From the NCBI RefSeq assembly GCF_009765985.1, contig NZ_LMUM01000034.1, positions 698,910 to 762,909 on the forward strand: a stretch of DNA of 64,000 bases, read 5' to 3'. This DNA comes from Acidobacterium sp. S8 (GTDB lineage Bacteria; Acidobacteriota; Terriglobia; Terriglobales; Acidobacteriaceae). Position numbers and translations under genes: made by a program. The notes under the pieces are model-generated. The model did no database searches, was not told the origin of the DNA, and worked only from the letters and a program-made list of their open reading frames with translations. Positions 1 to 64,000 of the stretch are shown in pieces; positions within the stretch are counted from its first letter, which is position 1; each line of letters starts with the position of its first letter.

Positions 1-2
1 AT

Positions 3-623
3 CATCCGCTCGCGGTGTATGCAGATATCGACCTGTTGCAGACGCTTTCCAACCGCGAACTGAGAGCGGGCCTTTTCGAAAGTATCAAAGCCGGTATCAT
101 TCGCGATGCGCGCCTTTTCCGCTTCATGGAGCGCAATGTCGAAGCTATCCTCAGACGGGATAGCAAAGCGCTCGAGTACGTCATATCCGTTTCGATCAAA
201 ATGAAGGCTGAAGTAGTTGGCATTGATGAGCGAGAGTCAGGCTTGCGCATGATTCTGAACCTGGGCCACACCGTCGGACATGCCATTGAGGTTGCAACTC
301 ACTACCGAAAGCTGCTGCACGGCGAAGCGATAGCCTGGGGCATGCTGGCGGCCCTTCAGCTTGGCCGTTCGCGTAACACAATCTCTTCCGCAGACGCCGA
401 TCGCGTGCAACGGACCATCCTTGCCTACGGGCCGCTGCCGCCATTCAAAGCCACCGCGCAAAAATTGATTGAAGCTGCCTCGCGCGACAAGAAGAATCGT
501 GCCGGAGTACGTCGTTTCATACTGCCGGAAGGAATCGGCAGCGCAACCGTGGTAGAAGATGTAAAAGACGTCGAGTTGATCGAGGCGATCGACTGGATGC
601 TCGCCCGCGTTCGAGAGGTATGA
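3..623 (+). CDS. aroB: 3-dehydroquinate synthase, C-terminal part (5' truncated by window edge)
   Basis: Open frame from the window edge: [35 protein letters not shown]...[12 protein letters not shown]...[10 protein letters not shown], characteristic of AroB. Confidence 0.93.
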
Positions 624-1363
624 TGCCGACTCAGGGAGCACAGCCAGCTGGGACGTCCGATCCGCAGAGTGCTGCGCGCGCTGTGCGTGACATGTTCGAC
701 AGCATCGCGCCACGCTACGACCTGCTGAACCATGTGCTCTCGATGAATATCGATCGCCTGTGGTGGTGGCGCACTGCTCGTAAATTCCAGAATATTCTCG
801 CGCGCCCTGAAACGACTATCCTCGATATATGCTGCGGCACAGGCGATATGACGATGGCCTTGCTGCGCCATCGCCCTGCGAACGCGAAGCCTGTTCTTGC
901 CGCCGATTTCTCCCACCAGATGCTGATTCGCGGCAATAGCAAATTCTTAAGACACAACGCCGTTGCCGTGGAAGCAGACGCGCTGCAACTGCCGTTGGCA
1001 TCCTCATCCATCGACCTCGTTACCTCGGCCTTCGGCTTCCGCAACCTGTCGAACTACCTCGCAGGCCTCACAGAGTTTTACCGCGTTCTCCGGCCCGGCG
1101 GCGAGTTCGGCATCCTCGACTTCAGCGAGCCTTCCGGCATTACCGGCAAGCTCTACGCCTTTTACTTCCGGCGCGTTCTTCCAGCCATCGGGTCACGCAT
1201 CTCTGGCACGACCGGACCTTATGCCTATCTGCCGGCTTCCGTGCATCATTTTCCGCCGCCAGCTGAAATGCTCGACCAAATGCGCAGCGCCGGTTTCGTC
1301 GATGTTTCCTGGCAGCCGTACAGCTTCGGCATTGCAGGTCTCTACCGTGGTGTGAAACCCTAG
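620..1363 (+). CDS. ubiE: Demethylmenaquinone/ubiquinone methyltransferase
   Basis: [35 protein letters not shown] and [12 protein letters not shown] (SAM motif I); ATGA overlap with the aroB stop. Confidence 0.93.
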
Positions 1364-1369
1364 TTAGCA

Positions 1370-2806
1370 GTGATGATGCACGCCACAACAGCAACGACAT
1401 CTTCTCGCGCCCGGAGCGAAAAACGTTCTGTTGCCATGGTCTCGGTGCTGGCGGCAAGCGTGATGACGCTACTCAAACTCATCACTGGACTTTTAACCGG
1501 AAGCCTCGGCATGCTCTCTGACGCCGCACATTCCGGCATTGATCTGGCTGGCGCGGGGCTGACATTTCTCTCCGTACGAGTCTCCGATAAGCCCGCCGAC
1601 GAGGACCATCCCTACGGCCACGGCAAAATCGAGAATGTTTCTGCATTTGTCGAAACGTTTCTCATGCTGGCCTCAAGCATCTGGATTACATCCGAGGCCG
1701 TCAGGCGCATCTTCGTTCATTCAGTCGCCATTCACTATTCGTTCTGGCCGCTGCTGGTTCTGCTACTTTCTATCGGCGTCGATCTATGGCGCTCGCGCCA
1801 GCTCCTTGCGGTCGCGAACAAATATCGCAGTCAGGCACTGGAGGCAGATGCGCTGCACTTTGCTTCAGATATCTGGTCAACCGTGGCCGTCTTTATCGGA
1901 CTCTGCGCCTCGTGGCTTGGAGGACAATTTCATATTTCATGGCTAAGGCTCGCCGACCCCATCGCCGCAATTTGCGTCTCGATGATGATTCTTTATTTCA
2001 GCGGCAAGCTGGCATACCGTACCGTTGCTGCATTGGTGGACACGGTTCCGGTTGAAACCCGGCACCGAGTTCTAACCGAAGTCCGGCATACACCAGGCGT
2101 GCTCTCTGTCGATCAGGCGCGCATGCGGCGGTCCGGCAATTCTTACTTCGCCGACCTCACGCTGTCACTCTCTCGTCAATCAACATTCCAACACACCGAA
2201 CAGCTCGTAAAAGAAGCCACTGAAGCAGTGCAGCGCGTGCTGCCCGACGCCGATGTCGTCATCCATACTGTGCCGAGACCCGGCATTGCGGAAAGCATCT
2301 TCGACAAGATACGGGCAATCGCTGCGCGCAATAATGTCGTATTGCACGATGTCAGCGTGCAATCTTTTAACGACAAGCTGAGAGTAGAACAACATATTGA
2401 AGTCGCTGAAAAGATGACGCTGCGTGAAGCTCATACTTTCGTCAAGCTCATTGAACAGGAGATTCGTGACGAGCTGCCACAGATCGAATCCGTGTTGACG
2501 CACATTGAGAGCGAGCCCGCGACGATCGAGCGCCCGCTCAGTGTGGCAACCGACCAGACGATCGAGAAGCATTTGCGCCATGCAGCTTCGATTCTCCCGG
2601 AAATTATCGACATCCATGAAGTCGTCGTCGGGCGCATCGGCGATGGTGTACAGGTTTCCTGTCATTGCACCTTGCCAGACAACATGCGAATGCAGCGCGT
2701 CCATGAGGTCATCACTGCTCTTGAAGACCGCTTTAAGGTTGAGTGCCCCGAAGCGAATCGCGTGCTCATTCATCCGGAACCAGCTACCGACAATCATCAT
2801 CACTAA
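1370..2806 (+). CDS. Cation diffusion facilitator (CDF) transporter with extended cytoplasmic C-terminus
   Basis: GSLGMLSDAAHSGIDLAGAGLTFLSVRVSDKPADEDHPYGHGKIENVSAF; C-terminal repeated dimerisation-like modules. Confidence 0.92.
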   Translation: MMMHATTATTSSRARSEKRSVAMVSVLAASVMTLLKLITGLLTGSLGMLSDAAHSGIDLAGAGLTFLSVRVSDKPADEDHPYGHGKIENVSAFVETFLMLASSIWITSEAVRRIFVHSVAIHYSFWPLLVLLLSIGVDLWRSRQLLAVANKYRSQALEADALHFASDIWSTVAVFIGLCASWLGGQFHISWLRLADPIAAICVSMMILYFSGKLAYRTVAALVDTVPVETRHRVLTEVRHTPGVLSVDQARMRRSGNSYFADLTLSLSRQSTFQHTEQLVKEATEAVQRVLPDADVVIHTVPRPGIAESIFDKIRAIAARNNVVLHDVSVQSFNDKLRVEQHIEVAEKMTLREAHTFVKLIEQEIRDELPQIESVLTHIESEPATIERPLSVATDQTIEKHLRHAASILPEIIDIHEVVVGRIGDGVQVSCHCTLPDNMRMQRVHEVITALEDRFKVECPEANRVLIHPEPATDNHHH

Positions 2807-2816
2807 AAGGAAGATC

Positions 2817-3233
2817 ATGATCGCCAGCGCAGAATGGAAATCAGGCATGCAGTTTGACGGCCGCTCTGAAAGTGGCCACACCATCCACTTTGACGCAGAT
2901 CCGGCACACACCGCTGGTCCCACTCCCATGGAAGCTGTGCTGGCCGCGCTCTGCGGTTGCACTTCAGTCGATGTCGTCAGCATTCTTCAAAAAAAGCGCG
3001 AATCCTTCACCAGCCTCGTCGTATCAGCCGAAGCGCAACAGGCCCCCGCGCCTCCTCGCGTCTTTACACACATACGGCTGATTTATCGGGTCGACGGCAA
3101 AGTATCAAAAAAAGCGATGGAAGATGCCGTAGCGCTGTCCAAAGACAAATACTGTTCTATCAGCAAAATGCTCGAGAAGAGCGCAGCCATCGACTTCGCC
3201 ATCGAATATGCCGACGAGGCGCAGGGCAAATGA
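2817..3233 (+). CDS. OsmC/Ohr family protein
   Basis: MIASAEWKSGMQFDGRSESGHTIHFD...GPTPMEAVLAALCGCTSVDVVSIL...VALSKDKYCSISKMLEKSA; start chosen inside the longer ORF 2505..3233. Confidence 0.88.
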   Translation: MIASAEWKSGMQFDGRSESGHTIHFDADPAHTAGPTPMEAVLAALCGCTSVDVVSILQKKRESFTSLVVSAEAQQAPAPPRVFTHIRLIYRVDGKVSKKAMEDAVALSKDKYCSISKMLEKSAAIDFAIEYADEAQGK

Positions 3234-3991
3234 TCCGCTTCTTCCGTCTCGGGCTGGTGGCGTTGTTACTATGCGTGGTGGCGCTGCTATCGGCGATCAC
3301 CACCATGCACTTCGCCATCCACGGGGCGGAGGTGTCTGTTCCCGATTTTCGCGGACTGACGGTAGCAGAAGCGATGCGCAAAGCGGCTGCACTTGATCTG
3401 AACCTCAGCGTTGACAATCGCTTCTATAGCGCTGAAATGCCCTCAGGGCGCGTGCTCACGCAAACACCTGCATCCGGCGTCACCGTTCGTCGCGAGTGGC
3501 GCGTTCGCATCACACAAAGCCTCGGCCCGCAACGCATGGCCATTCCGAACGTAATCGGACAGCCCGAACGCACTGCAACCATCTCCATTCGGCGAGGCGG
3601 CCTTGACCTCGGCAACGTGGCCCACATGCCTTACCCCGGAGTGGCTGGCGGTACAGTAATTGCACAGAACCCTGCGCCAGACGCGGAAGGGGTCGAGCGC
3701 CCTAGCCTCAGCCTGCTCGTTGCGGATGCAACAACACCCGCACCGCCGGCCTACGTGATGCCCGACTTTACCGGACAGCTCTTTCCGACCGCCGCGGCCA
3801 CCATCGTACACAGCGGCTTAAAAACAGGGCCGCCGCTTGAGGCGAGAATGCCGATTGCATCCATTACGCCCACCGACGCAGGACAAGCACCCACTACGCC
3901 GGTACCCCCAGGCACCGTCATTAGTCAAGCGCCACCGCCCGGATCTCACATCGATGCGAGCACACCGGTACAATTCACGGTTGCACACTAA
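3230..3991 (+). CDS. Membrane-anchored PASTA-domain protein (no kinase domain)
   Basis: N-terminal TM helix then three PASTA-like repeats (VPDFRGLTVAEAMRKA..., IPNVIGQPE..., MPDFTGQLFPTAAATI...); start 3230 overlaps the OsmC stop. Confidence 0.85.
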   Translation: MIRFFRLGLVALLLCVVALLSAITTMHFAIHGAEVSVPDFRGLTVAEAMRKAAALDLNLSVDNRFYSAEMPSGRVLTQTPASGVTVRREWRVRITQSLGPQRMAIPNVIGQPERTATISIRRGGLDLGNVAHMPYPGVAGGTVIAQNPAPDAEGVERPSLSLLVADATTPAPPAYVMPDFTGQLFPTAAATIVHSGLKTGPPLEARMPIASITPTDAGQAPTTPVPPGTVISQAPPPGSHIDASTPVQFTVAH

Positions 3992-5343
3992 TTGTGACGT
4001 GTAAGCAGCGCAGCGAAGAATCCATCGCATTGGTGGACTCCGGGAATTGTACGCAAACAGCCATCAACCACGGCCGTATCGCGCAGTTGCTGCGCTCCCT
4101 CACGTAGCAGGACTCTAGCCTGTTCCAGTCGATCAATCTCTCCGTCCAATGGAACGATTTCAAAATCCTCGCGGCTGCGAAGAGCGGCCTGCACCACAGC
4201 CTCATTCTCCTCAGGCTCGAGAGAGCACGTTGAATAGAGCAGCTTCCCTCCCGGTTTTACACTGCGCATCAGGGAAGTCAGAATTTCTATCTGACGCGTC
4301 TGCTGACGCTTCAGTCCATCCTCGTTGAGCCGATGGCGAATCTCCGGGTTTCGCGCCAGTGTTCCCGTTCCGCTGCACGGAGCATCGCACAAGACAAGAT
4401 CGAATTCCGGATGGAACGCTCTTTTTGCAACATCATCGGTTACAAACTCTATAGAGCAGTCAAACCGTTCTATCCTAAGCATCCGCTGCATTGCATCCAG
4501 ACGACGCTTGCTAACATCACAAGCGGTAATCTGCGCTCCTGGATTACGTTCCGCAAGGATTGCCGTCTTGCCGCCAGGAGCGGCACATGCATCAAGAATT
4601 TTCTGTCCCCTGCCTGCGAGTTCAGCGACAAGCTGTGAACCCTCATCCTGAATACGCGCCACCCCTTCATGAAACGTGGTCGAAGCTGAGATATCTCCCC
4701 ATAGCACTCTGCGTACATTTGCAAGATAACTTGAGGGCGCAAGCTCGATGCCCTCAGCGAGCAGCCGTTCTTCTGCATCCGGCGCTAGCAATCGGACGAA
4801 TGCAGGCGCAGGCTCCTGATCATATTCACAGATAAGTTTGGCCGCTTGAAATCCAAGATTTCTGCCCCAGCGCTCAACCAGCCATCGTGGATGCGCAGAT
4901 AGATCGGCGAGTGTCGATAGATTTGTAACTTCTACTGTATCGTTTGTTTTACCCTGGCCCGCAATTTTGCGCAGGATGGCATTCACCATACCAGCGGCAA
5001 ATTTATTCCCGTCGCTCTTAGCCAACTCGACGCTCTCTCCAATTGCGGCATAGGGGGGAACACGATCAAGATATAGCAACTGGAAAGCACCGAGACGCAT
5101 GGCGACTCGCACAGCTGTATCGAGCTGTGCTTTCGGACGGCTAAGAAGAGCCGCAATACGCGCATCCAGTGCAATCTGCCACCGAAGCACGCCCATCACG
5201 AGATTCATAGTCAGATTGCGGTCCTGTGGCGAGAGATCTTCCATCGCTGGTTGATACAGCAGCTCGTCGCTGTTTCCCGAACCGCGTTCCACCGCCAACA
5301 ATATTTCAAAAGCAGCCGCGCGCGCTGGAGCAACGCCTTTCAT
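3988..5343 (-). CDS. rsmB: 16S rRNA (cytosine-967-C5)-methyltransferase
   Basis: GQKILDACAAPGGKTAILAE, CDAPCSGTGTLARNPEIRHR, LLYSTCSLEPEENE; NusB-like N-terminus. Confidence 0.93.
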   Translation of the reverse strand: MKGVAPARAAAFEILLAVERGSGNSDELLYQPAMEDLSPQDRNLTMNLVMGVLRWQIALDARIAALLSRPKAQLDTAVRVAMRLGAFQLLYLDRVPPYAAIGESVELAKSDGNKFAAGMVNAILRKIAGQGKTNDTVEVTNLSTLADLSAHPRWLVERWGRNLGFQAAKLICEYDQEPAPAFVRLLAPDAEERLLAEGIELAPSSYLANVRRVLWGDISASTTFHEGVARIQDEGSQLVAELAGRGQKILDACAAPGGKTAILAERNPGAQITACDVSKRRLDAMQRMLRIERFDCSIEFVTDDVAKRAFHPEFDLVLCDAPCSGTGTLARNPEIRHRLNEDGLKRQQTRQIEILTSLMRSVKPGGKLLYSTCSLEPEENEAVVQAALRSREDFEIVPLDGEIDRLEQARVLLREGAQQLRDTAVVDGCLRTIPGVHQCDGFFAALLTRHN

Positions 5344-6275
5344 CCCAGTCGATCGCCGTTTTTCAACTGGTAGCCGCGCAGAAAATCCGCAGCTGGCATG
5401 CGCTTCTTGCCTTCCATCTGGACTTCAAAAATCTCCAGTCGGCTGCTCGAGCCGCAATCGACGAAAAGCCGCTCACGATCCACTCGCACTTGGGCCGGAA
5501 TACTCTGTTCTCCACTCAACTCCATCGGATGCATATGATGCAGCGACAATTTTTTCCCGCGAAAAGACGTGTAGACCCCCGGCCACGGCTGAAAGCCGCG
5601 CCAGCGGTTGTAAATCGTCATCGCAGGACGCGTGAAATCAATCGAGCCGTCTTCCCTTTTCAAAATAGGAGCGAGCGTCGCTTGCTTATCATCCTGCTTC
5701 TTCGCCGCTATCGTGCCTGCTGTCAGCTGTTCCAGCGTTTCCACCATCAGCGGCGCGCCCATCTCGGCAAGCAGCGGAAAGATATCCTCCGATGTCTGAT
5801 CGGGGGCGATCGGCATCTCGCGCTGCAGAAGCATGTCGCCCGTATCCAGCCCTTCGTCAATGCGCATGGTCGTCGCGCCGGTAACCGGCTCGCCGTTGGC
5901 TACAGCCCATTGAATAGGGGCCGCGCCGCGGTATTTCGGCAGCAGCGATGCATGCAGGTTCAGGTTGCCAAAGCGAGGCAGATCCAGCATCCACTTCGGG
6001 ATGATACGGCCATAAGCGACAACAATGATGGCCTCTGGTTGAATCGCCTCCAGCTGCGCACGAAATTCCTGGTTATTCTTGATCTTTTCCGGCTGCACTG
6101 CCGGCAGACCGACCTCTAGTGCCGTTTGCTTCACTGGGGGAGCCACAAGTTGCATACCACGCCCGCTTGGCCGATCCGGCTGCGTTACCACAAGCTGGAT
6201 ATCATGCCCGGCATGCAGCAGCGCCTTCAGCGTGGAAACAGCAAACTGCGGCGTGCCACAAAAGACGAGGCGCAT
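5340..6275 (-). CDS. fmt: Methionyl-tRNA formyltransferase
   Basis: MRLVFCGTPQFAVSTLKAL; LNLHASLLPKYRGAAPIQWAVANGEPVTGATTMRIDEGLDTGDML. Confidence 0.97.
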   Translation of the reverse strand: MRLVFCGTPQFAVSTLKALLHAGHDIQLVVTQPDRPSGRGMQLVAPPVKQTALEVGLPAVQPEKIKNNQEFRAQLEAIQPEAIIVVAYGRIIPKWMLDLPRFGNLNLHASLLPKYRGAAPIQWAVANGEPVTGATTMRIDEGLDTGDMLLQREMPIAPDQTSEDIFPLLAEMGAPLMVETLEQLTAGTIAAKKQDDKQATLAPILKREDGSIDFTRPAMTIYNRWRGFQPWPGVYTSFRGKKLSLHHMHPMELSGEQSIPAQVRVDRERLFVDCGSSSRLEIFEVQMEGKKRMPAADFLRGYQLKNGDRLG

Positions 6276-6278
6276 GGT

Positions 6279-6788
6279 CTACCACTCGCCATTTTTCTGC
6301 ATCTTGCGAATTTTGCGCAACAACAGATCGCGTTTGAGTGCGCTCACACGGAAGATAAAAAGAATTCCGTCGAGATGGTCGATTTCATGTTGAAAGGCGC
6401 GCGCCAGTAATTCGTCGCCATCAAGTTCAAACCACTTGCCATTGACATCCTGCGCACGAACGCGCACCTTCTCGGCCCGCGAAACTTTTTCCCGAATTTC
6501 CGGCAAGCTCAGACACCCTTCCTCTTCGCTCTGCTTGCCTTCTTTATAGATGACCTCAGGATTGATAAGAACAATCTTGTCTTTCGGATCCTTCTTGAAA
6601 CTGAGATCGATCACGGTCAACCGCTTCGAGACACCTACCTGCGGCGCAGCCAGACCGATACCATGAGCCGCATACATGGACTCGAACATATCATCGACAA
6701 GCGTGCGCAGCTCGTCATCGAACTCAGTCACGAGTTCGGTTTGCTTCTGCAAAATCGGATCGGGGTATTTAACAATCTCTCGAATCAT
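6279..6788 (-). CDS. def: Peptide deformylase
   Basis: GIGLAAPQVG, EEGCLSLPEI, QHEIDHLDGILF. Confidence 0.97.
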   Translation of the reverse strand: MIREIVKYPDPILQKQTELVTEFDDELRTLVDDMFESMYAAHGIGLAAPQVGVSKRLTVIDLSFKKDPKDKIVLINPEVIYKEGKQSEEEGCLSLPEIREKVSRAEKVRVRAQDVNGKWFELDGDELLARAFQHEIDHLDGILFIFRVSALKRDLLLRKIRKMQKNGEW

Positions 6789-6800
6789 TCTTCTTAAAAC

Positions 6801-7982
6801 TCAATAGGCGCGAATCTGCTCCACGTAACCATCATAGTTACGTTTTAATTCCTTCAACGAGTCTCCGCCGAATTTCTCCAGAACCAGGCGCGCAAATGCC
6901 AGGGCGACCATCGCTTCCGCTGCTACACCTGCTGCCGGAACCACACACACATCGCTGCGCTCGTAAGCAGCCTTCGTCTCTTCCCGCGTATCGAAGCGCA
7001 CCGACTGCAGTGGTCTGCGCAGCGTCGATATGGGCTTCAAATAGCCCCGGACAATCACGTCCTCGCCGTTCGAAATGCCACCCTCAACGCCGCCCGCGTT
7101 ATTGTGATCTCGGATAAAGCGCGTTGCCCTGCCGTCGACAGCTTCGCTGCTGTAGCCGATAGCGTCGTGCACTTCCGAACCGAACGACTCCGCAGCCGTA
7201 ACACCGCGGCCAATCTCGACCGCCTTCACTGCCTGTAACGACATCACAGCCTGCGCCAAGATGCCATCCAGTCGTTCATCCCAGTTCACATGGGTGCCAA
7301 CACCCGCAGGCGCACCGTGAATCACCACCTCGAAGACACCGCCGACTGTATCCCCCGTGCGCAACACTTTGTCGACCTCAGCCTTCATGAGCGCTTCTGC
7401 TTCTTCGTCGACGCAGCCCAACAGCACTTCATTCTTCGCACGCAATGCCGCCACTTCATCCCAGCTCGCATCCCGATCAAGCTCAGCCTGACCTACTCGG
7501 ATGACGTGGCTGGCAATATCGATGCCGAGCGGTAAAAGCAGCAGCTTCGCCAGAGCGCCCGCAGCTACGCGCGCGGTCGATTCCCTGGCTGAAGCCCGTT
7601 CCAGCACGTACCGCGCATCGGGAAAATCATACTTGAGAGCGCCGGCAAGATCCGCATGCCCCGGCCGCGGAGAAGCGACCGCCTTATGCTTTCCCGGATC
7701 GCCAGTTTCTACCGGAAGAATATCCACCCAATTCTTCCAGTCGCGATTCTCAATCTCCATCGCAACCGGCGAACCGATGGTCTTCCCATGCCGGACACCT
7801 GAAAGAATGTGCGCCGTGTCTTGTTCAATGCGCATGCGTCCGCCGCGACCATAGCCCTGTTGCCGCCGCCATAGCTCACGGTTGATGAAATTTGTGTCGA
7901 CTTCGATTCCGGCGGGCAGCCCCGAAACCAGGGCAATCAAACTCTCGCCGTGCGATTCACCTGCAGTAGAAAAACGTAACAT
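6801..7982 (-). CDS. aroC: Chorismate synthase
   Basis: MLRFSTAGESHGESLIALVSGLPAGIEVD; GRGGRMRIEQD; RPGHADLAGALKY. Confidence 0.97.
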   Translation of the reverse strand: MLRFSTAGESHGESLIALVSGLPAGIEVDTNFINRELWRRQQGYGRGGRMRIEQDTAHILSGVRHGKTIGSPVAMEIENRDWKNWVDILPVETGDPGKHKAVASPRPGHADLAGALKYDFPDARYVLERASARESTARVAAGALAKLLLLPLGIDIASHVIRVGQAELDRDASWDEVAALRAKNEVLLGCVDEEAEALMKAEVDKVLRTGDTVGGVFEVVIHGAPAGVGTHVNWDERLDGILAQAVMSLQAVKAVEIGRGVTAAESFGSEVHDAIGYSSEAVDGRATRFIRDHNNAGGVEGGISNGEDVIVRGYLKPISTLRRPLQSVRFDTREETKAAYERSDVCVVPAAGVAAEAMVALAFARLVLEKFGGDSLKELKRNYDGYVEQIRAY

Positions 7983-8030
7983 GTGCGTGCTGTGCCAGTT
8001 TTGATTGTAGCGCAGCCGCGAGCGTCATAT

Positions 8031-8408
8031 TCACTCCACAAGCCACGCGTACTGTTCACCAGTCAGTGGCACCACAGATAATCTTCCCTGGCTCACCAAC
8101 GGCGAATCGGCGAAGAGCTTGTGCGCCTTGATGTCGGTCAGCGTCTTTGGCGACTTGACGGGCTTACCAGCTTTGATGCGCACAAGAGGAAGCTTCGCAT
8201 CCGTCGCATCCACAGAAACCACTGTCGCCGTGCCTACAGCCGAGCGCTCGTCGCCCGTGTGATAGATCACCAGTTTTTCGCCCGGCTTCATGCCGCGAAG
8301 AAACTTCACCGCCGCAGGATTGGTCACGCCATCCCAGATGGTCTCTTTGTCGCGCTCGAGGTCACTCATCGAATAAACCGATGGCTCGGTCTTCAACAGG
8401 TAAGGCAT
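8031..8408 (-). CDS. EVE domain-containing protein
   Basis: MPYLLKTEPSVYSMSDLERDKETIWDGVTNPAAVKFLRGMKPGEKLVIYHTGDERSAVGTATV; canonical EVE-family N-terminus. Confidence 0.92.
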   Translation of the reverse strand: MPYLLKTEPSVYSMSDLERDKETIWDGVTNPAAVKFLRGMKPGEKLVIYHTGDERSAVGTATVVSVDATDAKLPLVRIKAGKPVKSPKTLTDIKAHKLFADSPLVSQGRLSVVPLTGEQYAWLVE

Positions 8409-9423
8409 TGGCTTCTTCCTCCGGCTCTGGTTCTATCACAACAGCAGGCGGTTCTTCCTCAAGAAACCCCGCCGTATTCAGCAGCGGACGATCCATCGAG
8501 CGTACCCATTCCGTCACCTGTCCCGGCGCTCGCCCCTGCGTCGCGGCGCGTGCAAACTCGCTGCGCATCGTCTGCATCTTCGCATCCAGGTCATCGAGAT
8601 AATGCAACAGCAGTGCCTCAGGAGTCATGGGCAGCTTGGGCGAGCCGAATTCATATTTTCCATGATGGCTGAGAATCATGTGCTTCACCAGCAGGCGCAG
8701 CTTGTCAGGAAAATCTGGCAGGCTCGCCAGCTTTGTCTCGATCATTCCTACGCCGATTGAGATATGCCCGATGAGCTGACCTTCAAGCGTATAGTCGAAG
8801 CTCGTTCCCCACCGCAACTCCTGCAGTTTGCCAATATCATGCAGAATCACGCCCGTCAGCAGAAGATCGCGATTGACCTCCGCATAGTGGCGCGCCGCCG
8901 GATCAGCAATCCCAAGCAGTGAAACGATGTGCTCCAGCAAGCCGCCAATCCACGCATGATGCATACTCTTGGCCGCTGGCGCATTCTTCAGCGGTACCGC
9001 AATCTCCGGATCATCCAGAAAAGCGCGCACCAGCGCCTGCAAATGAGGATTGGTAAAGGTGGCGACATAGCCGTTCAGTTCCGCCCATAGCTCTTCCACA
9101 TCGCGCAAAGTCCTGGGAACAAAATCGCCAAGATCGTACTCGGCTTCCTCCGCACGGCGAATTCTATCGAGCGTAAGCTGCAGCTTGTCCTGGTAGCGCG
9201 AAACCTGTCCGCGCGCCTTTACAACATCGCCTGATGCGAACTCCTGAGCATCGGCAACTTCCCACATACGGGTCTCAAGCTGGCCGGTGCAGTCGCTCAG
9301 GGTGAGAGCGAAGTAGGGCGCGCCATCTTTCCGGCTGCGGACTTGCTTTGTGGTGACGGCAAAAAAGCCCGTCACCACTTGATTTTCAAATTTGTTCAAA
9401 TCCGCGATGAACAGGTCTTTCAT
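8362..9423 (-). CDS. OB-fold/HD-domain nuclease-like protein (YhaM-like)
   Basis: N-terminal OB-like region (YFALTLSDCTGQLETRMW...GDVVKARGQVSRYQDKLQLTLDRIRR), HD motifs (HHAWIGGLLEHIVSLL..., GVILHDIGKL, HMILSHHGKYEFGSPKLPMTPEALLLHYLDDLDAK). Confidence 0.88.
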   Translation of the reverse strand: MKDLFIADLNKFENQVVTGFFAVTTKQVRSRKDGAPYFALTLSDCTGQLETRMWEVADAQEFASGDVVKARGQVSRYQDKLQLTLDRIRRAEEAEYDLGDFVPRTLRDVEELWAELNGYVATFTNPHLQALVRAFLDDPEIAVPLKNAPAAKSMHHAWIGGLLEHIVSLLGIADPAARHYAEVNRDLLLTGVILHDIGKLQELRWGTSFDYTLEGQLIGHISIGVGMIETKLASLPDFPDKLRLLVKHMILSHHGKYEFGSPKLPMTPEALLLHYLDDLDAKMQTMRSEFARAATQGRAPGQVTEWVRSMDRPLLNTAGFLEEEPPAVVIEPEPEEEANALPVEDRAIGLFDE

Positions 9424-9434
9424 CGTAGTCGTTT

Positions 9435-11294
9435 CTATGGCTGCGAAGCGGGTGCCCCGGTTGAGGGCGTCGGCGCGGAAGGAGTAGCAGGCTCCGTGGT
9501 GCGCGGTCCCTCAGGATTTGGCACTGGCTCGGGCTTTGGTTCTTCCTTCGGCTTGTCGGAAAGCCGCGTCTTTTCTGCCGGCTTCGGTGCTTTCTTGGGC
9601 TTCCCGGTGTCGCCATTCAACCCAAGTGGAGTCGATTGCTCCTGCCGAGCTGCCAGCTCATCCTGGCTCTCGGGAGAAGGCGCGAATGGATCGGTCTTAT
9701 CCTTTGACTTTTTCTGCTTCGGCTCCTTGGCCCGTGCCGAGTAACGGGTTTTTTCCTTCTTCTCTTCTACGTGCTGATTTTCGACTGTGCCATCCGGCCC
9801 TACGACCTGCACATTCTGCGGCACATTGTTGCTTGCTACCTGTGTGCCCGTGGCGCCGGCATCTTCTGTCTTTGTCTGAGCAGAAGGCAGCGTCTCACGC
9901 GGAGCCTGCCCGAAGCGGATCTTCTCTTTCTTGCCCGGCTTCTCGACACCAGCATTGCTGGCAACCTGCGATTTCTGCGCCGGGGCGCTCGCAGCCGGTG
10001 CTGTAGTGGTTGCAACTGGAGCAGCTGCAGCCGTTTCCGTCGCAGCGCCAGTTTGTGTGGCATTGGCCTGTGGAATATCTGCTAACGAGGGCACATTCGC
10101 CGGAGCAGCAGCTGGGGCGGCGGCGCTCGCAGTTTGTGTCGTAGTCGCTGGATGCGAAGACTTCTGCCGATAACGTGTGCGCTCGACGTGTTTTTTCTTG
10201 CCCGTTGGCGGCGTATATGCGGTATATGTCGTCGTAGGATTTGTTTCGTTCGGAGTAGCCGCAGAATCTTCGTATCCCTGCTTCACTACGACATATGAGT
10301 CTTCACGCAGCTTCGTCAGATACTGTCGAAGCGCTGGAGCCATCTTCTGGCTGTAGAGCGCATCTTCTACCTGCGGTTCCACGTCTTTCAAAGGCTGTAC
10401 ACCGCCTGGCGTATGGTCTGTCACCTTCAGGATCACAAAGCCCTGTTTCGTGCGAATCGGCTGTGTCAATTCACCGGCTTTCAAGTTGAACGTCTGATCT
10501 TCCAGAACCTTCGCAAGCTGTCCGCGCTTGAATTCTCCTAGTTCCCCGCCCTGCGCCGCCGTTGGTCCGCCCGACTGCGACTTTGCCACCTGCGCGAAAT
10601 CGGCTCCCGATTTCAGTTGCGAAGCAACATCGTCAGCCTTCTTTTGCGCCGCGTCTACCTGCGCCGCATCATCCGGATTCGCTGTTGGAATCAGGATCTC
10701 GCTCAGTTTCACCTGCTCGGGACTATCAAAATCTGCCTTGTGCGTGTCGTAATACTTCTGCACATCCGACTGGCTGAGGTTCAAATGCCGTCCTACCTCA
10801 TCGCGGATCACGGACGACGAGATAATGCCATCCTTGATGTGCTGCTTGAAATCTTCAAAAGAAACGCCCTGAGATTCGGCCGCTTTCTGCAGGTCGTCCA
10901 TGCTGTCCAGGTGGTTCTGCTTGCGAATATCGTCGAGCCGCTTGATCGTCTCGCTCTCGCCCGTAACCCCGAGTTCCTTGCCCTTGGAAAGCAATAGCTG
11001 CTGATCGATCAGGTCGCGAAGCAAATCGTGCTTCGCTTCAAAAATCTGCTGCTGCGACCAGCCCTGCTGTTGTCCCTGGGAAACCAGTTCCTGCTCGGCG
11101 CGCTTGTAGTCAGCATTGCTGATTACCTGATCGTTCACGCGCGCTACGATCTCGGTCACCACAGCGCCCTGGTAGGGCGATTGCTGCTCGGCAGCCGTCG
11201 GCGCCTTGGCCGGAGTCTGGGCGACAGATGGAATTGCCAGAAAGACGATGCCTGCAGCGAACGCGGCCGGGAGCGATAAGGATCGATAAATCAT
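9435..11294 (-). CDS. SurA/PpiC-type peptidyl-prolyl isomerase with long low-complexity C-terminal extension
   Basis: Signal peptide MIYRSLSLPAAFAAGIVFLAIPSVAQ; SurA_N region VNDQVISNADYKRAEQELV; rotamase region EQVKLSEILIPTA...GELGEFKRGQLAKVLEDQTFNLKAGELTQPIRTKQGFVILKV; Ala/Pro/Lys-rich tail. Confidence 0.88.
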   Translation of the reverse strand: MIYRSLSLPAAFAAGIVFLAIPSVAQTPAKAPTAAEQQSPYQGAVVTEIVARVNDQVISNADYKRAEQELVSQGQQQGWSQQQIFEAKHDLLRDLIDQQLLLSKGKELGVTGESETIKRLDDIRKQNHLDSMDDLQKAAESQGVSFEDFKQHIKDGIISSSVIRDEVGRHLNLSQSDVQKYYDTHKADFDSPEQVKLSEILIPTANPDDAAQVDAAQKKADDVASQLKSGADFAQVAKSQSGGPTAAQGGELGEFKRGQLAKVLEDQTFNLKAGELTQPIRTKQGFVILKVTDHTPGGVQPLKDVEPQVEDALYSQKMAPALRQYLTKLREDSYVVVKQGYEDSAATPNETNPTTTYTAYTPPTGKKKHVERTRYRQKSSHPATTTQTASAAAPAAAPANVPSLADIPQANATQTGAATETAAAAPVATTTAPAASAPAQKSQVASNAGVEKPGKKEKIRFGQAPRETLPSAQTKTEDAGATGTQVASNNVPQNVQVVGPDGTVENQHVEEKKEKTRYSARAKEPKQKKSKDKTDPFAPSPESQDELAARQEQSTPLGLNGDTGKPKKAPKPAEKTRLSDKPKEEPKPEPVPNPEGPRTTEPATPSAPTPSTGAPASQP

Positions 11295-11495
11295 GTCTAT
11301 ACGTCTCAACTTGAACGCACTCCCCAATTCTGCAAGTACCAGTTTTAGATCGGATTGCGCTTCCGTCATTCTAAACACTCCGGGCAGGCGAATGCGAATC
11401 GAACTAAATGAAAGACGCCTTTATCGGCCACTGGATAGCAAAAAGCGGTAGTCCGACGTCTCTTCGTCCGCCTCCTTGCTATACTTTCCACAAGG

Positions 11496-13160
11496 ATGCC
11501 CAGAGGGTCCTTAGCGATCATGCCTTCCCGTACTCGACGCACCGTCTTCTCCTTAGCAGTCTTTTTTACCGCCTGCGGCATTGCGGGCATGGTCGTCAGC
11601 CAGCGGGTTGGCGCACAATCAAGCTCCGACGAATCACAGTTCCGCGACAGCCTGAAGTCGTTCACCAGCGTCTATGACGTGGTGGCGCAGAACTACGCCG
11701 AGCCGCTTGATGGCGATAAACAGGACAGAGCCATCTACGATGGTGCGATTCCAGGCATGCTGCGCGTGCTCGATCCACACTCGAATTTTTACGATCCCAA
11801 AGCCTACGCCCGCATGAAGGAAGACCAGCACGGCAAATACTACGGCGTCGGTATGACCATCCAGCCGCAGAGCGTCAGCGGCGTACAGCGGATTGTGGTG
11901 CTTTATCCCTACGAAGGCACGCCATCGTTTAAGGCCGGCGTTCGTCCGGGGGACGTCATCGTCTCTGTCGATGGCAAGGCTACCGATAATATGAACTCCG
12001 AACAGGTTGCGAACATGCTCAAGGGACCGAAAGGCACGCATGTTCACCTCACCGTATCGCGTGAAGGCGCCAATGCGGCTCTGACATTCGACCTCGTTCG
12101 TGATGAAATCCCCCATCCCAGCATCGACCTGAAAGAAGAGATTCGCCCAGGTATTGGCTACATCCATATCACGCAGTTTCAGGAATCGACCGGCCGCGAA
12201 GTTGGTGACGCTCTCGACTCCTTCGGCCCCGGCATCAAAGGGCTCGTGCTCGATCTGCGCGGAAATCCCGGCGGGCTGCTTAATGAAGCAGTGGCCACCT
12301 GCGACAAGTTCCTGAATAAGGGCCAGCTCATCGTCTCGCAACGCGGTCGCGCTTTCCCGGAGCAATCCTACCACGCCATGCACGGCAATGGCGGCAAGAC
12401 GTATCCGATCGTCATACTCGTCAATCACGGAACTGCTTCCGCGGCGGAGATTGTCAGCGGCGCGATGCAGGATCATGACCGCGCCATCGTCGTAGGCGAA
12501 ACAACCTTCGGCAAGGGCTTGGTCCAGACGGTCTATCCGCTCTCTGACAACACCGGCCTGGCGCTCACCACTTATCACTACTTCACGCCCAGCGGACGCC
12601 TTATCCAGCGCAACTATAGTGGTGTTTCACTCTACGACTACTACTACAACCACGACCAGATCCAGCAGGATTCCAAAGACCGCGAAGTCAAACTGACTGA
12701 CTCAGGCCGCACAGTCTATGGTGGCGGCGGTATCACACCGGACTACAAGGTCGACACGCCGAAATCCACCCATATCCAGGAAGTTCTGCTTGCGCACTAC
12801 GCCTTCTTTAACTTTGCCGGTCACTATCTTGCGAACCGCACCGTCACAAAAGACTTCCAGGTAGATGACGGCGTCATGGCAGATTTCAAGCAGTTTCTCG
12901 GATCGCAGCAGATCACCTACTCCGATCAGGAGCTGAATGCCGTTATGGATTGGGTGAAGGCAAACATCAAGGCTGAAATCTTCACCACTCAATTCGGTCA
13001 GGCCGAAGGCCTGAAGGTCCGCGCCGCATGGGACCCGATGATCAACCAGGCACTCGGCTACATGCCACAGGCTACAACCTTGGAACAGACAGCCATGAAA
13101 ACGGACTCGCAGAAGACCACCACCGCCCGCAACACGGCAACCGTTCCAGCTACCGAATAA
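11496..13160 (+). CDS. S41-family C-terminal processing peptidase with PDZ domain
   Basis: PDZ region (YEGTPSFKAGVRPGDVIVSVDGKATDNMNSEQVANMLKGPKGT), catalytic region LDLRGNPGGLLNEAV...NHGTASAAEIVSGAMQDHDRAIVVGETTFGKGLVQ; start may instead be 11520. Confidence 0.92.
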   Translation: MPRGSLAIMPSRTRRTVFSLAVFFTACGIAGMVVSQRVGAQSSSDESQFRDSLKSFTSVYDVVAQNYAEPLDGDKQDRAIYDGAIPGMLRVLDPHSNFYDPKAYARMKEDQHGKYYGVGMTIQPQSVSGVQRIVVLYPYEGTPSFKAGVRPGDVIVSVDGKATDNMNSEQVANMLKGPKGTHVHLTVSREGANAALTFDLVRDEIPHPSIDLKEEIRPGIGYIHITQFQESTGREVGDALDSFGPGIKGLVLDLRGNPGGLLNEAVATCDKFLNKGQLIVSQRGRAFPEQSYHAMHGNGGKTYPIVILVNHGTASAAEIVSGAMQDHDRAIVVGETTFGKGLVQTVYPLSDNTGLALTTYHYFTPSGRLIQRNYSGVSLYDYYYNHDQIQQDSKDREVKLTDSGRTVYGGGGITPDYKVDTPKSTHIQEVLLAHYAFFNFAGHYLANRTVTKDFQVDDGVMADFKQFLGSQQITYSDQELNAVMDWVKANIKAEIFTTQFGQAEGLKVRAAWDPMINQALGYMPQATTLEQTAMKTDSQKTTTARNTATVPATE

Positions 13161-13178
13161 TAATCTCCACTCAAAAAT

Positions 13179-13212
13179 AAAAGGCAGGCTAAAAAAAGCC
13201 CTGCCTTTTTAT
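13179..13212. terminator. Intrinsic (bidirectional) terminator between convergent S41 peptidase and sucD
   Basis: AAAGGCAGGCTAAAAAAAGCCCTGCCTTTTT hairpin with T-tract on both strands. Confidence 0.8.
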
Positions 13213-13226
13213 TTTGTCTTTGCCTC

Positions 13227-14099
13227 TTACTTTCCGATCACTCGAGCAACCGTCTCGCCAATCGCCGCAGGACTCTCCACTACATGAATTCCCGCAGCCG
13301 TGAGTGCTTTCATCTTCTCGGCAGCAGTTCCCTGACCGCCTGAGATGATCGCGCCGGCATGGCCCATGCGGCGTCCCGGAGGCGCCGTCTGACCAGCGAT
13401 GAATCCAACCACCGGCTTCTTGACATGCTGCTTCACGTACTCAGCAGCCGTCTCTTCCGCCGTGCCGCCGATTTCGCCGATCATAATGATCGCCTCCGTC
13501 TCCGGATCTTCATTTAGCAGCTTCAAAGCATCGATGTGAGTTGTGCCGATGATCGGATCGCCGCCAATGCCGATAGCAGTCGACTGTCCGATGCCACGCT
13601 GCGTCAGCTGATACACGGCTTCATACGTCAGCGTTCCAGACCGCGAAACGATGCCGATGTTACCTTCTTTGTGAATGCGACCAGGCATAATGCCGATCTT
13701 AGCCTTGCCAGGCGAGATCACGCCGGGGCAGTTCGGCCCCACAAGCGTAGATTTGGAGTGCTTCAGCACGCTCCAGACCTTCACCATATCGTTGACCGGA
13801 ATACCTTCCGTGATGCAGATAATCAGCGGAAGTCCGGCTTCATTCGCTTCAAGGATTGCATCCGCAGCAAACGGTGGCGGCACAAAGATAACCGTCGCAT
13901 TCGCACCGGTTTCAGCGACAGCCTTCTCAACCGTGTCGAATACCGGCCAGCCTTCGTGAATCGTTCCGCCCTTGCCCGGCGTTACGCCACCAACAACCTT
14001 GGTGCCGTACTCGGCGCAGCCCTTCGCATGGAAGGTGCCTTCTTTACCGGTGATGCCCTGCACGATGAGGCGAGTGTTTTTATCGACCAGAACTGCCAT
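13227..14099 (-). CDS. sucD: Succinyl-CoA synthetase alpha subunit
   Basis: [79 protein letters not shown]. Confidence 0.97.
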
Positions 14100-14101
14100 G
14101 T

Positions 14102-15280
14102 TTACTTGCCTCCTTTGGCTGCGGCAACAACCTTTTCCGCCGCTTCCTGCATGGTTGCGCCTACCTGGAAATTCAGTCCTGAATCCGCCAGGATCTTGCG
14201 GCCTTCTTCCACGTTCGTGCCCTCAAGACGAAGCACAATCGGCACCGCAACCTTCAACTTCTGCGCCGCGCCCACAACGCCTTGCGCCAATGTATCCACA
14301 CGCAGAATCCCGCCGAAGATATTGATGAAGACAGCCTTTACATTCTTGTCAGAGAGCAAAATCTCAAAAGCGTGCTCAATCTGCTGCTGGTTCGCGCCGC
14401 CTCCTACATCGAGGAAGTTCGCGGGCGAACCGCCTGCGTACTGGATGATGTCCATCGTCGCCATGGCCAGACCAGCGCCGTTCACCATGCAGGCGATGTT
14501 GCCGTCGAGCTTGATGTAGTTCAGCGCATACTTCGAAGCTTCGACTTCCAGCGGATCTTCTTCCGCGACATCGCGCAGTTCCTTCAATTCCTTGTGGCGG
14601 AACATCGCGTTGTCGTCGAAATTGATCTTGCAATCAAGCGCGAAGAGCTTGTCGTCCTTCGTCGTGATGAAAGGATTGATCTCAAGCAGCGAAGCATCCG
14701 TATCGATATAGACCTTGTAGAGGCCCAGCATGAACTTCACCGCTTCGTTGATCTGCGTCGGCTTCAATCCCAGCGCAAAAGCAAGCTGGCGCGCCTGGTA
14801 GGGCTGGAAGCCCACGGCGGGATCAATATAAGCCTTATGAATCGCGCTCGGGTCTTTCGCGGCGACCTCTTCGATCTCCATGCCGCCCGCCTGCGAGGCC
14901 ATGAAGGCCAGCTTCGAAACCGCGCGGTCGAGCACGATGCCGAGATACAGCTCGCGGTCAATCGCCGCCGTCTCTTCGATCAGCAGCCGCTGCACTTTCT
15001 GGCCCTGCGGACCCGTCTGGTGCGTAATCAGCTGCATACCGAGGATCTGCTTCGCGTACTGCTCGGCCTCTTCGATGTTCTTCGCTACCTTCACGCCGCC
15101 GCCTTTGCCGCGGCCTCCGGCGTGAATCTGCGCCTTGACTACGACGCCGTTCGCTCCGCCGGTAAAGAGCTTCTTAGCCACATCTAACGCTTCGTCGAGC
15201 GTGTTGGCCACCTCACCCCGCGGCACGGCAACGCCGTGTTTCGCAAGGATGTCTTTCGCCTGATACTCGTGGATTTTCAT
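14102..15280 (-). CDS. sucC: Succinyl-CoA synthetase beta subunit
   Basis: [85 protein letters not shown]. Confidence 0.97.
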
Positions 15281-15438
15281 AGCTTATATGCGCCGCAGAT
15301 TTCTCCCAGTACGGTTTCAACGCCTGTTTACAAAGAGAATTGGGGCTGACACTTCATAGTACAGTCCGCGATGCCCGCTTGTCAGGTCGCGCCATCCCCG
15401 GCTGCGAAACGCACTTAACTTCGATACGATGACACTAG

Positions 15439-16482
15439 ATGGCAAGCCCGAAAGAACTGCTTCCGGAACCAGCCGCAGAACCGCGCCCGCTCACACGTGA
15501 AGAAGCACGCACAGCGTTGCGCGAAATCCTTGCCGGCGCGGCAGATGACGCCGAAATCGCAGCGCTTCTCACCGCTATGGCACGGCGCGGCGAAACCATC
15601 GACGAGCTGACCGGCTTCGCCGAAACCATGCGCGAGCTGTCCATACCGGTTCCGCTCACAGCCGAAGAGCGCGCCCAGCTTATCGATACCTGCGGCACGG
15701 GAGGCGACGATCGCGGCACTTTCAACATCTCGACCGGCGCTGCGCTGGTCGCTGCTGCTGCGGGAGCCAGGGTCGCCAAGCATGGCAATCGCGCCGTCAC
15801 CTCGAAGTGCGGCTCCGCCGATGTGCTTGAGGCCCTCGGCGTTGCCGTTGCGCTGCCTCCGGAACTGGCCGTCGAATCGCTGCGCGAAACCGGCTTCATG
15901 TTCCTCTACGCTCCGGCTCTGCATCCGGCGATGAAGCGCGTCGCACATATCCGGCGCGCGCTTGGCTTTCGCACTATCTTCAACATCGCCGGGCCGCTCA
16001 CCAATCCAGCCGGAGCACCCGCACAGATTATGGGCGTTTTCGCCCGCGATCGCGTCAGCCTTGTCGCCGAGACGATGACAAGGCTCGGCGTCCGTCATGC
16101 CTTTGTCGTCCATGGCAGCGATGGCCTCGACGAGCTGACCATCTCCGGCCCAAGTCACGTTGCCGAAGTGCGGGAGTTATCAAGCAGCGTGCAGCTCTCC
16201 GAAATCACTCCCGAGGATGCAGGCCTCCCACGCGCAGCGCTCTCTGAGCTGTCTGCAGCTGAAAATCCAGCCGATAATGCGGCCATCCTCGAGCGCATCT
16301 TCAGCGGCGAACGCGGTCCCCGACGCGACATCGTCGTACTCAACGCAGCTGCCGCGCTGGTCACGAGCCGCATCGCCGCCAACCTTAGCGAAGGCGTTGC
16401 GCGCGCAACCGAAGCCATCGACTCCGGTGCGGTGCAGCACACACTCCGCAGGCTGCGCGACTTCGCCAAGAAGATCGGTTGA
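15439..16482 (+). CDS. trpD: Anthranilate phosphoribosyltransferase
   Basis: DTCGTGGDDRGTFNISTGAALVAAAAGARVAKHGNRAVTSKCGSADVLEALG; FNIAGPLTNPAG. Confidence 0.97.
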   Translation: MASPKELLPEPAAEPRPLTREEARTALREILAGAADDAEIAALLTAMARRGETIDELTGFAETMRELSIPVPLTAEERAQLIDTCGTGGDDRGTFNISTGAALVAAAAGARVAKHGNRAVTSKCGSADVLEALGVAVALPPELAVESLRETGFMFLYAPALHPAMKRVAHIRRALGFRTIFNIAGPLTNPAGAPAQIMGVFARDRVSLVAETMTRLGVRHAFVVHGSDGLDELTISGPSHVAEVRELSSSVQLSEITPEDAGLPRAALSELSAAENPADNAAILERIFSGERGPRRDIVVLNAAAALVTSRIAANLSEGVARATEAIDSGAVQHTLRRLRDFAKKIG

Positions 16483-16551
16483 AGACAGACACAGCAACAA
16501 AGCTGGCGATATACTTTGCCAGCGCCTGATCGAACAGGAGGACCAGTACGC

Positions 16552-17292
16552 ATGCAGCTTGTAGCACGTTATGCAACATCGCTTCTGGCAGCCGTCATCG
16601 CAACCACCGGACTCATCCACGCGCAGACCATCCAGGTCGATAAGAACAACCGCACCATCGCAATCACCGCCAGCGACAAGGCCATCACCGATGCCGATCT
16701 TGCCGTCGTACACATCGGCTTCCAGGTTTATGGGGCCGATGAGACCTCCACGTATGCAGCCGGATCGACAACCTCTAACGCCATCATCGACGCGCTCAAG
16801 AAGGCTGGAATTCCGGAGAAGTCGATTGAGAGCGAAAACCAGAACCTGCAGCCGAACAACTTCCACGATCCGCAGGAATCTCAGATGGACCGCGCCAAGA
16901 AGCAGTTCATGCTCAACCAGTCTTGGACGGTAAAGACCAAGCCCGACGATGCGGCCAAGACGCTTCACCTCGCTGTCGAGGCGGGCGCAAACCAAAGCGG
17001 GCAGATCGACTGGAAATACCAGGACATGAATGATCTGCAGGCTAAAGCCGCAGCCAATGCTCTGGCCAAGGCGCAGGTCATCGCACAGCAGATGGCGCAA
17101 GGACTCAACGTGAAGCTCGCCGGACTGATCTATGCCAGCAATCAGGCGCCTGAGAGTCCGGTTCGGCCGATGCCGATGATGGCGATGTCCGTCCACGGCA
17201 GGTTGTCTGCGGCCAAAGTCGCTCCTCTGGCTATCACTGGGCGACAGATCGAAGAATCGGCCACGGTTTACGCGGTCTTCGCCATTGAGTAA
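16552..17292 (+). CDS. SIMPL-domain (DUF541) periplasmic protein
   Basis: Signal peptide MQLVARYATSLLAAVIATTGLIHAQ; IAITASDKAITDADLAVVHIGFQVYG...AIIDALKKAGIPEKSIESENQNLQPN; start chosen inside ORF 16516..17292. Confidence 0.85.
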   Translation: MQLVARYATSLLAAVIATTGLIHAQTIQVDKNNRTIAITASDKAITDADLAVVHIGFQVYGADETSTYAAGSTTSNAIIDALKKAGIPEKSIESENQNLQPNNFHDPQESQMDRAKKQFMLNQSWTVKTKPDDAAKTLHLAVEAGANQSGQIDWKYQDMNDLQAKAAANALAKAQVIAQQMAQGLNVKLAGLIYASNQAPESPVRPMPMMAMSVHGRLSAAKVAPLAITGRQIEESATVYAVFAIE

Positions 17293-17303
17293 ACATGGTT
17301 TGG

Positions 17304-17447
17304 GTAGAAGCACTGGGCTTTAGCCCAGTGAAATCCCGGCAAACTCAAAAGGGGCTTCAGCCCCGGCATCATTTTGCGGAAATGCCCAGGGCTAAAGCCC
17401 TTGTCTTTCAACCTTTGGTCGCCGGGCTGAAGCCCGGCGCTTCTACC
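17304..17447. repeat. Cluster of four REP-like palindromes (family 1)
   Basis: CACTGGGCTTTAGCCCAGTG, GGGGCTTCAGCCCC, CCAGGGCTAAAGCCCT and CGCCGGGCTGAAGCCCGGCGCTTCTACC; the same core recurs at 20829-20892 and 57813-57877. Confidence 0.85.
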
Positions 17448-17500
17448 AGTTTATGAGACCTTCAATAGCAACGATACGTCAGTCGAGTTAGGAATCCATC

Positions 17501-18352
17501 ATGCCTCGTTATGAATACCGTGATCTGCATCCCACACGCGAAGCCGAAGAAGTCTATCTGCGCTGGCTCAAGTATCTGGACGAAGAGTTCACCAAGCACC
17601 GCAAGCCGGAGCTGCGCGCCGAGCTGGTACATGACAACCTGCACCAGTTGATGCTGGGCCAGCCCAAGGGCGGAAGGCTTAACTTTACGTTGACCAGCGA
17701 ACTGCCCTTTAACGTGCTGCAGCTCTCCTTCAACTCAGCCAACATCACGCTTGAGCCGGAATACTACGGCGACATCGACGAGAAGAAATATGCCTGCATC
17801 AAGCCGCTCATCTACTTCTGGCAGATGTTCGATCGTTCGCCGGTAAGCCTGAACCACTGGCTCGGCTTCCGCTTCCGCGCCATGCTCGGCAGGCACATCT
17901 TCAAGCACATCGGGAAGAACGTAAAGATCTTCCACGGCGTCGAGTTCACCTTCGGCTACAACCTCACCATCGAAGACGACTGCGTCATCCACAAGTACGT
18001 CATGCTCGATGACCGTGGCGAGCTCATTATCCGCAAAGGCACGTCCATCTCCGACTACGCTGCCGTCTACTCGCACGCGCACGATCCGGTCGAATCCGGC
18101 ATCGTCGAAAATCGGAAGACCGAGATCGGTCCGGGCGCGCGGCTGACCTACCATTCTGCCGTCATGGCTGGCGTCAAAGTCGGCGAAAACACCATGCTCG
18201 GAGCCATGGGCGTGGCTACGAAAGATGTCGCCGATCACTCGATTGTCGGCGGAGTTCCGGCAAAACAGCTCAAGACCAAGGATGACGCGCGCCAGTTTGA
18301 GGACCGCGAGACCTACAAAGCTCCGCCTTCGACCGGTGAACACTGCGAATAG
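17501..18352 (+). CDS. Hexapeptide-repeat (left-handed beta-helix) acyltransferase-like protein
   Basis: Hexad-like pattern FHGVEFTFGYNLTIEDDCVIHKYVMLDDRGELIIRKGTSISDYAAVYSHAHDP...GPGARLTYHSAVMAGVKVGENTMLGAMGVATKDVADHSIVGGVPAKQLK. Confidence 0.8.
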   Translation: MPRYEYRDLHPTREAEEVYLRWLKYLDEEFTKHRKPELRAELVHDNLHQLMLGQPKGGRLNFTLTSELPFNVLQLSFNSANITLEPEYYGDIDEKKYACIKPLIYFWQMFDRSPVSLNHWLGFRFRAMLGRHIFKHIGKNVKIFHGVEFTFGYNLTIEDDCVIHKYVMLDDRGELIIRKGTSISDYAAVYSHAHDPVESGIVENRKTEIGPGARLTYHSAVMAGVKVGENTMLGAMGVATKDVADHSIVGGVPAKQLKTKDDARQFEDRETYKAPPSTGEHCE

Positions 18353-18381
18353 TACGTACTGTTCTCCTGATGCCAATACCT

Positions 18382-18462
18382 TCGTCATTCTGAGGAATGA
18401 AGCGACGAAGAATCTCAAGCCACGATGATTGGAGATTCTTTGCCTACGGCTCAGAATGACGC
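18382..18462. repeat. Interspersed palindromic repeat (family 3: ...GAAGAATCTC...GGAGATTCTTtgc...CTCAGAATGAC)
   Basis: CATTCTGAGGAATGAAGCGACGAAGAATCTCAAGCC...GGAGATTCTTTGCCTACGGCTCAGAATGAC; similar arrangement at 29778-29844 and related cores at 47511-47785 and 55290-55355. Confidence 0.7.
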
Positions 18463-18582
18463 TTCTTTTGCCCGACGCTGGAAATTGATCCAGTAGAAGA
18501 GAAGCGTAACAAGACCATAATCCATGGCGGCAAAGCGGCGTTTCGCCGTGCGCGCAGCACCTGATACGATCGTTGTGGTGGT

Positions 18583-19290
18583 ATGAGCCAGCAAGAGATC
18601 GTCCTCAAAATCTTTCAGTTCGTCATCCTCGTCTTCGCATTGAGCCTGCATGAAGCGGCGCATGCGTGGATGGCATCCCGCCTGGGTGACCAGACGGCGC
18701 GCATGCTGGGGCGCGTCACGCTGAACCCGACCAAGCACATCGACCCGGTCGGAACCATCCTGATTCCGCTGGCCATGCTCTTTCTGCCCGGCTCCCGAGG
18801 CTTCCTCATCGGCTGGGCGCGGCCCACTCCGGTCAATACCCGAAATTTCAAGCGCATTGTGCGCGACGACATCCTGACGACGCTGGCCGGACCGGCCAGC
18901 AACCTTGTTGCCGCCGTGGCCTCGCTGCTGGCCCTTGTCATTGTAGCTAAAGTGACTCCGGTGGGCGCGGTTGCCATCAAGGAGCTGGCGGTGATGGGTG
19001 GTATCGACCCGCAGCTAATGGCTGCCAGCCCGATCGTTTCGCCCATGATCATCCTGTTCTACATGGGCATCTGGCTCAATCTGCTGCTTGCGGCCTTCAA
19101 CCTAATTCCGCTGCCGCCGCTCGACGGTTCGCACATCATCCGGCACATGCTGCCCTATAAAGCCCTGCGCGTTTACGACTCGCTGGGGATGATCAGCCTG
19201 ATCCTGATTCTCTTCTTCGGCGGTCCGGTGATCAGCCTGATGGTCAGTCCAGCATGGGCGGTCTTCAACCACGTACTGCTGGCCCTGTGA
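18583..19290 (+). CDS. Site-2 protease family (M50) membrane metalloprotease
   Basis: ALSLHEAAHAWMASRLGD (HExxH), TLNPTKHIDPVGTILIP, FNLIPLPPLDGSHI. Confidence 0.92.
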   Translation: MSQQEIVLKIFQFVILVFALSLHEAAHAWMASRLGDQTARMLGRVTLNPTKHIDPVGTILIPLAMLFLPGSRGFLIGWARPTPVNTRNFKRIVRDDILTTLAGPASNLVAAVASLLALVIVAKVTPVGAVAIKELAVMGGIDPQLMAASPIVSPMIILFYMGIWLNLLLAAFNLIPLPPLDGSHIIRHMLPYKALRVYDSLGMISLILILFFGGPVISLMVSPAWAVFNHVLLAL

Positions 19291-19444
19291 CCCCGGGGTA
19301 CCCCTCCCCCTCCCTCTTGCACCGTGTCCTTTGTTTTCAATGGTTTCGCGGGGGATCATCCCCAGCTATCCTGCTGATTCTTATAGAGTTAGATGCGCTC
19401 TAGTGTTTTCAATAACTTAGCTGGGGGTCCTGTTTCGTATCCAA

Positions 19445-19475
19445 GAAAAAAGCCCGCTTCAAGCGGGCTTTTTCT
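19445..19475. terminator. Intrinsic terminator
   Basis: AAAAAGCCCGCTTCAAGCGGGCTTTTTCTTT hairpin plus T-tract. Confidence 0.8.
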
Positions 19476-19601
19476 TTCCTGTTTCTATGATAGCAATTTT
19501 AGCGGTAATTCTCTGCCAACTATCTTGATGGGTTAAGTAGTTTAATTTGAACTGTTTGTGGGGAATGGGAGACGTCTTAGGGCTTGACAGCTTTTGAAAG
19601 A

Positions 19602-19632
19602 CCCACCTTAGCTTCGCGAAGGTGGGGCACCC
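19602..19632. repeat. REP-like palindrome (family 2)
   Basis: CCCACCTTAGCTTCGCGAAGGTGGGGCACCCG; near-identical copy at 21802-21832. Confidence 0.75.
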
Positions 19633-19707
19633 GGTTTTGCTTGGCTCCATTGTGCATTTCTCAATGCTGAGAAAACTTCCGTACAATAGGCAAAAGTAAT
19701 TTCTTAC

Positions 19708-20766
19708 GTGAAGGATACGGTGTCGATTTCCACTTCTGCTCCCCTGAAACGCGTGCTGAGCGGCATGCGTCCGACTGGCAAACTGCATCTGGGCAATTAC
19801 ATGGGCGCGCTGCACAACTGGGTGCGGCTGCAGCATGAATACGATTGCTTCTTCTTTATCGCCGACTGGCATGCCCTGACGACCGATTACGCCGATACGT
19901 CGCAGATCAAGGCCAATACGCGTGAGGTGATTCTCGACTTCCTGGGAGCAGGACTGGACCCGGCGAAGAGCGTGCTCTTTGTCCAAAGTGACGTGAAACA
20001 GCACGCCGAACTGCATCTGCTCTTCTCGATGATTACGCCGCTGGGCTGGTTGGAGCGCGTGCCTACCTACAAAGAACAGCAGGAGAACATTTCGGGGAAA
20101 GACCTGTCGACGTATGGGTTCCTTGGGTATCCCCTGCTGCAGGCTGCGGATATTCTGCTCTATGGGGGCCGCGATACCACCAGCAGTCGAATCGTCGAAC
20201 TCTTTGTCCCAGTTGGCCAGGATCAGGTGGCACACGTGGAGCTGACGCGTGAAGTGGCGCGGCGATTTAACCAGTTCTACAAGGTGCGCGAGAAGGAAAT
20301 ACTGCCGGAGCCACAGGTTCTGCTGACACCATCGCCCAAGCTGCCCGGTACCGATGGCCGCAAGATGTCGAAGAGCTACGGGAATACGATCATGCTGACC
20401 GATCCGGAGCCGGTGGTGCGGCAGAAGCTGAAGCCCATGGTCACCGATCCGGCGCGCGTGCGGCGGACCGATCCCGGCAATCCGGATGTCTGCCCGGTCG
20501 GCGATCTGCATAAGGTCTTCTCATCGCAGGAGACGCTGGCGAAGGTCTACGAGGGCTGCACGACGGCTTCGATTGGCTGCATCGAATGCAAGGGATGGGT
20601 CGCCGACTCCGTAGTGCGGGTGCTGGAGCCGATTCAGCAGCGGCGCAGCGGATATGAGCAGAATCCCAAGCTGGTTGACGAGATTTTAGAGGACGGTAAG
20701 AACCGGGCGGCGGCGCGTGCCGAGCAGACGATGGTGGAAGTACGGTCTGCGGTCGGGATCGGGTGA
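19708..20766 (+). CDS. trpS: Tryptophanyl-tRNA synthetase
   Basis: SGMRPTGKLHLGNYMGAL (HIGH-like), GRKMSKSYGNTI (KMSKS), VPVGQDQVAHVELTREVARRFN. Confidence 0.97.
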   Translation: MKDTVSISTSAPLKRVLSGMRPTGKLHLGNYMGALHNWVRLQHEYDCFFFIADWHALTTDYADTSQIKANTREVILDFLGAGLDPAKSVLFVQSDVKQHAELHLLFSMITPLGWLERVPTYKEQQENISGKDLSTYGFLGYPLLQAADILLYGGRDTTSSRIVELFVPVGQDQVAHVELTREVARRFNQFYKVREKEILPEPQVLLTPSPKLPGTDGRKMSKSYGNTIMLTDPEPVVRQKLKPMVTDPARVRRTDPGNPDVCPVGDLHKVFSSQETLAKVYEGCTTASIGCIECKGWVADSVVRVLEPIQQRRSGYEQNPKLVDEILEDGKNRAAARAEQTMVEVRSAVGIG

Positions 20767-21795
20767 GTGGTCATGATGGATGAATTGAAACCCGAGGATG
20801 CAAGTCCAGAATTACAGCCTGAATCAGACCCGGGGCTAAAGCCCTCGGACGCTGAGACTGTATTCCCCGGGCTGAAGCCCGGGGCTTCTACCGAAACACC
20901 AACTGCTGAGCCTTCTACCCAGACGCCAACTACACCGGCTTCTACACAGAACACCGATCCTCAAGGTAAATCGAAAGACCGGGAGACAAGCAAGAAGGAA
21001 AAGCCTAAAGAAGAGAGTGCGTCTCCTTTCTCGATTACTGTCGCCAAGGTGTATGACGGGCCGCTGGACCTGCTGCTGGACCTGATCCGGAAGCAGGACA
21101 TCGACATCTACGACATTCCTATCGCCAAGATTACGGCGCAGTTTCTAGCGTATGTCGAACAATTGAAAGCCTCTGACGTGGACACAGCGGGCGAGTTTAT
21201 CTACACCGCTTCGCTGCTGATTCATATCAAGAGCAAGATGCTGCTGCCGCGCTCGCCCATCGAAGTCGCGGAGGGCGAGATCGACGATCCACGTCGCGAG
21301 CTGGTAGAACGGCTGCTCGAGCACGAGCGCTTCAAGAACGCCGCGCAAATGCTGGCGCAGAAGCAGCTCATTGAGGAATCGACCTGGTCGAATCCGTCGC
21401 TCAAGGAATTTCGCAACGACGAGGGCACGGAACAGGAGATTGCGGCGGATACGGTCGATCTGGTCCGCGTCTTCCGCGAAATTCTGGATCGGTTGAAGCA
21501 GCGTCCGGTGCTCGATCTCGAAGAGGATTCGGTCACCGTGGGGCAGATGATCGATTACATGCGGCGGCGGCTGATTACCGAGGATAAACCGGTAGCCCTG
21601 CGGAAGCTGCTGGGGAATGCCCGGTCGGAGAAAACGCTGGTGGCGATGTTTCTGGCGGTGCTGGAATTGGTGCGTTTACAGGCCATTTTGCTGCGCCAGG
21701 ATCGCGTTTTCGACGATATTTTCGTCAAAAAACACGCTGATTTTGAAGCCGTGATTACGGAGCGCATGAACCAGATGCGGGACGACTGGACCTAG
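20767..21795 (+). CDS. scpA: Segregation and condensation protein A with lineage-specific N-terminal extension containing REP-derived sequence
   Basis: VAKVYDGPLDLLLDLIRKQDIDIYDIPIAKITAQFLAYVEQLKASDVDTAGEFIYTASLLIHIKSKMLLPR; ATG candidate at 20773. Confidence 0.93.
   Translation: MVMMDELKPEDASPELQPESDPGLKPSDAETVFPGLKPGASTETPTAEPSTQTPTTPASTQNTDPQGKSKDRETSKKEKPKEESASPFSITVAKVYDGPLDLLLDLIRKQDIDIYDIPIAKITAQFLAYVEQLKASDVDTAGEFIYTASLLIHIKSKMLLPRSPIEVAEGEIDDPRRELVERLLEHERFKNAAQMLAQKQLIEESTWSNPSLKEFRNDEGTEQEIAADTVDLVRVFREILDRLKQRPVLDLEEDSVTVGQMIDYMRRRLITEDKPVALRKLLGNARSEKTLVAMFLAVLELVRLQAILLRQDRVFDDIFVKKHADFEAVITERMNQMRDDWT
20829..20892. repeat. Two REP (family 1) palindromes inside the scpA coding sequence
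   Basis: CCCGGGGCTAAAGCCCTCGG...CCCCGGGCTGAAGCCCGGGGCTTCTACC, translated in frame as PGLKPSDAETVFPGLKPGAST. Confidence 0.85.
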
Positions 21796-21801
21796 AACTA
21801 G

Positions 21802-21832
21802 CCCACCTTAGCTTCGCGAAGGTGGGGCACCC
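21802..21832. repeat. REP-like palindrome (family 2)
   Basis: CCCACCTTAGCTTCGCGAAGGTGGGGCACCCG, same as 19602. Confidence 0.75.
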
Positions 21833-22016
21833 GTTTTTCGCGCTGCCTGATGCAAACTGCAGGTCCCTCCACTTCGCTTCGCTCCGGTCGGGATGACAAG
21901 GTGTGAGCCAGCCGTATTCACCGAAAATTAACAGAATTTTTGGGTTCGTTTTTACACATGGCCTCCATCGGCCCTGATAGGGTGCTTGCACGCATCTGAT
22001 TCGGAGCCAATTTTTT

Positions 22017-23642
22017 ATGAACGACGTTTCGTCTGTCGCACTTCCTCCTGCATCTGCACCAGGTAAAAGTATTCTCGATCAAAAAATGAAGAAGTCGCCC
22101 GGGCTGATTGGCTCGCTGGTGTTTGGCGCGGTCCTGCTGGGCGGTGTTGGGTACGCCGGATTTCATCTGGCGAACGACCTCTCCGGCACACGCCTTTTAA
22201 GTGTGTGGCCGTATGTGCTGCTGGGCGTGGCGCTGCTGATTGCGCTGGGCTTCGAGTTCGTCAACGGTTTTCATGACACGGCGAACGCCGTAGCTACGGT
22301 GATTTACACGCATTCGCTTGAGCCGAATATTGCGGTGGTTTGGTCGGGAATGTGGAACCTGATTGGCGTGCTGACGTCGTCGGGTGGCGTGGCGTTTTCG
22401 ATTCTGTCACTGCTGCCGGTGGAATTGATTTTGCAGGTCGGCAAGGGCGCGGGATTTGCCATGGTCTTCGCGCTGTTGATTTCGGCGATCATCTGGAACC
22501 TGAGCACATGGGCGCTGGGACTGCCGGCGTCGAGTTCGCACACGCTGATCGGTTCGATCATTGGCGTGGGCCTGGCGAACCAGCTGATCGGAGGCCATAA
22601 CGGCACGAGCGGCGTGGACTGGTCGCAGGTAACCAATGTTTTTCGCGTGCTGCTGATCTCGCCTGTGGTCGGTTTCGGCCTGGCGGCACTCCTGCTGTTG
22701 CTCTTGAAGGTTCTGGTCAAGAATCCGGCGCTGTACGAGTCGCCGAAAGGCAATGAACCGCCGCCGTTCTGGATTCGCGGATTGCTGATTCTGACCTGCA
22801 CCGGTGTGAGCTTCGGGCACGGCTCGAATGACGGGCAGAAGGGCATGGGGCTGATCATGCTGATCCTGATCGGTACGGTACCTACGGCTTATGCACTCAA
22901 CCACGCGATCGGTTTCGCGCAGGTGCCGGATTTTGCCGCTGTTTCTGAGCAGGCGGCCCATGTGCTGAGCGGATACGTATCGCAGGACGCGGTGATGGAC
23001 GATGCGCGCAGCGATCTGACGGATTACATCCGCACCAAGCAGTACACGCCGAACACTGCGCTGGCGGCGCGGCAGCTGGCTATCGATATCAGCCATGAAG
23101 TACAGCAATACAAATCGCTGGCAGGAGTGCCGGCTAACCAGCAGCAGAACGTCCGCAACGATATGTATGTGGAAAGCGAAACTCTGCGGCTGATGGCCAA
23201 GGCCAAGACGCCGGCCTATACCCCGGCCGAAACAGCCGTGCTGGTGAATTACAAGAAGCACCTTGATGATTCGACAAAGTTCATTCCCACGTGGGTGAAG
23301 GTTGCCGTGGCTCTCGCCCTCGGGATGGGAACCATGGTCGGCTGGAAACGCATTGTCGTCACGGTGGGCGAGAAGATCGGCAAAGAGCACCTTACCTATG
23401 CTCAGGGAGCTTCAGCGGAGATTGTGGCTGCTGTGACGATCATCGCTGCCGACCAGTTCAAGATGCCGGTATCGACGACGCATGTGCTGTCGTCAGGCAT
23501 TGCCGGAACGATGCTGGCCAATGGATCGGGACTGCAGCTGGCGACGATCCGCAATATCGCGCTGGCATGGGTCTTTACACTGCCCGCTGCGGCGCTGCTT
23601 GCCGGATGTCTCTTCTGGCTGCTGCGGCAGTTTATCCACTGA
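22017..23642 (+). CDS. PiT-family inorganic phosphate transporter
   Basis: FEFVNGFHDTANAVATVIYTHSL; LPASSSHTLIGSIIGVGLANQL; MPVSTTHVLSSGIAGTM. Confidence 0.95.
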   Translation: MNDVSSVALPPASAPGKSILDQKMKKSPGLIGSLVFGAVLLGGVGYAGFHLANDLSGTRLLSVWPYVLLGVALLIALGFEFVNGFHDTANAVATVIYTHSLEPNIAVVWSGMWNLIGVLTSSGGVAFSILSLLPVELILQVGKGAGFAMVFALLISAIIWNLSTWALGLPASSSHTLIGSIIGVGLANQLIGGHNGTSGVDWSQVTNVFRVLLISPVVGFGLAALLLLLLKVLVKNPALYESPKGNEPPPFWIRGLLILTCTGVSFGHGSNDGQKGMGLIMLILIGTVPTAYALNHAIGFAQVPDFAAVSEQAAHVLSGYVSQDAVMDDARSDLTDYIRTKQYTPNTALAARQLAIDISHEVQQYKSLAGVPANQQQNVRNDMYVESETLRLMAKAKTPAYTPAETAVLVNYKKHLDDSTKFIPTWVKVAVALALGMGTMVGWKRIVVTVGEKIGKEHLTYAQGASAEIVAAVTIIAADQFKMPVSTTHVLSSGIAGTMLANGSGLQLATIRNIALAWVFTLPAAALLAGCLFWLLRQFIH

Positions 23643-23740
23643 TTTCCACCCTGCACCTGACGTAATCTGCGGCGCTTCGGTAGTATCAAAGAGAACCGGA
23701 GCGCCGTTTTACGTTCGGGCGTATCCTGTCCCCTGAAAGC

Positions 23741-24808
23741 ATGAGCCTAAAAGCGAAAATTGAGGCGGTGATCTACGCCGCGGAAGAACCTGTCACGCTG
23801 GCGCAGCTTGCCGCGCTGTTTGGCGATGAAGCGCTGGAAGAGAAACGCGCACGCGAGGCTGCAGCGCAGTCGGTTGAGCCTGCGAACGAGCCTGAGGGCG
23901 TCGTCAGCGCAGGCAATGTGTCGCCGGATGATGGCGTGCTGCCGGTGGAACTGGCGGATGGGCTGATTCCGGATGAGTCGGCTCCGCTGACGGTGGAAGA
24001 AGCTGCGGTGATGGGTGGCCATGCTTCGGAAGACGAGGTTCCCGCGACTGAAACTGTTTCTTCACCGGAAGACGAAAAGAAGGCGGCGCGGCAGCGGGAC
24101 CGCGAGGTGCGCGAGGAATTGCGGCGCACTGTGGGCGAGCTGATTGCCGATTATGCGGACAGCGACCGTGGCATGGAAGTCCGCGAGATTGCGGGCGGGT
24201 ATCGGGTTGGTACGAAGCCCGAGTATCACGATGCGGTGCGCGGATTTGTGAAGAGTCTGAAGCCGCCGATGAAGCTGTCTTTGCAGGCGCTGGAGACGCT
24301 GGCGGTGATTGCCTACAAGCAGCCGGTGACGGCGCCTGAGGTGGGCGAGATTCGCGGCGTGGATTCGGCGGGTGTGATTGGATCGTTGATCAGCCGTAAG
24401 CTGATTACGACTGCGGGACGCAAGCAGGTAATCGGCAGGCCGATTCTCTATAAGACGACCAAGGAATTTCTGCTGCGCTTTGGATTGAAAGACCTGAACG
24501 AGCTGCCGTCGATTGAGGAATTTGAGAAGATGGCGGCGGGTGAGCTGGCGGAGTCGGAAGATCTGCCGTTCCAGCAACACCAGGCGTCGCATGCAGAGGC
24601 CGAGCTGGACGAGGTAGACGAAGAAGCCGACGCTGAAGAAGCAGCCCGTGCGCAGGCGGCTGTCGAAGTCACCGATGAAACGGCGGAGGAAGCGGCGGAT
24701 CTTCCGGGAGTGGCAGTCGAGATAACCGAGATTGAAATTGAAGTGGAAGAGACAGATGTAAACGTCGAAGCTATTTCAGAGGAAGCGGCGGAAGCTACCC
24801 ATGAGTGA
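23741..24808 (+). CDS. scpB: Segregation and condensation protein B with large acidic insertion
   Basis: MSLKAKIEAVIYAAEEPVTLAQLAALFG...REIAGGYRVGTKPEYHDAV...LSLQALETLAVIAYKQPVTAPEVGEIRGVDSAGVIGSLISRKLITTAGRKQVIGRPILYKTTKEFLLRFGLKDLNELP. Confidence 0.93.
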   Translation: MSLKAKIEAVIYAAEEPVTLAQLAALFGDEALEEKRAREAAAQSVEPANEPEGVVSAGNVSPDDGVLPVELADGLIPDESAPLTVEEAAVMGGHASEDEVPATETVSSPEDEKKAARQRDREVREELRRTVGELIADYADSDRGMEVREIAGGYRVGTKPEYHDAVRGFVKSLKPPMKLSLQALETLAVIAYKQPVTAPEVGEIRGVDSAGVIGSLISRKLITTAGRKQVIGRPILYKTTKEFLLRFGLKDLNELPSIEEFEKMAAGELAESEDLPFQQHQASHAEAELDEVDEEADAEEAARAQAAVEVTDETAEEAADLPGVAVEITEIEIEVEETDVNVEAISEEAAEATHE

Positions 24809-25682
24809 ACCGGTTCGGCTGCAGAAGATTATTGCCCAGGCAGGGATTGTTTCGCGTCGCAAAGCCGAGGAGCTGATTCTCGACGGACGCGTACAGGTGA
24901 ATGGGCAGATCATCACCGAATTGGGCACGAAGGCCGATCCGGAGCGTGACCATATCCGCGTAGACGGCAAGCTGTTGCATGGCGCACAGCAGCAGCGCTA
25001 CCTGATGCTGAACAAGCCGAAGGGCTACGTCACGACGGCGAGCGATCCTGAAGGCCGCCCTACCGTCATGAAGTTTGTTGAGCGTGCCGGGGTGCGCGTC
25101 TTTCCTGTGGGCCGACTCGATTACCAGAGCGAAGGCCTGCTGCTGATGACCAACGACGGCGAGCTGGCCAATGCTCTGACACGCGCTGCAGCGAAGGTGG
25201 AGAAAGTTTACCTGGTGAAGGTCAGCGGTAAGCCACCTGAATCGGGGCTGGATCAGCTGCGCTCGGGCATCATGATTGAGCGCGGCAAGCCGGGAGAGCG
25301 CGCAGGCCGCGTGATGACGGCTCCGACCAGGATCAAGCTGATCCGCGACGCTGAGAATCCCTGGTATGAGATGACGTTGATCGAGGGCCGCAACCGCGAG
25401 ATCCGCAAAATGTTCGAAGAGATCGGGCACCATGTGGAGAAGATTCGGCGGGTTGGATATGGGCCGCTGGTGCTCGATGTGCCTCCGGGTGAGGTACGGG
25501 AGCTTTCGGCGGATGAAGTAGAAGCGTTGCGCAGAGCGGTTCGGCCTAAGAGGGCGGCTGCTGTTAAGAGCGTTGCCGCGCCGGTGTCGAGGCCGAAGAA
25601 GCATGCTGATAATTTTCGCGGGCGTCCTGCGGCGAAGAAGAGTGTGCGGAGCTCGAAGCCGGCTCCGCGTAAGACAAAGTAA
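24801..25682 (+). CDS. rluB: Ribosomal large-subunit pseudouridine synthase (RluB-like)
   Basis: S4 domain VRLQKIIAQAGIVSRRKAEELILDGRVQVNG; catalytic FPVGRLDYQSEGLLLMTNDGELANAL; EGRNREIRKMFE. Confidence 0.9.
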   Translation: MSEPVRLQKIIAQAGIVSRRKAEELILDGRVQVNGQIITELGTKADPERDHIRVDGKLLHGAQQQRYLMLNKPKGYVTTASDPEGRPTVMKFVERAGVRVFPVGRLDYQSEGLLLMTNDGELANALTRAAAKVEKVYLVKVSGKPPESGLDQLRSGIMIERGKPGERAGRVMTAPTRIKLIRDAENPWYEMTLIEGRNREIRKMFEEIGHHVEKIRRVGYGPLVLDVPPGEVRELSADEVEALRRAVRPKRAAAVKSVAAPVSRPKKHADNFRGRPAAKKSVRSSKPAPRKTK

Positions 25683-25704
25683 CTGTTCCACGCTGAATCC
25701 AGCA

Positions 25705-25780
25705 TCCCACCCTTTGCTGCGCAAAGGATGGGGCACCCAGCAGAATCCCACCCTTCGCATTCGCTCAGGATGGGGCACCC
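25705..25780. repeat. Two tandem REP-like palindromes (family 2)
   Basis: TCCCACCCTTTGCTGCGCAAAGGATGGGGCACCC and TCCCACCCTTCGCATTCGCTCAGGATGGGGCACCC. Confidence 0.8.
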
Positions 25781-25801
25781 GGGCGGTTAAGATCGACAGT
25801 C

Positions 25802-26149
25802 ATGCAATCATCTCCTTTCTCAGCAATCGGCGGGTCGTTCGAGATACATGAGTGGCGCGGCAGTGGTCCGGCCACACTGCACGTTCACCATTGCGACGAC
25901 GAAGCGTGGCATGTCCTGGAAGGCGAACTGGTTTTTCGCTATTCCGATCGGACGGAGACTGCGGGTCCCGGAACGACAGTATTCGTTCCGGCAGGCGTCG
26001 CCCATACTTACACTGCCGAAGTGGATGCTCGATATCTCATTGTTCTGACGCCGCGTCTGAGCGCACTGATCGCTGCGCTTCACGCCGATCGCGACCCGAT
26101 CCATCAGAAAGAGATTTATCTACAGTTCGAATCCGAACTATTGGAGTAG
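25802..26149 (+). CDS. Cupin-domain protein
   Basis: LHVHHCDDEAWHVLEGELVFRYSDRTETAGPGTTVFVPAGVAHTY. Confidence 0.88.
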   Translation: MQSSPFSAIGGSFEIHEWRGSGPATLHVHHCDDEAWHVLEGELVFRYSDRTETAGPGTTVFVPAGVAHTYTAEVDARYLIVLTPRLSALIAALHADRDPIHQKEIYLQFESELLE

Positions 26150-26170
26150 AAGTCAGATTCGAAAAATCCC

Positions 26171-27001
26171 TTAGCGGCGGCCCAGATTGATGTCCAGCTG
26201 CACGCCTTTGCCGTTGTAGGTATTCACGGCTGAAAGGGAAAAGAGGCTGGCTTCTCTTGAGCGGTGGCGGAAGACATAATCGCCGATGAGATAGCCGAAG
26301 GTGCTGCCGACGATCACGTCTGAGGGGAAGTGTTCGCGCGAAAGAACACGCGACACCGAGACAGCTGTCGCCAGCGAGTAGACTGTGATCTTCGTAGGTG
26401 TGGTGTCGTACTGACCGGCAATGACGCGGGCGAACGACCATGCGATCATGCAGTGATTCGATGGCATCGATTGGCCATCTGGCCAGGTGCTGGGTCCATG
26501 CGGCCAGAAGCGGCCTGTGCCGTCACCCTGATTAGGACGCTCGCGATCGATGGCGTACTTCAAGCCTTCATTCAGGATCAGCGCGTCAAGCGTTGCCTCG
26601 CCTGCGAGCACGGACGATTCCTGCAGATAATCGTTATGCGTTGCGGCTGCAACAAAATAGCCGACAACGGGCGCGGCGGATGGTCCGTAGAGGCCGACAT
26701 AATCGGAAAACTTTTTGAATTTATCTTCGCGGCTGGGATGCGAGCCCAGCTTGCGCATCATGTTCGCGTCGTAGTCGATGGCGAAACCGGTAGCGACGCC
26801 AAAGGGAGCGATCCAGAGCATGTCCTTTGCGGTGATGCGCAAGGGACTGGTGACGATGCCGGCCTCATCCTGCGCGACATGCGTGATGCAGGGCTTGATG
26901 GAGTGGAGGGTGCAATCGTCATTCGACGCGGATTGCGCAAGCAATCTGCCTGCACAGAAAACAGATAGGACAATTGCCGCGAACCTCGGAAACATACGCA
27001 A
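26171..27001 (-). CDS. PAP2-superfamily phosphatase
   Basis: KYAIDRERP...SMPSNHCMIAWSFARV...SRVLSREHFPSDVIVGSTFGYLIGDYV (tripartite PAP2 motif); signal peptide. Confidence 0.92.
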   Translation of the reverse strand: MRMFPRFAAIVLSVFCAGRLLAQSASNDDCTLHSIKPCITHVAQDEAGIVTSPLRITAKDMLWIAPFGVATGFAIDYDANMMRKLGSHPSREDKFKKFSDYVGLYGPSAAPVVGYFVAAATHNDYLQESSVLAGEATLDALILNEGLKYAIDRERPNQGDGTGRFWPHGPSTWPDGQSMPSNHCMIAWSFARVIAGQYDTTPTKITVYSLATAVSVSRVLSREHFPSDVIVGSTFGYLIGDYVFRHRSREASLFSLSAVNTYNGKGVQLDINLGRR

Positions 27002-27069
27002 ACGTTGAGCGTATCACGCCGAAGCTTAAGCCTCTCTTAAGAGCGAGGGTTAGGCTTTCGGCAATTGCT

Positions 27070-29613
27070 CTACTCCGTTCGCAATGCATGCATCGGCTCG
27101 GTATTCGCAGCCCTGCGCGCGGGCACAACGGCAGCAATGAACGCAGCCGTAAGCAGAACCAGCGTCGTGATGACAATGATCAGCGGATCGTACGGCTTAA
27201 TACCATACAGCTGATTCGCCATGGCGCGGCCACCGAGAATCGTTGCGGGTATTCCGATAGCAAGTCCGATGACAACCTGCAGGAACGCGCCCGCCAGGAC
27301 CAGCTTCAGCACTGCGGTACGATCCGCGCCGAGCGCCATGCGAATACCGATCTCGCTCGTGCGCCGCTCGACCGAATACGCCGTCACGCCGTAGAGGCCG
27401 ATCGATGCCAGCACCAGCGCCAGCAATCCGAAGAGCGATGTAAGCTGCGCGATCATTCCCTGCTGGTTGAAATTGTTCTGCACCTGCTCGGCGAAAGTTT
27501 CGAAATCAATCACTGTCAGATTCGGATTCACCTGCGAGATCGCGTGTCTCACCTGCGACTCCAGGCCGGGCACAAAACCGGCTGTGTGCAGCTCAATCGC
27601 ATTCAGCTTGGTGTGGGAGACATTCTCGAAGACTCCCATATCCGGGTCCTGATATTTCACCCACTGCTGCGAAGACAGAAAGAACATGGGCCGGATCTTG
27701 CTCGTCGGCTGCCAGTACTGCGTGTCTTCCGTTACACCAACGATCTCGTAGGTTCCAGAGGTCTTCTGATCGATACCGAAATGCTTGCCGATGGCATTGC
27801 CGTCTTTGAAGAATTTTTTGGCGAATGTTTTATTCACCACCGCAACCGGACGCGTCGCGGAAGTATCCTGATCGGTAAATTCGCGGCCCTGAATCAGCTT
27901 CGTTCCGATCGTGTCGAAATAGCCGGCGCTTGCGCGTACCCATGAAGCGTTGTTCTCATCGCTGCCGGGCTGCGGCGGCGGCTGTCCTTCAAAGTAGACG
28001 CCGGTACCCCAGTTGTCGCCTTCCATCGGGCTGTACAGCGAATAGGCCACGCTCTTCATTCCCGGAATCTCCGCCAGCCCGTCGTGCAGCTGGCGATAAA
28101 ACGCATCCATCTGTTCCGGCTTGTAACCGGCCATTTGCGGATCGATATGCAGGATGTAGCGGTTGCTGGTATCGAAGCCGAATTGCTGATGCTGCATATT
28201 GCGCAGGCTCTGCGTCAGCAGTCCGGCGGCACACAGCAGAACGAGTGAAACCGCTGCCTGCACCACGACCAGAGTTTTCTGGGTAATCGAGCTTCCCTTG
28301 CCTGTTGAACGATTCGCTCCGCGCAGAGCCTCAATCGGATTGGCATGCGCCGTCATCCACGCCGGAGCGACGCCAAAGACAATTCCGGTCACGAGCGAAA
28401 CAGCGAAAGCAAAGGCCAGCACCGGCAACGAAGGTGAAGCATGGATGGGCACATACGTCTTCTGGAAGGCGAGATGCAGGATCAGTTTGGTGCCGCCGTA
28501 AGCAAACGCGAGACTGACGGCGCCGCCAAGCACGGCCAGTACAACGCTTTCCGTCAACGCCTGCCGCACTAACCGTGTGCGGGGTGCGCCGAGCGCTGAA
28601 CGCACGGAGGTCTGCAGCTTGCGAGTGGCCGCGCGCACCAGCATCAGGTTTGCAAGATTCGCGCAGGCAATCAGCAGCACGAAGGACGAGATCCACATCA
28701 GCAGATGCAGGCCATCCTGATACTCATCGCGCATGCGCTGCACGCCGCCGCCACCGGGCACGATGTGCAGTGTCTGTTTCGGAACGAGCGGCTTGGCGCG
28801 CTCGTCCACCTTGCTCTGCGGGCTCAGCAGAAACTGTCGCAACTGCACCTGCATGCGTGATTCGATCTGCTTGATGTTGATGCCCGGATTGGCGCGAGCA
28901 ATCAGGTTGAGCCATTGCATATCGGGCCGGTCGCGCACCGTCATGACGCCATCGATCTGCGGTTCGCTCGATATCGGGAACCAGAAGGACGCGGGATCGC
29001 TTGTCAATCGTTCGCCGTAGTAACCCGGAGGGGTCACGCCGATCATGGTGTAGGGCTGGCCGTTGATGATGAAGCTCGAGCCGATTACCGAAGGATCCTG
29101 CCCGAACTTCTGCTGCCAGGTGCGGAAGCTCATGACCACGACAGGAGCCGCGCCTATCTTATCGTCAGAGGGCTGGAGCAGACGCCCGGCATAGGCGTTG
29201 ATACCAAATGTTTCAAAAGCATTGCCGGAGACGAATTGGCTGACGAAGCTCTCAGCGGGATGATCGCTGGTCTGCCGCCGCACACTTACCTGATCCGCGC
29301 CGGCCTGGAAGGCCGCCATCTGCGGGAACTCGGGATTGTTATCGCGGAAGACCTTGTACTGCTCATAGGAAAAGAGCGACCATTCGTCCTGCATGCCACC
29401 GTTGATGCAGCAGTTCTCGTTATTGCCAATGCGCCACAGGTCTTCGGGCTTCGTCACAGGCAGCGACTTCAACAGCACGGCATGCACCAACGTAAAGATC
29501 GCCGTCGTCGCACCAATACCGAGCGCCAGCGTCAGAACCGCTGTCGCTGTGAATCCCGGAGCCTTGCGGAACTGCCGCATGGCATAACGAATATCTTCAA
29601 GAATTGCCTGCAT
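27070..29613 (-). CDS. ADOP-type ABC transporter permease (MacB/FtsX-like)
   Basis: DIRYAMRQFRKAPGFTATAVLTLALGIGATTAIFTLVHAVLL; two FtsX-type permease domains; C-terminal RRTSEIGIRMALGADR...VPARRAANTEPMHALRTE. Confidence 0.93.
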   Translation of the reverse strand: MQAILEDIRYAMRQFRKAPGFTATAVLTLALGIGATTAIFTLVHAVLLKSLPVTKPEDLWRIGNNENCCINGGMQDEWSLFSYEQYKVFRDNNPEFPQMAAFQAGADQVSVRRQTSDHPAESFVSQFVSGNAFETFGINAYAGRLLQPSDDKIGAAPVVVMSFRTWQQKFGQDPSVIGSSFIINGQPYTMIGVTPPGYYGERLTSDPASFWFPISSEPQIDGVMTVRDRPDMQWLNLIARANPGINIKQIESRMQVQLRQFLLSPQSKVDERAKPLVPKQTLHIVPGGGGVQRMRDEYQDGLHLLMWISSFVLLIACANLANLMLVRAATRKLQTSVRSALGAPRTRLVRQALTESVVLAVLGGAVSLAFAYGGTKLILHLAFQKTYVPIHASPSLPVLAFAFAVSLVTGIVFGVAPAWMTAHANPIEALRGANRSTGKGSSITQKTLVVVQAAVSLVLLCAAGLLTQSLRNMQHQQFGFDTSNRYILHIDPQMAGYKPEQMDAFYRQLHDGLAEIPGMKSVAYSLYSPMEGDNWGTGVYFEGQPPPQPGSDENNASWVRASAGYFDTIGTKLIQGREFTDQDTSATRPVAVVNKTFAKKFFKDGNAIGKHFGIDQKTSGTYEIVGVTEDTQYWQPTSKIRPMFFLSSQQWVKYQDPDMGVFENVSHTKLNAIELHTAGFVPGLESQVRHAISQVNPNLTVIDFETFAEQVQNNFNQQGMIAQLTSLFGLLALVLASIGLYGVTAYSVERRTSEIGIRMALGADRTAVLKLVLAGAFLQVVIGLAIGIPATILGGRAMANQLYGIKPYDPLIIVITTLVLLTAAFIAAVVPARRAANTEPMHALRTE

Positions 29614-29778
29614 GCCATCTCCTACGATGGAAATAAGTTCATGGTTCCGAAAAAATCCCTTTCAGAAGCTGTCATCCTCGGCGAAGTGCCGAAGGCGCGC
29701 AATCGAAGAGTATGCGAAGGAACCTGTTTTTTTCGTGAATCAGATCACTTGCTGTAGTTATGAGCCGCCGTTCTTTTT

Positions 29779-29835
29779 GAGCCGCAGGCGAAGAATTCTT
29801 AACCAAGATGGCTGGAGATTCTTCGCCTGCGGCTC
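29779..29835. repeat. Perfect 18-bp inverted repeat (family 3)
   Basis: GAGCCGCAGGCGAAGAAT (29779-29796) and ATTCTTCGCCTGCGGCTC (29818-29835). Confidence 0.85.
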
Positions 29836-29888
29836 AGAATGACGACTTATCTCTACACCTGCAGCAAGTTTATCTTCATGCAACTGCA

Positions 29889-32318
29889 TCACTCATTGCG
29901 CAACGTCGTCGCCGGATCGACGGAAGCCGCCCGCCGTGCCGGAAGCAGGCCCGCCACGCTGCCAATCGTTAGCAGCGCTGCCACCGCAATAGCCAATGAT
30001 GACACCACTCCATTGCCAAAGTCTGCGAACTGCTGGCGGAGCATCTCCGTCGCCAGCATCGACATGGCAATACCGATGACGAGCCCGATACCAACCCAGG
30101 CGAGCGCGCCTTTCATCACCAGGCTCACCACCTGGAGTCGCTGCGCGCCGAGCGCCATGCGGATGCCGATCTCGTTCGTGCGCTGCGCCGTCACATAGCT
30201 GATGAGTCCGTAGATGCCGACCAGAGCCAGCACGAGTGCCAGTCCGGCAAAGGCCGTCAGCAGCCACACGATCAGTTTGCGCGGAGCCAGCGAGGCATTC
30301 ACGGCAGCTTCGAGCGTTCCCGTATCGGCTACCGTTTGCGAGGGATCGATACCTGCGACCGCACGCTTGAGTCCGCTAATCATCCCCGCTGCATCGCCGT
30401 CAGTGCGCACGACGAAGATAGCCCGATCGTTCGTTCCCTGCGCATAGGGATAGTAGCGCATGCCGTCGCTGGTATCTTCTTCAAGCGAACTTACACGTAT
30501 ATCGCCCACAACTCCGATCACCTCGGACCACTGCTTGCCGTCGTCGAAGCGCAGATGCTGTCCGATTGGATTCTGGTTTGGCCAGTATTTATGCGCCAGT
30601 CGCTGGTCGATTACCACGACCGGCTGCGTGTTGCTGCGATCCTCGTCGCTGACCCAGCGGCCTGCCACCAGCGGAATCTGCATGACCTTCAAATAGTTCG
30701 CAGTGGCAAAACTCAGCTGGCTGTGCGGTCCTGGATCAGTCGTGCTTCTTGGCCTTCCTTCGATATTGAACGAGTTTGCGCTGCTTCCATCTGTAAACGG
30801 CAAAAAGGTGATCGCAGCAGCAGCTTTCACTCCCGGCTGCGCGCTCAGATTATCGAGCACGGAAGAAACAAACGTACCCTGCCGCTGCTGATCTTCCTTG
30901 TAAGCTTGTCCGGAATAAAACACTTTGCCTTCCGCCACACCCTGCGGATTGAAGCCCGGATTCACCTGCTGCAACTGTTGCAGGCTGGCGAGGAAAAGCC
31001 CGGTCCCTGTCAGCAACATGAATGCCAGCGCCACTTCGGCGATGACGAAAACGCTGCGCATCCTCTGCTTGTCTACCGATGCGGTCGCGCTCCTGCCGCC
31101 TTCATGCAATTCAAGCTTCTTCTGCGCGCTGACAATCTTCGCCGCTGGAGCCAGCCCGGCAATGAGTGCCGTTAATATGCCGATGCCCGCAGTAAACGCC
31201 AGTACGCCGAAAGACGTTTGCACCGTATAGCCTTCCGCCATGCTCTGCGGAACCATCCACAGCAGCATGCGTCCAAAGACAGGGCCAAGGGCGATGCCGA
31301 TGATTGTCGCCATCGACGCCAGCATTAACGTCTCCGTCATCATCTGGCGCACCAGCCGCCACGCATTTGCGCCGAGCGCGGTGCGAATCGCGAACTCGCG
31401 AGTGCGGGTCGACGACCGCGCCAGAAATAAACCGGCAACGTTCGCCGAGGCAATCAGCAGCACCAGCACCACTACTCCGAACAGCACATAGAGCGGCTTG
31501 CGTAGCGGTCCCGCTGCAAATTCAGTCAGCGAGGTTGCAGTCATTCCCCATCGTGCGCTGCCACCAAAACCGCCAGATCCTTTGCGCAGAACTTCTTCGT
31601 GGCTCTTAGCCACCAGCCCGGCGTTCAACTGTTCCACGCTCACGCCCGGCTTTAACCGAAGCGCGGCGTTATACGATTCGTTAAAGCGATTCCCATCGTC
31701 ATACGCGTCTGGCGCGAGTCCCATCGGAATCCACATATCTTTGTCGCGCGGCCAGTCGAAATCACTGCGCATCACGCCAATCACTCGATACGGCTTCTGA
31801 TCGAGCACTACGCTCTGGCCAATCACATTGCGGTCGCCGCCGAAGACGCGACGCCACGCGGCATAGCTGAGCACCACAACCTGATTCGCACCCGCATGAT
31901 CTTCTTCCGGCGCAAAGGTGCGGCCCAGAATCGGCTTGGCGCCAAATACCTGGAACCACTGCCATGTGACGCGATCTGCGTTGAAATGCTCGGTCACGCC
32001 ATCGTGGACAAGGTTCATGCTGTCGCCCTCTTCGAGCGCAGCAGCATCCACCTGATTCTTCATCGAGGCAGCATCGGCAAAGTCCGGAACCGAGACCACG
32101 GGAAAATCGAGGCCCAGCTGCTTGTACTCGGTGCGCATCACCGCGACGCGCTCTGGCGCGTCCACACCCGAGGGATGCATCAGTACGGCATGAATCACAC
32201 TAAAGATTGCTGTATTTGCCCCGATGCCAAGCGCAAGCGTCACAATTGCCGTTGCCGCAAATCCAGGAGCCTTGCCTATCTGACGCAGCGCGAACCGCAG
32301 ATCCTCGAAGAAAGCCAT
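29889..32318 (-). CDS. ADOP-type ABC transporter permease (MacB/FtsX-like), second copy
   Basis: FFEDLRFALRQIGKAPGFAATAIVTLALGIGANTAIFSVIHAVLM; RTNEIGIRMALGAQRLQV; LPARRAASVDPATTLRNE. Confidence 0.93.
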   Translation of the reverse strand: MAFFEDLRFALRQIGKAPGFAATAIVTLALGIGANTAIFSVIHAVLMHPSGVDAPERVAVMRTEYKQLGLDFPVVSVPDFADAASMKNQVDAAALEEGDSMNLVHDGVTEHFNADRVTWQWFQVFGAKPILGRTFAPEEDHAGANQVVVLSYAAWRRVFGGDRNVIGQSVVLDQKPYRVIGVMRSDFDWPRDKDMWIPMGLAPDAYDDGNRFNESYNAALRLKPGVSVEQLNAGLVAKSHEEVLRKGSGGFGGSARWGMTATSLTEFAAGPLRKPLYVLFGVVVLVLLIASANVAGLFLARSSTRTREFAIRTALGANAWRLVRQMMTETLMLASMATIIGIALGPVFGRMLLWMVPQSMAEGYTVQTSFGVLAFTAGIGILTALIAGLAPAAKIVSAQKKLELHEGGRSATASVDKQRMRSVFVIAEVALAFMLLTGTGLFLASLQQLQQVNPGFNPQGVAEGKVFYSGQAYKEDQQRQGTFVSSVLDNLSAQPGVKAAAAITFLPFTDGSSANSFNIEGRPRSTTDPGPHSQLSFATANYLKVMQIPLVAGRWVSDEDRSNTQPVVVIDQRLAHKYWPNQNPIGQHLRFDDGKQWSEVIGVVGDIRVSSLEEDTSDGMRYYPYAQGTNDRAIFVVRTDGDAAGMISGLKRAVAGIDPSQTVADTGTLEAAVNASLAPRKLIVWLLTAFAGLALVLALVGIYGLISYVTAQRTNEIGIRMALGAQRLQVVSLVMKGALAWVGIGLVIGIAMSMLATEMLRQQFADFGNGVVSSLAIAVAALLTIGSVAGLLPARRAASVDPATTLRNE

Positions 32319-32494
32319 GCTTGTCCCTCCGGCAATTTACTCGCACATGGAGTGCCACACACCGAAAGTCAGCATATCTCATTGAAAATGGGTGGATTTG
32401 CTTGCTCAGATGAACCCTTAGGCAGCTAAGATCCTGTCCGAATCTGGACGAAGCTGTTCATTTTCGGGCATAACAAATTTGATATCGAGATCTT

Positions 32495-33655
32495 TCACCA
32501 AACAGGTGGCGGTTCGGTCAAAGGAGGCAGCTCAGGCAAAGGCGGTTCTGTGTGGACCGCAACGAGATTCTCATCCGGCGGCTCCAGTCGATTCCCCAAC
32601 TCCCGATACCGCGAGCCGAAGAAATATGCTGCATACGATTGTTTGAAGACTGCCGCGGTTCCGTAAACCGCCGCCATCGCGAGCAGATAAATTACCAATA
32701 ATACGAGTGTCATTACCCCGACAATCACTACAAAGGCGATCTGCAGTCCGATTCCGCCATGCCACAAGGCGTGATACAACCCGAAGCCAACCGCCAGACC
32801 GGCGACGGCGGCCACCATCAGGGCGATGAACACAACCAACATCAGTACCCAGCTGATACCGATGGATACGACGAATCGAAGTAGTAGATAGACGAGAAGT
32901 TGTCCCGGCTCTGCCCGGAACAGATTGAAGAACCTGCCCAGCGCGCCCTCGATCGGAGCGTCTTCGATCGCCATCGGGGGCAACACAAAATCCTGCAGAA
33001 TGGCGTCAATTACCACCCAAACCAGCGCCAGCAATAAGCAAATGCCAAGAAAAGGAAGCATCTGCGCAAATATCGGCCAGGGATTGGAATTCGCAGCTTG
33101 CGCCCCTGCAGTCTTTAGCGTCTTCAAAAGGTGGACGACAAATGGCCCCGTACTAATGGCTGCCAGAATCAGAAATATGAACGATGTCAGCAGCATGACG
33201 CCGAAATACCGCCATGTTTGCCGCCCGTATTTTCTCCATGCCTCGCGCACTCGGCCCTGCCGGTATACCACCAGATCAAACAGGGTAAAACGCAGGCGGC
33301 AGAAGAGATACGTTGCCACCACCCAGATAACAAGCCCGATCAGCAGCATGATCGCGAAGATGGCAAAGATAGCCACTCCGCTAACTCCCCCGGCGAGCGA
33401 TCCTATGCCTGCTCCGGTCGGGACCGGATCGACGGAGCCAAAGTTCATCCGACCCGGATGCCGCATGGCCGCGCCTCCGGCCATCTGCGCGCCCTGCATC
33501 GGATACGAGATGATGACCGAATAGAAACTCGGCTGCGTCAACGCTGCAACCAGCGCAATCTTCAAGAAGAATCCCAGCCGGAAGGGCGCGGCCATCACAA
33601 GGCGCGCTCTCCGGAAGGCAGGTCCCAGGGCATCGGCGGCGGAAAGCATCTTCAT
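32495..33655 (-). CDS. Multi-pass membrane protein of unknown function
   Basis: Multiple hydrophobic segments; DALGPAFRRARLVMAAPFRLGFFLKIALVAAL...; start 33655 chosen (MKMLSAADALG) rather than ORF start 33694. Confidence 0.75.
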   Translation of the reverse strand: MKMLSAADALGPAFRRARLVMAAPFRLGFFLKIALVAALTQPSFYSVIISYPMQGAQMAGGAAMRHPGRMNFGSVDPVPTGAGIGSLAGGVSGVAIFAIFAIMLLIGLVIWVVATYLFCRLRFTLFDLVVYRQGRVREAWRKYGRQTWRYFGVMLLTSFIFLILAAISTGPFVVHLLKTLKTAGAQAANSNPWPIFAQMLPFLGICLLLALVWVVIDAILQDFVLPPMAIEDAPIEGALGRFFNLFRAEPGQLLVYLLLRFVVSIGISWVLMLVVFIALMVAAVAGLAVGFGLYHALWHGGIGLQIAFVVIVGVMTLVLLVIYLLAMAAVYGTAAVFKQSYAAYFFGSRYRELGNRLEPPDENLVAVHTEPPLPELPPLTEPPPVW

Positions 33656-33765
33656 GCGTGCCCTGAGGGTACGGTATCCGCCCGCGCGCCGCAATACCGA
33701 TCGTCGTGTTGTTAATTCCTACAATATTCACACTCCACCATTTGATCGATATTGCATAGTTTCTC

Positions 33766-33795
33766 TTGACAACTATTCGGCAGAGTCACTACATT
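33766..33795 (+). promoter_or_regulatory. Candidate sigma70-type promoter upstream of the Oar-like gene at 33898
   Basis: TTGACA (33766-33771), 18-nt spacer, TACATT (33790-33795). Confidence 0.45.
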
Positions 33796-33897
33796 TCGGC
33801 CTCGAAGTTGGTATCGATTCCAAGGCACGTACAGAACGACGAGTAGCGGTTCCACCCAAGCTTGAAATTGCAGCACTTTTTCTGAGGAGAAGGTTTC

Positions 33898-36800
33898 ATG
33901 CTCATTCGATGGAGGCTGTTCATCTTTCTATCCCTGGGGCTGCTTCTAGCCCCTTTGGCGCAAGCTCAATCTGACAACGCATCCATTTCCGGCACGATCA
34001 CGGATTCAGCAGGCGCAGTGTTGCCTCGCGCGACTGTCACTATCCGCAATGAAGCCACCACCGAAGTTCGCTCAGCAACTTCCAACGATGGTGGCTTCTA
34101 CACCGTAACGAATCTCGCTCCCGGCACCTACACCGTGCGCATTGAAGCCCAGGGCTTTGAAAGCTATGTGCAGAGCCACGCACATCTGGACCCGAGCATA
34201 GGTCTGCGTATCGATGCCAATCTGCGCATCGGCAGCTCGGCGACGACTGTTAACGTCGTGGCCAATGCCAACGTTGTGCAGACGCAGACGGCAGCTGTGG
34301 GCCAGCTCGTAACCCAGCAGCAGGTGCAGGCCATTCAGCTGAACGGCCGCAATCCGATGTACCTGGCTCAACTCGAACCCGGCGTGCGCCGCAGCTCATC
34401 GATCTCGAACTTTAACTTCGGTCTCGACAATGGCATCAACATCAACGGTTCCAACAGCCGTGAAAACGGCATGACCTTTGACGGCGCTCCCATGGTACGC
34501 AGCCGCGGCAACGGCACCAGCATTGGCGTGGCAGATACCGATTCGACGTCTGAAATGCAGGTACTCACCGCTGCTTATCCGGCGGAATATGGGCGCGCCT
34601 CCGGCGGCATCATACGTATCGTCCCGAAGAGCGGTACCAGCGACTTCCACGGAGCCGCCTTCGAATACCTGCGCAACTCCTTCCTCAACGCGAATACCTG
34701 GAGCCGCAAGTTATCCACCGACCCGTCGATTTACGGTCACCCGCCGGCGTTCCGGTTTAATCAGTTCGGCTGGAATTTTAACGGGCCGGTCTGGATTCCC
34801 GGAGTACACTTCAACACGAACAAGAACAAGCTTTTCTTCCTTGCCGGGCAGGAGTGGATTCGCTACCGCCACGTCGATACGGATACCCGCAAAGTGCCCA
34901 CAGCGCTGATGCGCGGCGGTGACTTCAGCGAGCTTCTCAACCCATCGAATATCTTCTACGGCAAAGCCATCCAGCTGGTGAATCCAACCACTGGAGCTCC
35001 TTACCCTGGAAATATCATTCCGCCGGACCAGCTCAGCGCTAACGGTCTGGCGTTGCTCAATGCCTACCCTGCGCCGAATGCCGCCAACCCGACGTATAAC
35101 TGGATCGACGCGGCCATTTATCCGGAAGATCAGCGAAAAGATACGCTCGTCGTCGACTATCTTCCTTCCGATAGCCATCACATCCGTTTCTCGCTGCTGA
35201 ACTACAACTACGACAGCGTCTCGCCGCACTACGGCAACTTCAACCGCACGCCGCAGGTATGGCATCGTCCCAATCAGGTCGCCGTCTTCCACTACACTTG
35301 GACCGTCAGCCCGACCATGGTCAACGAGGCTTACGTTTCAGGAAGCGCGGACCACGTAAGAATCGGCATCGATCTCAGCAGCGGGCTTTACAACCGAACA
35401 AATTACGGCATCAACTATCCATATCTCTTCCCGGGCGGCGATAAGGAAATCCCGGATAAGATTCCCACCATCCAGATTGCCAACTTCGACACCCTCGACG
35501 GTGGTCCGTACCCCTCACATTCCGGCGGCGTAGTGTGGGATTTTGCCGACAGCCTCACGAAAATCATTGGCAATCACACCCTCAAGGCTGGTGTTCTTTA
35601 TGAGCGCGAGAGCCAGAACGACTTCGACCAGATCAACGTAAGCTCCACCACTCCAGGCGCCACTAATAACCAGAACGGTTTCTTCACCTTTACCGATACG
35701 CGCGGCGGCAATCCTTCATCGAACGCCGGCGTCGGAAACACTGCCCTGGGTCTGTTCGACACCTACGGTGAAATCGGCGTTCGCGCCTACACCATCTTCC
35801 TCGCCAACATGTACGAATACTTTGTTCAGGACACATGGCGCGCCAAGCCCAACCTCGTCATTGAATACGGCCTCCGCCACAGCATCATGCAGCCCTACTA
35901 CGCCCGGTGGGGAAATCTCTCTGTCTTCTCGCCTGCTACTTATGATCCGTCGACTGCGCCTACTGTCGATCCCACCACGGGATTCGTCTCCGGCAGCAAC
36001 CTCTATGACGGCATCGTGATCCCCGGCAGCAGCTTTCCCAGCGAAGCCAAAGGACACGTGCCCGATGACATCCTGAATGGGCAGTACAACAATCTCTTTC
36101 ACGGATTCGATCGCGGCTATAACCCCACGGTCTGGACCAACATTCAGCCGCGTGTCGGCATCACTTACTCGCTCGACTCGAGGACCGTCATCCGCGCCGG
36201 AGCAGGCCGCTACTTCGACCGCCTCGGTGTGAGTGACAGCGTTCACCTCGGCGGAAACCCGCCATTCCAGCCGTCGGCAACCGTCAGCTACGGCGCGGTG
36301 AATGATCCCGGCGGCATCGGAGCCAACAACTACCCGATTAACATGACGTCCTATGCTTACCATTTCCCTTCACCGGAAGCATGGTCGTGGACATTCACCA
36401 CCGAGCATGAATTTTCCGGCTTGGGCGTCTTTACCCTCGGCTACGTGGGACGGCACGGACTTCACCTGCAGCATCTGGAAAATATCAACCAGCTGGTCGC
36501 AGGAACCCGGCAGGCAAATCCGGACATTGCGAAGCCTGACGCGCTGCGTCCCTTCCAGGGGTTCTCGGTCATCCAGCAGCAAACCAACGACGGCATCTCG
36601 ATGTACCACGGTCTGCAGGCGAACCTGAAACGCCGTGTCACTCACGGACTGATGTTCGGCGTTGCTTACACCTGGTCGAAGAGCACGGATACCGCTTCCG
36701 ACGCCGGCACCAATATCCCCAATTACTACGATCCGAAGGAATTCTACGGCCCCAGCGACTATGACACTCGCCACATCCTCGTCATTAACTACGTCTGGGA

Positions 36801-37332
36801 TCTCAGCTTCGCCGACCATGCTTCCAACTGGGCGGAAAGAAATGTCTTCGGCAGATGGCAGCTCTCCGGAACGTCACAGTTCCAGAGCGGCTATCCGCTC
36901 TCCGTATCCACTGGCGACGACTTCGCCGGAGTAGGACCGGGATCGGGCAATCAGCTATGGACAATCACTGGACCCGTGCAGATGCTCAAGAAAAGTTCGC
37001 CCAACAATTCAAATGGCAACTTATGGTTCACTCCAGGGGTATTTCAGCAGCCAGCCGCGGGAACGTTCTCTGCACGTGAAACACGGAACCAGGTCTATGG
37101 GCCGGGCTTCCAGAGCTGGAACATCGCCATGCAGAAAGCCTTTTCGATCATTCCCGCGCATGAAAACAACCGTCTCATCTTCAAGGCCGAGGCTTTCAAT
37201 TTTCTGAATCACCCCAACCTCGACAATCCCAACACCACGCCAACCAGCAATACCTTTGGGAAGGCGACCGCCAAGGGAAATACTTACGCCTCTGACCGCC
37301 AGATGCAGTTCAGCCTGCGCTATCAGTTCTAA
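33898..37332 (+). CDS. Oar-like TonB-dependent receptor/carboxypeptidase-regulatory-like outer membrane protein
   Basis: Signal peptide; SISGTITDSAGAVLPRATVTIRNEATTEVRSATSNDGGFYTVTNLAPGTYTVRIEAQGFE; plug-like region and long barrel ending NFLNHPNLDNPN...RQMQFSLRYQF. Confidence 0.92.
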   Translation: MLIRWRLFIFLSLGLLLAPLAQAQSDNASISGTITDSAGAVLPRATVTIRNEATTEVRSATSNDGGFYTVTNLAPGTYTVRIEAQGFESYVQSHAHLDPSIGLRIDANLRIGSSATTVNVVANANVVQTQTAAVGQLVTQQQVQAIQLNGRNPMYLAQLEPGVRRSSSISNFNFGLDNGININGSNSRENGMTFDGAPMVRSRGNGTSIGVADTDSTSEMQVLTAAYPAEYGRASGGIIRIVPKSGTSDFHGAAFEYLRNSFLNANTWSRKLSTDPSIYGHPPAFRFNQFGWNFNGPVWIPGVHFNTNKNKLFFLAGQEWIRYRHVDTDTRKVPTALMRGGDFSELLNPSNIFYGKAIQLVNPTTGAPYPGNIIPPDQLSANGLALLNAYPAPNAANPTYNWIDAAIYPEDQRKDTLVVDYLPSDSHHIRFSLLNYNYDSVSPHYGNFNRTPQVWHRPNQVAVFHYTWTVSPTMVNEAYVSGSADHVRIGIDLSSGLYNRTNYGINYPYLFPGGDKEIPDKIPTIQIANFDTLDGGPYPSHSGGVVWDFADSLTKIIGNHTLKAGVLYERESQNDFDQINVSSTTPGATNNQNGFFTFTDTRGGNPSSNAGVGNTALGLFDTYGEIGVRAYTIFLANMYEYFVQDTWRAKPNLVIEYGLRHSIMQPYYARWGNLSVFSPATYDPSTAPTVDPTTGFVSGSNLYDGIVIPGSSFPSEAKGHVPDDILNGQYNNLFHGFDRGYNPTVWTNIQPRVGITYSLDSRTVIRAGAGRYFDRLGVSDSVHLGGNPPFQPSATVSYGAVNDPGGIGANNYPINMTSYAYHFPSPEAWSWTFTTEHEFSGLGVFTLGYVGRHGLHLQHLENINQLVAGTRQANPDIAKPDALRPFQGFSVIQQQTNDGISMYHGLQANLKRRVTHGLMFGVAYTWSKSTDTASDAGTNIPNYYDPKEFYGPSDYDTRHILVINYVWDLSFADHASNWAERNVFGRWQLSGTSQFQSGYPLSVSTGDDFAGVGPGSGNQLWTITGPVQMLKKSSPNNSNGNLWFTPGVFQQPAAGTFSARETRNQVYGPGFQSWNIAMQKAFSIIPAHENNRLIFKAEAFNFLNHPNLDNPNTTPTSNTFGKATAKGNTYASDRQMQFSLRYQF

Positions 37333-37349
37333 GTTTGATGTGCCTCCTG

Positions 37350-37387
37350 AAGCGACAGCAGCCAGGTGCTGCTGTCGCTTATTTTTT
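37350..37387 (+). terminator. Intrinsic terminator after the Oar-like gene
   Basis: AAGCGACAGCAGCCAGGTGCTGCTGTCGCTTATTTTTT. Confidence 0.8.
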
Positions 37388-37424
37388 CCTGCAAAAAATC
37401 TCTATGCCGGGTGATCGCAAGCTA

Positions 37425-37460
37425 TCCCACCCTTTACCTTCGGCTCAGGATGGGTACCCG
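37425..37460. repeat. Degenerate REP-like element (family 2)
   Basis: TCCCACCCTTTACCTTCGGCTCAGGATGGGTACCCG. Confidence 0.6.
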
Positions 37461-37595
37461 GAATTCAGTGCCGCGTCGAAAACTGCGTTCCGAGACAAGG
37501 GTGCGGGTGCCCGATCCTGAGCGCAGCGAAGATTCTCTCTCGCACTTCAAGCATTTTTTTCTCTTTAGGGGTGTCCAGAGGGGATATTTCTCTTT

Positions 37596-37901
37596 TTAGA
37601 TGGCGGGCAGGAGCGCGGGGAAGAGTTTGCTTCCGTCGTAGGGTGTTTCACTGCGAAGCATCCCATAAATGGCATGGAGCAGTTTGCGAGCGACGGCGAT
37701 GATCGCCTGCAGCTTGGCCTTGTGACGACTCAGAAGTGTTTCGTAGAACGCCTTCAGGTGGGGATCGAGACGAACGGCGACCAGGGCGGGCATGTAGAGC
37801 GCGCGACGCAGATACCGATTGCCAGCCCGACTCATGCGGGAGGGCTTGTGCACCGAGGTTCCCGAGACCTGATGTACTGGGTCCAGGCCACTGTGCGCCA
37901 C
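37596..37901 (-). pseudogene. IS110-family transposase C-terminal fragment
   Basis: GLDPVHQVSGTSVHKPSRMSRAGNRYLRRALYMPALVAVRLDPHLKAFYETLLSRHKAKLQAIIAVARKLLHAIYGML, typical Transposase_20 region; N-terminal catalytic part absent on this strand. Confidence 0.85.
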
Positions 37902-37935
37902 CCACTGCCTGCATGTTCAAGGGCGGCGTCCATCC

Positions 37936-38109
37936 ATGCAGTCCACCGTATTTTGCGGCATTGATGTGAGCGCCGCGACTCTTGCCGTAGCCCTTCATCA
38001 AGAAGATCAGCGGTTCGAGCAACGTGTTTTCAGCAATAACGGACCGAGATTAAGAAGCCTTGACCCCATTTTCCTCGCAAGGGGTTTGAAAATCCTCTCC
38101 CCGGTATAA
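37936..38109 (+). pseudogene. IS110-family transposase N-terminal fragment on the opposite strand
   Basis: My translation from 37936: MQSTVFCGIDVSAATLAVALHQEDQRFEQRVFSNNGPRLRSLDPIFLARGLKILSPV*; GIDVSAATL matches the start of IS110 DEDD transposases. Too short for the ORF track. Confidence 0.75.
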
Positions 38110-38136
38110 AACGCAAATCATCCGTCGATACTTTCC

Positions 38137-39603
38137 CTATGGCTGCTGCATGACTCGCTGGATTGCGGGTGATTTCCATTGTCCGGTCAACAGCTCGGGC
38201 TTGGGCCAGTAATAGCGCAGGGTGAGCATAAACGGTCCTTTGGGAGCGGGAAGCCAATTGGCGTCCTTCTCTTTTCCGGGGGAGTCGGCCTGGATGTAGA
38301 TAGTCAGCCCGCCGTCGGGGTCGGTTTTCAGGTGCGGAAGCATGGGCGAGTTGATCAGGTAGCGGTGGATGGGGTTCGCGACCAGCAACTGCTCCGGCAA
38401 CTTATACATGGTGAGCGACCAGAAGGCATTGACGGGAGGCAGCTGTCCGGCGGCGAAACGGAGTGTGTATTTGTTCGCGCTGCCGTCGAGCGGCTGACCG
38501 GAGGAGTCTTTGTCGAGGATCGGGTAAAGGGCTTCATCGCGAGAGTTGGCGCCGATACCCATCTCTGTGCCGGTAGCGCGCGCGAGGTAATCGTTCTTTA
38601 GATAGTCGCGCGATCCGAAGAGAGTGTCGGTCTTGCCTGCCATGGACGCACGCTTGGCTTCAATGGCCTTCTGCCCTTCTTCCAGACCGGTCTTAAGAAA
38701 GGTCTGCAGCTGAGGCGAAAAGGCGGAGGCATCGAAAGGCTTTCCGGGAAGAACGCCGATTCTCGCAAACTCGTTGCGCAACTGCACTTCGCTGGGGTGT
38801 GGCGGCACGGCGAACTGCAGAAGGAAGGCGAGCTGATTGAGGAATGGAAGCGAGGTCTGCTCGGCCGGTGCGATGGGCTTCGGCCAGTCGATGGCTGGCG
38901 GTTGGGGCGGCGCGGGGGTGTGCAGATACTCATGCAGGGTCTGGATTTTGTAGCCTGCCTGAATTTTTTTGACGTGGGCGAGGTCGGCGGGGTTGAAGAG
39001 CTGGGTGCGTCCGACAACGTTGACGAACGAAGTCTCTGACGGGAAGGTTCTGGTGATGTCCTTTGGGACTTCGCCCTTCCAGCCGGGACCGGTGATCAGG
39101 TATTTTCCGCCCTCATTTCCCGTGGTGCGGGTGCCGATGTAGGCGAAGTTGAAGGTATAGAGATCCATCAGCTGAAAGACGAAGTAGCGGTCCTTCTCCA
39201 TGGGGGGAATGGTGATGACGACGGGCTCGGCGCGGAGATCGAGGCCGGCAAAGGAGTATGGCGTGTCGGAGTTGGGAGTGACGAAGGCGGTATCGTCGGG
39301 AGTGAAGACGCGCGCGATGTTCAGGATGGTGTTGAAGGGGCCTTTGTACTGGGGATTATCCTTGTCGACGCTGAAGGCGTAGATGGTTTTGTAGACGGCG
39401 ACCATGGGCACACCGTAGATGTAGGCCTGTTTGGCGATCAGGCGCGCTTCGATCGGATTGAGAGAGGCGATGCTGGGCTGCGGTTGCGGTGAAGCTTTTT
39501 CAGGCGATGATGGCGCCGGTGCTGATTTGCATCCCGCGACTGCGACCACCAGGGCAAGCATCGATACAGCAAAACACTTCGCTGTTTGTATCGTGTCTCT
39601 CAC
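38137..39603 (-). CDS. DUF1254/DUF1214-domain lipoprotein-like protein
   Basis: FAVSMLALVVAVAGC lipobox-like; KQAYIYGVPMVAVYKTIYAF...FVTPNSDTPYSFAGLDLRAEPVVITIPPMEKDRYFVFQLMDLYTFNFAYIGTRTTG; start at GTG 39603 preferred over ORF start 39717, which reads into a REP element. Confidence 0.88.
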   Translation of the reverse strand: MRDTIQTAKCFAVSMLALVVAVAGCKSAPAPSSPEKASPQPQPSIASLNPIEARLIAKQAYIYGVPMVAVYKTIYAFSVDKDNPQYKGPFNTILNIARVFTPDDTAFVTPNSDTPYSFAGLDLRAEPVVITIPPMEKDRYFVFQLMDLYTFNFAYIGTRTTGNEGGKYLITGPGWKGEVPKDITRTFPSETSFVNVVGRTQLFNPADLAHVKKIQAGYKIQTLHEYLHTPAPPQPPAIDWPKPIAPAEQTSLPFLNQLAFLLQFAVPPHPSEVQLRNEFARIGVLPGKPFDASAFSPQLQTFLKTGLEEGQKAIEAKRASMAGKTDTLFGSRDYLKNDYLARATGTEMGIGANSRDEALYPILDKDSSGQPLDGSANKYTLRFAAGQLPPVNAFWSLTMYKLPEQLLVANPIHRYLINSPMLPHLKTDPDGGLTIYIQADSPGKEKDANWLPAPKGPFMLTLRYYWPKPELLTGQWKSPAIQRVMQQP

Positions 39604-39701
39604 GCTGCTCTCTCCGTTTGTGAATAGAGGAACTCTGATTCCTGAGTGGGGATCATTGTATGTCACGGTGGTTGGGGCTTGCGGGTTTGAAAGTTTCTGT
39701 A

Positions 39702-39742
39702 TCCCACCCTTTCGCAAAGTGCGCGAAAGGATGGGGCACCCA
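39702..39742. repeat. REP-like palindrome (family 2)
   Basis: TCCCACCCTTTCGCAAAGTGCGCGAAAGGATGGGGCACCCAG. Confidence 0.8.
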
Positions 39743-39786
39743 GGTTTTGGGGATTGCTTGAGGCTGGCTGACGGGCCGGAGGTACT

Positions 39787-40362
39787 ATGGTGGCGGAGCA
39801 GGAAGCGGTGATGACGCGTTCACCCAGGGTTCAGAATCAACTCGGCCGATCCGCGGTGCGAATGTTTGCCGCCAATGATCGCATGAACCAGATGCTGATC
39901 GAGCACCTTGACCCCGCGGCGTGGAGAGCCAAACCGCCGGGCAAGGTGCGTCCGATTGCGGCGATTTTTACGCATATGCACAATGTTCGCTGCAAGTGGG
40001 TGAGGCTGACGGCTCCGCACCTGAAGGTTCCGGCGCTGCTCAATCGTGCGCATTGCACTCCCGAGGAGGTTCGCGCTGGATTGGCGGAGAGCGCCGCTCG
40101 CTGCGTGGAGATGCTGGCGGAAGCGTTTGGTGATGGTGAGGGTCGGATTGAGGAATTTCGCAGAGATGGCTGGGCTCCGGCGTGGCCGGTTGGCGTGGAG
40201 ATGCTTTGCTACATGCTCGCTCATGAGGCTCATCATCGCGGGCAGGTGCTGATGCTGGCGCATCAGCTTGGGTTTTCGCTGGAGTATGAGGTGGCGGATG
40301 GGATCTGGAATTGGGAGAAGCTTTGGAGGGAGTGTGGGGCGGATGGTGGACCTGGTTCTTGA
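39787..40362 (+). CDS. DinB-family protein
   Basis: ANDRMNQMLIEHLDPAAWRAKPPGKVRPIAAIFTHMHNVRCKW...HEAHHRGQVLMLAHQLG; metal-binding His pattern. The true start may be the internal ATG of MTRSPRVQN. Confidence 0.82.
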   Translation: MVAEQEAVMTRSPRVQNQLGRSAVRMFAANDRMNQMLIEHLDPAAWRAKPPGKVRPIAAIFTHMHNVRCKWVRLTAPHLKVPALLNRAHCTPEEVRAGLAESAARCVEMLAEAFGDGEGRIEEFRRDGWAPAWPVGVEMLCYMLAHEAHHRGQVLMLAHQLGFSLEYEVADGIWNWEKLWRECGADGGPGS

Positions 40363-40404
40363 GGCTGGAGGGGGTGAGGTGGTCGCCTTCGGCGACGGTT
40401 TTAT

Positions 40405-40432
40405 TCCGGGGACTGAAGTCCCCGGCTTCTAC
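40405..40432. repeat. REP-like palindrome (family 1 variant)
   Basis: CCGGGGACTGAAGTCCCCGGCTTCTACC. Confidence 0.75.
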
Positions 40433-40482
40433 CGGGAGGCGCGAAAGCGCCTCTTTTGTTTACGACCTCGAAGATTCTGCTT

Positions 40483-40517
40483 TCCCACCCTTTGCTTCGC
40501 AAAGGATGGGGCACCCG
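40483..40517 (+). repeat. REP-like palindrome (family 2) upstream of RAYT
   Basis: TCCCACCCTTTGCTTCGCAAAGGATGGGGCACCCG. Confidence 0.85.
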
Positions 40518-40612
40518 GCATAACGATTACGTTTATCGATGGAACTTAAACAGCATTGCCGAAAAATCTGGATTTTCGGCGCGAGCCAATTACTGAGGCT
40601 TAAATGCTGGTT

Positions 40613-40652
40613 GGGTGCCCCATCCTTTCGCGGTTTTTGCGAAAGGGTGGGA
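40613..40652 (-). repeat. Inverted-orientation REP-like palindrome (family 2) upstream of RAYT
   Basis: GGGTGCCCCATCCTTTCGCGGTTTTTGCGAAAGGGTGGGA. Confidence 0.85.
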
Positions 40653-40719
40653 GACGACTACTCTTCGGTAATCTTTTACCAAGTTGTCTTAGGTGAAAAG
40701 ATGAGAACCGAACCTCGTC

Positions 40720-41235
40720 ATGCCTAAAGGACTTGTCCGATACTACGGTGGAGACGATCTCCATTTCATCACTTTTAGTTGCTACCATCGGCTTCCTTTT
40801 CTGGATACCGCCGAAGCGCGGAGTGTCTTTCTGGAAATGCTCGAAGACGCTCGACGAAAATATCTGTTTCGCGTGGCTGGATACGTGGTTATGCCGGAAC
40901 ATGTTCATCTGCTTGTGAGCGAGCCGCAGATCGGAACTCCTTCCACGGTTCTACAGGTTGTGAAGCAGCGTACCGCGAGAAAGATTCACGATGTCATTCG
41001 AGGGCAGATGTGGCAGCGGCGTTTTTATGACTTCAACGTTTTCACTCAGGAGAAGGTGACTGAGAAATTGTTTTATATGCATGAGAATCCGGTGAAGCGC
41101 GGGCTGGTTTTGTCTGCGGAGGAATGGAGTTGGAGTAGTGCGCGGTTCTATCGTTCAGGGGAGCAGGGTGTGGTGAAGATTCTGGATGAGAAGATTGTTG
41201 CTTGTCAGGAATTGACTCGAGTATCGCTTGTTTAG
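40720..41235 (+). CDS. REP-associated tyrosine transposase (RAYT, Y1_Tnp/IS200-like)
   Basis: MPKGLVRYYGGDDLHFITFSCYHRLPFL...GYVVMPEHVHLLVSEP (HUH) ...FYDFNVFTQEKVTEKLFYMHENPVKRGLV (catalytic Tyr region)...WSWSSARFY. Confidence 0.93.
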   Translation: MPKGLVRYYGGDDLHFITFSCYHRLPFLDTAEARSVFLEMLEDARRKYLFRVAGYVVMPEHVHLLVSEPQIGTPSTVLQVVKQRTARKIHDVIRGQMWQRRFYDFNVFTQEKVTEKLFYMHENPVKRGLVLSAEEWSWSSARFYRSGEQGVVKILDEKIVACQELTRVSLV

Positions 41236-41246
41236 ATTTTTTGCTT

Positions 41247-41280
41247 TCCCACCCTTTGCTTCGCAAAGGATGGGGCACCC
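41247..41280 (+). repeat. REP-like palindrome (family 2) immediately downstream of RAYT
   Basis: TCCCACCCTTTGCTTCGCAAAGGATGGGGCACCC, same as 40483. Confidence 0.85.
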
Positions 41281-41307
41281 GACATTTTGGCAACCGATGT
41301 AGAAAGT

Positions 41308-41336
41308 AAAAGCCCGGCGCTTGGCCGGGCTTTTTG
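41308..41336. terminator. Bidirectional intrinsic terminator between RAYT and the radical SAM gene
   Basis: AAAAGCCCGGCGCTTGGCCGGGCTTTTTGC. Confidence 0.75.
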
Positions 41337-41375
41337 CTTTTGCGCCGAAGGCGCGTGTCGCTGGACGCGTAGTCC

Positions 41376-43466
41376 CTAGTCACCCATGACTTCTTCGGTA
41401 GCGGGGGCTGGCTTTGGGGCCGGGGCGATGGAGTTGATGGAGACGAGGCCTTCGACTGGCTTTTCGCCGAGGACGTGCTCGCGATAGAGCTTGGCCATCT
41501 GCGCGTTTTCGGCGTCCTGCTTGAGCTTGGCGTCGCGGGCGCGAATCTTTTCTTCGCGCGAGTTCTTGGCTACGCCCAGCTTGTCGAGGGTGTCGTTGGC
41601 GGCGGCGTTCACGTGCTCGTCGTTCAGGAGCAGCGTGTGCTGCGCGTCGCCCATGCCCACCTTCTTACCACCGGCGAAGATTTCGTGACGGCCATGCTCG
41701 TCGTACCACTTGGTGAGCGTGGAGGTCATATGCATCTTCTCGATGATGTTGCGCCAGCCCACGCCCGTGTTGTAGGCGCAGAAGCTGATTTCGCCTTCCT
41801 GGGTGGCGTAAGGGATGATGCACTGCTCGGTGCGGCGGAAATCGTAGTTGAAGAGATCCTGGAACCACATGCCGGCGATGAAGAGGAAGTTCCAGCGATC
41901 GGCGCGACGCATTTCGATGTCGGCCATGGTGCGGTCAGCCTTCACCGAGCCGTACTTGCGGTTGGTGGAGCCGGAGAACTTGTCGAACTTCTTCAGAAGG
42001 TCGCCGATGCGCATGTGCGTGGGCGCCTTGGTCGGATCATAGTTCCGCAGAAGCGCGAGCGTGATGCCGACGAGCGAGAGGAACTTGCCGCGAGCGGCAT
42101 CGTTGACCTTGGCTACGTCTTTGGCGAGGCGATCGGCGTTGAGGAAGGCGGTGACGGGCACGGCTTCCTTGGTTTCCTTGTCGATCATGATGGCCATGCC
42201 GATGCCGCAGTTCGGGTGGCATCCGCAGGAGATCTGTCCCCAGTCGCGGTCAGGGCCGTGGACGAGGTCGGCGAAGTCGGAGAAGGTCGAAATGAAGCTG
42301 ATGGGGAACCAGTCGCGGGTCGGCTCGCCGATGCCGGTCTGGTTCTTCACGTCGTGCGCGAGGTGCGAGAGGGTGTAACGCTGGGCTTCGCGGCGCTCAT
42401 CGCTAACTTCCTCGTCGCGGCCGGTAAAGGATACGGGCTGGAAGCTGAGGAAGTTGATTTTCTTGGGGTTGTCGAGGGCGAACTGGATGATGTGGCCGAC
42501 CTGCTCGTTATTGATGCCGTTGATGATGGTCGTTACGGGAACGATGTCGACACCGGCTTCGTGCAGGTTGTGGATGGCCTGGAGCTTCACATCAAAGAGG
42601 TTACCGACCTTGCGGTGCGAGTTGGCAGCGTTGCCGATGCCGTCGAACTGGAGGTAAGCGTAACGCAGACCGGCTTCGGCTGCGGCGCGGCTGAACTCCT
42701 TCGACTTAGCGAACTCGATACCGTTGGTCGCGGCCTGGACGGACTCGTAACCGACCTTGCGGGCGTAGGCGACCGCGTCGAGGAAGTAGGGCGAGAGCGT
42801 CGGCTCACCGCCGGAGAACTGGACCGACATCTGACGACGCGGCTTGATGGTGATCGCGTTGTCGAGCATGGTCTTGATTTCGTCCCACGTCAGCTCGTGG
42901 ACGAAGCCAACCTGGTTGGCGTCCATGAAGCAGGGGTCGCACATCATGTTGCAGCGGTTGGTCAGATCGATGGTGAGGACCGAGCCGCGGCCATGGGTGA
43001 CCGTCGAAGTGCCGTGGTTGTGAAGCTTTTCGTCGTTGTGGGCCTTGATGTCGCGGCCGGGGAAGACCTCTTCGAGGTGCTTGAAGAAGGCGGTGTCGAT
43101 GGACATGACGTCTTCGAAGTGGCCGTGCTTGGGGCAGTCCTTAACCATAAGGATCTTGCCGTCGCGCTCGATGATCTGCGCCTTGATCTCGCCAACCTTC
43201 TCATTCAGAAGGATTTCGTGAGGCAGCTTGCCGTCGATGATCTGCTGGCGGATCTCAGGGATGCACTTGGGGCAAAGGGAATCGGTGGTGCGGGGCCATC
43301 CAAGGGGGGGCTTTTCCTTCTGGTAGGACTTCAACAGAGGCTTGTCGGACCACTTGGGGGTGAATGATTCGTTGGGGCTGATGCGGTTCAGTCTCTCGAA
43401 GACGGACCATGCGCCTTGTGCGGCGATGGTGACCGCGCGCTCTGCGTATTTGGTGGCTTTCGACAT
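41376..43466 (-). CDS. Multi-cluster radical SAM protein, candidate tetraether/membrane-spanning lipid synthase (Tes/MSS)-like
   Basis: N-terminal zinc-site-like SLCPKC...KDCPKHGHFEDV; TIDLTNRCNMMCDPCFMDAN (CX3CX2C); VQFSGGEPTLSPYF; CGCHPNCGIG; TEQCIIPYATQEGEISFCAYNTGVGWR. The radical SAM call is firm, the Tes-like call is motif recognition. Confidence 0.8.
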   Translation of the reverse strand: MSKATKYAERAVTIAAQGAWSVFERLNRISPNESFTPKWSDKPLLKSYQKEKPPLGWPRTTDSLCPKCIPEIRQQIIDGKLPHEILLNEKVGEIKAQIIERDGKILMVKDCPKHGHFEDVMSIDTAFFKHLEEVFPGRDIKAHNDEKLHNHGTSTVTHGRGSVLTIDLTNRCNMMCDPCFMDANQVGFVHELTWDEIKTMLDNAITIKPRRQMSVQFSGGEPTLSPYFLDAVAYARKVGYESVQAATNGIEFAKSKEFSRAAAEAGLRYAYLQFDGIGNAANSHRKVGNLFDVKLQAIHNLHEAGVDIVPVTTIINGINNEQVGHIIQFALDNPKKINFLSFQPVSFTGRDEEVSDERREAQRYTLSHLAHDVKNQTGIGEPTRDWFPISFISTFSDFADLVHGPDRDWGQISCGCHPNCGIGMAIMIDKETKEAVPVTAFLNADRLAKDVAKVNDAARGKFLSLVGITLALLRNYDPTKAPTHMRIGDLLKKFDKFSGSTNRKYGSVKADRTMADIEMRRADRWNFLFIAGMWFQDLFNYDFRRTEQCIIPYATQEGEISFCAYNTGVGWRNIIEKMHMTSTLTKWYDEHGRHEIFAGGKKVGMGDAQHTLLLNDEHVNAAANDTLDKLGVAKNSREEKIRARDAKLKQDAENAQMAKLYREHVLGEKPVEGLVSINSIAPAPKPAPATEEVMGD

Positions 43467-43973
43467 TTTTCGGATTCTCCTGATGCTTCCCTACCGGGCT
43501 ACAAACTGACCAAAAAAGCTGCTTTCGGACAGGAAAGCCAAGCTTAAATGTTTACGGCCCTCAGCGGAAGTGCGTTTTAAGGTAACTGCCGCTTCCAGAG
43601 GACTTTACCAGCATCCAGCATAGGCTCTCGGAAGGGATTGAAGAAACGACTTCGGCTGAATGGGGAAAATTGGTGTTCAGACGGGAATCGTTGGGGGTGA
43701 ATGGGACGGATGTTCGGCCCTGCTGGTTTTGTACCGCGGTCCGGAGGGCCGAGAAGCGGCTGCAAGGAAGCGCTGGAAGAACCCAAGTTCAGGTGTTGTT
43801 GAGGAGGTAGCTTATCTGTTAATGAAACTTAAATTTTGTACTTGCGCAATGAGTAAAGTTTGCGGATGATGTTGACTAATTTATATACCGGCGCGCTGGA
43901 TCGATCGGCAAGCGCCGGCTGTCTGTAAGGCGGCGCGAAGCGCGCAAATCACCCTATTTGAGAGGCCCCATAA

Positions 43974-46900
43974 ATGCACATGCTCCGATGTTCATGGAAG
44001 ACGCGTGTATGCGTTTCCAGATGTGTACAGACAGCCAGTTGTCTGGTCACCCTGCTCATTCTCCTGTGTTCCCCCCTTGTGGGCCAGAACATCTCAGGCA
44101 CGATCACCGGCACAGTAAGGGATTCGTCGGGAGCCGTGGTTTCCGGCGCTTCTGTCACGATTACCAATGCGAACCAGAATGCTGTTGTCTTTAGCGGGAA
44201 GACGAACGCTGCCGGACAATATACCGCGCCGTTTCTTCCAGTGGGCGGCTACTCGGTTGCCGTGGAGGCTCCGGGCTTCAAGAAGGTGGAACGCACCGAT
44301 ATCAAGCTGGATGTGGGCCAGAACCTTACGGCGGATATCACTCTTGAGCCGGGCAGCGAGCAGCAGACGGTGAGCGTGAGCGCTTCTGCCCTGCAAGTGG
44401 ATTTACAGAGCGCGCAGGCGCAGACGGTCATCAGCGGAAGGCAGATCCAGGAGCTTTCGCTGAATACGCGCAATTATGAGCAGCTGGTTTCGCTCATGCC
44501 CGGCGTTTCGACTGGATTGGCTTCCGACCAGTTGTATGTGGGCGCCAGCAATCCGGTGGGCACCTCGAACCAGATCAATTTTTCGATCAACGGCAGCCGT
44601 CCTACGCAGAACACCTGGAATATCGATGGCGCGGATAACGTGGATCGCGGCGCGAATCTGACGCTACTGGCTTATCCCAGCATTGACTCGATCGCAGAAT
44701 TCTCTGTACAACGCAGCAATTACAACGCTGAGTTTGGCCGCAGCTCGAGCGGACAGATCAATGTGATTACCAATGCCGGTACGAATCAGTTTCACGGCGA
44801 TCTGTATGAGTTCTTCCGCAACGACGTGCTCGATGCGAATACCTACCTGAACAATCGGCATAACATTCCGATTCCGTCGCTGCGATATAACGACTTTGGC
44901 GGGACGGTGGGCGGCCCGATCTGGCGCGACCATACTTTCTTTTTCTTTTCGGAAGAGGCACGGCGCGTCGTGACGCATACGAATTTTCTTGCGGACGTGC
45001 CGAGTACGGCGGAGCTGGCGGGCGACCTGTCGGCGTCTCCGACTCCTGTCTGCGTGCTTTGGAGTGCGCCTGGGGCGAACCAGACCTGTCTGCAGACGGG
45101 CTACCAGGTGACTCAATTCTCGCCTGCGGCACAGGCGTACCTGACCGATATCTTCAACAAGCTACCGAAGCCTGATGATCCGAATTGCACGGGAGCCTGC
45201 ACCCTGACCTCGAATGGCCTGAATATCTTCAATATGCACCAGGAAATTGTGCGCATTGACCAGGTATTCAGCCCAAAATTCAGGATTTTCGGTCGGTTTG
45301 AAAACGATACGATTCCAACGACCGAACCGGGCGGCTTGTTCATTGGAAGCGCATTACCGGGTGTTTCGACGTCGTCGACCAACTCGCCGGGGCGCATCGT
45401 CTCGATTCACGCTACGAATGCGTTTTCGCCGACCCTCATCAACGATGCCGGCTACAACTATTCCCACGGCGGCATTTTGAGCACACCAATTGGCCTCACG
45501 GCGGGAGCGAATTCTCCCGATATTCTTTCCGCCATCAGTCTTCCCTATGCTTCTTCACTGAATGTCGCTCCTACGCTGGGATTCACCTATTTCTCCGGCA
45601 TTTCGGATCGCGGCCAGTATCGCGACTTTAACGACGACAATAATGGCTTCGATCATCTCTCGAAGGTTTTCGGGCGTCACTCGACGAAATTTGGCGTGAC
45701 ATATCACTGGTACCAGAAGGATGAGAACTCGGCGTCTGGTAATCAAGGCTCTTTTGCTTTTCCAACGACAGCCCCGAGTGGCAGCAACAGCGAATACCAG
45801 GAGTGGGCCAATTTCCTGACCGGCAATACCAGCTCCTTTACCCAGGCGTCTCAGGATTTTCGCGCTGTGATTCGCCAGCAACAGTGGGAAATGTATGGGG
45901 AGGATACCTTCCAGGCACGACCCAACCTGACCCTCACCTACGGCTTGCGCTACTCGCTCTTCCGCCAGCCTACGGATGCGAAGGGACACCTGACGAACTT
46001 CGATCCTTCAGTATTTGACCCCAGCAGCGCTCCGGCGATCGATCCTACTACCGGTCAATTTGCAGCCGCCGGCGCCAGTGCGAACCTGAACGGTATTATC
46101 GTCGGCGGCAATGGATCGCGTTATGGGGATGCGATCAATCAGCAGAACAATCTCAGCTTCGCTCCCCGTGTGGGCTTTGCCTGGGATCCGAAGGGCCACG
46201 GCACGATGTCTGTCCGCGGCGGCTACGGTATGTTCTTTGATTCGTCGGCAGTCAGCCGTTATGAGATCAATGTCTTCACCAACCCGCCGTTCGTGACGAG
46301 CCTGTCACTTGGGCCGAGTCCTCTGGACAGTCCGAGCGGGGAGGCGAAGGTATCGAATTATCCCGCCGCGCTTGCCGCGGTGGCTCCGAAATGGCATACG
46401 CCGTATACGCAGGAGTACAACCTGGACGTGCAGCAGCAGTTCCCTTCGCAGTGGCTGCTAGACATTGGCTACTACGGAGCGATCGGCACGCATCTGCTGG
46501 GTGAAGTGGATCTGAACCAGCCGCTTCCGGGCGCGTATGTGACGGCGCTGGCTCCTTATGGAGTAACCGGGCCGCCGACGCGCGGCAAGACAACGCAGCA
46601 GTTGAACTATATTCGCCCGTACCAGGGATATGACTCGATCAACGATCAGATCACGAGCTTTACGTCGAACTACAACGGCATGCAAGTGGCGTTGCAGAAG
46701 CGTTTCGGCGCGAATTCGCTCCTGAATCTGAATTACACGTGGTCGAAGGCGATGACGACTGCGTTCAACGATACTTCTCCGGCGCAGAACACTTACGATC
46801 TGAAGGCGGAGTATGGCCCGGCGCGCTATGACCGGACAAATATCTTCAATGCGAATTTCGTCTATGATCTGCCGTTCTTCCAAGCGCAGTCCGGTTTTGT

Positions 46901-47429
46901 TGGGCATGTGCTGGGAGGATGGGAGTTCTCGGGCATCATCAATTCCTATTCCGGATTGCCGTATACCGTCACTGGAGTGCTGAACGATCCTGCAGGGCAG
47001 GGAGTGCTCGACGGCAGCAGCTCAGTCAGCGGGCGGCCTGACCTTGTAGGGAATCCGAACATGGCCAGCGCTGCAAGCGGGCCGATCCATAACAACAATG
47101 GCATTCAGCCCTGGTTCAATACGGCGGCTTATGCCCAGGTGTGTCCGACGGTGGGTGGTGTCACGACTTGTCCTACGGGCGCCCGGCCGGGTGATGAGCA
47201 TCCGGGCAGCGTGCGCGGGCCGGGACTGTGGCGCGCCGATCTTTCACTGTTCAAGAACATTAAGTTCAACGACCGCTTTCATATGCAGTTCCGTGCGGAA
47301 TCATTCAATACTTTGAACCACACGAATCCTGATCTCATCAGCACGTCGTATACGTCGGGGACGTTTGGCAAGGTCACCTCGTATCGCGATCCGCGTATTC
47401 TGCAGCTGGCTTTGAAGTTGTACTTCTAA
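43974..47429 (+). CDS. Oar-like TonB-dependent receptor/carboxypeptidase-regulatory-like outer membrane protein
   Basis: ISGTITGTVRDSSGAVVSGASVTITNANQNAVVFSGKTNAAGQYTAPFLPVGGYSVAVEAPGFKK...; barrel ending FRAESFNTLNHTNPDLIS...ILQLALKLYF. Confidence 0.92.
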   Translation: MHMLRCSWKTRVCVSRCVQTASCLVTLLILLCSPLVGQNISGTITGTVRDSSGAVVSGASVTITNANQNAVVFSGKTNAAGQYTAPFLPVGGYSVAVEAPGFKKVERTDIKLDVGQNLTADITLEPGSEQQTVSVSASALQVDLQSAQAQTVISGRQIQELSLNTRNYEQLVSLMPGVSTGLASDQLYVGASNPVGTSNQINFSINGSRPTQNTWNIDGADNVDRGANLTLLAYPSIDSIAEFSVQRSNYNAEFGRSSSGQINVITNAGTNQFHGDLYEFFRNDVLDANTYLNNRHNIPIPSLRYNDFGGTVGGPIWRDHTFFFFSEEARRVVTHTNFLADVPSTAELAGDLSASPTPVCVLWSAPGANQTCLQTGYQVTQFSPAAQAYLTDIFNKLPKPDDPNCTGACTLTSNGLNIFNMHQEIVRIDQVFSPKFRIFGRFENDTIPTTEPGGLFIGSALPGVSTSSTNSPGRIVSIHATNAFSPTLINDAGYNYSHGGILSTPIGLTAGANSPDILSAISLPYASSLNVAPTLGFTYFSGISDRGQYRDFNDDNNGFDHLSKVFGRHSTKFGVTYHWYQKDENSASGNQGSFAFPTTAPSGSNSEYQEWANFLTGNTSSFTQASQDFRAVIRQQQWEMYGEDTFQARPNLTLTYGLRYSLFRQPTDAKGHLTNFDPSVFDPSSAPAIDPTTGQFAAAGASANLNGIIVGGNGSRYGDAINQQNNLSFAPRVGFAWDPKGHGTMSVRGGYGMFFDSSAVSRYEINVFTNPPFVTSLSLGPSPLDSPSGEAKVSNYPAALAAVAPKWHTPYTQEYNLDVQQQFPSQWLLDIGYYGAIGTHLLGEVDLNQPLPGAYVTALAPYGVTGPPTRGKTTQQLNYIRPYQGYDSINDQITSFTSNYNGMQVALQKRFGANSLLNLNYTWSKAMTTAFNDTSPAQNTYDLKAEYGPARYDRTNIFNANFVYDLPFFQAQSGFVGHVLGGWEFSGIINSYSGLPYTVTGVLNDPAGQGVLDGSSSVSGRPDLVGNPNMASAASGPIHNNNGIQPWFNTAAYAQVCPTVGGVTTCPTGARPGDEHPGSVRGPGLWRADLSLFKNIKFNDRFHMQFRAESFNTLNHTNPDLISTSYTSGTFGKVTSYRDPRILQLALKLYF

Positions 47430-47448
47430 GCTGGATGGCAGTTAGAAA

Positions 47449-47498
47449 TGAAGGAAGAGTTTCAGCCGAGTTTGCTCGGCTGGGATTCTTCCTTTTTT
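47449..47498 (+). terminator. Intrinsic terminator after the Oar-like gene
   Basis: GGAAGAGTTTCAGCCGAGTTTGCTCGGCTGGGATTCTTCCTTTTTT. Confidence 0.8.
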
Positions 47499-47510
47499 GT
47501 TGCTTGTAAT

Positions 47511-47785
47511 TGTTATTTCGAGCTGCGGGCTAAGAGCCTAGAGCTGTCATGGTTTGAGATTCTTCCTCCCTTTGGTCGTCAGAATGACGGCGATGATTGG
47601 GCAGTGACGTTGACTGTGGCTACGGCGGGCGATTTGTTCTGTGCAGGTGGCTGTTGTTTCGAGCTGCGGACTAAGAGCCTAGAGCCGTCATGGTTTGAGA
47701 TTCTTCCTTCCGTTGGTCGTCAGAATGACGGCTATGATTGGGCTGTGACGGTGACTGTGGGATACGACGGCCATTTTTCGAAATA
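47511..47785. repeat. 141-bp direct tandem duplication carrying family 3 repeat cores
   Basis: Copy 1 from 47511 (TGTTATTTCGAGCTGCGGGCTAAGAGCCTAGAGCTGTCATGGTTTGAGATTCTTCC...), copy 2 from 47652 (TGTTGTTTCGAGCTGCGGACTAAGAGCCTAGAGCCGTCATGGTTTGAGATTCTTCC...). Confidence 0.85.
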
Positions 47786-47791
47786 AAAAAT

Positions 47792-48403
47792 CTAATTGCT
47801 GATGGTGGTTGCTTCTTTGCGCAGGCGCGCTTCAGTGCCTTCGAGCATTCTGTTGACGAGGGCCAGAGGCAGGCCGACGACGTTGAAGTAGCAGCCGTGA
47901 ATGCGCGGGATCCAGAGTGAGGCGTATCCCTGGATGCCGTAGGCTCCAGCCTTGTCCATGGGTTCGCCAGTGTTGATGTAGGTATCGATCTCGACTTCGG
48001 AGAGGGTGGACATGGTGACGTAGGTCAGCTCCGAGGCGATCTCTTTGCCGTCGCGAGAGACGACCGCGACACCGGTGACGACGGAATGCGTCTGACCGGA
48101 GAGCAGGCGGAGCATGCGCGCGGCGTCGTTAGCATCCTTGGGCTTGCCGAGGATTTCTTTTTCAGGTGAGACGACGATAGTGTCGGCTCCGAGGACGATC
48201 AAAGGATCATCGGGCAAGTCGAGCATATGGAGCTCGGAGTAAACGGCTTCGGCCTTTTCCCGCGCGAGCCTGGTGGCGAAGGCGATGGGGTCTTCGGTGA
48301 AGCGAAGCTCCTCGGGGATGGCTGAGGCGTGAATGCGGAAGCTGAATCCGGCTGTCGTAAGCAGCTCTTTACGGCGCGGCGATGAGGAAGCAAGTACGAG
48401 CAT
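47792..48403 (-). CDS. maf: Maf-family nucleotide pyrophosphatase
   Basis: MLVLASSSPRRKELLTTAGFSFRI; VLGADTIVV; YVTMSTLSEVEIDTYINTGEPMDKAGAYGIQGYAS. Confidence 0.95.
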   Translation of the reverse strand: MLVLASSSPRRKELLTTAGFSFRIHASAIPEELRFTEDPIAFATRLAREKAEAVYSELHMLDLPDDPLIVLGADTIVVSPEKEILGKPKDANDAARMLRLLSGQTHSVVTGVAVVSRDGKEIASELTYVTMSTLSEVEIDTYINTGEPMDKAGAYGIQGYASLWIPRIHGCYFNVVGLPLALVNRMLEGTEARLRKEATTISN

Positions 48404-48420
48404 AGAAAAAATTACAGTCC

Positions 48421-49365
48421 TTAAAGATGGATGCCGGTGCGCGGTCCCTGCGCATCGCAGATGCCCCAGGCCATGCGCGGCGTATTATGTGCGATGCCGA
48501 AGCGGCCATCAGGAGCGAGCAGGATGATGCCGCCGTGTCCGCCGAGGCGCTTGTGGAGATAGGCCATGGCGTCGGGAGCGACCTGCTCCGGCGAGCGGCC
48601 CAGCTGCACGCGATCGACGGCCCATTTGCCCAGTACCAGCTTCATGATCGGCTCGCCCCATCCGGTAAGCGAGACGGCGGCACTGGAGTTATCGGCATAG
48701 CAGCCGCAACCAATGAGCGACGAGTCGCCGACGCGGCCGGGGGCCTTGTTCAGGGTGCCTCCGGTAGAAGTGGCGGCGGCGATGTTGCCTTTCGCGTCGA
48801 GGGCGACGGCGCCGACGGTATCGTGTGAGGCGAGCTCGGCCGCGGTTTCCGGAGATTTGTCGTCGCCTGCGAAGGTGAGGTCGGGAAGGCCGGCGCGTTC
48901 CTTGGCCTGTGCATCTTCGAGGCGGCGCTGCTCGCGTTCGAGCACTAATTCCCCGTTGTCGATCAGCTCCATGCCGTGCTGCTGCGCGAATTCTTCGGCT
49001 CCCTGGCCGACGAAGTAGACGTGCGGGCTTTTGTCGAGGACGAGCCGCGCCGCCTGAATGGGATTGCGCAGCCGCTCGACGCAGGCGACGCCTCCGGCGC
49101 GCATACTGCCGCCATCCATCAGGAGCGCGTCGAGCTGGACGCGGCCATCGCGGGTGAGGAAGCTGCCGCGTCCGGCGTCGAAGGTGTCGTCGTCTTCGAG
49201 TACGGAGACGGCTGCCTCGACTGCGTCGACGGCGGACGCGCCTTTCTGGAGCTGGGCGTAGCCGGCAGAGAGCGCGTTGGAGACGCCGCGCTGATGGGCC
49301 TCGACCATGTCGTCGGGAATGGCCCAGGCTCCTCCGTGAACGAGCAAAATTGGTGTGCGTGGCAT
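48421..49365 (-). CDS. Isoaspartyl peptidase/L-asparaginase (T2 family)
   Basis: ILLVHGGAWAIPDD...DTFDAGRGSFLTRDGRVQLDALLMDG...ASHDTVGAVALDAKGNIAAATSTGGTLNKAPGRVGDSSLIGCGCYAD. Confidence 0.94.
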   Translation of the reverse strand: MPRTPILLVHGGAWAIPDDMVEAHQRGVSNALSAGYAQLQKGASAVDAVEAAVSVLEDDDTFDAGRGSFLTRDGRVQLDALLMDGGSMRAGGVACVERLRNPIQAARLVLDKSPHVYFVGQGAEEFAQQHGMELIDNGELVLEREQRRLEDAQAKERAGLPDLTFAGDDKSPETAAELASHDTVGAVALDAKGNIAAATSTGGTLNKAPGRVGDSSLIGCGCYADNSSAAVSLTGWGEPIMKLVLGKWAVDRVQLGRSPEQVAPDAMAYLHKRLGGHGGIILLAPDGRFGIAHNTPRMAWGICDAQGPRTGIHL

Positions 49366-49405
49366 AGGCGAACTTCTGATTGTATCGGAGAGGCGTGGCA
49401 GAGGC

Positions 49406-49858
49406 TTAACAGAGGGCGGGTTCGTTGATATCGCAGCGCTTTACGGTAATGGTGAGGGAGTGTTTCCGTTTAAGAATGCCGGAGATGGTTTCGCTGCGGT
49501 CCAGCTCTTTGAGGTCGCCAGCCGCGCCGATGGTGTAGTGATTGCCGCATGGAGACTCCATGCCTTCGCGGCTGTGATAGGCAAAGCAGCCGAGAAGACG
49601 CTCGGCCAGTGGCGCGCGCAGAGTGCGCTGTGGCAGGTCGGTTTCGCCCTGCGCGTCGGTCATGATCTGTTCAAGATGCTCTGAGCGCTCGGCGGAGGCC
49701 TGCTGCCACAGTTCGCTTACGGCGGTGTCGGCCATTGGCTTACCGAACTGGTCTACCAGCTTGACGTGGTATGCGGGGACTACCGTCAACTTTTCCGGAT
49801 AAAGCAAAATGACAAGCACCAGGATAGAGAATAACCACCAGGGCCATTGTTTTCTCAT
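49406..49858 (-). CDS. Small membrane-anchored protein of unknown function
   Basis: MRKQWPWWLFSILVLVILLYPEKLTVVPAYHVKLVDQFGKPMADTAVSELWQQ; start 49858 chosen inside ORF 49406..50365 because the upstream part overlaps the GH9 gene. Confidence 0.6.
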   Translation of the reverse strand: MRKQWPWWLFSILVLVILLYPEKLTVVPAYHVKLVDQFGKPMADTAVSELWQQASAERSEHLEQIMTDAQGETDLPQRTLRAPLAERLLGCFAYHSREGMESPCGNHYTIGAAGDLKELDRSETISGILKRKHSLTITVKRCDINEPALC

Positions 49859-49975
49859 CGCCGCTACTGTATCTCGATTCTGTCTGCGTGGGTATGGTTT
49901 CCTTTTCGGGCGTTGTTTTTCGCAACATAAGAGGAGCGGGACGAGATGAAGGCAAATTGTGTGAGAATGTAGCCG

Positions 49976-51712
49976 ATGATGCGTCGCCGGGATTTTCTTC
50001 TTTCTTCTGCCCGTTCTCTTGCAGCTGCCGCCGTGGGGACGACGTTTCTTTCTAGCCGGATGGCGGTGGCCGCGCCTGATCAGAATGCGCTTGCCGGAAC
50101 GATAGCCTTGAACCAGCTTGGGTATCTGCCGTCGCAGCCGAAGATGGCGAGCGTGCGCGGCAACGCTGCTTCGTTTGTCATCCGCTCGGCGAAGAATGCG
50201 GTTGCGCTGCAAGGGAAGCTTGGAGAGGCTCGCGCGGATGCGGCTTCCGGAGACACGCTGCGAAGTGTGGATTTTTCTGCGCTGACAAAGCCGGGAAGCT
50301 ATGTGCTCGAACTTGATACCGGCGAGCGATCGGATGCCTTCCAGATTGGGCGCGATGTGTATCACGATGCGCTACGGCTTGCGATGCGCTCATATTATGG
50401 CCAGCGTTGCGGCTGCGCGGTCGATCTGGGCGGAGGCTATGCGCATCCGGCATGCCATATGTCTGCGGGCTATCATGCGTCTTCCGGAAAGAGCGGAGCG
50501 CTGCAAAACCATGGCGGATGGCATGATGCGGGGGATTATGGCCGGTATATCGTGAACGCTGCTGTGAGCACAGCGACGCTGCTGTGGGCGTGGGAGTTGT
50601 ATCAGCCTGTGCTGAAAACTCTGGGATTGCAGATTCCAGAGTCAGGCGGGAAGCTGCCGGATTATCTTGCGGAGATTCGCTGGAATCTGGACTGGATTCT
50701 GACGCTGCAGGATGACGACGGCGGCGTCTGGCACAAGCAGACGAGCCTGCAGTTCTGCGGCTTCATTATGCCGCAGGCGGATACGCTTACCAGCTACGTG
50801 ATTGGAACTGGCGAGCCAGCGTACAAGGGTACTTGCGCGAGCGCCGATTTCGCAGCAGTGATGGCGGTGGCTGCGCGCTGTTACGGTTCTTACGATTCGG
50901 AGTACGCGAAGCGCTGCCTGGATGCGGCGCGAAAAGCGTGGGCGTGGAGCGTAAAGCACCCTGATGTGACTTTTCATAATCCGCCGGATGTGGGCACGGG
51001 CGAATATGGCGATACGGATTGCGCCGATGAGATGTTGTGGGCTGCGGGTGAGCTCTGGCGCACCACCGGCGATGATGAATATGAGAAGTTCTTTGCTTCG
51101 GCGGCCGGCAAGGGCGATGAGATCAAGATTGCCGCTCCGGACTGGAGCGGTGTATCGCCGCTTGGCTATTGGAGCTATGCTCTTTCCGAAAGGAAAGATG
51201 CGGCGGGGCTGCGAAGCGCCATTCAGCAGGCTACGGTGAAAGCGGCGGAGAGTCTGGTTGCAAATAGTAACAGTAACGGTTACGACAATACGCTGACAGA
51301 GACGGATTACGTTTGGGGATCGAACGGCGTGGCGGGAAACCAAGCGCTGCTGCTGCTGGTAGCGAACCATTTTCATCCAGACAGCTCTTTTGTACATGCG
51401 GCGCTCAACAATCTGCACTATCTGCTGGGGCGCAACTGCTTCTCGCTCTCGTGGGTGACGCAGGTGGGCACGCGATCGTTCCAGCATCCGCATCACCGTC
51501 CCAGCGCGGCCGACGGTATCACTGCGCCGTGGCCGGGGCTTCTGTCGGGCGGACCGAACCGGCGACCGGCTGACCCCGTGGCGAAGACGCTGGCGATGGC
51601 ACCGCCGATGCGAATGTATGTCGATGACTCGGGAGCGTATTCGATGAATGAGATTGCGATCAACTGGAACGCGCCACTGGTGTTTCTTCTCGCTGCGGCG
51701 AATAGTCTTTAG
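49976..51712 (+). CDS. Glycoside hydrolase family 9 (endoglucanase-like), Tat-type signal
   Basis: RRRDFLLSSARSLAAAAV signal; GTIALNQLGYLPSQPKMA; GGWHDAGDYGRYIVNAAVSTATLLWAWE; DNTLTETDYVWGSNGVAGNQALLLLVAN; NEIAINWNAPLVFLLA. Confidence 0.92.
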   Translation: MMRRRDFLLSSARSLAAAAVGTTFLSSRMAVAAPDQNALAGTIALNQLGYLPSQPKMASVRGNAASFVIRSAKNAVALQGKLGEARADAASGDTLRSVDFSALTKPGSYVLELDTGERSDAFQIGRDVYHDALRLAMRSYYGQRCGCAVDLGGGYAHPACHMSAGYHASSGKSGALQNHGGWHDAGDYGRYIVNAAVSTATLLWAWELYQPVLKTLGLQIPESGGKLPDYLAEIRWNLDWILTLQDDDGGVWHKQTSLQFCGFIMPQADTLTSYVIGTGEPAYKGTCASADFAAVMAVAARCYGSYDSEYAKRCLDAARKAWAWSVKHPDVTFHNPPDVGTGEYGDTDCADEMLWAAGELWRTTGDDEYEKFFASAAGKGDEIKIAAPDWSGVSPLGYWSYALSERKDAAGLRSAIQQATVKAAESLVANSNSNGYDNTLTETDYVWGSNGVAGNQALLLLVANHFHPDSSFVHAALNNLHYLLGRNCFSLSWVTQVGTRSFQHPHHRPSAADGITAPWPGLLSGGPNRRPADPVAKTLAMAPPMRMYVDDSGAYSMNEIAINWNAPLVFLLAAANSL

Positions 51713-51789
51713 CCGTCAAGTCACCTTCGTAACGCCTGGAGCGTGGCGGAGGCTTGTATTGCAGGGTGCGACGTCCTACGCTGAAGTGC

Positions 51790-52482
51790 ATGGAACGTAA
51801 GCGCGCGGGGCTTTCTATTCTTATGCTGACGATTGCCCTGCGTGGTTCCTTATTTGCTGCTCCTGCCAAGTCACACGCAGTGGGATTGGGAGCAGTGAAG
51901 ACGGTGCCGTACTCTGTCGCCGGCGATCCGGCTGGTGCAGCGCAGGGTGAGACGGAACTGCGGGTGCGTCCGCTGGTGGTGGATGCAAAGGTAAAAGAGT
52001 GGACGACCGGAGAAGTTCACGATGTGACGGATCGCAGCTTCGCGGTGCGCCGCGCGATCCGGCTCAATGATGCCCTCCCCACAGAAAAAAAAGAGCATTG
52101 GGTCTGGCAGCGCGGTCCGTGGCTGCTGATCGACCGGGCCAGCGGACACATTACTCCGATCAAGCTGCCTGATTATGATCCGGCGGTGTCGAGCGTTGTG
52201 TGGTTTCGCGACTATGCGGCTTACTGCGGTCTGAATGCCAGCGGCAAGCAGTTGTTTGCGGTGGTGGCGCAGATAGCCGCGCGGAAGCCAGTGCTGTCGA
52301 AAAAGCTCAAGGCGTGGGATGTTGCTGACCATCCAACACCGGCGTGCGCTCCTTCCGCATGGCAGCGCGAGCCGCTGCGCATTACTTTTCAGGCTACTGG
52401 ATCGGAGCAGGTCAGCTACGATCTCGTGGGTCAGTCGTCGGTGCTGGTAGAAGACGGCGACGACAGCGACACGGGAAATTAG
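51790..52482 (+). CDS. Secreted protein of unknown function
   Basis: Signal-like MERKRAGLSILMLTIALRGSLFAAPAKS; continuous frame; start 51790 chosen within ORF 51754..52482. Confidence 0.65.
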   Translation: MERKRAGLSILMLTIALRGSLFAAPAKSHAVGLGAVKTVPYSVAGDPAGAAQGETELRVRPLVVDAKVKEWTTGEVHDVTDRSFAVRRAIRLNDALPTEKKEHWVWQRGPWLLIDRASGHITPIKLPDYDPAVSSVVWFRDYAAYCGLNASGKQLFAVVAQIAARKPVLSKKLKAWDVADHPTPACAPSAWQREPLRITFQATGSEQVSYDLVGQSSVLVEDGDDSDTGN

Positions 52483-52561
52483 CGTCCATTTCTGCGATGC
52501 AATGCACATGAACTTTCATCGTCTGGTTTGAGCTGTCGTCGCGTTCGGCTACACTGTTGGT

Positions 52562-52927
52562 GTGCGACGCTCGCTCGCCATCTCGTTGTTGCTGCTCTTC
52601 AGCTTCTCACTTCTGACGCCTTTCTTCGCGCCGGATGCGGAAGCTGCTGTGCCCGCCTGCTGCCGTCGTGGAGGCAGGCATCACTGCGTAGAATCGGACG
52701 GAGATGCCAAGGACAACGGAACCAGGATGATCGCTCAGCGGTGTCCGTATGCCCCGGAAGCTCCGGCGATCGTGCATCTGACGGCTTTTACTCCGGCTCC
52801 GAACGAAGCGGTATTCGCCGGACTGGTCAGCCATCCGTCAGTTCATGCACAGATAGCCGCACAGTACCGCATCTCATTCGATCGCTCGCGCCAGAAGCGC
52901 GGACCTCCCGTCTTCTTCTTTCTGTAG
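52562..52927 (+). CDS. Small secreted Cys/His-rich protein of unknown function, upstream of a TonB receptor
   Basis: Signal peptide RRSLAISLLLLFSFSLLTPFFAPDAEA followed by AVPACCRRGGRHHCVESD...MIAQRCPYAP. Confidence 0.65.
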   Translation: MRRSLAISLLLLFSFSLLTPFFAPDAEAAVPACCRRGGRHHCVESDGDAKDNGTRMIAQRCPYAPEAPAIVHLTAFTPAPNEAVFAGLVSHPSVHAQIAAQYRISFDRSRQKRGPPVFFFL

Positions 52928-52999
52928 CTGCCAGTATCCGAACTCCGATTCGCGGAGTTCCTGAGAATTCTCCAGCCACATAGAGGAGGTTTCTGCCGT

Positions 53000-55270
53000 A
53001 TGCGCAGAACTGCATTGCTTTTTCTTTTTGCCTGCCTGTTTTTGAGTTTGCAGGCACATGCCAGTGTCTTTGGACAGGTGGAAGGCATCGTGCATGATCC
53101 GCAGCATCGACCGATTTCGGGAGCGCAGGTTGTTCTTAAGTCGGCTACTTCTGATTTTTCGCAGCAGATACAGACGAACAATGACGGGGCTTTCCGTTTT
53201 GCTGCTATTCCGGCGGGCGATTATCTGGTCACGATCCGGCAATCGGGCTTCAGTGCTCTCGAACAACACATCACCGTTGCTTCGGGCGCGTCACCGCTTC
53301 TGCATTTCGAGCTTTCGGTTGCGGGTGTTCAGCAATCCGCTGTGGTTACGGCGGAAGCGCAGACTGCCAATGTCGATACGGTGACTCCTACAACTTTGGT
53401 CAGCCGCGAAGATATTGCCCGCACGCCTGGAGCGAGCCGCACGAACGGCTTTGAAATGATCACGGACTATGTTCCGGGTTCGTATGAAACGCATGACATG
53501 CTGCATATGCGCGGCGGTCACCAGGTGAGCTGGCTGATTGATGGCGTTCAGATTCCCAACACCAACATTGGAAGCAACCTCGGCGCGCAGATTGATCCCA
53601 AGGATATCGATTACCTTGAAGCGCAGCGTGGGAGCTATAACGCCGATGTGGGCGATCGCACCTATGGCGTTTTCAATGTGGTGCCACGCACGGGTTTCGC
53701 CGGCAACAACCAGGCTGAGCTTGTTTTGAGCGCTGGCAACTTCTACCAGACCAATGACCAGCTCAACTTTGGCAGCCACAGCGAAAAGTTTGCATATTAC
53801 GGCAGTCTTAACGGCAACCGCAGCAACTATGGATTGCAGCCGCCTATCTCGCAGGTGTATCACGATGCTGTGAATGGTTACGGCGGCTTTGCTTCATTCA
53901 TTTACAACCGCACTCCGCAGGATCAGTTTCGTCTTATCACCCAGTTGCGGACCGACTACTTTCAGGTTCCGTATGATCCGGACCCTAACAGCTGGGAGAA
54001 TCAGGAATATGACTCAAGCGGGTTGCGCGATGGCCAGCATGAGACCGATGGACTGACGACATTCTCGTGGGTTCACACATTCAACACATCGACACTGTTA
54101 CAGATTTCGCCGTTCTACCACTACAACAGCGCCAACTATGAACCAAAGCCATATGACTTTCCTGTAGCCACGACCAGTGATCGAGCTTCGAACTACGGCG
54201 GAGTGCAGGGATCGATCAGCACCGAGATTGCCAGCAATAACATTCAGGCGGGCATCTACTCGTTTGGTCAGCATGACAGTTATCTGTTCGGAAGCATCTT
54301 CAACGATGGAAGCTTCGAAAATTTTTCGACTCCCGATGCGGCGAGCGGCGGGCTGGTAGAAGAATTCATCTCTGACAATTACAAAATCACACCCTGGCTT
54401 ACGCTGATTGGCGGATTGCGCCAGTCGTGGTTTCGAGGCGATTTTACGGAGAAGGCGACAAGCCCGCGTGTGGGCGCTGCGGTGCAGATACCGAAGCTTA
54501 ATTGGGTCTTCCGCGGATTCTATGGCCACTATTACCAGCCGCCTCCGCTCCTCACGGCGACAGGGCCGATTCTTGGATATGCGAATTCGCAAAATACCGC
54601 ATTCGAGCCGTTGCATGGCGAACGGGATGAAGAGCACCAGTTTGGAGTGCAGATTCCCTTTCGTGGATGGCTGCTGGACGCCGATACATTCCGTACACGC
54701 GCGAAGAACTTTCTCGATCACAGCAATGTCGGCGAATCGAGCCTCTATTATCCTGTCACGATCGATGGAGCGCTGATTCGCGGATGGGAGCTGACGCTGC
54801 GCTCGCCGCGTCTCTGGCGTTATGGACAGGCGCACCTGGCGTACTCAAACCAGATTGCCGAGCAGCGGGGAGCGATTACGGGAGGGCTGGTCTGCGCGCC
54901 TATAAGCTCACCGGACTGCGAGGCGGATTTCAGCTATTCGCCGCTCGATCATGATCAGCGCAACACTCTTAACGTAGGCTACGACGTTTCATTGCCGTGG
55001 CGCGTCTTCGCATCAACAAATGTTTATTACGGGTCGGGCTTCAGTAATGGAGATCCGAATGAGCAGTATCCGGGCAACTATCTGCCACAGCATACGACCT
55101 TCGATCTAACGGCAGGAAAGACATTCGGAGAAAATGTAACCGTATCGGTTACATCACTCAACGTCGCTGACCACCGGGTATTGCTGGATAACAGCCTTAC
55201 CTTTGGAGGCTTTCACTATAACGATCCTCGCCAGATTTATGGCGAAGTTCGCTATCGCTTTCATTATTAG
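53000..55270 (+). CDS. TonB-dependent receptor with carboxypeptidase-regulatory-like N-terminal domain
   Basis: VFGQVEGIVHDPQHRPISGAQVVLKS...; plug-like LHMRGGHQVSWLIDGVQIPNTNIGSNLGAQIDPKDIDYLEAQRGSYNADVGDRTYGVFNVVPRTGF; C-terminal aromatic (VRYRFHY). Confidence 0.92.
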   Translation: MRRTALLFLFACLFLSLQAHASVFGQVEGIVHDPQHRPISGAQVVLKSATSDFSQQIQTNNDGAFRFAAIPAGDYLVTIRQSGFSALEQHITVASGASPLLHFELSVAGVQQSAVVTAEAQTANVDTVTPTTLVSREDIARTPGASRTNGFEMITDYVPGSYETHDMLHMRGGHQVSWLIDGVQIPNTNIGSNLGAQIDPKDIDYLEAQRGSYNADVGDRTYGVFNVVPRTGFAGNNQAELVLSAGNFYQTNDQLNFGSHSEKFAYYGSLNGNRSNYGLQPPISQVYHDAVNGYGGFASFIYNRTPQDQFRLITQLRTDYFQVPYDPDPNSWENQEYDSSGLRDGQHETDGLTTFSWVHTFNTSTLLQISPFYHYNSANYEPKPYDFPVATTSDRASNYGGVQGSISTEIASNNIQAGIYSFGQHDSYLFGSIFNDGSFENFSTPDAASGGLVEEFISDNYKITPWLTLIGGLRQSWFRGDFTEKATSPRVGAAVQIPKLNWVFRGFYGHYYQPPPLLTATGPILGYANSQNTAFEPLHGERDEEHQFGVQIPFRGWLLDADTFRTRAKNFLDHSNVGESSLYYPVTIDGALIRGWELTLRSPRLWRYGQAHLAYSNQIAEQRGAITGGLVCAPISSPDCEADFSYSPLDHDQRNTLNVGYDVSLPWRVFASTNVYYGSGFSNGDPNEQYPGNYLPQHTTFDLTAGKTFGENVTVSVTSLNVADHRVLLDNSLTFGGFHYNDPRQIYGEVRYRFHY

Positions 55271-55395
55271 TAAGCGTCATCCGAGGGAAGAGTCTCCAGT
55301 CATCCTGGCTTGAGATTCTTCCTCCGTTCGCGTTGCTCAGGGTCGTCAGAAGGACGGCGTCTTACAGTCATGCGCGGCGGCGCATGGAGCGCGAA

Positions 55396-55875
55396 TCATT
55401 TCTTGATGGTGCGCGAATCCCATTGTGTACAGCCGGTGGGCTGGCTGTAGTCGAGCATCTTGCAACCGGCGACGCTGCCCGGCGCCTGCTTATCTGTGCT
55501 GAAGGGCATGAGCGTTGGCGGTCCAAGGATGCCGAGGAACTGGCTGTCCCATTTCACGGGGATGAGCGAGTTGTGTTTGAGCGTGAATGTGGCGGGAGAC
55601 GGCGACGGTTTGTCCTCAACGGTATCGAAGGTGATCGCCAGCGTTTTCCCGTCAAGGGTCCAATGGACATGCCATACTTCGGGGTCTTTCTCGTGCCAGT
55701 TCTGTTGCAGAACCGCGGTGCCGTCTTTGGCAAGCGTCAGCAGGACGACGCGATGCACTTCGGCGGAATATCCACCGCTGCCCATGTAGAAGTTCTTGAG
55801 CTTATCGGCGTAGCTGGAAGCCGAAATCGAGAGCGCAAGCAGGAGCACGAGAGCCGCCAAAGGTTTGATACGCAT
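55396..55875 (-). CDS. Secreted protein of unknown function
   Basis: MRIKPLAALVLLLALSISASSYADKLKNFYMGSGGYSAEVHRVVLLTLAKDGTAVLQQNWHEKDPEVWHVHWTLDGKTLAITFD; start 55875 chosen within the longer ORF. Confidence 0.75.
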   Translation of the reverse strand: MRIKPLAALVLLLALSISASSYADKLKNFYMGSGGYSAEVHRVVLLTLAKDGTAVLQQNWHEKDPEVWHVHWTLDGKTLAITFDTVEDKPSPSPATFTLKHNSLIPVKWDSQFLGILGPPTLMPFSTDKQAPGSVAGCKMLDYSQPTGCTQWDSRTIKK

Positions 55876-55880
55876 ATGGT

Positions 55881-57119
55881 CTACATCGTATCGCGTATAG
55901 CGGACTTGTCGAGCGGAGAATGAATATGCTCGGGACGAACTCCGAGTCCGACGACACGCGCCATGATGCGCTGAAGGCCGGGCAGGTTGAGAATCGCACG
56001 CATCTGCCACGGAGCATGGGCTTTCTCCGGCTTGCCAAGGAAATTTAACGAGGCGTTATGCGCCCGTGCCTGCATGCCTTGTATTACGCGCACCGGGAAT
56101 TCGCGCCGTTCCTGAACGCGAGCCAGCAGATCGCGGGTGACCGCTTTCTGGCGTAGCGGCTGAGCCAGTATGTTCGCCGCGGCAACTGCATCCTGCACTG
56201 CGAGGTTGATGCCGACGCCTCCGGCCGGCGACATGGCGTGAGCCGCGTCTCCGATGCAGAGCAATCCATCTCTGTACCACTGCCGCAGGCGGTTGATCTG
56301 GATGGAAAGCAGCTTCACCTGGTCCCAGTCCTTGATCTCTTCGACGCGTTTGCCGAGGAACGGGCTGACCTGCAGCAGCGATTCTCTGAAGGCGGGAATG
56401 CCCGCGGCCTTTATCTGGTCGAACATGCCCTTGCGGATGATGAGACCAGCCTGAAAATATTCTTCGCGGTTGATGAGGATGAGCATCTGGCCATAGTCGA
56501 TATTTCCCAATGAATGGTAGGGATCGTCGGGATGACGGCTGATGTGGAACCAGAGCACATCGACGGGCGCGCCGTGATCGATGACGTCGAACTTTGCCGT
56601 GTCGCGGACGATCGAATGGCGGCCATCGCAGCCTACGGTTAGATCGGCTTCGATTTCGGCTTCCCCTTGCGGCGTCTTGACGCGAACTCCCTGCACGCGG
56701 CCGCTCTCTTCTATAAGCCCAATCACTTCGTGTTCCATGCGCAGGTCGAAGGTCGTAAACCTGTTACCGTGCTCGGAGAGGAAATTCAGGAAGTCCCACT
56801 GCGGCATCAGGCCGATGAATTTGCAATGTGTGGGCAGGTGAGAGAAATCGGCTGCGGTAAAGGCGAAATCGCCGAACTGGCCGCCGACGCTGTGAAGTTC
56901 CTGATGAGGCAGCTTGAGGAACTCGTCGAGCAGACCGAGTTCATACATCAGTTCCAGCGTCGAAGGATGAATGGTGTCGCCGCGGAAGTCGCGGAAGAAA
57001 TCTTTGTGCTTTTCGAGCACTGTTACGCGAACGCCTGCACGCGCCAGCAGGTAGCCGAGCATGACGCCTGCCGGGCCGCCGCCCGCAACACAGCATGTTG
57101 TTTTATCCCGTTTCTGCAT
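55881..57119 (-). CDS. FAD-dependent aromatic-ring-hydroxylase-like oxidoreductase
   Basis: TCCVAGGGPAGVMLGYLLARAGVRVTVLEKH (GxGxxG), DLTVGCDGRHSIVRD, LLCIGDAAHAMSPAGGVGINLAVQDAVAAANIL; start 57119 (MQKRDKTTC). Confidence 0.92.
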   Translation of the reverse strand: MQKRDKTTCCVAGGGPAGVMLGYLLARAGVRVTVLEKHKDFFRDFRGDTIHPSTLELMYELGLLDEFLKLPHQELHSVGGQFGDFAFTAADFSHLPTHCKFIGLMPQWDFLNFLSEHGNRFTTFDLRMEHEVIGLIEESGRVQGVRVKTPQGEAEIEADLTVGCDGRHSIVRDTAKFDVIDHGAPVDVLWFHISRHPDDPYHSLGNIDYGQMLILINREEYFQAGLIIRKGMFDQIKAAGIPAFRESLLQVSPFLGKRVEEIKDWDQVKLLSIQINRLRQWYRDGLLCIGDAAHAMSPAGGVGINLAVQDAVAAANILAQPLRQKAVTRDLLARVQERREFPVRVIQGMQARAHNASLNFLGKPEKAHAPWQMRAILNLPGLQRIMARVVGLGVRPEHIHSPLDKSAIRDTM

Positions 57120-57184
57120 CCTTTTCCTTCGAAAATACAAGCATTGCGCCAGAGGGTTAAAACTTACAGGACTACGATACATGT

Positions 57185-57772
57185 ATGGATGCGTTTGAAG
57201 ACTTATTGAGGCAGGCGGAGGTGGCTCATGGGCATCTTTGCGCCGGACAGATTCTCGGCGTCCGGATGGCCATGCTTGGCTGCGCGCGACTTGGCATCGA
57301 TGAGCCGCGCGGTAAGGACCGCAAGCGCCTGGTGACGTATATCGAGATTGACCGCTGCGCCACGGATGCGATCGGAGTGGTGACGGGCTGTCGCCTGGGC
57401 AAGCGCGCGTTGAAGTTCCGCGACTGGGGCAAGATGGCCGCGACGTTTGTCGATCTCGCCGCGGATAAGGCGATCCGCATCGCAGCAAAAGAGTCGTCGA
57501 AGGCGCTGGCGCGCGAGATGTATCCGGAGATAGAGAACAAGAACCAGCAGCAGATGAAGGCTTATCGCGAGATGAGCGACGGCGATCTCTTCGATGAGCA
57601 GTGGGTACGGGTGGTGATTGGGCCGAAGGAATTTCCCGGTTACAAGGGCGAGCGCATTGTTTGTGATCGCTGTAGTGAGGGCATTAACTATGACCGCTTC
57701 GTGCGGCGGGATGGGCAGAATCTTTGCTTCAGCTGCGCTGCGCCGGAAGAGCGCTATTATCAGCCGCTCTAG
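57185..57772 (+). CDS. FmdE-family (formylmethanofuran dehydrogenase subunit E-like) protein with C-terminal zinc-finger-like motif
   Basis: AEVAHGHLCAGQILGVRMAMLG...YIEIDRCATDAIGVVTGCRLGKRALKFRDWGKMAATFVD...VCDRCSEGINYDRFVRRDGQNLCFSCA. Confidence 0.9.
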   Translation: MDAFEDLLRQAEVAHGHLCAGQILGVRMAMLGCARLGIDEPRGKDRKRLVTYIEIDRCATDAIGVVTGCRLGKRALKFRDWGKMAATFVDLAADKAIRIAAKESSKALAREMYPEIENKNQQQMKAYREMSDGDLFDEQWVRVVIGPKEFPGYKGERIVCDRCSEGINYDRFVRRDGQNLCFSCAAPEERYYQPL

Positions 57773-57812
57773 TGATGTTTTCATTTTAAGGTCCAAATTC
57801 AGACGGAGAAAG

Positions 57813-57877
57813 GCCCAGGGCTAAAGCCCTCCAGAGCGGTGCGCCTATTCACCGGGCTAAAGCCCGGTGCTTCTACC
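57813..57877. repeat. Pair of REP-like palindromes (family 1)
   Basis: GCCCAGGGCTAAAGCCCTCC...CACCGGGCTAAAGCCCGGTGCTTCTACC. Confidence 0.85.
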
Positions 57878-57898
57878 TGAATGAAGAGTGATAAATAA

Positions 57899-57923
57899 CA
57901 AAGCCCGCCATGATGGCGGGCTT
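57899..57923. terminator. Intrinsic terminator between convergent fmdE-like and Oar-like genes
   Basis: CAAAGCCCGCCATGATGGCGGGCTTTG. Confidence 0.7.
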
Positions 57924-57940
57924 TGCTGGCTGAGGATGAA

Positions 57941-60900
57941 TTAGAAGCTGAAGCGCGCTCCAAATTCACCGGTGAAGGATTGCGGAGTTACAGTGCTGCT
58001 GGGTGTGATGAAGTTCGTTGGTTTCAGGAAGGATGACGGATCGGTCGCATCGAGCGAATTGATGTTGCTCTGAAGGTTCGGTCCGAAGTTAGCGCGGTTC
58101 GTAAGATCGAAGCTCTGGAAGAAAAGATTGACGTTGTATCTTTCTCCGAAGGTGATCGTCTTGCCGATTCTGGCATCGAGTTCTACGAAGGTCTGGCCGC
58201 CGGTTGTGTCGTAGGAAACCTCCTCGCAGGTTCCGGCTGAGAGGCAATTCTTGTAGAAAGTGCCGCTATACGCACTGCCGTCGGCGTTGAAGAGCGCAGT
58301 GAGCGAGCCGAAGTCATTCATCTTTCCGCCCTTGGGGATAATGGCGTGAGCGTTGCCGCGGCCACTTCCCACACCCCATATGTCGCTGCTAGAGAATACG
58401 TCCACGGGACGGCCCGAGCCGATCTGGAACAGCGGCGAAATGTCGATCTTCCAGGGAAGAGAGATAGTCGCCGAAGCGGTGAGGTGGTGGGTTTCGTCAT
58501 TTGGCGAGCGCCCATAGTCCTGGCGGCGGAATTGGCCAAGGAATGGATTCGTAGCAGTGTTACGGAAAGATGCCGCCGCACCCTCGAAAGCCAGGCTCTT
58601 CGACCAGGTGTAATTTGCAGTGCCTGTGATGCGCTTCCACATTTGCTGACGATAGCTCAGGTTGAGGGCGTCATAGTAGGAACGACCAATCGATTCTTCG
58701 TCAGCAATGCGGCCGAGTACCGGGACGCCGGCTGCGGTGAAAGCTGCGGAGAAGGGACGGGAGCCGTCGCTGTAGTAGCGGAGCGGGTTGATGTTGACGG
58801 TCTTGTCTTCATGAAGGCTACGCACCTGCACATATTCGACTTCCACTACAGAATGCACGTTTGGTGCGGCCTGCAAGCCAAAGTTGATCTGCTGCGTGTA
58901 GGGATTGCGGTAGTGGGGATCCATGAGTCGTCCGGTAGATCCCGGAGCCAGATCGTGCGTTGCAGGAGGAATGACTGGCATGGGATCGACTCCATACCGC
59001 CAGTTGCTCAGGACGATATCTGTACCAGGTACTGTGTTTCCACTGGAGCAGGTGGTGTCGCCGGGACCATTGCAGGAGATGCTGAAGGTATTGGCGAAGA
59101 CCAGATTATTTGCCTGCTGAATCATGAACAGCGGAATGTTTTCGAACGTCTGGCCATAGTAAAGGCCATAACCTCCGCGAACGACGACGCGAGCGTTGCC
59201 GAATACGTCGTAGGCGAAGCCGATGCGCGGGCTGATATCGAGATTGTCATTGCTGGGCAACCCCGTATAGGTACCGCCGATGTTGGCCAGGTTAGGAACA
59301 TAGCCGCTGAGGAAATTAATGGGGTTGCCCGCAGCGGGAACAGTTGGAACGCCGGTTGCTGCTGCGGCGATCAATTGCTGTACGGTGCGGCTGTTCTTCT
59401 GCTTGTCGATGCCGTAGGTATCGATGTCGCGGTCATAACGAATGCCGAGGTTCAGAAGCAGTCGGGGAGTCACCTTCCAATCGTCCTGAACGAAGAGGCC
59501 GAGCATCTTCGGAGAGAGGTTGAAGGATGGATCGCCCGATGTTCCCGTCATGGCCTGCACCAGGCCCGGCGTGGCAAAGCCCTGAGGATACTTGCCGGGG
59601 CTTCCAAGGATGTTGGAGGGCGTGTCGAAGAAGTCGAATTCAGGAGTCGGGTTGTTCTCGAAGAATCCGCCGACCTGAGGTTCGTAGATGAAGTCCACAC
59701 CAGCGCGCAGCGTGTGGGCACCGTGTGTCCAGGAGAAGTCATCGCGGAACTGGAACTTGTGCTGGCTCGATTTCTGCGGGACGTTGGCGTTGGTGCCGAA
59801 GCTGGTGCCGTCTGGGAAGGTGATCAGAGGCGTCTGCGTCGTGGTGTTGATGAGGTTGTTCCAATACTGGAAGCCAGCAGTGAAGTTATTGACAATGCTC
59901 GACGACAGAATGGAGTTCAACGTGAAGTTGGTGAGGATCAGATCGTTGATCGTGTAGTTGCCTTCTGACAAGTCGTTCTGCGAGGTCGACTGATCGTTGT
60001 TGCTTTTGTTGTCCTGCGCGGTGTAACTGAAGAAAGCTCTTTCGTTCGGACTGAAGGTGTGATCGATGCGACCGTTGTAGCGCTTGTCGTCATACGGGGT
60101 GGGAATTGTGTGAGAGACCTGCGGGCCGGGAGAGAAAGCTCCACTGCTGGCTGCAAGTGCAAGTTCGTTATATGAATCGGGGTTGACGGAGATGCTGGAG
60201 CGCTCGCGCAGACCTTCGTAGGCGAAGAAGCCGAAGTCCTTATCTTTGCGAATGGGACCGCCAAACGATCCGCCGTATTGCTGACGGCTGTAGTCGGGCT
60301 TTGACTGATCACCCTGTTCAGCAAAGTAGTTGTTGGTCTGGAAGGTCTGGGTGCGGAAGAAGCCATAGAGTGATCCGTGGAACTTGTTGGTGCCGGATTT
60401 GGTGATCACATTCAGTGCTGCGCCTTCGCTCTTGCCGTTTGCGGCAGAGAAGCGGTTCGGGCTGATATTGAACTCCTGCACAGCTTCGAGGGGCAACTGC
60501 ATGACGGCGCCGCCGACGGTGTTGTCCTTATTATCGATGCCGTTGACGGTGGTATTGGTATTGCGGCCGGAAGAGCCATTCACGGCATAGACGGCATAGC
60601 GGTTCTTGGTCGGGTCATAGCTATCGACCATTTTGACGCCGGGAGCGAGGATGGCCAGATTAGCAAAGTCGCGACCGTTGAGAGGCAGATCTTCAATCTG
60701 CTTGGTGCTGACCGTTGTCGAGACGTCAGTCTTCTCTGTATCGACAAGCTGACTGTTTGCCGTAACTTCGACGGTCTGGGAGACCTGTCCTGTCGTCATC
60801 GGCACATTGATGGTTGCTGTCGCGCCGACCAGCACCTGCAAGCCCTTTACTTGTGCCGAACTGAAGCCGCTGGCTTCCACCTGAAGCTGATATGCGCCGG

Positions 60901-61150
60901 GCGAGAGCAGGTCGAAGCGATATTCGCCGGTCCCGCTTGTCACCGTCCTGCGTTCGGCGTTAGTGGCCGTGTTGGTGACGGTTACGGCAGCATTGGGAAC
61001 TGCTGCACCGGTGGGATCGGTGACCACTCCTGAGATATTGCCGCTGGCGGTTGCCTGGGCGAGCAGTGTTTGCCGTCCCGATAAAATCGCCGTAGATAGT
61101 AAGCAGATGTAAAGAAAAGGACGCAAAAGCGCCCCGCGCGTCATAGCCAT
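57941..61150 (-). CDS. Oar-like TonB-dependent receptor/carboxypeptidase-regulatory-like outer membrane protein
   Basis: ASGNISGVVTDPTGAAVPNAAVTVTNTATNAERRTVTSGTGEYRFDLLSPGAYQLQVEASGF...; DLPLNGRDFANLAILAPGV; barrel ending GEFGARFSF; start 61150 (MAMTRGALL) preferred over 61240. Confidence 0.92.
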   Translation of the reverse strand: MAMTRGALLRPFLYICLLSTAILSGRQTLLAQATASGNISGVVTDPTGAAVPNAAVTVTNTATNAERRTVTSGTGEYRFDLLSPGAYQLQVEASGFSSAQVKGLQVLVGATATINVPMTTGQVSQTVEVTANSQLVDTEKTDVSTTVSTKQIEDLPLNGRDFANLAILAPGVKMVDSYDPTKNRYAVYAVNGSSGRNTNTTVNGIDNKDNTVGGAVMQLPLEAVQEFNISPNRFSAANGKSEGAALNVITKSGTNKFHGSLYGFFRTQTFQTNNYFAEQGDQSKPDYSRQQYGGSFGGPIRKDKDFGFFAYEGLRERSSISVNPDSYNELALAASSGAFSPGPQVSHTIPTPYDDKRYNGRIDHTFSPNERAFFSYTAQDNKSNNDQSTSQNDLSEGNYTINDLILTNFTLNSILSSSIVNNFTAGFQYWNNLINTTTQTPLITFPDGTSFGTNANVPQKSSQHKFQFRDDFSWTHGAHTLRAGVDFIYEPQVGGFFENNPTPEFDFFDTPSNILGSPGKYPQGFATPGLVQAMTGTSGDPSFNLSPKMLGLFVQDDWKVTPRLLLNLGIRYDRDIDTYGIDKQKNSRTVQQLIAAAATGVPTVPAAGNPINFLSGYVPNLANIGGTYTGLPSNDNLDISPRIGFAYDVFGNARVVVRGGYGLYYGQTFENIPLFMIQQANNLVFANTFSISCNGPGDTTCSSGNTVPGTDIVLSNWRYGVDPMPVIPPATHDLAPGSTGRLMDPHYRNPYTQQINFGLQAAPNVHSVVEVEYVQVRSLHEDKTVNINPLRYYSDGSRPFSAAFTAAGVPVLGRIADEESIGRSYYDALNLSYRQQMWKRITGTANYTWSKSLAFEGAAASFRNTATNPFLGQFRRQDYGRSPNDETHHLTASATISLPWKIDISPLFQIGSGRPVDVFSSSDIWGVGSGRGNAHAIIPKGGKMNDFGSLTALFNADGSAYSGTFYKNCLSAGTCEEVSYDTTGGQTFVELDARIGKTITFGERYNVNLFFQSFDLTNRANFGPNLQSNINSLDATDPSSFLKPTNFITPSSTVTPQSFTGEFGARFSF

Positions 61151-61389
61151 AAACCACTCCTTCGGAAAAATGCAGCACAACAACCGGCCAAAACTGGACG
61201 ACCGAAAAACCTCTCTCCGCATGAAAATGCAGATTGTCACAAGTTCATGACCGGAGGATTGTCGAAGATACTAAACCGACAATGGGAATTGTCGATAGGA
61301 AAAAATGAAACGCCGCAGGCCCGCATAAATTCTGTTTATCAGCGATGGCAAGCGCCGAAACGAAAGCGATTTGTAACTTCGGCTGTATC

Positions 61390-62559
61390 TTATGCCAGCG
61401 CCAGCGTATACGCCTCATAGACGCTGTCGAATACCGAATCCCATGAAGCATTGAGCGCGACGGCCCGGGCGGCGGCACGCATCTGGTTGTGAGGCTCCGG
61501 ATCACCGATAAGGTGAAGGATGGTGTTGGCGAAGTTCTCATCGTCGGCGACGAAGCCGGTTTTGCCCTCCTCAACGATGTAGCGTGGGCCACCGTCGGGC
61601 GTAACGACGGCGGGAACACCGGAGGATAAGGCTTCGAGGACGACGTTGCCAAAGGTGTCAGTGTGGGAAGGAAAAACGAAGAGATCCATGTTCGCGTAGG
61701 CGGTGGAAAGCGCTTCGCCATGTAAGACGCCGGGAAATTCGGCGTTGGGCAAGTGCTGGCGCAGCCATGGTTCCTGTACACCGTGGCCGACGATGAGGAA
61801 GCGAAAATTGCTGATCCCCGCCGCCAGCAATTGCTCGCGGATGCGGACGAGCAGGGCGACATTCTTTTCGACGGACAGCCGACCGACGAAGCCGAGGACA
61901 AATGCCGTGTCGTCCGGCGTCCGGTTGCGAAACTGAGGTGAGAATTGCGTTGTGTTGATTCCTCTCTGCATCAGCTTGCAGGGGCGTCGTGTCACGTCCT
62001 CGAGCAGCTCGCAAAGCGCTTCATTCGGCGCAAAGAGCACGCGAGCCATGGAATAGAACTGTGCGCTGGCAAAGAGGCTGGAGCGTTCGATCTGTTCAGC
62101 CGCTAACATCGCTTGCCGCTCTGGCAAGACCTTGAGAAATTTCTGCGATCGCTTGGCAGCATATTCGTGAACATTTGTGTGCCAGGAGGCCACTAGAGGC
62201 AGGTGGTAATGGTTGGCCAGCGAGGCTCCGATCATGCCGAAATCGCTGGGTCCGGTGATGTGGATCAGGTCGGGGCGGAAGCTCCGCAGAGTTCGGGCGA
62301 TGAGAGGCAGATGACGGAAAAAAACAAGATCGAAACTCAGATCTTTTTCCAGGCCGAAGGAGAGCGGCCCGCGCGAAAGCTCGAGAGTTGTCAGTGCGCC
62401 TTCTGTTTGCAGGCGATCTGCGCGTCTACCGGCGCGAACACACAAAAACGGCAGGTTGCGCCGCCGGACAAAGGCCTCAAATTCCCGGCTGGTATGGGCC
62501 ACGCCGTTGATCTCGTGGAACGAATCGGGAAAATACGCAACGCGAGGCGGGAAGGACAT
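61390..62559 (-). CDS. Glycosyltransferase (GT4-like)
   Basis: RVAYFPDSFHEINGVAHTSREFEAFVRRR...FVLGFVGRLSVEKNVALLVRI...FPSHTDTFGNVVLEALSSGVPAVVTPDGGPRYIVEEGKTGFV; start 62559. Confidence 0.92.
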   Translation of the reverse strand: MSFPPRVAYFPDSFHEINGVAHTSREFEAFVRRRNLPFLCVRAGRRADRLQTEGALTTLELSRGPLSFGLEKDLSFDLVFFRHLPLIARTLRSFRPDLIHITGPSDFGMIGASLANHYHLPLVASWHTNVHEYAAKRSQKFLKVLPERQAMLAAEQIERSSLFASAQFYSMARVLFAPNEALCELLEDVTRRPCKLMQRGINTTQFSPQFRNRTPDDTAFVLGFVGRLSVEKNVALLVRIREQLLAAGISNFRFLIVGHGVQEPWLRQHLPNAEFPGVLHGEALSTAYANMDLFVFPSHTDTFGNVVLEALSSGVPAVVTPDGGPRYIVEEGKTGFVADDENFANTILHLIGDPEPHNQMRAAARAVALNASWDSVFDSVYEAYTLALA

Positions 62560-62730
62560 ACAAAGGGAGTGTAAATGTCCTTTGCTGGTCTTTTGAGAAA
62601 AACGGCTGTCCATCTTGCGGCGAAGGGTGCTGGCGCGAGCATGACAACTGTCATCTCCGTTTGCTGACAAAGCATACTGCTGCCGCTCAGTGGTCTGATG
62701 CGATGCTTGTGGTGTCAGAGAGAGGGTTTT

Positions 62731-62904
62731 ATGAACAACATTCCTGCGCACACGCCATGGCATAAAGAAAAAGACTGCGACTCGTTCACCACTATCGTAA
62801 ACAGGCTGGGCATGGCGCTTTTCATTCTTGGGATATTCGTTCCCGGAGCGCATTCGCTCATGATGGTGGGCATGGCGTTGATCGCTATCTCATACATCTG
62901 GTAA
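62731..62904 (+). CDS. Small membrane protein of unknown function
   Basis: MNNIPAHTPWHKEKDCDSFTTIVNRLGMALFILGIFVPGAHSLMMVGMALIAISYIW; hydrophobic C-terminal half. Confidence 0.5.
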   Translation: MNNIPAHTPWHKEKDCDSFTTIVNRLGMALFILGIFVPGAHSLMMVGMALIAISYIW

Positions 62905-62912
62905 GGACAGTT

Positions 62913-63818
62913 CTACGGGCTTTCTTCGGCTGCAATGCGGTTGATGACGCGTTGCACGAATACGGCGTGGAAGTTAACGTGACGGGCCAGGTCGGGCACA
63001 AACTCGGTGATGAAGTTGCCGATGGGATCAGTGGCGAGGGCGGTTCCATAGCGGGCGCTGGCGGCCGCCCAGCCTGTGTCACGATAAGGAACATAAGCAT
63101 CGCCAACGGCTTCTTCAAATATTCCGCCTACGACGGTAGCGTAGTTGAACATGCCCTCGCCATCATCTCCCTGCGTCCACGCGATCTGATAAATACAGTG
63201 CGCGATGCGGCGCGTGTATGAAGCATTGGGCATGCGATGGTAGTGCGGATCCTGGTGCGCGATCGCCGGGATGAGGAATGTTCCGAAGAATTCGTTGGTC
63301 ATGTCCTGCGTGAATGACACGCCGGAGAGTTTTGCCCATCCTTCCATGCCGGGTCCATAGGCCGAGTGAGAATCGGATGCCACGGAAATGGCGGAAATAC
63401 CACCGATGGTAAGCAAGTTGAACGGATCGAAGACATCCTTGGTGGCGAGGATGGCCTTCTGGCGAGGCGTCATGGGATGCGCCTCGGCATTGTCAATGAA
63501 TTTCTGGAATGGATTGTAATTTGGTCCGCAACTCATTTGTGGAGATGCCGCGGACTTCGACTGCATATCTTTGCAAGTGGGCAGCGAGGATGGAATCACG
63601 ATTGGTGGTGTTGGAGGCTGATTCTCAGACGCGGCTGGGGGGAAGCTCTGGCTCTCAGGGGTCGCGCCTGAGGCGAATTCTATAGCGGGGAGAGGTGCAT
63701 CCGGCAGCGTCTGCTGTCCATAGACAGAACGCGATGGCATGGCGACAACGAAGATTACGGTCCAACGAAATGTTTTAAGAAGGACCGTTATGTCCAATAG
63801 AGCGCGCAATCGCCGCAT
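62913..63818 (-). CDS. Secreted/outer-membrane-like protein of unknown function
   Basis: Signal-like N-terminus, then QQTLPDAPLP...FQKFIDNAEAHPMTPRQKAILATKDVFDPFNLLTIGGISAISVASDSHSAYGPGMEGWAKLSG; start 63818 chosen. Confidence 0.7.
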   Translation of the reverse strand: MRRLRALLDITVLLKTFRWTVIFVVAMPSRSVYGQQTLPDAPLPAIEFASGATPESQSFPPAASENQPPTPPIVIPSSLPTCKDMQSKSAASPQMSCGPNYNPFQKFIDNAEAHPMTPRQKAILATKDVFDPFNLLTIGGISAISVASDSHSAYGPGMEGWAKLSGVSFTQDMTNEFFGTFLIPAIAHQDPHYHRMPNASYTRRIAHCIYQIAWTQGDDGEGMFNYATVVGGIFEEAVGDAYVPYRDTGWAAASARYGTALATDPIGNFITEFVPDLARHVNFHAVFVQRVINRIAAEESP

Positions 63819-63873
63819 ATTGTGTTGGACGCAGGACGAGCCTGTTTTTCTGCCGGGAGATCCATGTTCAAGG

Positions 63874-64000
63874 CTAATCCGAGCGATGGCGGCGGAAAAA
63901 TTTGTCGCGTACATCGGGCCAGAACTCCGACCACAGATCGCCGCCTGCTTCGCCGAGCAGTGAGAATCCCCATGTTTCCATGACGACGGTGCCGTTCGCG
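63874..64000 (-). CDS. 3' end of a CDS truncated by the window edge, unknown product
   Basis: Reverse-strand frame ...ANGTVVMETWGFSLLGEAGGDLWSEFWPDVRDKFFRRHRSD*. Confidence 0.4.
   Translation of the reverse strand, partial: ANGTVVMETWGFSLLGEAGGDLWSEFWPDVRDKFFRRHRSD

Follow-up and report, generated by a model that had tools for sequence, protein, structure and literature searches.

The window examined here, by which we mean the whole 64-kb stretch of DNA that was analysed, contains an open reading frame for a small HUH/Y1 transposase, RAYT-A, which lies between a DinB gene and a gene for a radical SAM protein and has copies of one palindromic element, the family 2 REP, on both sides (Table 1). 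The preliminary description had taken the gene for a Y1/HUH RAYT on the strength of its EHVHLL and YMHENPVKRGL strings, and both the ORF and the protein profiles bear this reading out. EHVHLL is the HUH motif and YMHENP, within YMHENPVKRGL, the Y1 motif, so that RAYT-A has an HUH/Y1 core with the class 2 Y-motif, Y---NP. It scored 100.5 bits against the NCBIfam equivalog NF047646 (REP_Tyr_transpos; cut-off, 80 bits) and 37.6 bits against PF01797 (cut-off, 23 bits); its score against the IS200 profile NF033573 was 32, under the cut-off of 55. The closest solved relative by sequence is 4er8, the structure of Escherichia coli TnpA_REP with REP DNA, and 4er8 was also ranked first by Foldseek (E value = 8.7 × 10−10, TM = 0.71 to 0.74) when the query was an AlphaFold model of RAYT-A with 38 aligned relatives as input (pLDDT = 86); the predicted model thus has the TnpA_REP fold. 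Equivalents of HUH, Y115, and N119 are retained in the alignment. RAYT-A occurs once in the genome, its nearest paralogue being 48% identical, a low copy number unlike that of insertion sequences. The neighbouring radical SAM protein scored 331 bits against the profile of the tetraether lipid synthase Tes (NF045702), which does not reach the cut-off of 450, and its gene may be an acidobacterial gene for membrane-spanning lipid synthesis.

Table 1. RAYT-A, its neighbours, and the REPs found in the window
Feature	Position	Strand	Evidence
RAYT-A, TnpA_REP-like HUH/Y1 ssDNA transposase, 171 aa	40720..41235	+	ORF, profiles, fold
Family 2 REP of the short-loop form; its minus-strand head is GGGTGC	40483..40516	-	
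Family 2 REP, long-loop form, closest REP upstream of RAYT-A, head outward	40613..40652	+	
Family 2 REP, closest downstream of RAYT-A, head outward, 34-mer identical to that of 40483..40516	41247..41280	-	
Fourth family 2 REP, beyond the DinB gene from RAYT-A	39702..39741	-	
Tandem pair of family 2 REPs, TTT-type and TGA-type	about 25705..25782	-	
REP GGTAGAAGCCGGGGACTTCAGTCCCCGG with a GTAG head, a member of the family found beside RAYT-C at another place in the genome	about 40407..40436	-	
DinB gene	39787..40362		
Radical SAM protein gene	41376..43466	-	
T-run terminator-like hairpin, distinct from the REPs	about 41310..41335		

On the strand that starts with GGGTGCCCC, a family 2 REP consists of the head GGGTGC, a loop that varies, and the stem CCCATCCTTT..AAAGGGTGGG, in which one pair is T-G. 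As single-stranded DNA these hairpins fold with energies of -9.7 to -13.9 kcal/mol (z = -3.5 to -5.6); an Rfam scan of the part of the window between 38 and 44 kb gave no match. The head GGGTGCCCCATCCTTT was matched seven times in the window at no more than three mismatches, against 0.35 matches expected, and finding three copies of family 2 no more than 350 bp from RAYT-A is far above chance (Poisson, P value = 7.5 × 10−7). The three REPs that had been described around the gene, in both orientations, were placed correctly to within one base (one ends at 40516, not 40517), and the 34-mer TCCCACCCTTTGCTTCGCAAAGGATGGGGCACCC that two of them were said to share is exact at 40483 and at 41247. RAYT-A is flanked by inverted REPs, the plus-strand copy at 40613 and the minus-strand copy at 41247. 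The canonical GT(A/G)G tetranucleotide is not found 5′ of the REP foot, where the head is GGTGC. Judged by its protein and by the arrangement of its flanks, 40720-41235 is a RAYT, one to which the canonical head does not apply.

The identity between the copies at 40483 and 41247 stretches to 47 nt at 96%, so that the gene could also be read as an autonomous IS200/IS605-like transposon whose ends are direct repeats of 47 nt, at 40475 and 41239. The position of the gene between two such direct copies fits this reading, as does a 76% identical RAYT on another contig in the congener G061. We nevertheless consider it very improbable, since each genome has one copy and the nearest paralogue is as distant as 48%, the usual arrangement of the flanks is inverted rather than direct, the NF033573 score stays below its cut-off, and the gene is syntenic in the congener G062, with the same neighbours. 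The multicopy unit, direct end hairpins, and IS200 profile match of an IS200/IS605 element were not found for RAYT-A.

A count over the 5.44-Mb genome confirmed that family 2 is dispersed: the 16-nt head has 54 exact copies and 95 when as many as two mismatches are allowed (a reversed-pattern control gave none), an abundance that fits a REP flanking a RAYT. The context of the copies was taken from sampled stretches holding 74 copies with the head NGGTGCCCCATCC, 66 of which have a matching 3′ arm (TTT class, 54; TGA class, 11). These 66 are mostly intergenic and avoid long ORFs, an ORF of at least 150 aa lying over the REP in 26 of them compared with 86% of random points. Nearly every copy is a singlet or one of a tandem pair; the sole inverted pair within 300 bp is the one beside RAYT-A, and the other close pairs are tandem. 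In this genome family 2 is therefore not made up mainly of close inverted doublets moving as a unit, as REPINs are.

Three PF01797 genes are present in the genome (RAYT-A, RAYT-B, and RAYT-C), and each has its own flanking REP family. RAYT-B, which is 48% identical to RAYT-A, is flanked by GGGTGCCCCAGGTTCGCGAAGCTAACCTGGG (family B, with 36 exact copies in the genome and 58 near ones), and RAYT-C (G000:C5:46365) is flanked by GGTAGAAGCACCGGCCTTTAGGCCGGTG (the GTAG-headed family C; 61 near copies). Family 2 flanks only RAYT-A among the three, and within 350 bp of these genes there is one exception to the separation of families, the GTAG-headed REP about 290 bp upstream of RAYT-A. With three RAYT-REP pairs that differ in head or stem, a clean test of cross-specificity is possible within a single genome.

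We assessed whether REPs of this kind accompany related genes in two sets of loci: 80 named RAYT loci, all from Acidobacteriota, in which flanks beside the gene and 2 kb away were scored by one rule, and 78 A/B-type RAYT genes of the bacterial family, a set that partly overlaps the first and is thus not fully independent of it. In the family set, GGTGC-CCC hairpins lie within 350 bp of 61 of the 78 A/B-type genes but of only 2 of 23 more distant C-type genes; in the named set they adjoin the gene at 59 of the 80 loci. Beside the genes of the named set there are 133 hairpins in 54 kb, whereas the 85 kb of control flank contain 9, which amounts to a 23-fold difference in density (2.45 versus 0.105 per kb). 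Loci with REPs on both sides have them inverted with the heads outward in 31 of 41 cases (family set) and 40 of 46 (named set), and the head is GGTGC in 110 of 128 and 119 of 133 flanking REPs, respectively. The stems vary from locus to locus: over their first 12 bases, the upstream and downstream REPs of one locus differ by 0.72 edits in the named set, against 4.5 between loci (0.7 to 0.8 against 4.1 to 4.5 over both sets), and none of 5,000 shuffles matched the stems within loci as well. In the family set, RAYT distance and REP distance are significantly though weakly correlated (Mantel r = 0.20, 0 of 2,000 permutations), most strongly among RAYTs that are more than 80% identical. These results show that acidobacterial Y1 genes of the RAYT-A type have REP-like partners with a constant head. 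They also supply a natural set, spanning the phylum, in which the head is fixed and the stem varies, so that recognition of the head and of the stem can be separated.

The same survey bears on whether the REPs lie beside RAYT by accident and serve as transcription terminators or as hairpins at mRNA ends. Their mostly intergenic positions and stable hairpins would suit such a role, which we hold to be extremely improbable: generic terminators would not be expected to be 23-fold enriched next to RAYT genes, with stems matched to the locus, the REPs have no U-tract, and the T-run hairpin downstream of RAYT-A is a separate structure. Terminators were ruled out as the main explanation, the stems being more alike within RAYT loci than between them.

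How RAYT-A might act on its REPs can be proposed from relatives that have been studied. The TnpA_REP of E. coli takes single-stranded REP as its substrate and cuts it at CT with GTAG as guide, and in Marinomonas the head selects CT or CA through cross-complementarity (PMC8266576); Quentin et al. tied the guide-contact region to the head type as well (PMC6006769). RAYT-A would bind the single-stranded REP hairpin on the strand starting with GGGTGCCCC, its predicted substrate being the single-stranded hairpin GGGTGCCCCATCC, and would recognise both the family-specific stem and the GGTG(C) head, which is constant and would act as the guide. Cutting would adjoin the hairpin, the likely sites being CC or CT directly 5′ of the head and, on the 3′ side, CA at a distance of about 5 nt from the foot. 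CC or CT directly precedes the head in 43 of the 66 family 2 copies, compared with 3 to 9 of 66 at neighbouring offsets, and CA is found at +5 after the foot in 22 of them. The CC or CT could pair with the GG of the head and the CA with its TG, which would make GGTG the equivalent of the guide, and such sites would fit the chemistry of E. coli TnpA_REP with a changed guide. The cut REP would be passed to other intergenic sites by strand transfer, and the RAYT gene would be inherited mainly vertically and could be lost, with its REPs then persisting and decaying.

The residues equivalent to E100, H101, and R104 of the E. coli protein, with which it contacts GTAG, are D, F, and an aromatic residue in most members of the group, and D, F, and F in RAYT-A. 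This change to F101 and an aromatic residue 104 is common to the whole clade and may be one event; inside the clade, residue 101 correlates weakly with the first base of the head (Fisher P value = 0.01, not corrected for phylogeny). We offer only tentatively the broader proposal that the acidobacterial RAYTs are a class with a different guide, characterised by a GGTG(C) head, an F101/aromatic pocket, diverging stems that separate co-resident pairs, and cuts at CC/CT and CA.

We then turn to RAYT-A as the putative parent locus of the family 2 REPs on this chromosome, a claim that stood up in part. In its favour, family 2 flanks RAYT-A alone in this genome, and RAYT-A orthologues in two congeners are likewise flanked by the family 2 REP. 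The orthologue in G062 lies in the same DinB-RAYT-radical SAM locus, and that in G061 is at a different location. Against it, two genomes, G060 and the more distant G034, carry REPs of the family 2 type and no A-type RAYT. The single-contig genome of G060 has instead a C-type gene and a B-like RAYT, 53% identical, that has REPs of its own. The preliminary description had named equal abundance of family 2 in relatives without this RAYT as a finding that would refute the claim, and G060 shows just this: it has 40 exact copies compared with 54 in this genome, and 76 compared with 72 at no more than one mismatch, so that the family is equally abundant there. In G060, tandem direct arrays of family 2 with spacings of about 85 bp and 180 bp were observed on C1 near 1626068 and 775253 (L206 and L207). 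Family B behaves in the opposite way to family 2 and is abundant only where RAYT-B is present, three congeners without RAYT-B having 1, 3, and 0 exact copies (two of these assemblies are incomplete).

Equal abundance in G060 suits the view that RAYT-A is associated with family 2 but is not the source of most of it, the copies being relics from the genus ancestor that were spread by an ancestral or different RAYT. So do the REP positions that this genome (G000) and its congeners have in common (sites L024/L201 and L152/L081/L097), as well as the conserved locus in G062 and the displaced one in G061. The positions L024 (1500-1539) and L201 (4170-4208) mark one intergenic site that is occupied by a REP in two congeners, the stem differing between them by a compensated change from TTT..AAA to TAT..ATA; the TAT stem is a common variant in the second genome of this pair. 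Shared positions and the compensated change together indicate that part of family 2 is inherited. However, most of the sampled congener REP loci match no REP locus of this genome, as if spreading had continued after divergence; 54 exact heads speak against old decay; and an ancestral RAYT would in any case belong to the RAYT-A orthogroup. We regard the relic origin of most copies as a serious possibility, though one we would not favour. Loss of the RAYT in G060 after the REPs had spread is the simplest account and, because some REP positions are shared among congeners, the likelier one, and RAYT-A as the parent locus remains plausible and partly supported. Because family 2 remains where its RAYT is missing, whereas family B occurs only together with RAYT-B, REP persistence can be tested within one genus.

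A comparable situation appears in a distant genus. G034 has 60 to 78 REPs of the family 2 type, and no Y1 gene was found in its genome, which is 99% complete. Many of its REPs form REPIN-like inverted doublets with heads about 100 to 126 bp apart and a conserved interior (L183-L187), an orphan REPIN population with no detectable Y1 transposase. These REPs fit RAYT loss after spreading, because the same REP, down to its loop, flanks a RAYT in G074, a genus-mate with 170 copies. RAYT presence did not predict REP number in this genus (median of about 10 with RAYT and 6 without). On such comparisons, acidobacterial REPs can apparently outlive their transposase; REP classes that persist after RAYT loss were reported earlier in pseudomonads (PMC3686654). 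In G059, a member of the family without a RAYT of the RAYT-A type, IS200 has expanded: PF01797 was matched 48 times there, and many of these matches score as full-length IS200-type genes.

We conclude that the locus is very probably a REPtron, that is, a single-copy and probably domesticated HUH/Y1 transposase (RAYT, TnpA_REP) with its own REPs. The pairing of RAYT-A with its cognate REPs is well supported at the level of sequence and predicted structure, and its parts have each been observed: the gene, the fold match, the hairpins, inverted flanks with heads that point outward, numerous copies scattered over the genome, and a separate REP family for each RAYT. Weighing against this reading are the family 2 copies of G060 and the REPINs of G034, which lack a matching RAYT, the GGTGC head, the changed residues 101 and 104, and the weakness of the Mantel correlation. 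The pairing of RAYTs with REPs is itself already established; what is new is a non-GT(A/G)G head across a phylum together with an altered guide pocket. With the transposases of IS200/IS605 elements (IS608 and ISDra2), the locus shares the HUH/Y1 fold and single-stranded hairpins at the flanks, but RAYT-A is not multicopy, its ends are inverted rather than direct, and its score lies below the IS200 cut-off. E. coli TnpA_REP (4ER8; PMC8266576, PMC6006769) is the best match in both fold and sequence, with W94 and Q95 retained in addition to HUH, Y115, and N119, whereas most members have F101 and an aromatic residue in place of the guide-pocket residues H101 and R104 (F and F in RAYT-A), and the irregularity of the REP stem is a G-T pair instead of the AA/GC bulge of the E. 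coli REP.

RAYTs were defined by Nunvar in 2010 as Y1 genes between inverted REPs with GT(A/G)G heads, and those that qualified came only from gammaproteobacteria (PMC2817692). The locus resembles the gammaproteobacterial REPtrons (PMC2817692, PMC3686654, PMC3116915) in that its Y1 gene occurs once and lies between inverted REPs, the REPs are scattered over the genome in many copies, each RAYT has its own REP class and co-varies with it, and REP classes are left behind when a RAYT is lost; unlike them, it has the head GGTGC in place of GT(A/G)G, its family 2 REPs are mostly singlets and not REPIN doublets, and its host belongs to the Acidobacteriota. Di Nocera in 2013 assigned Y1 genes of T. 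saanensis, K. versatilis, A. capsulatum, and G. mallensis, tsa392, aba1552, acp645, and gma794 among them, to a TIRYT group of their own, treated its flanks as TIRs unrelated to GTAG REPs, and stated that TIR families coexist in few genomes (PMC3733652). The genes described here resemble TIRYTs in their phylum, in forming a sharply defined Y1 group, and in their flanking inverted repeats, and K. versatilis has one repeat family; they differ, by comparison with the published description only, in that their flanks are head-plus-hairpin REPs present in tens of copies, with a head common to the group.
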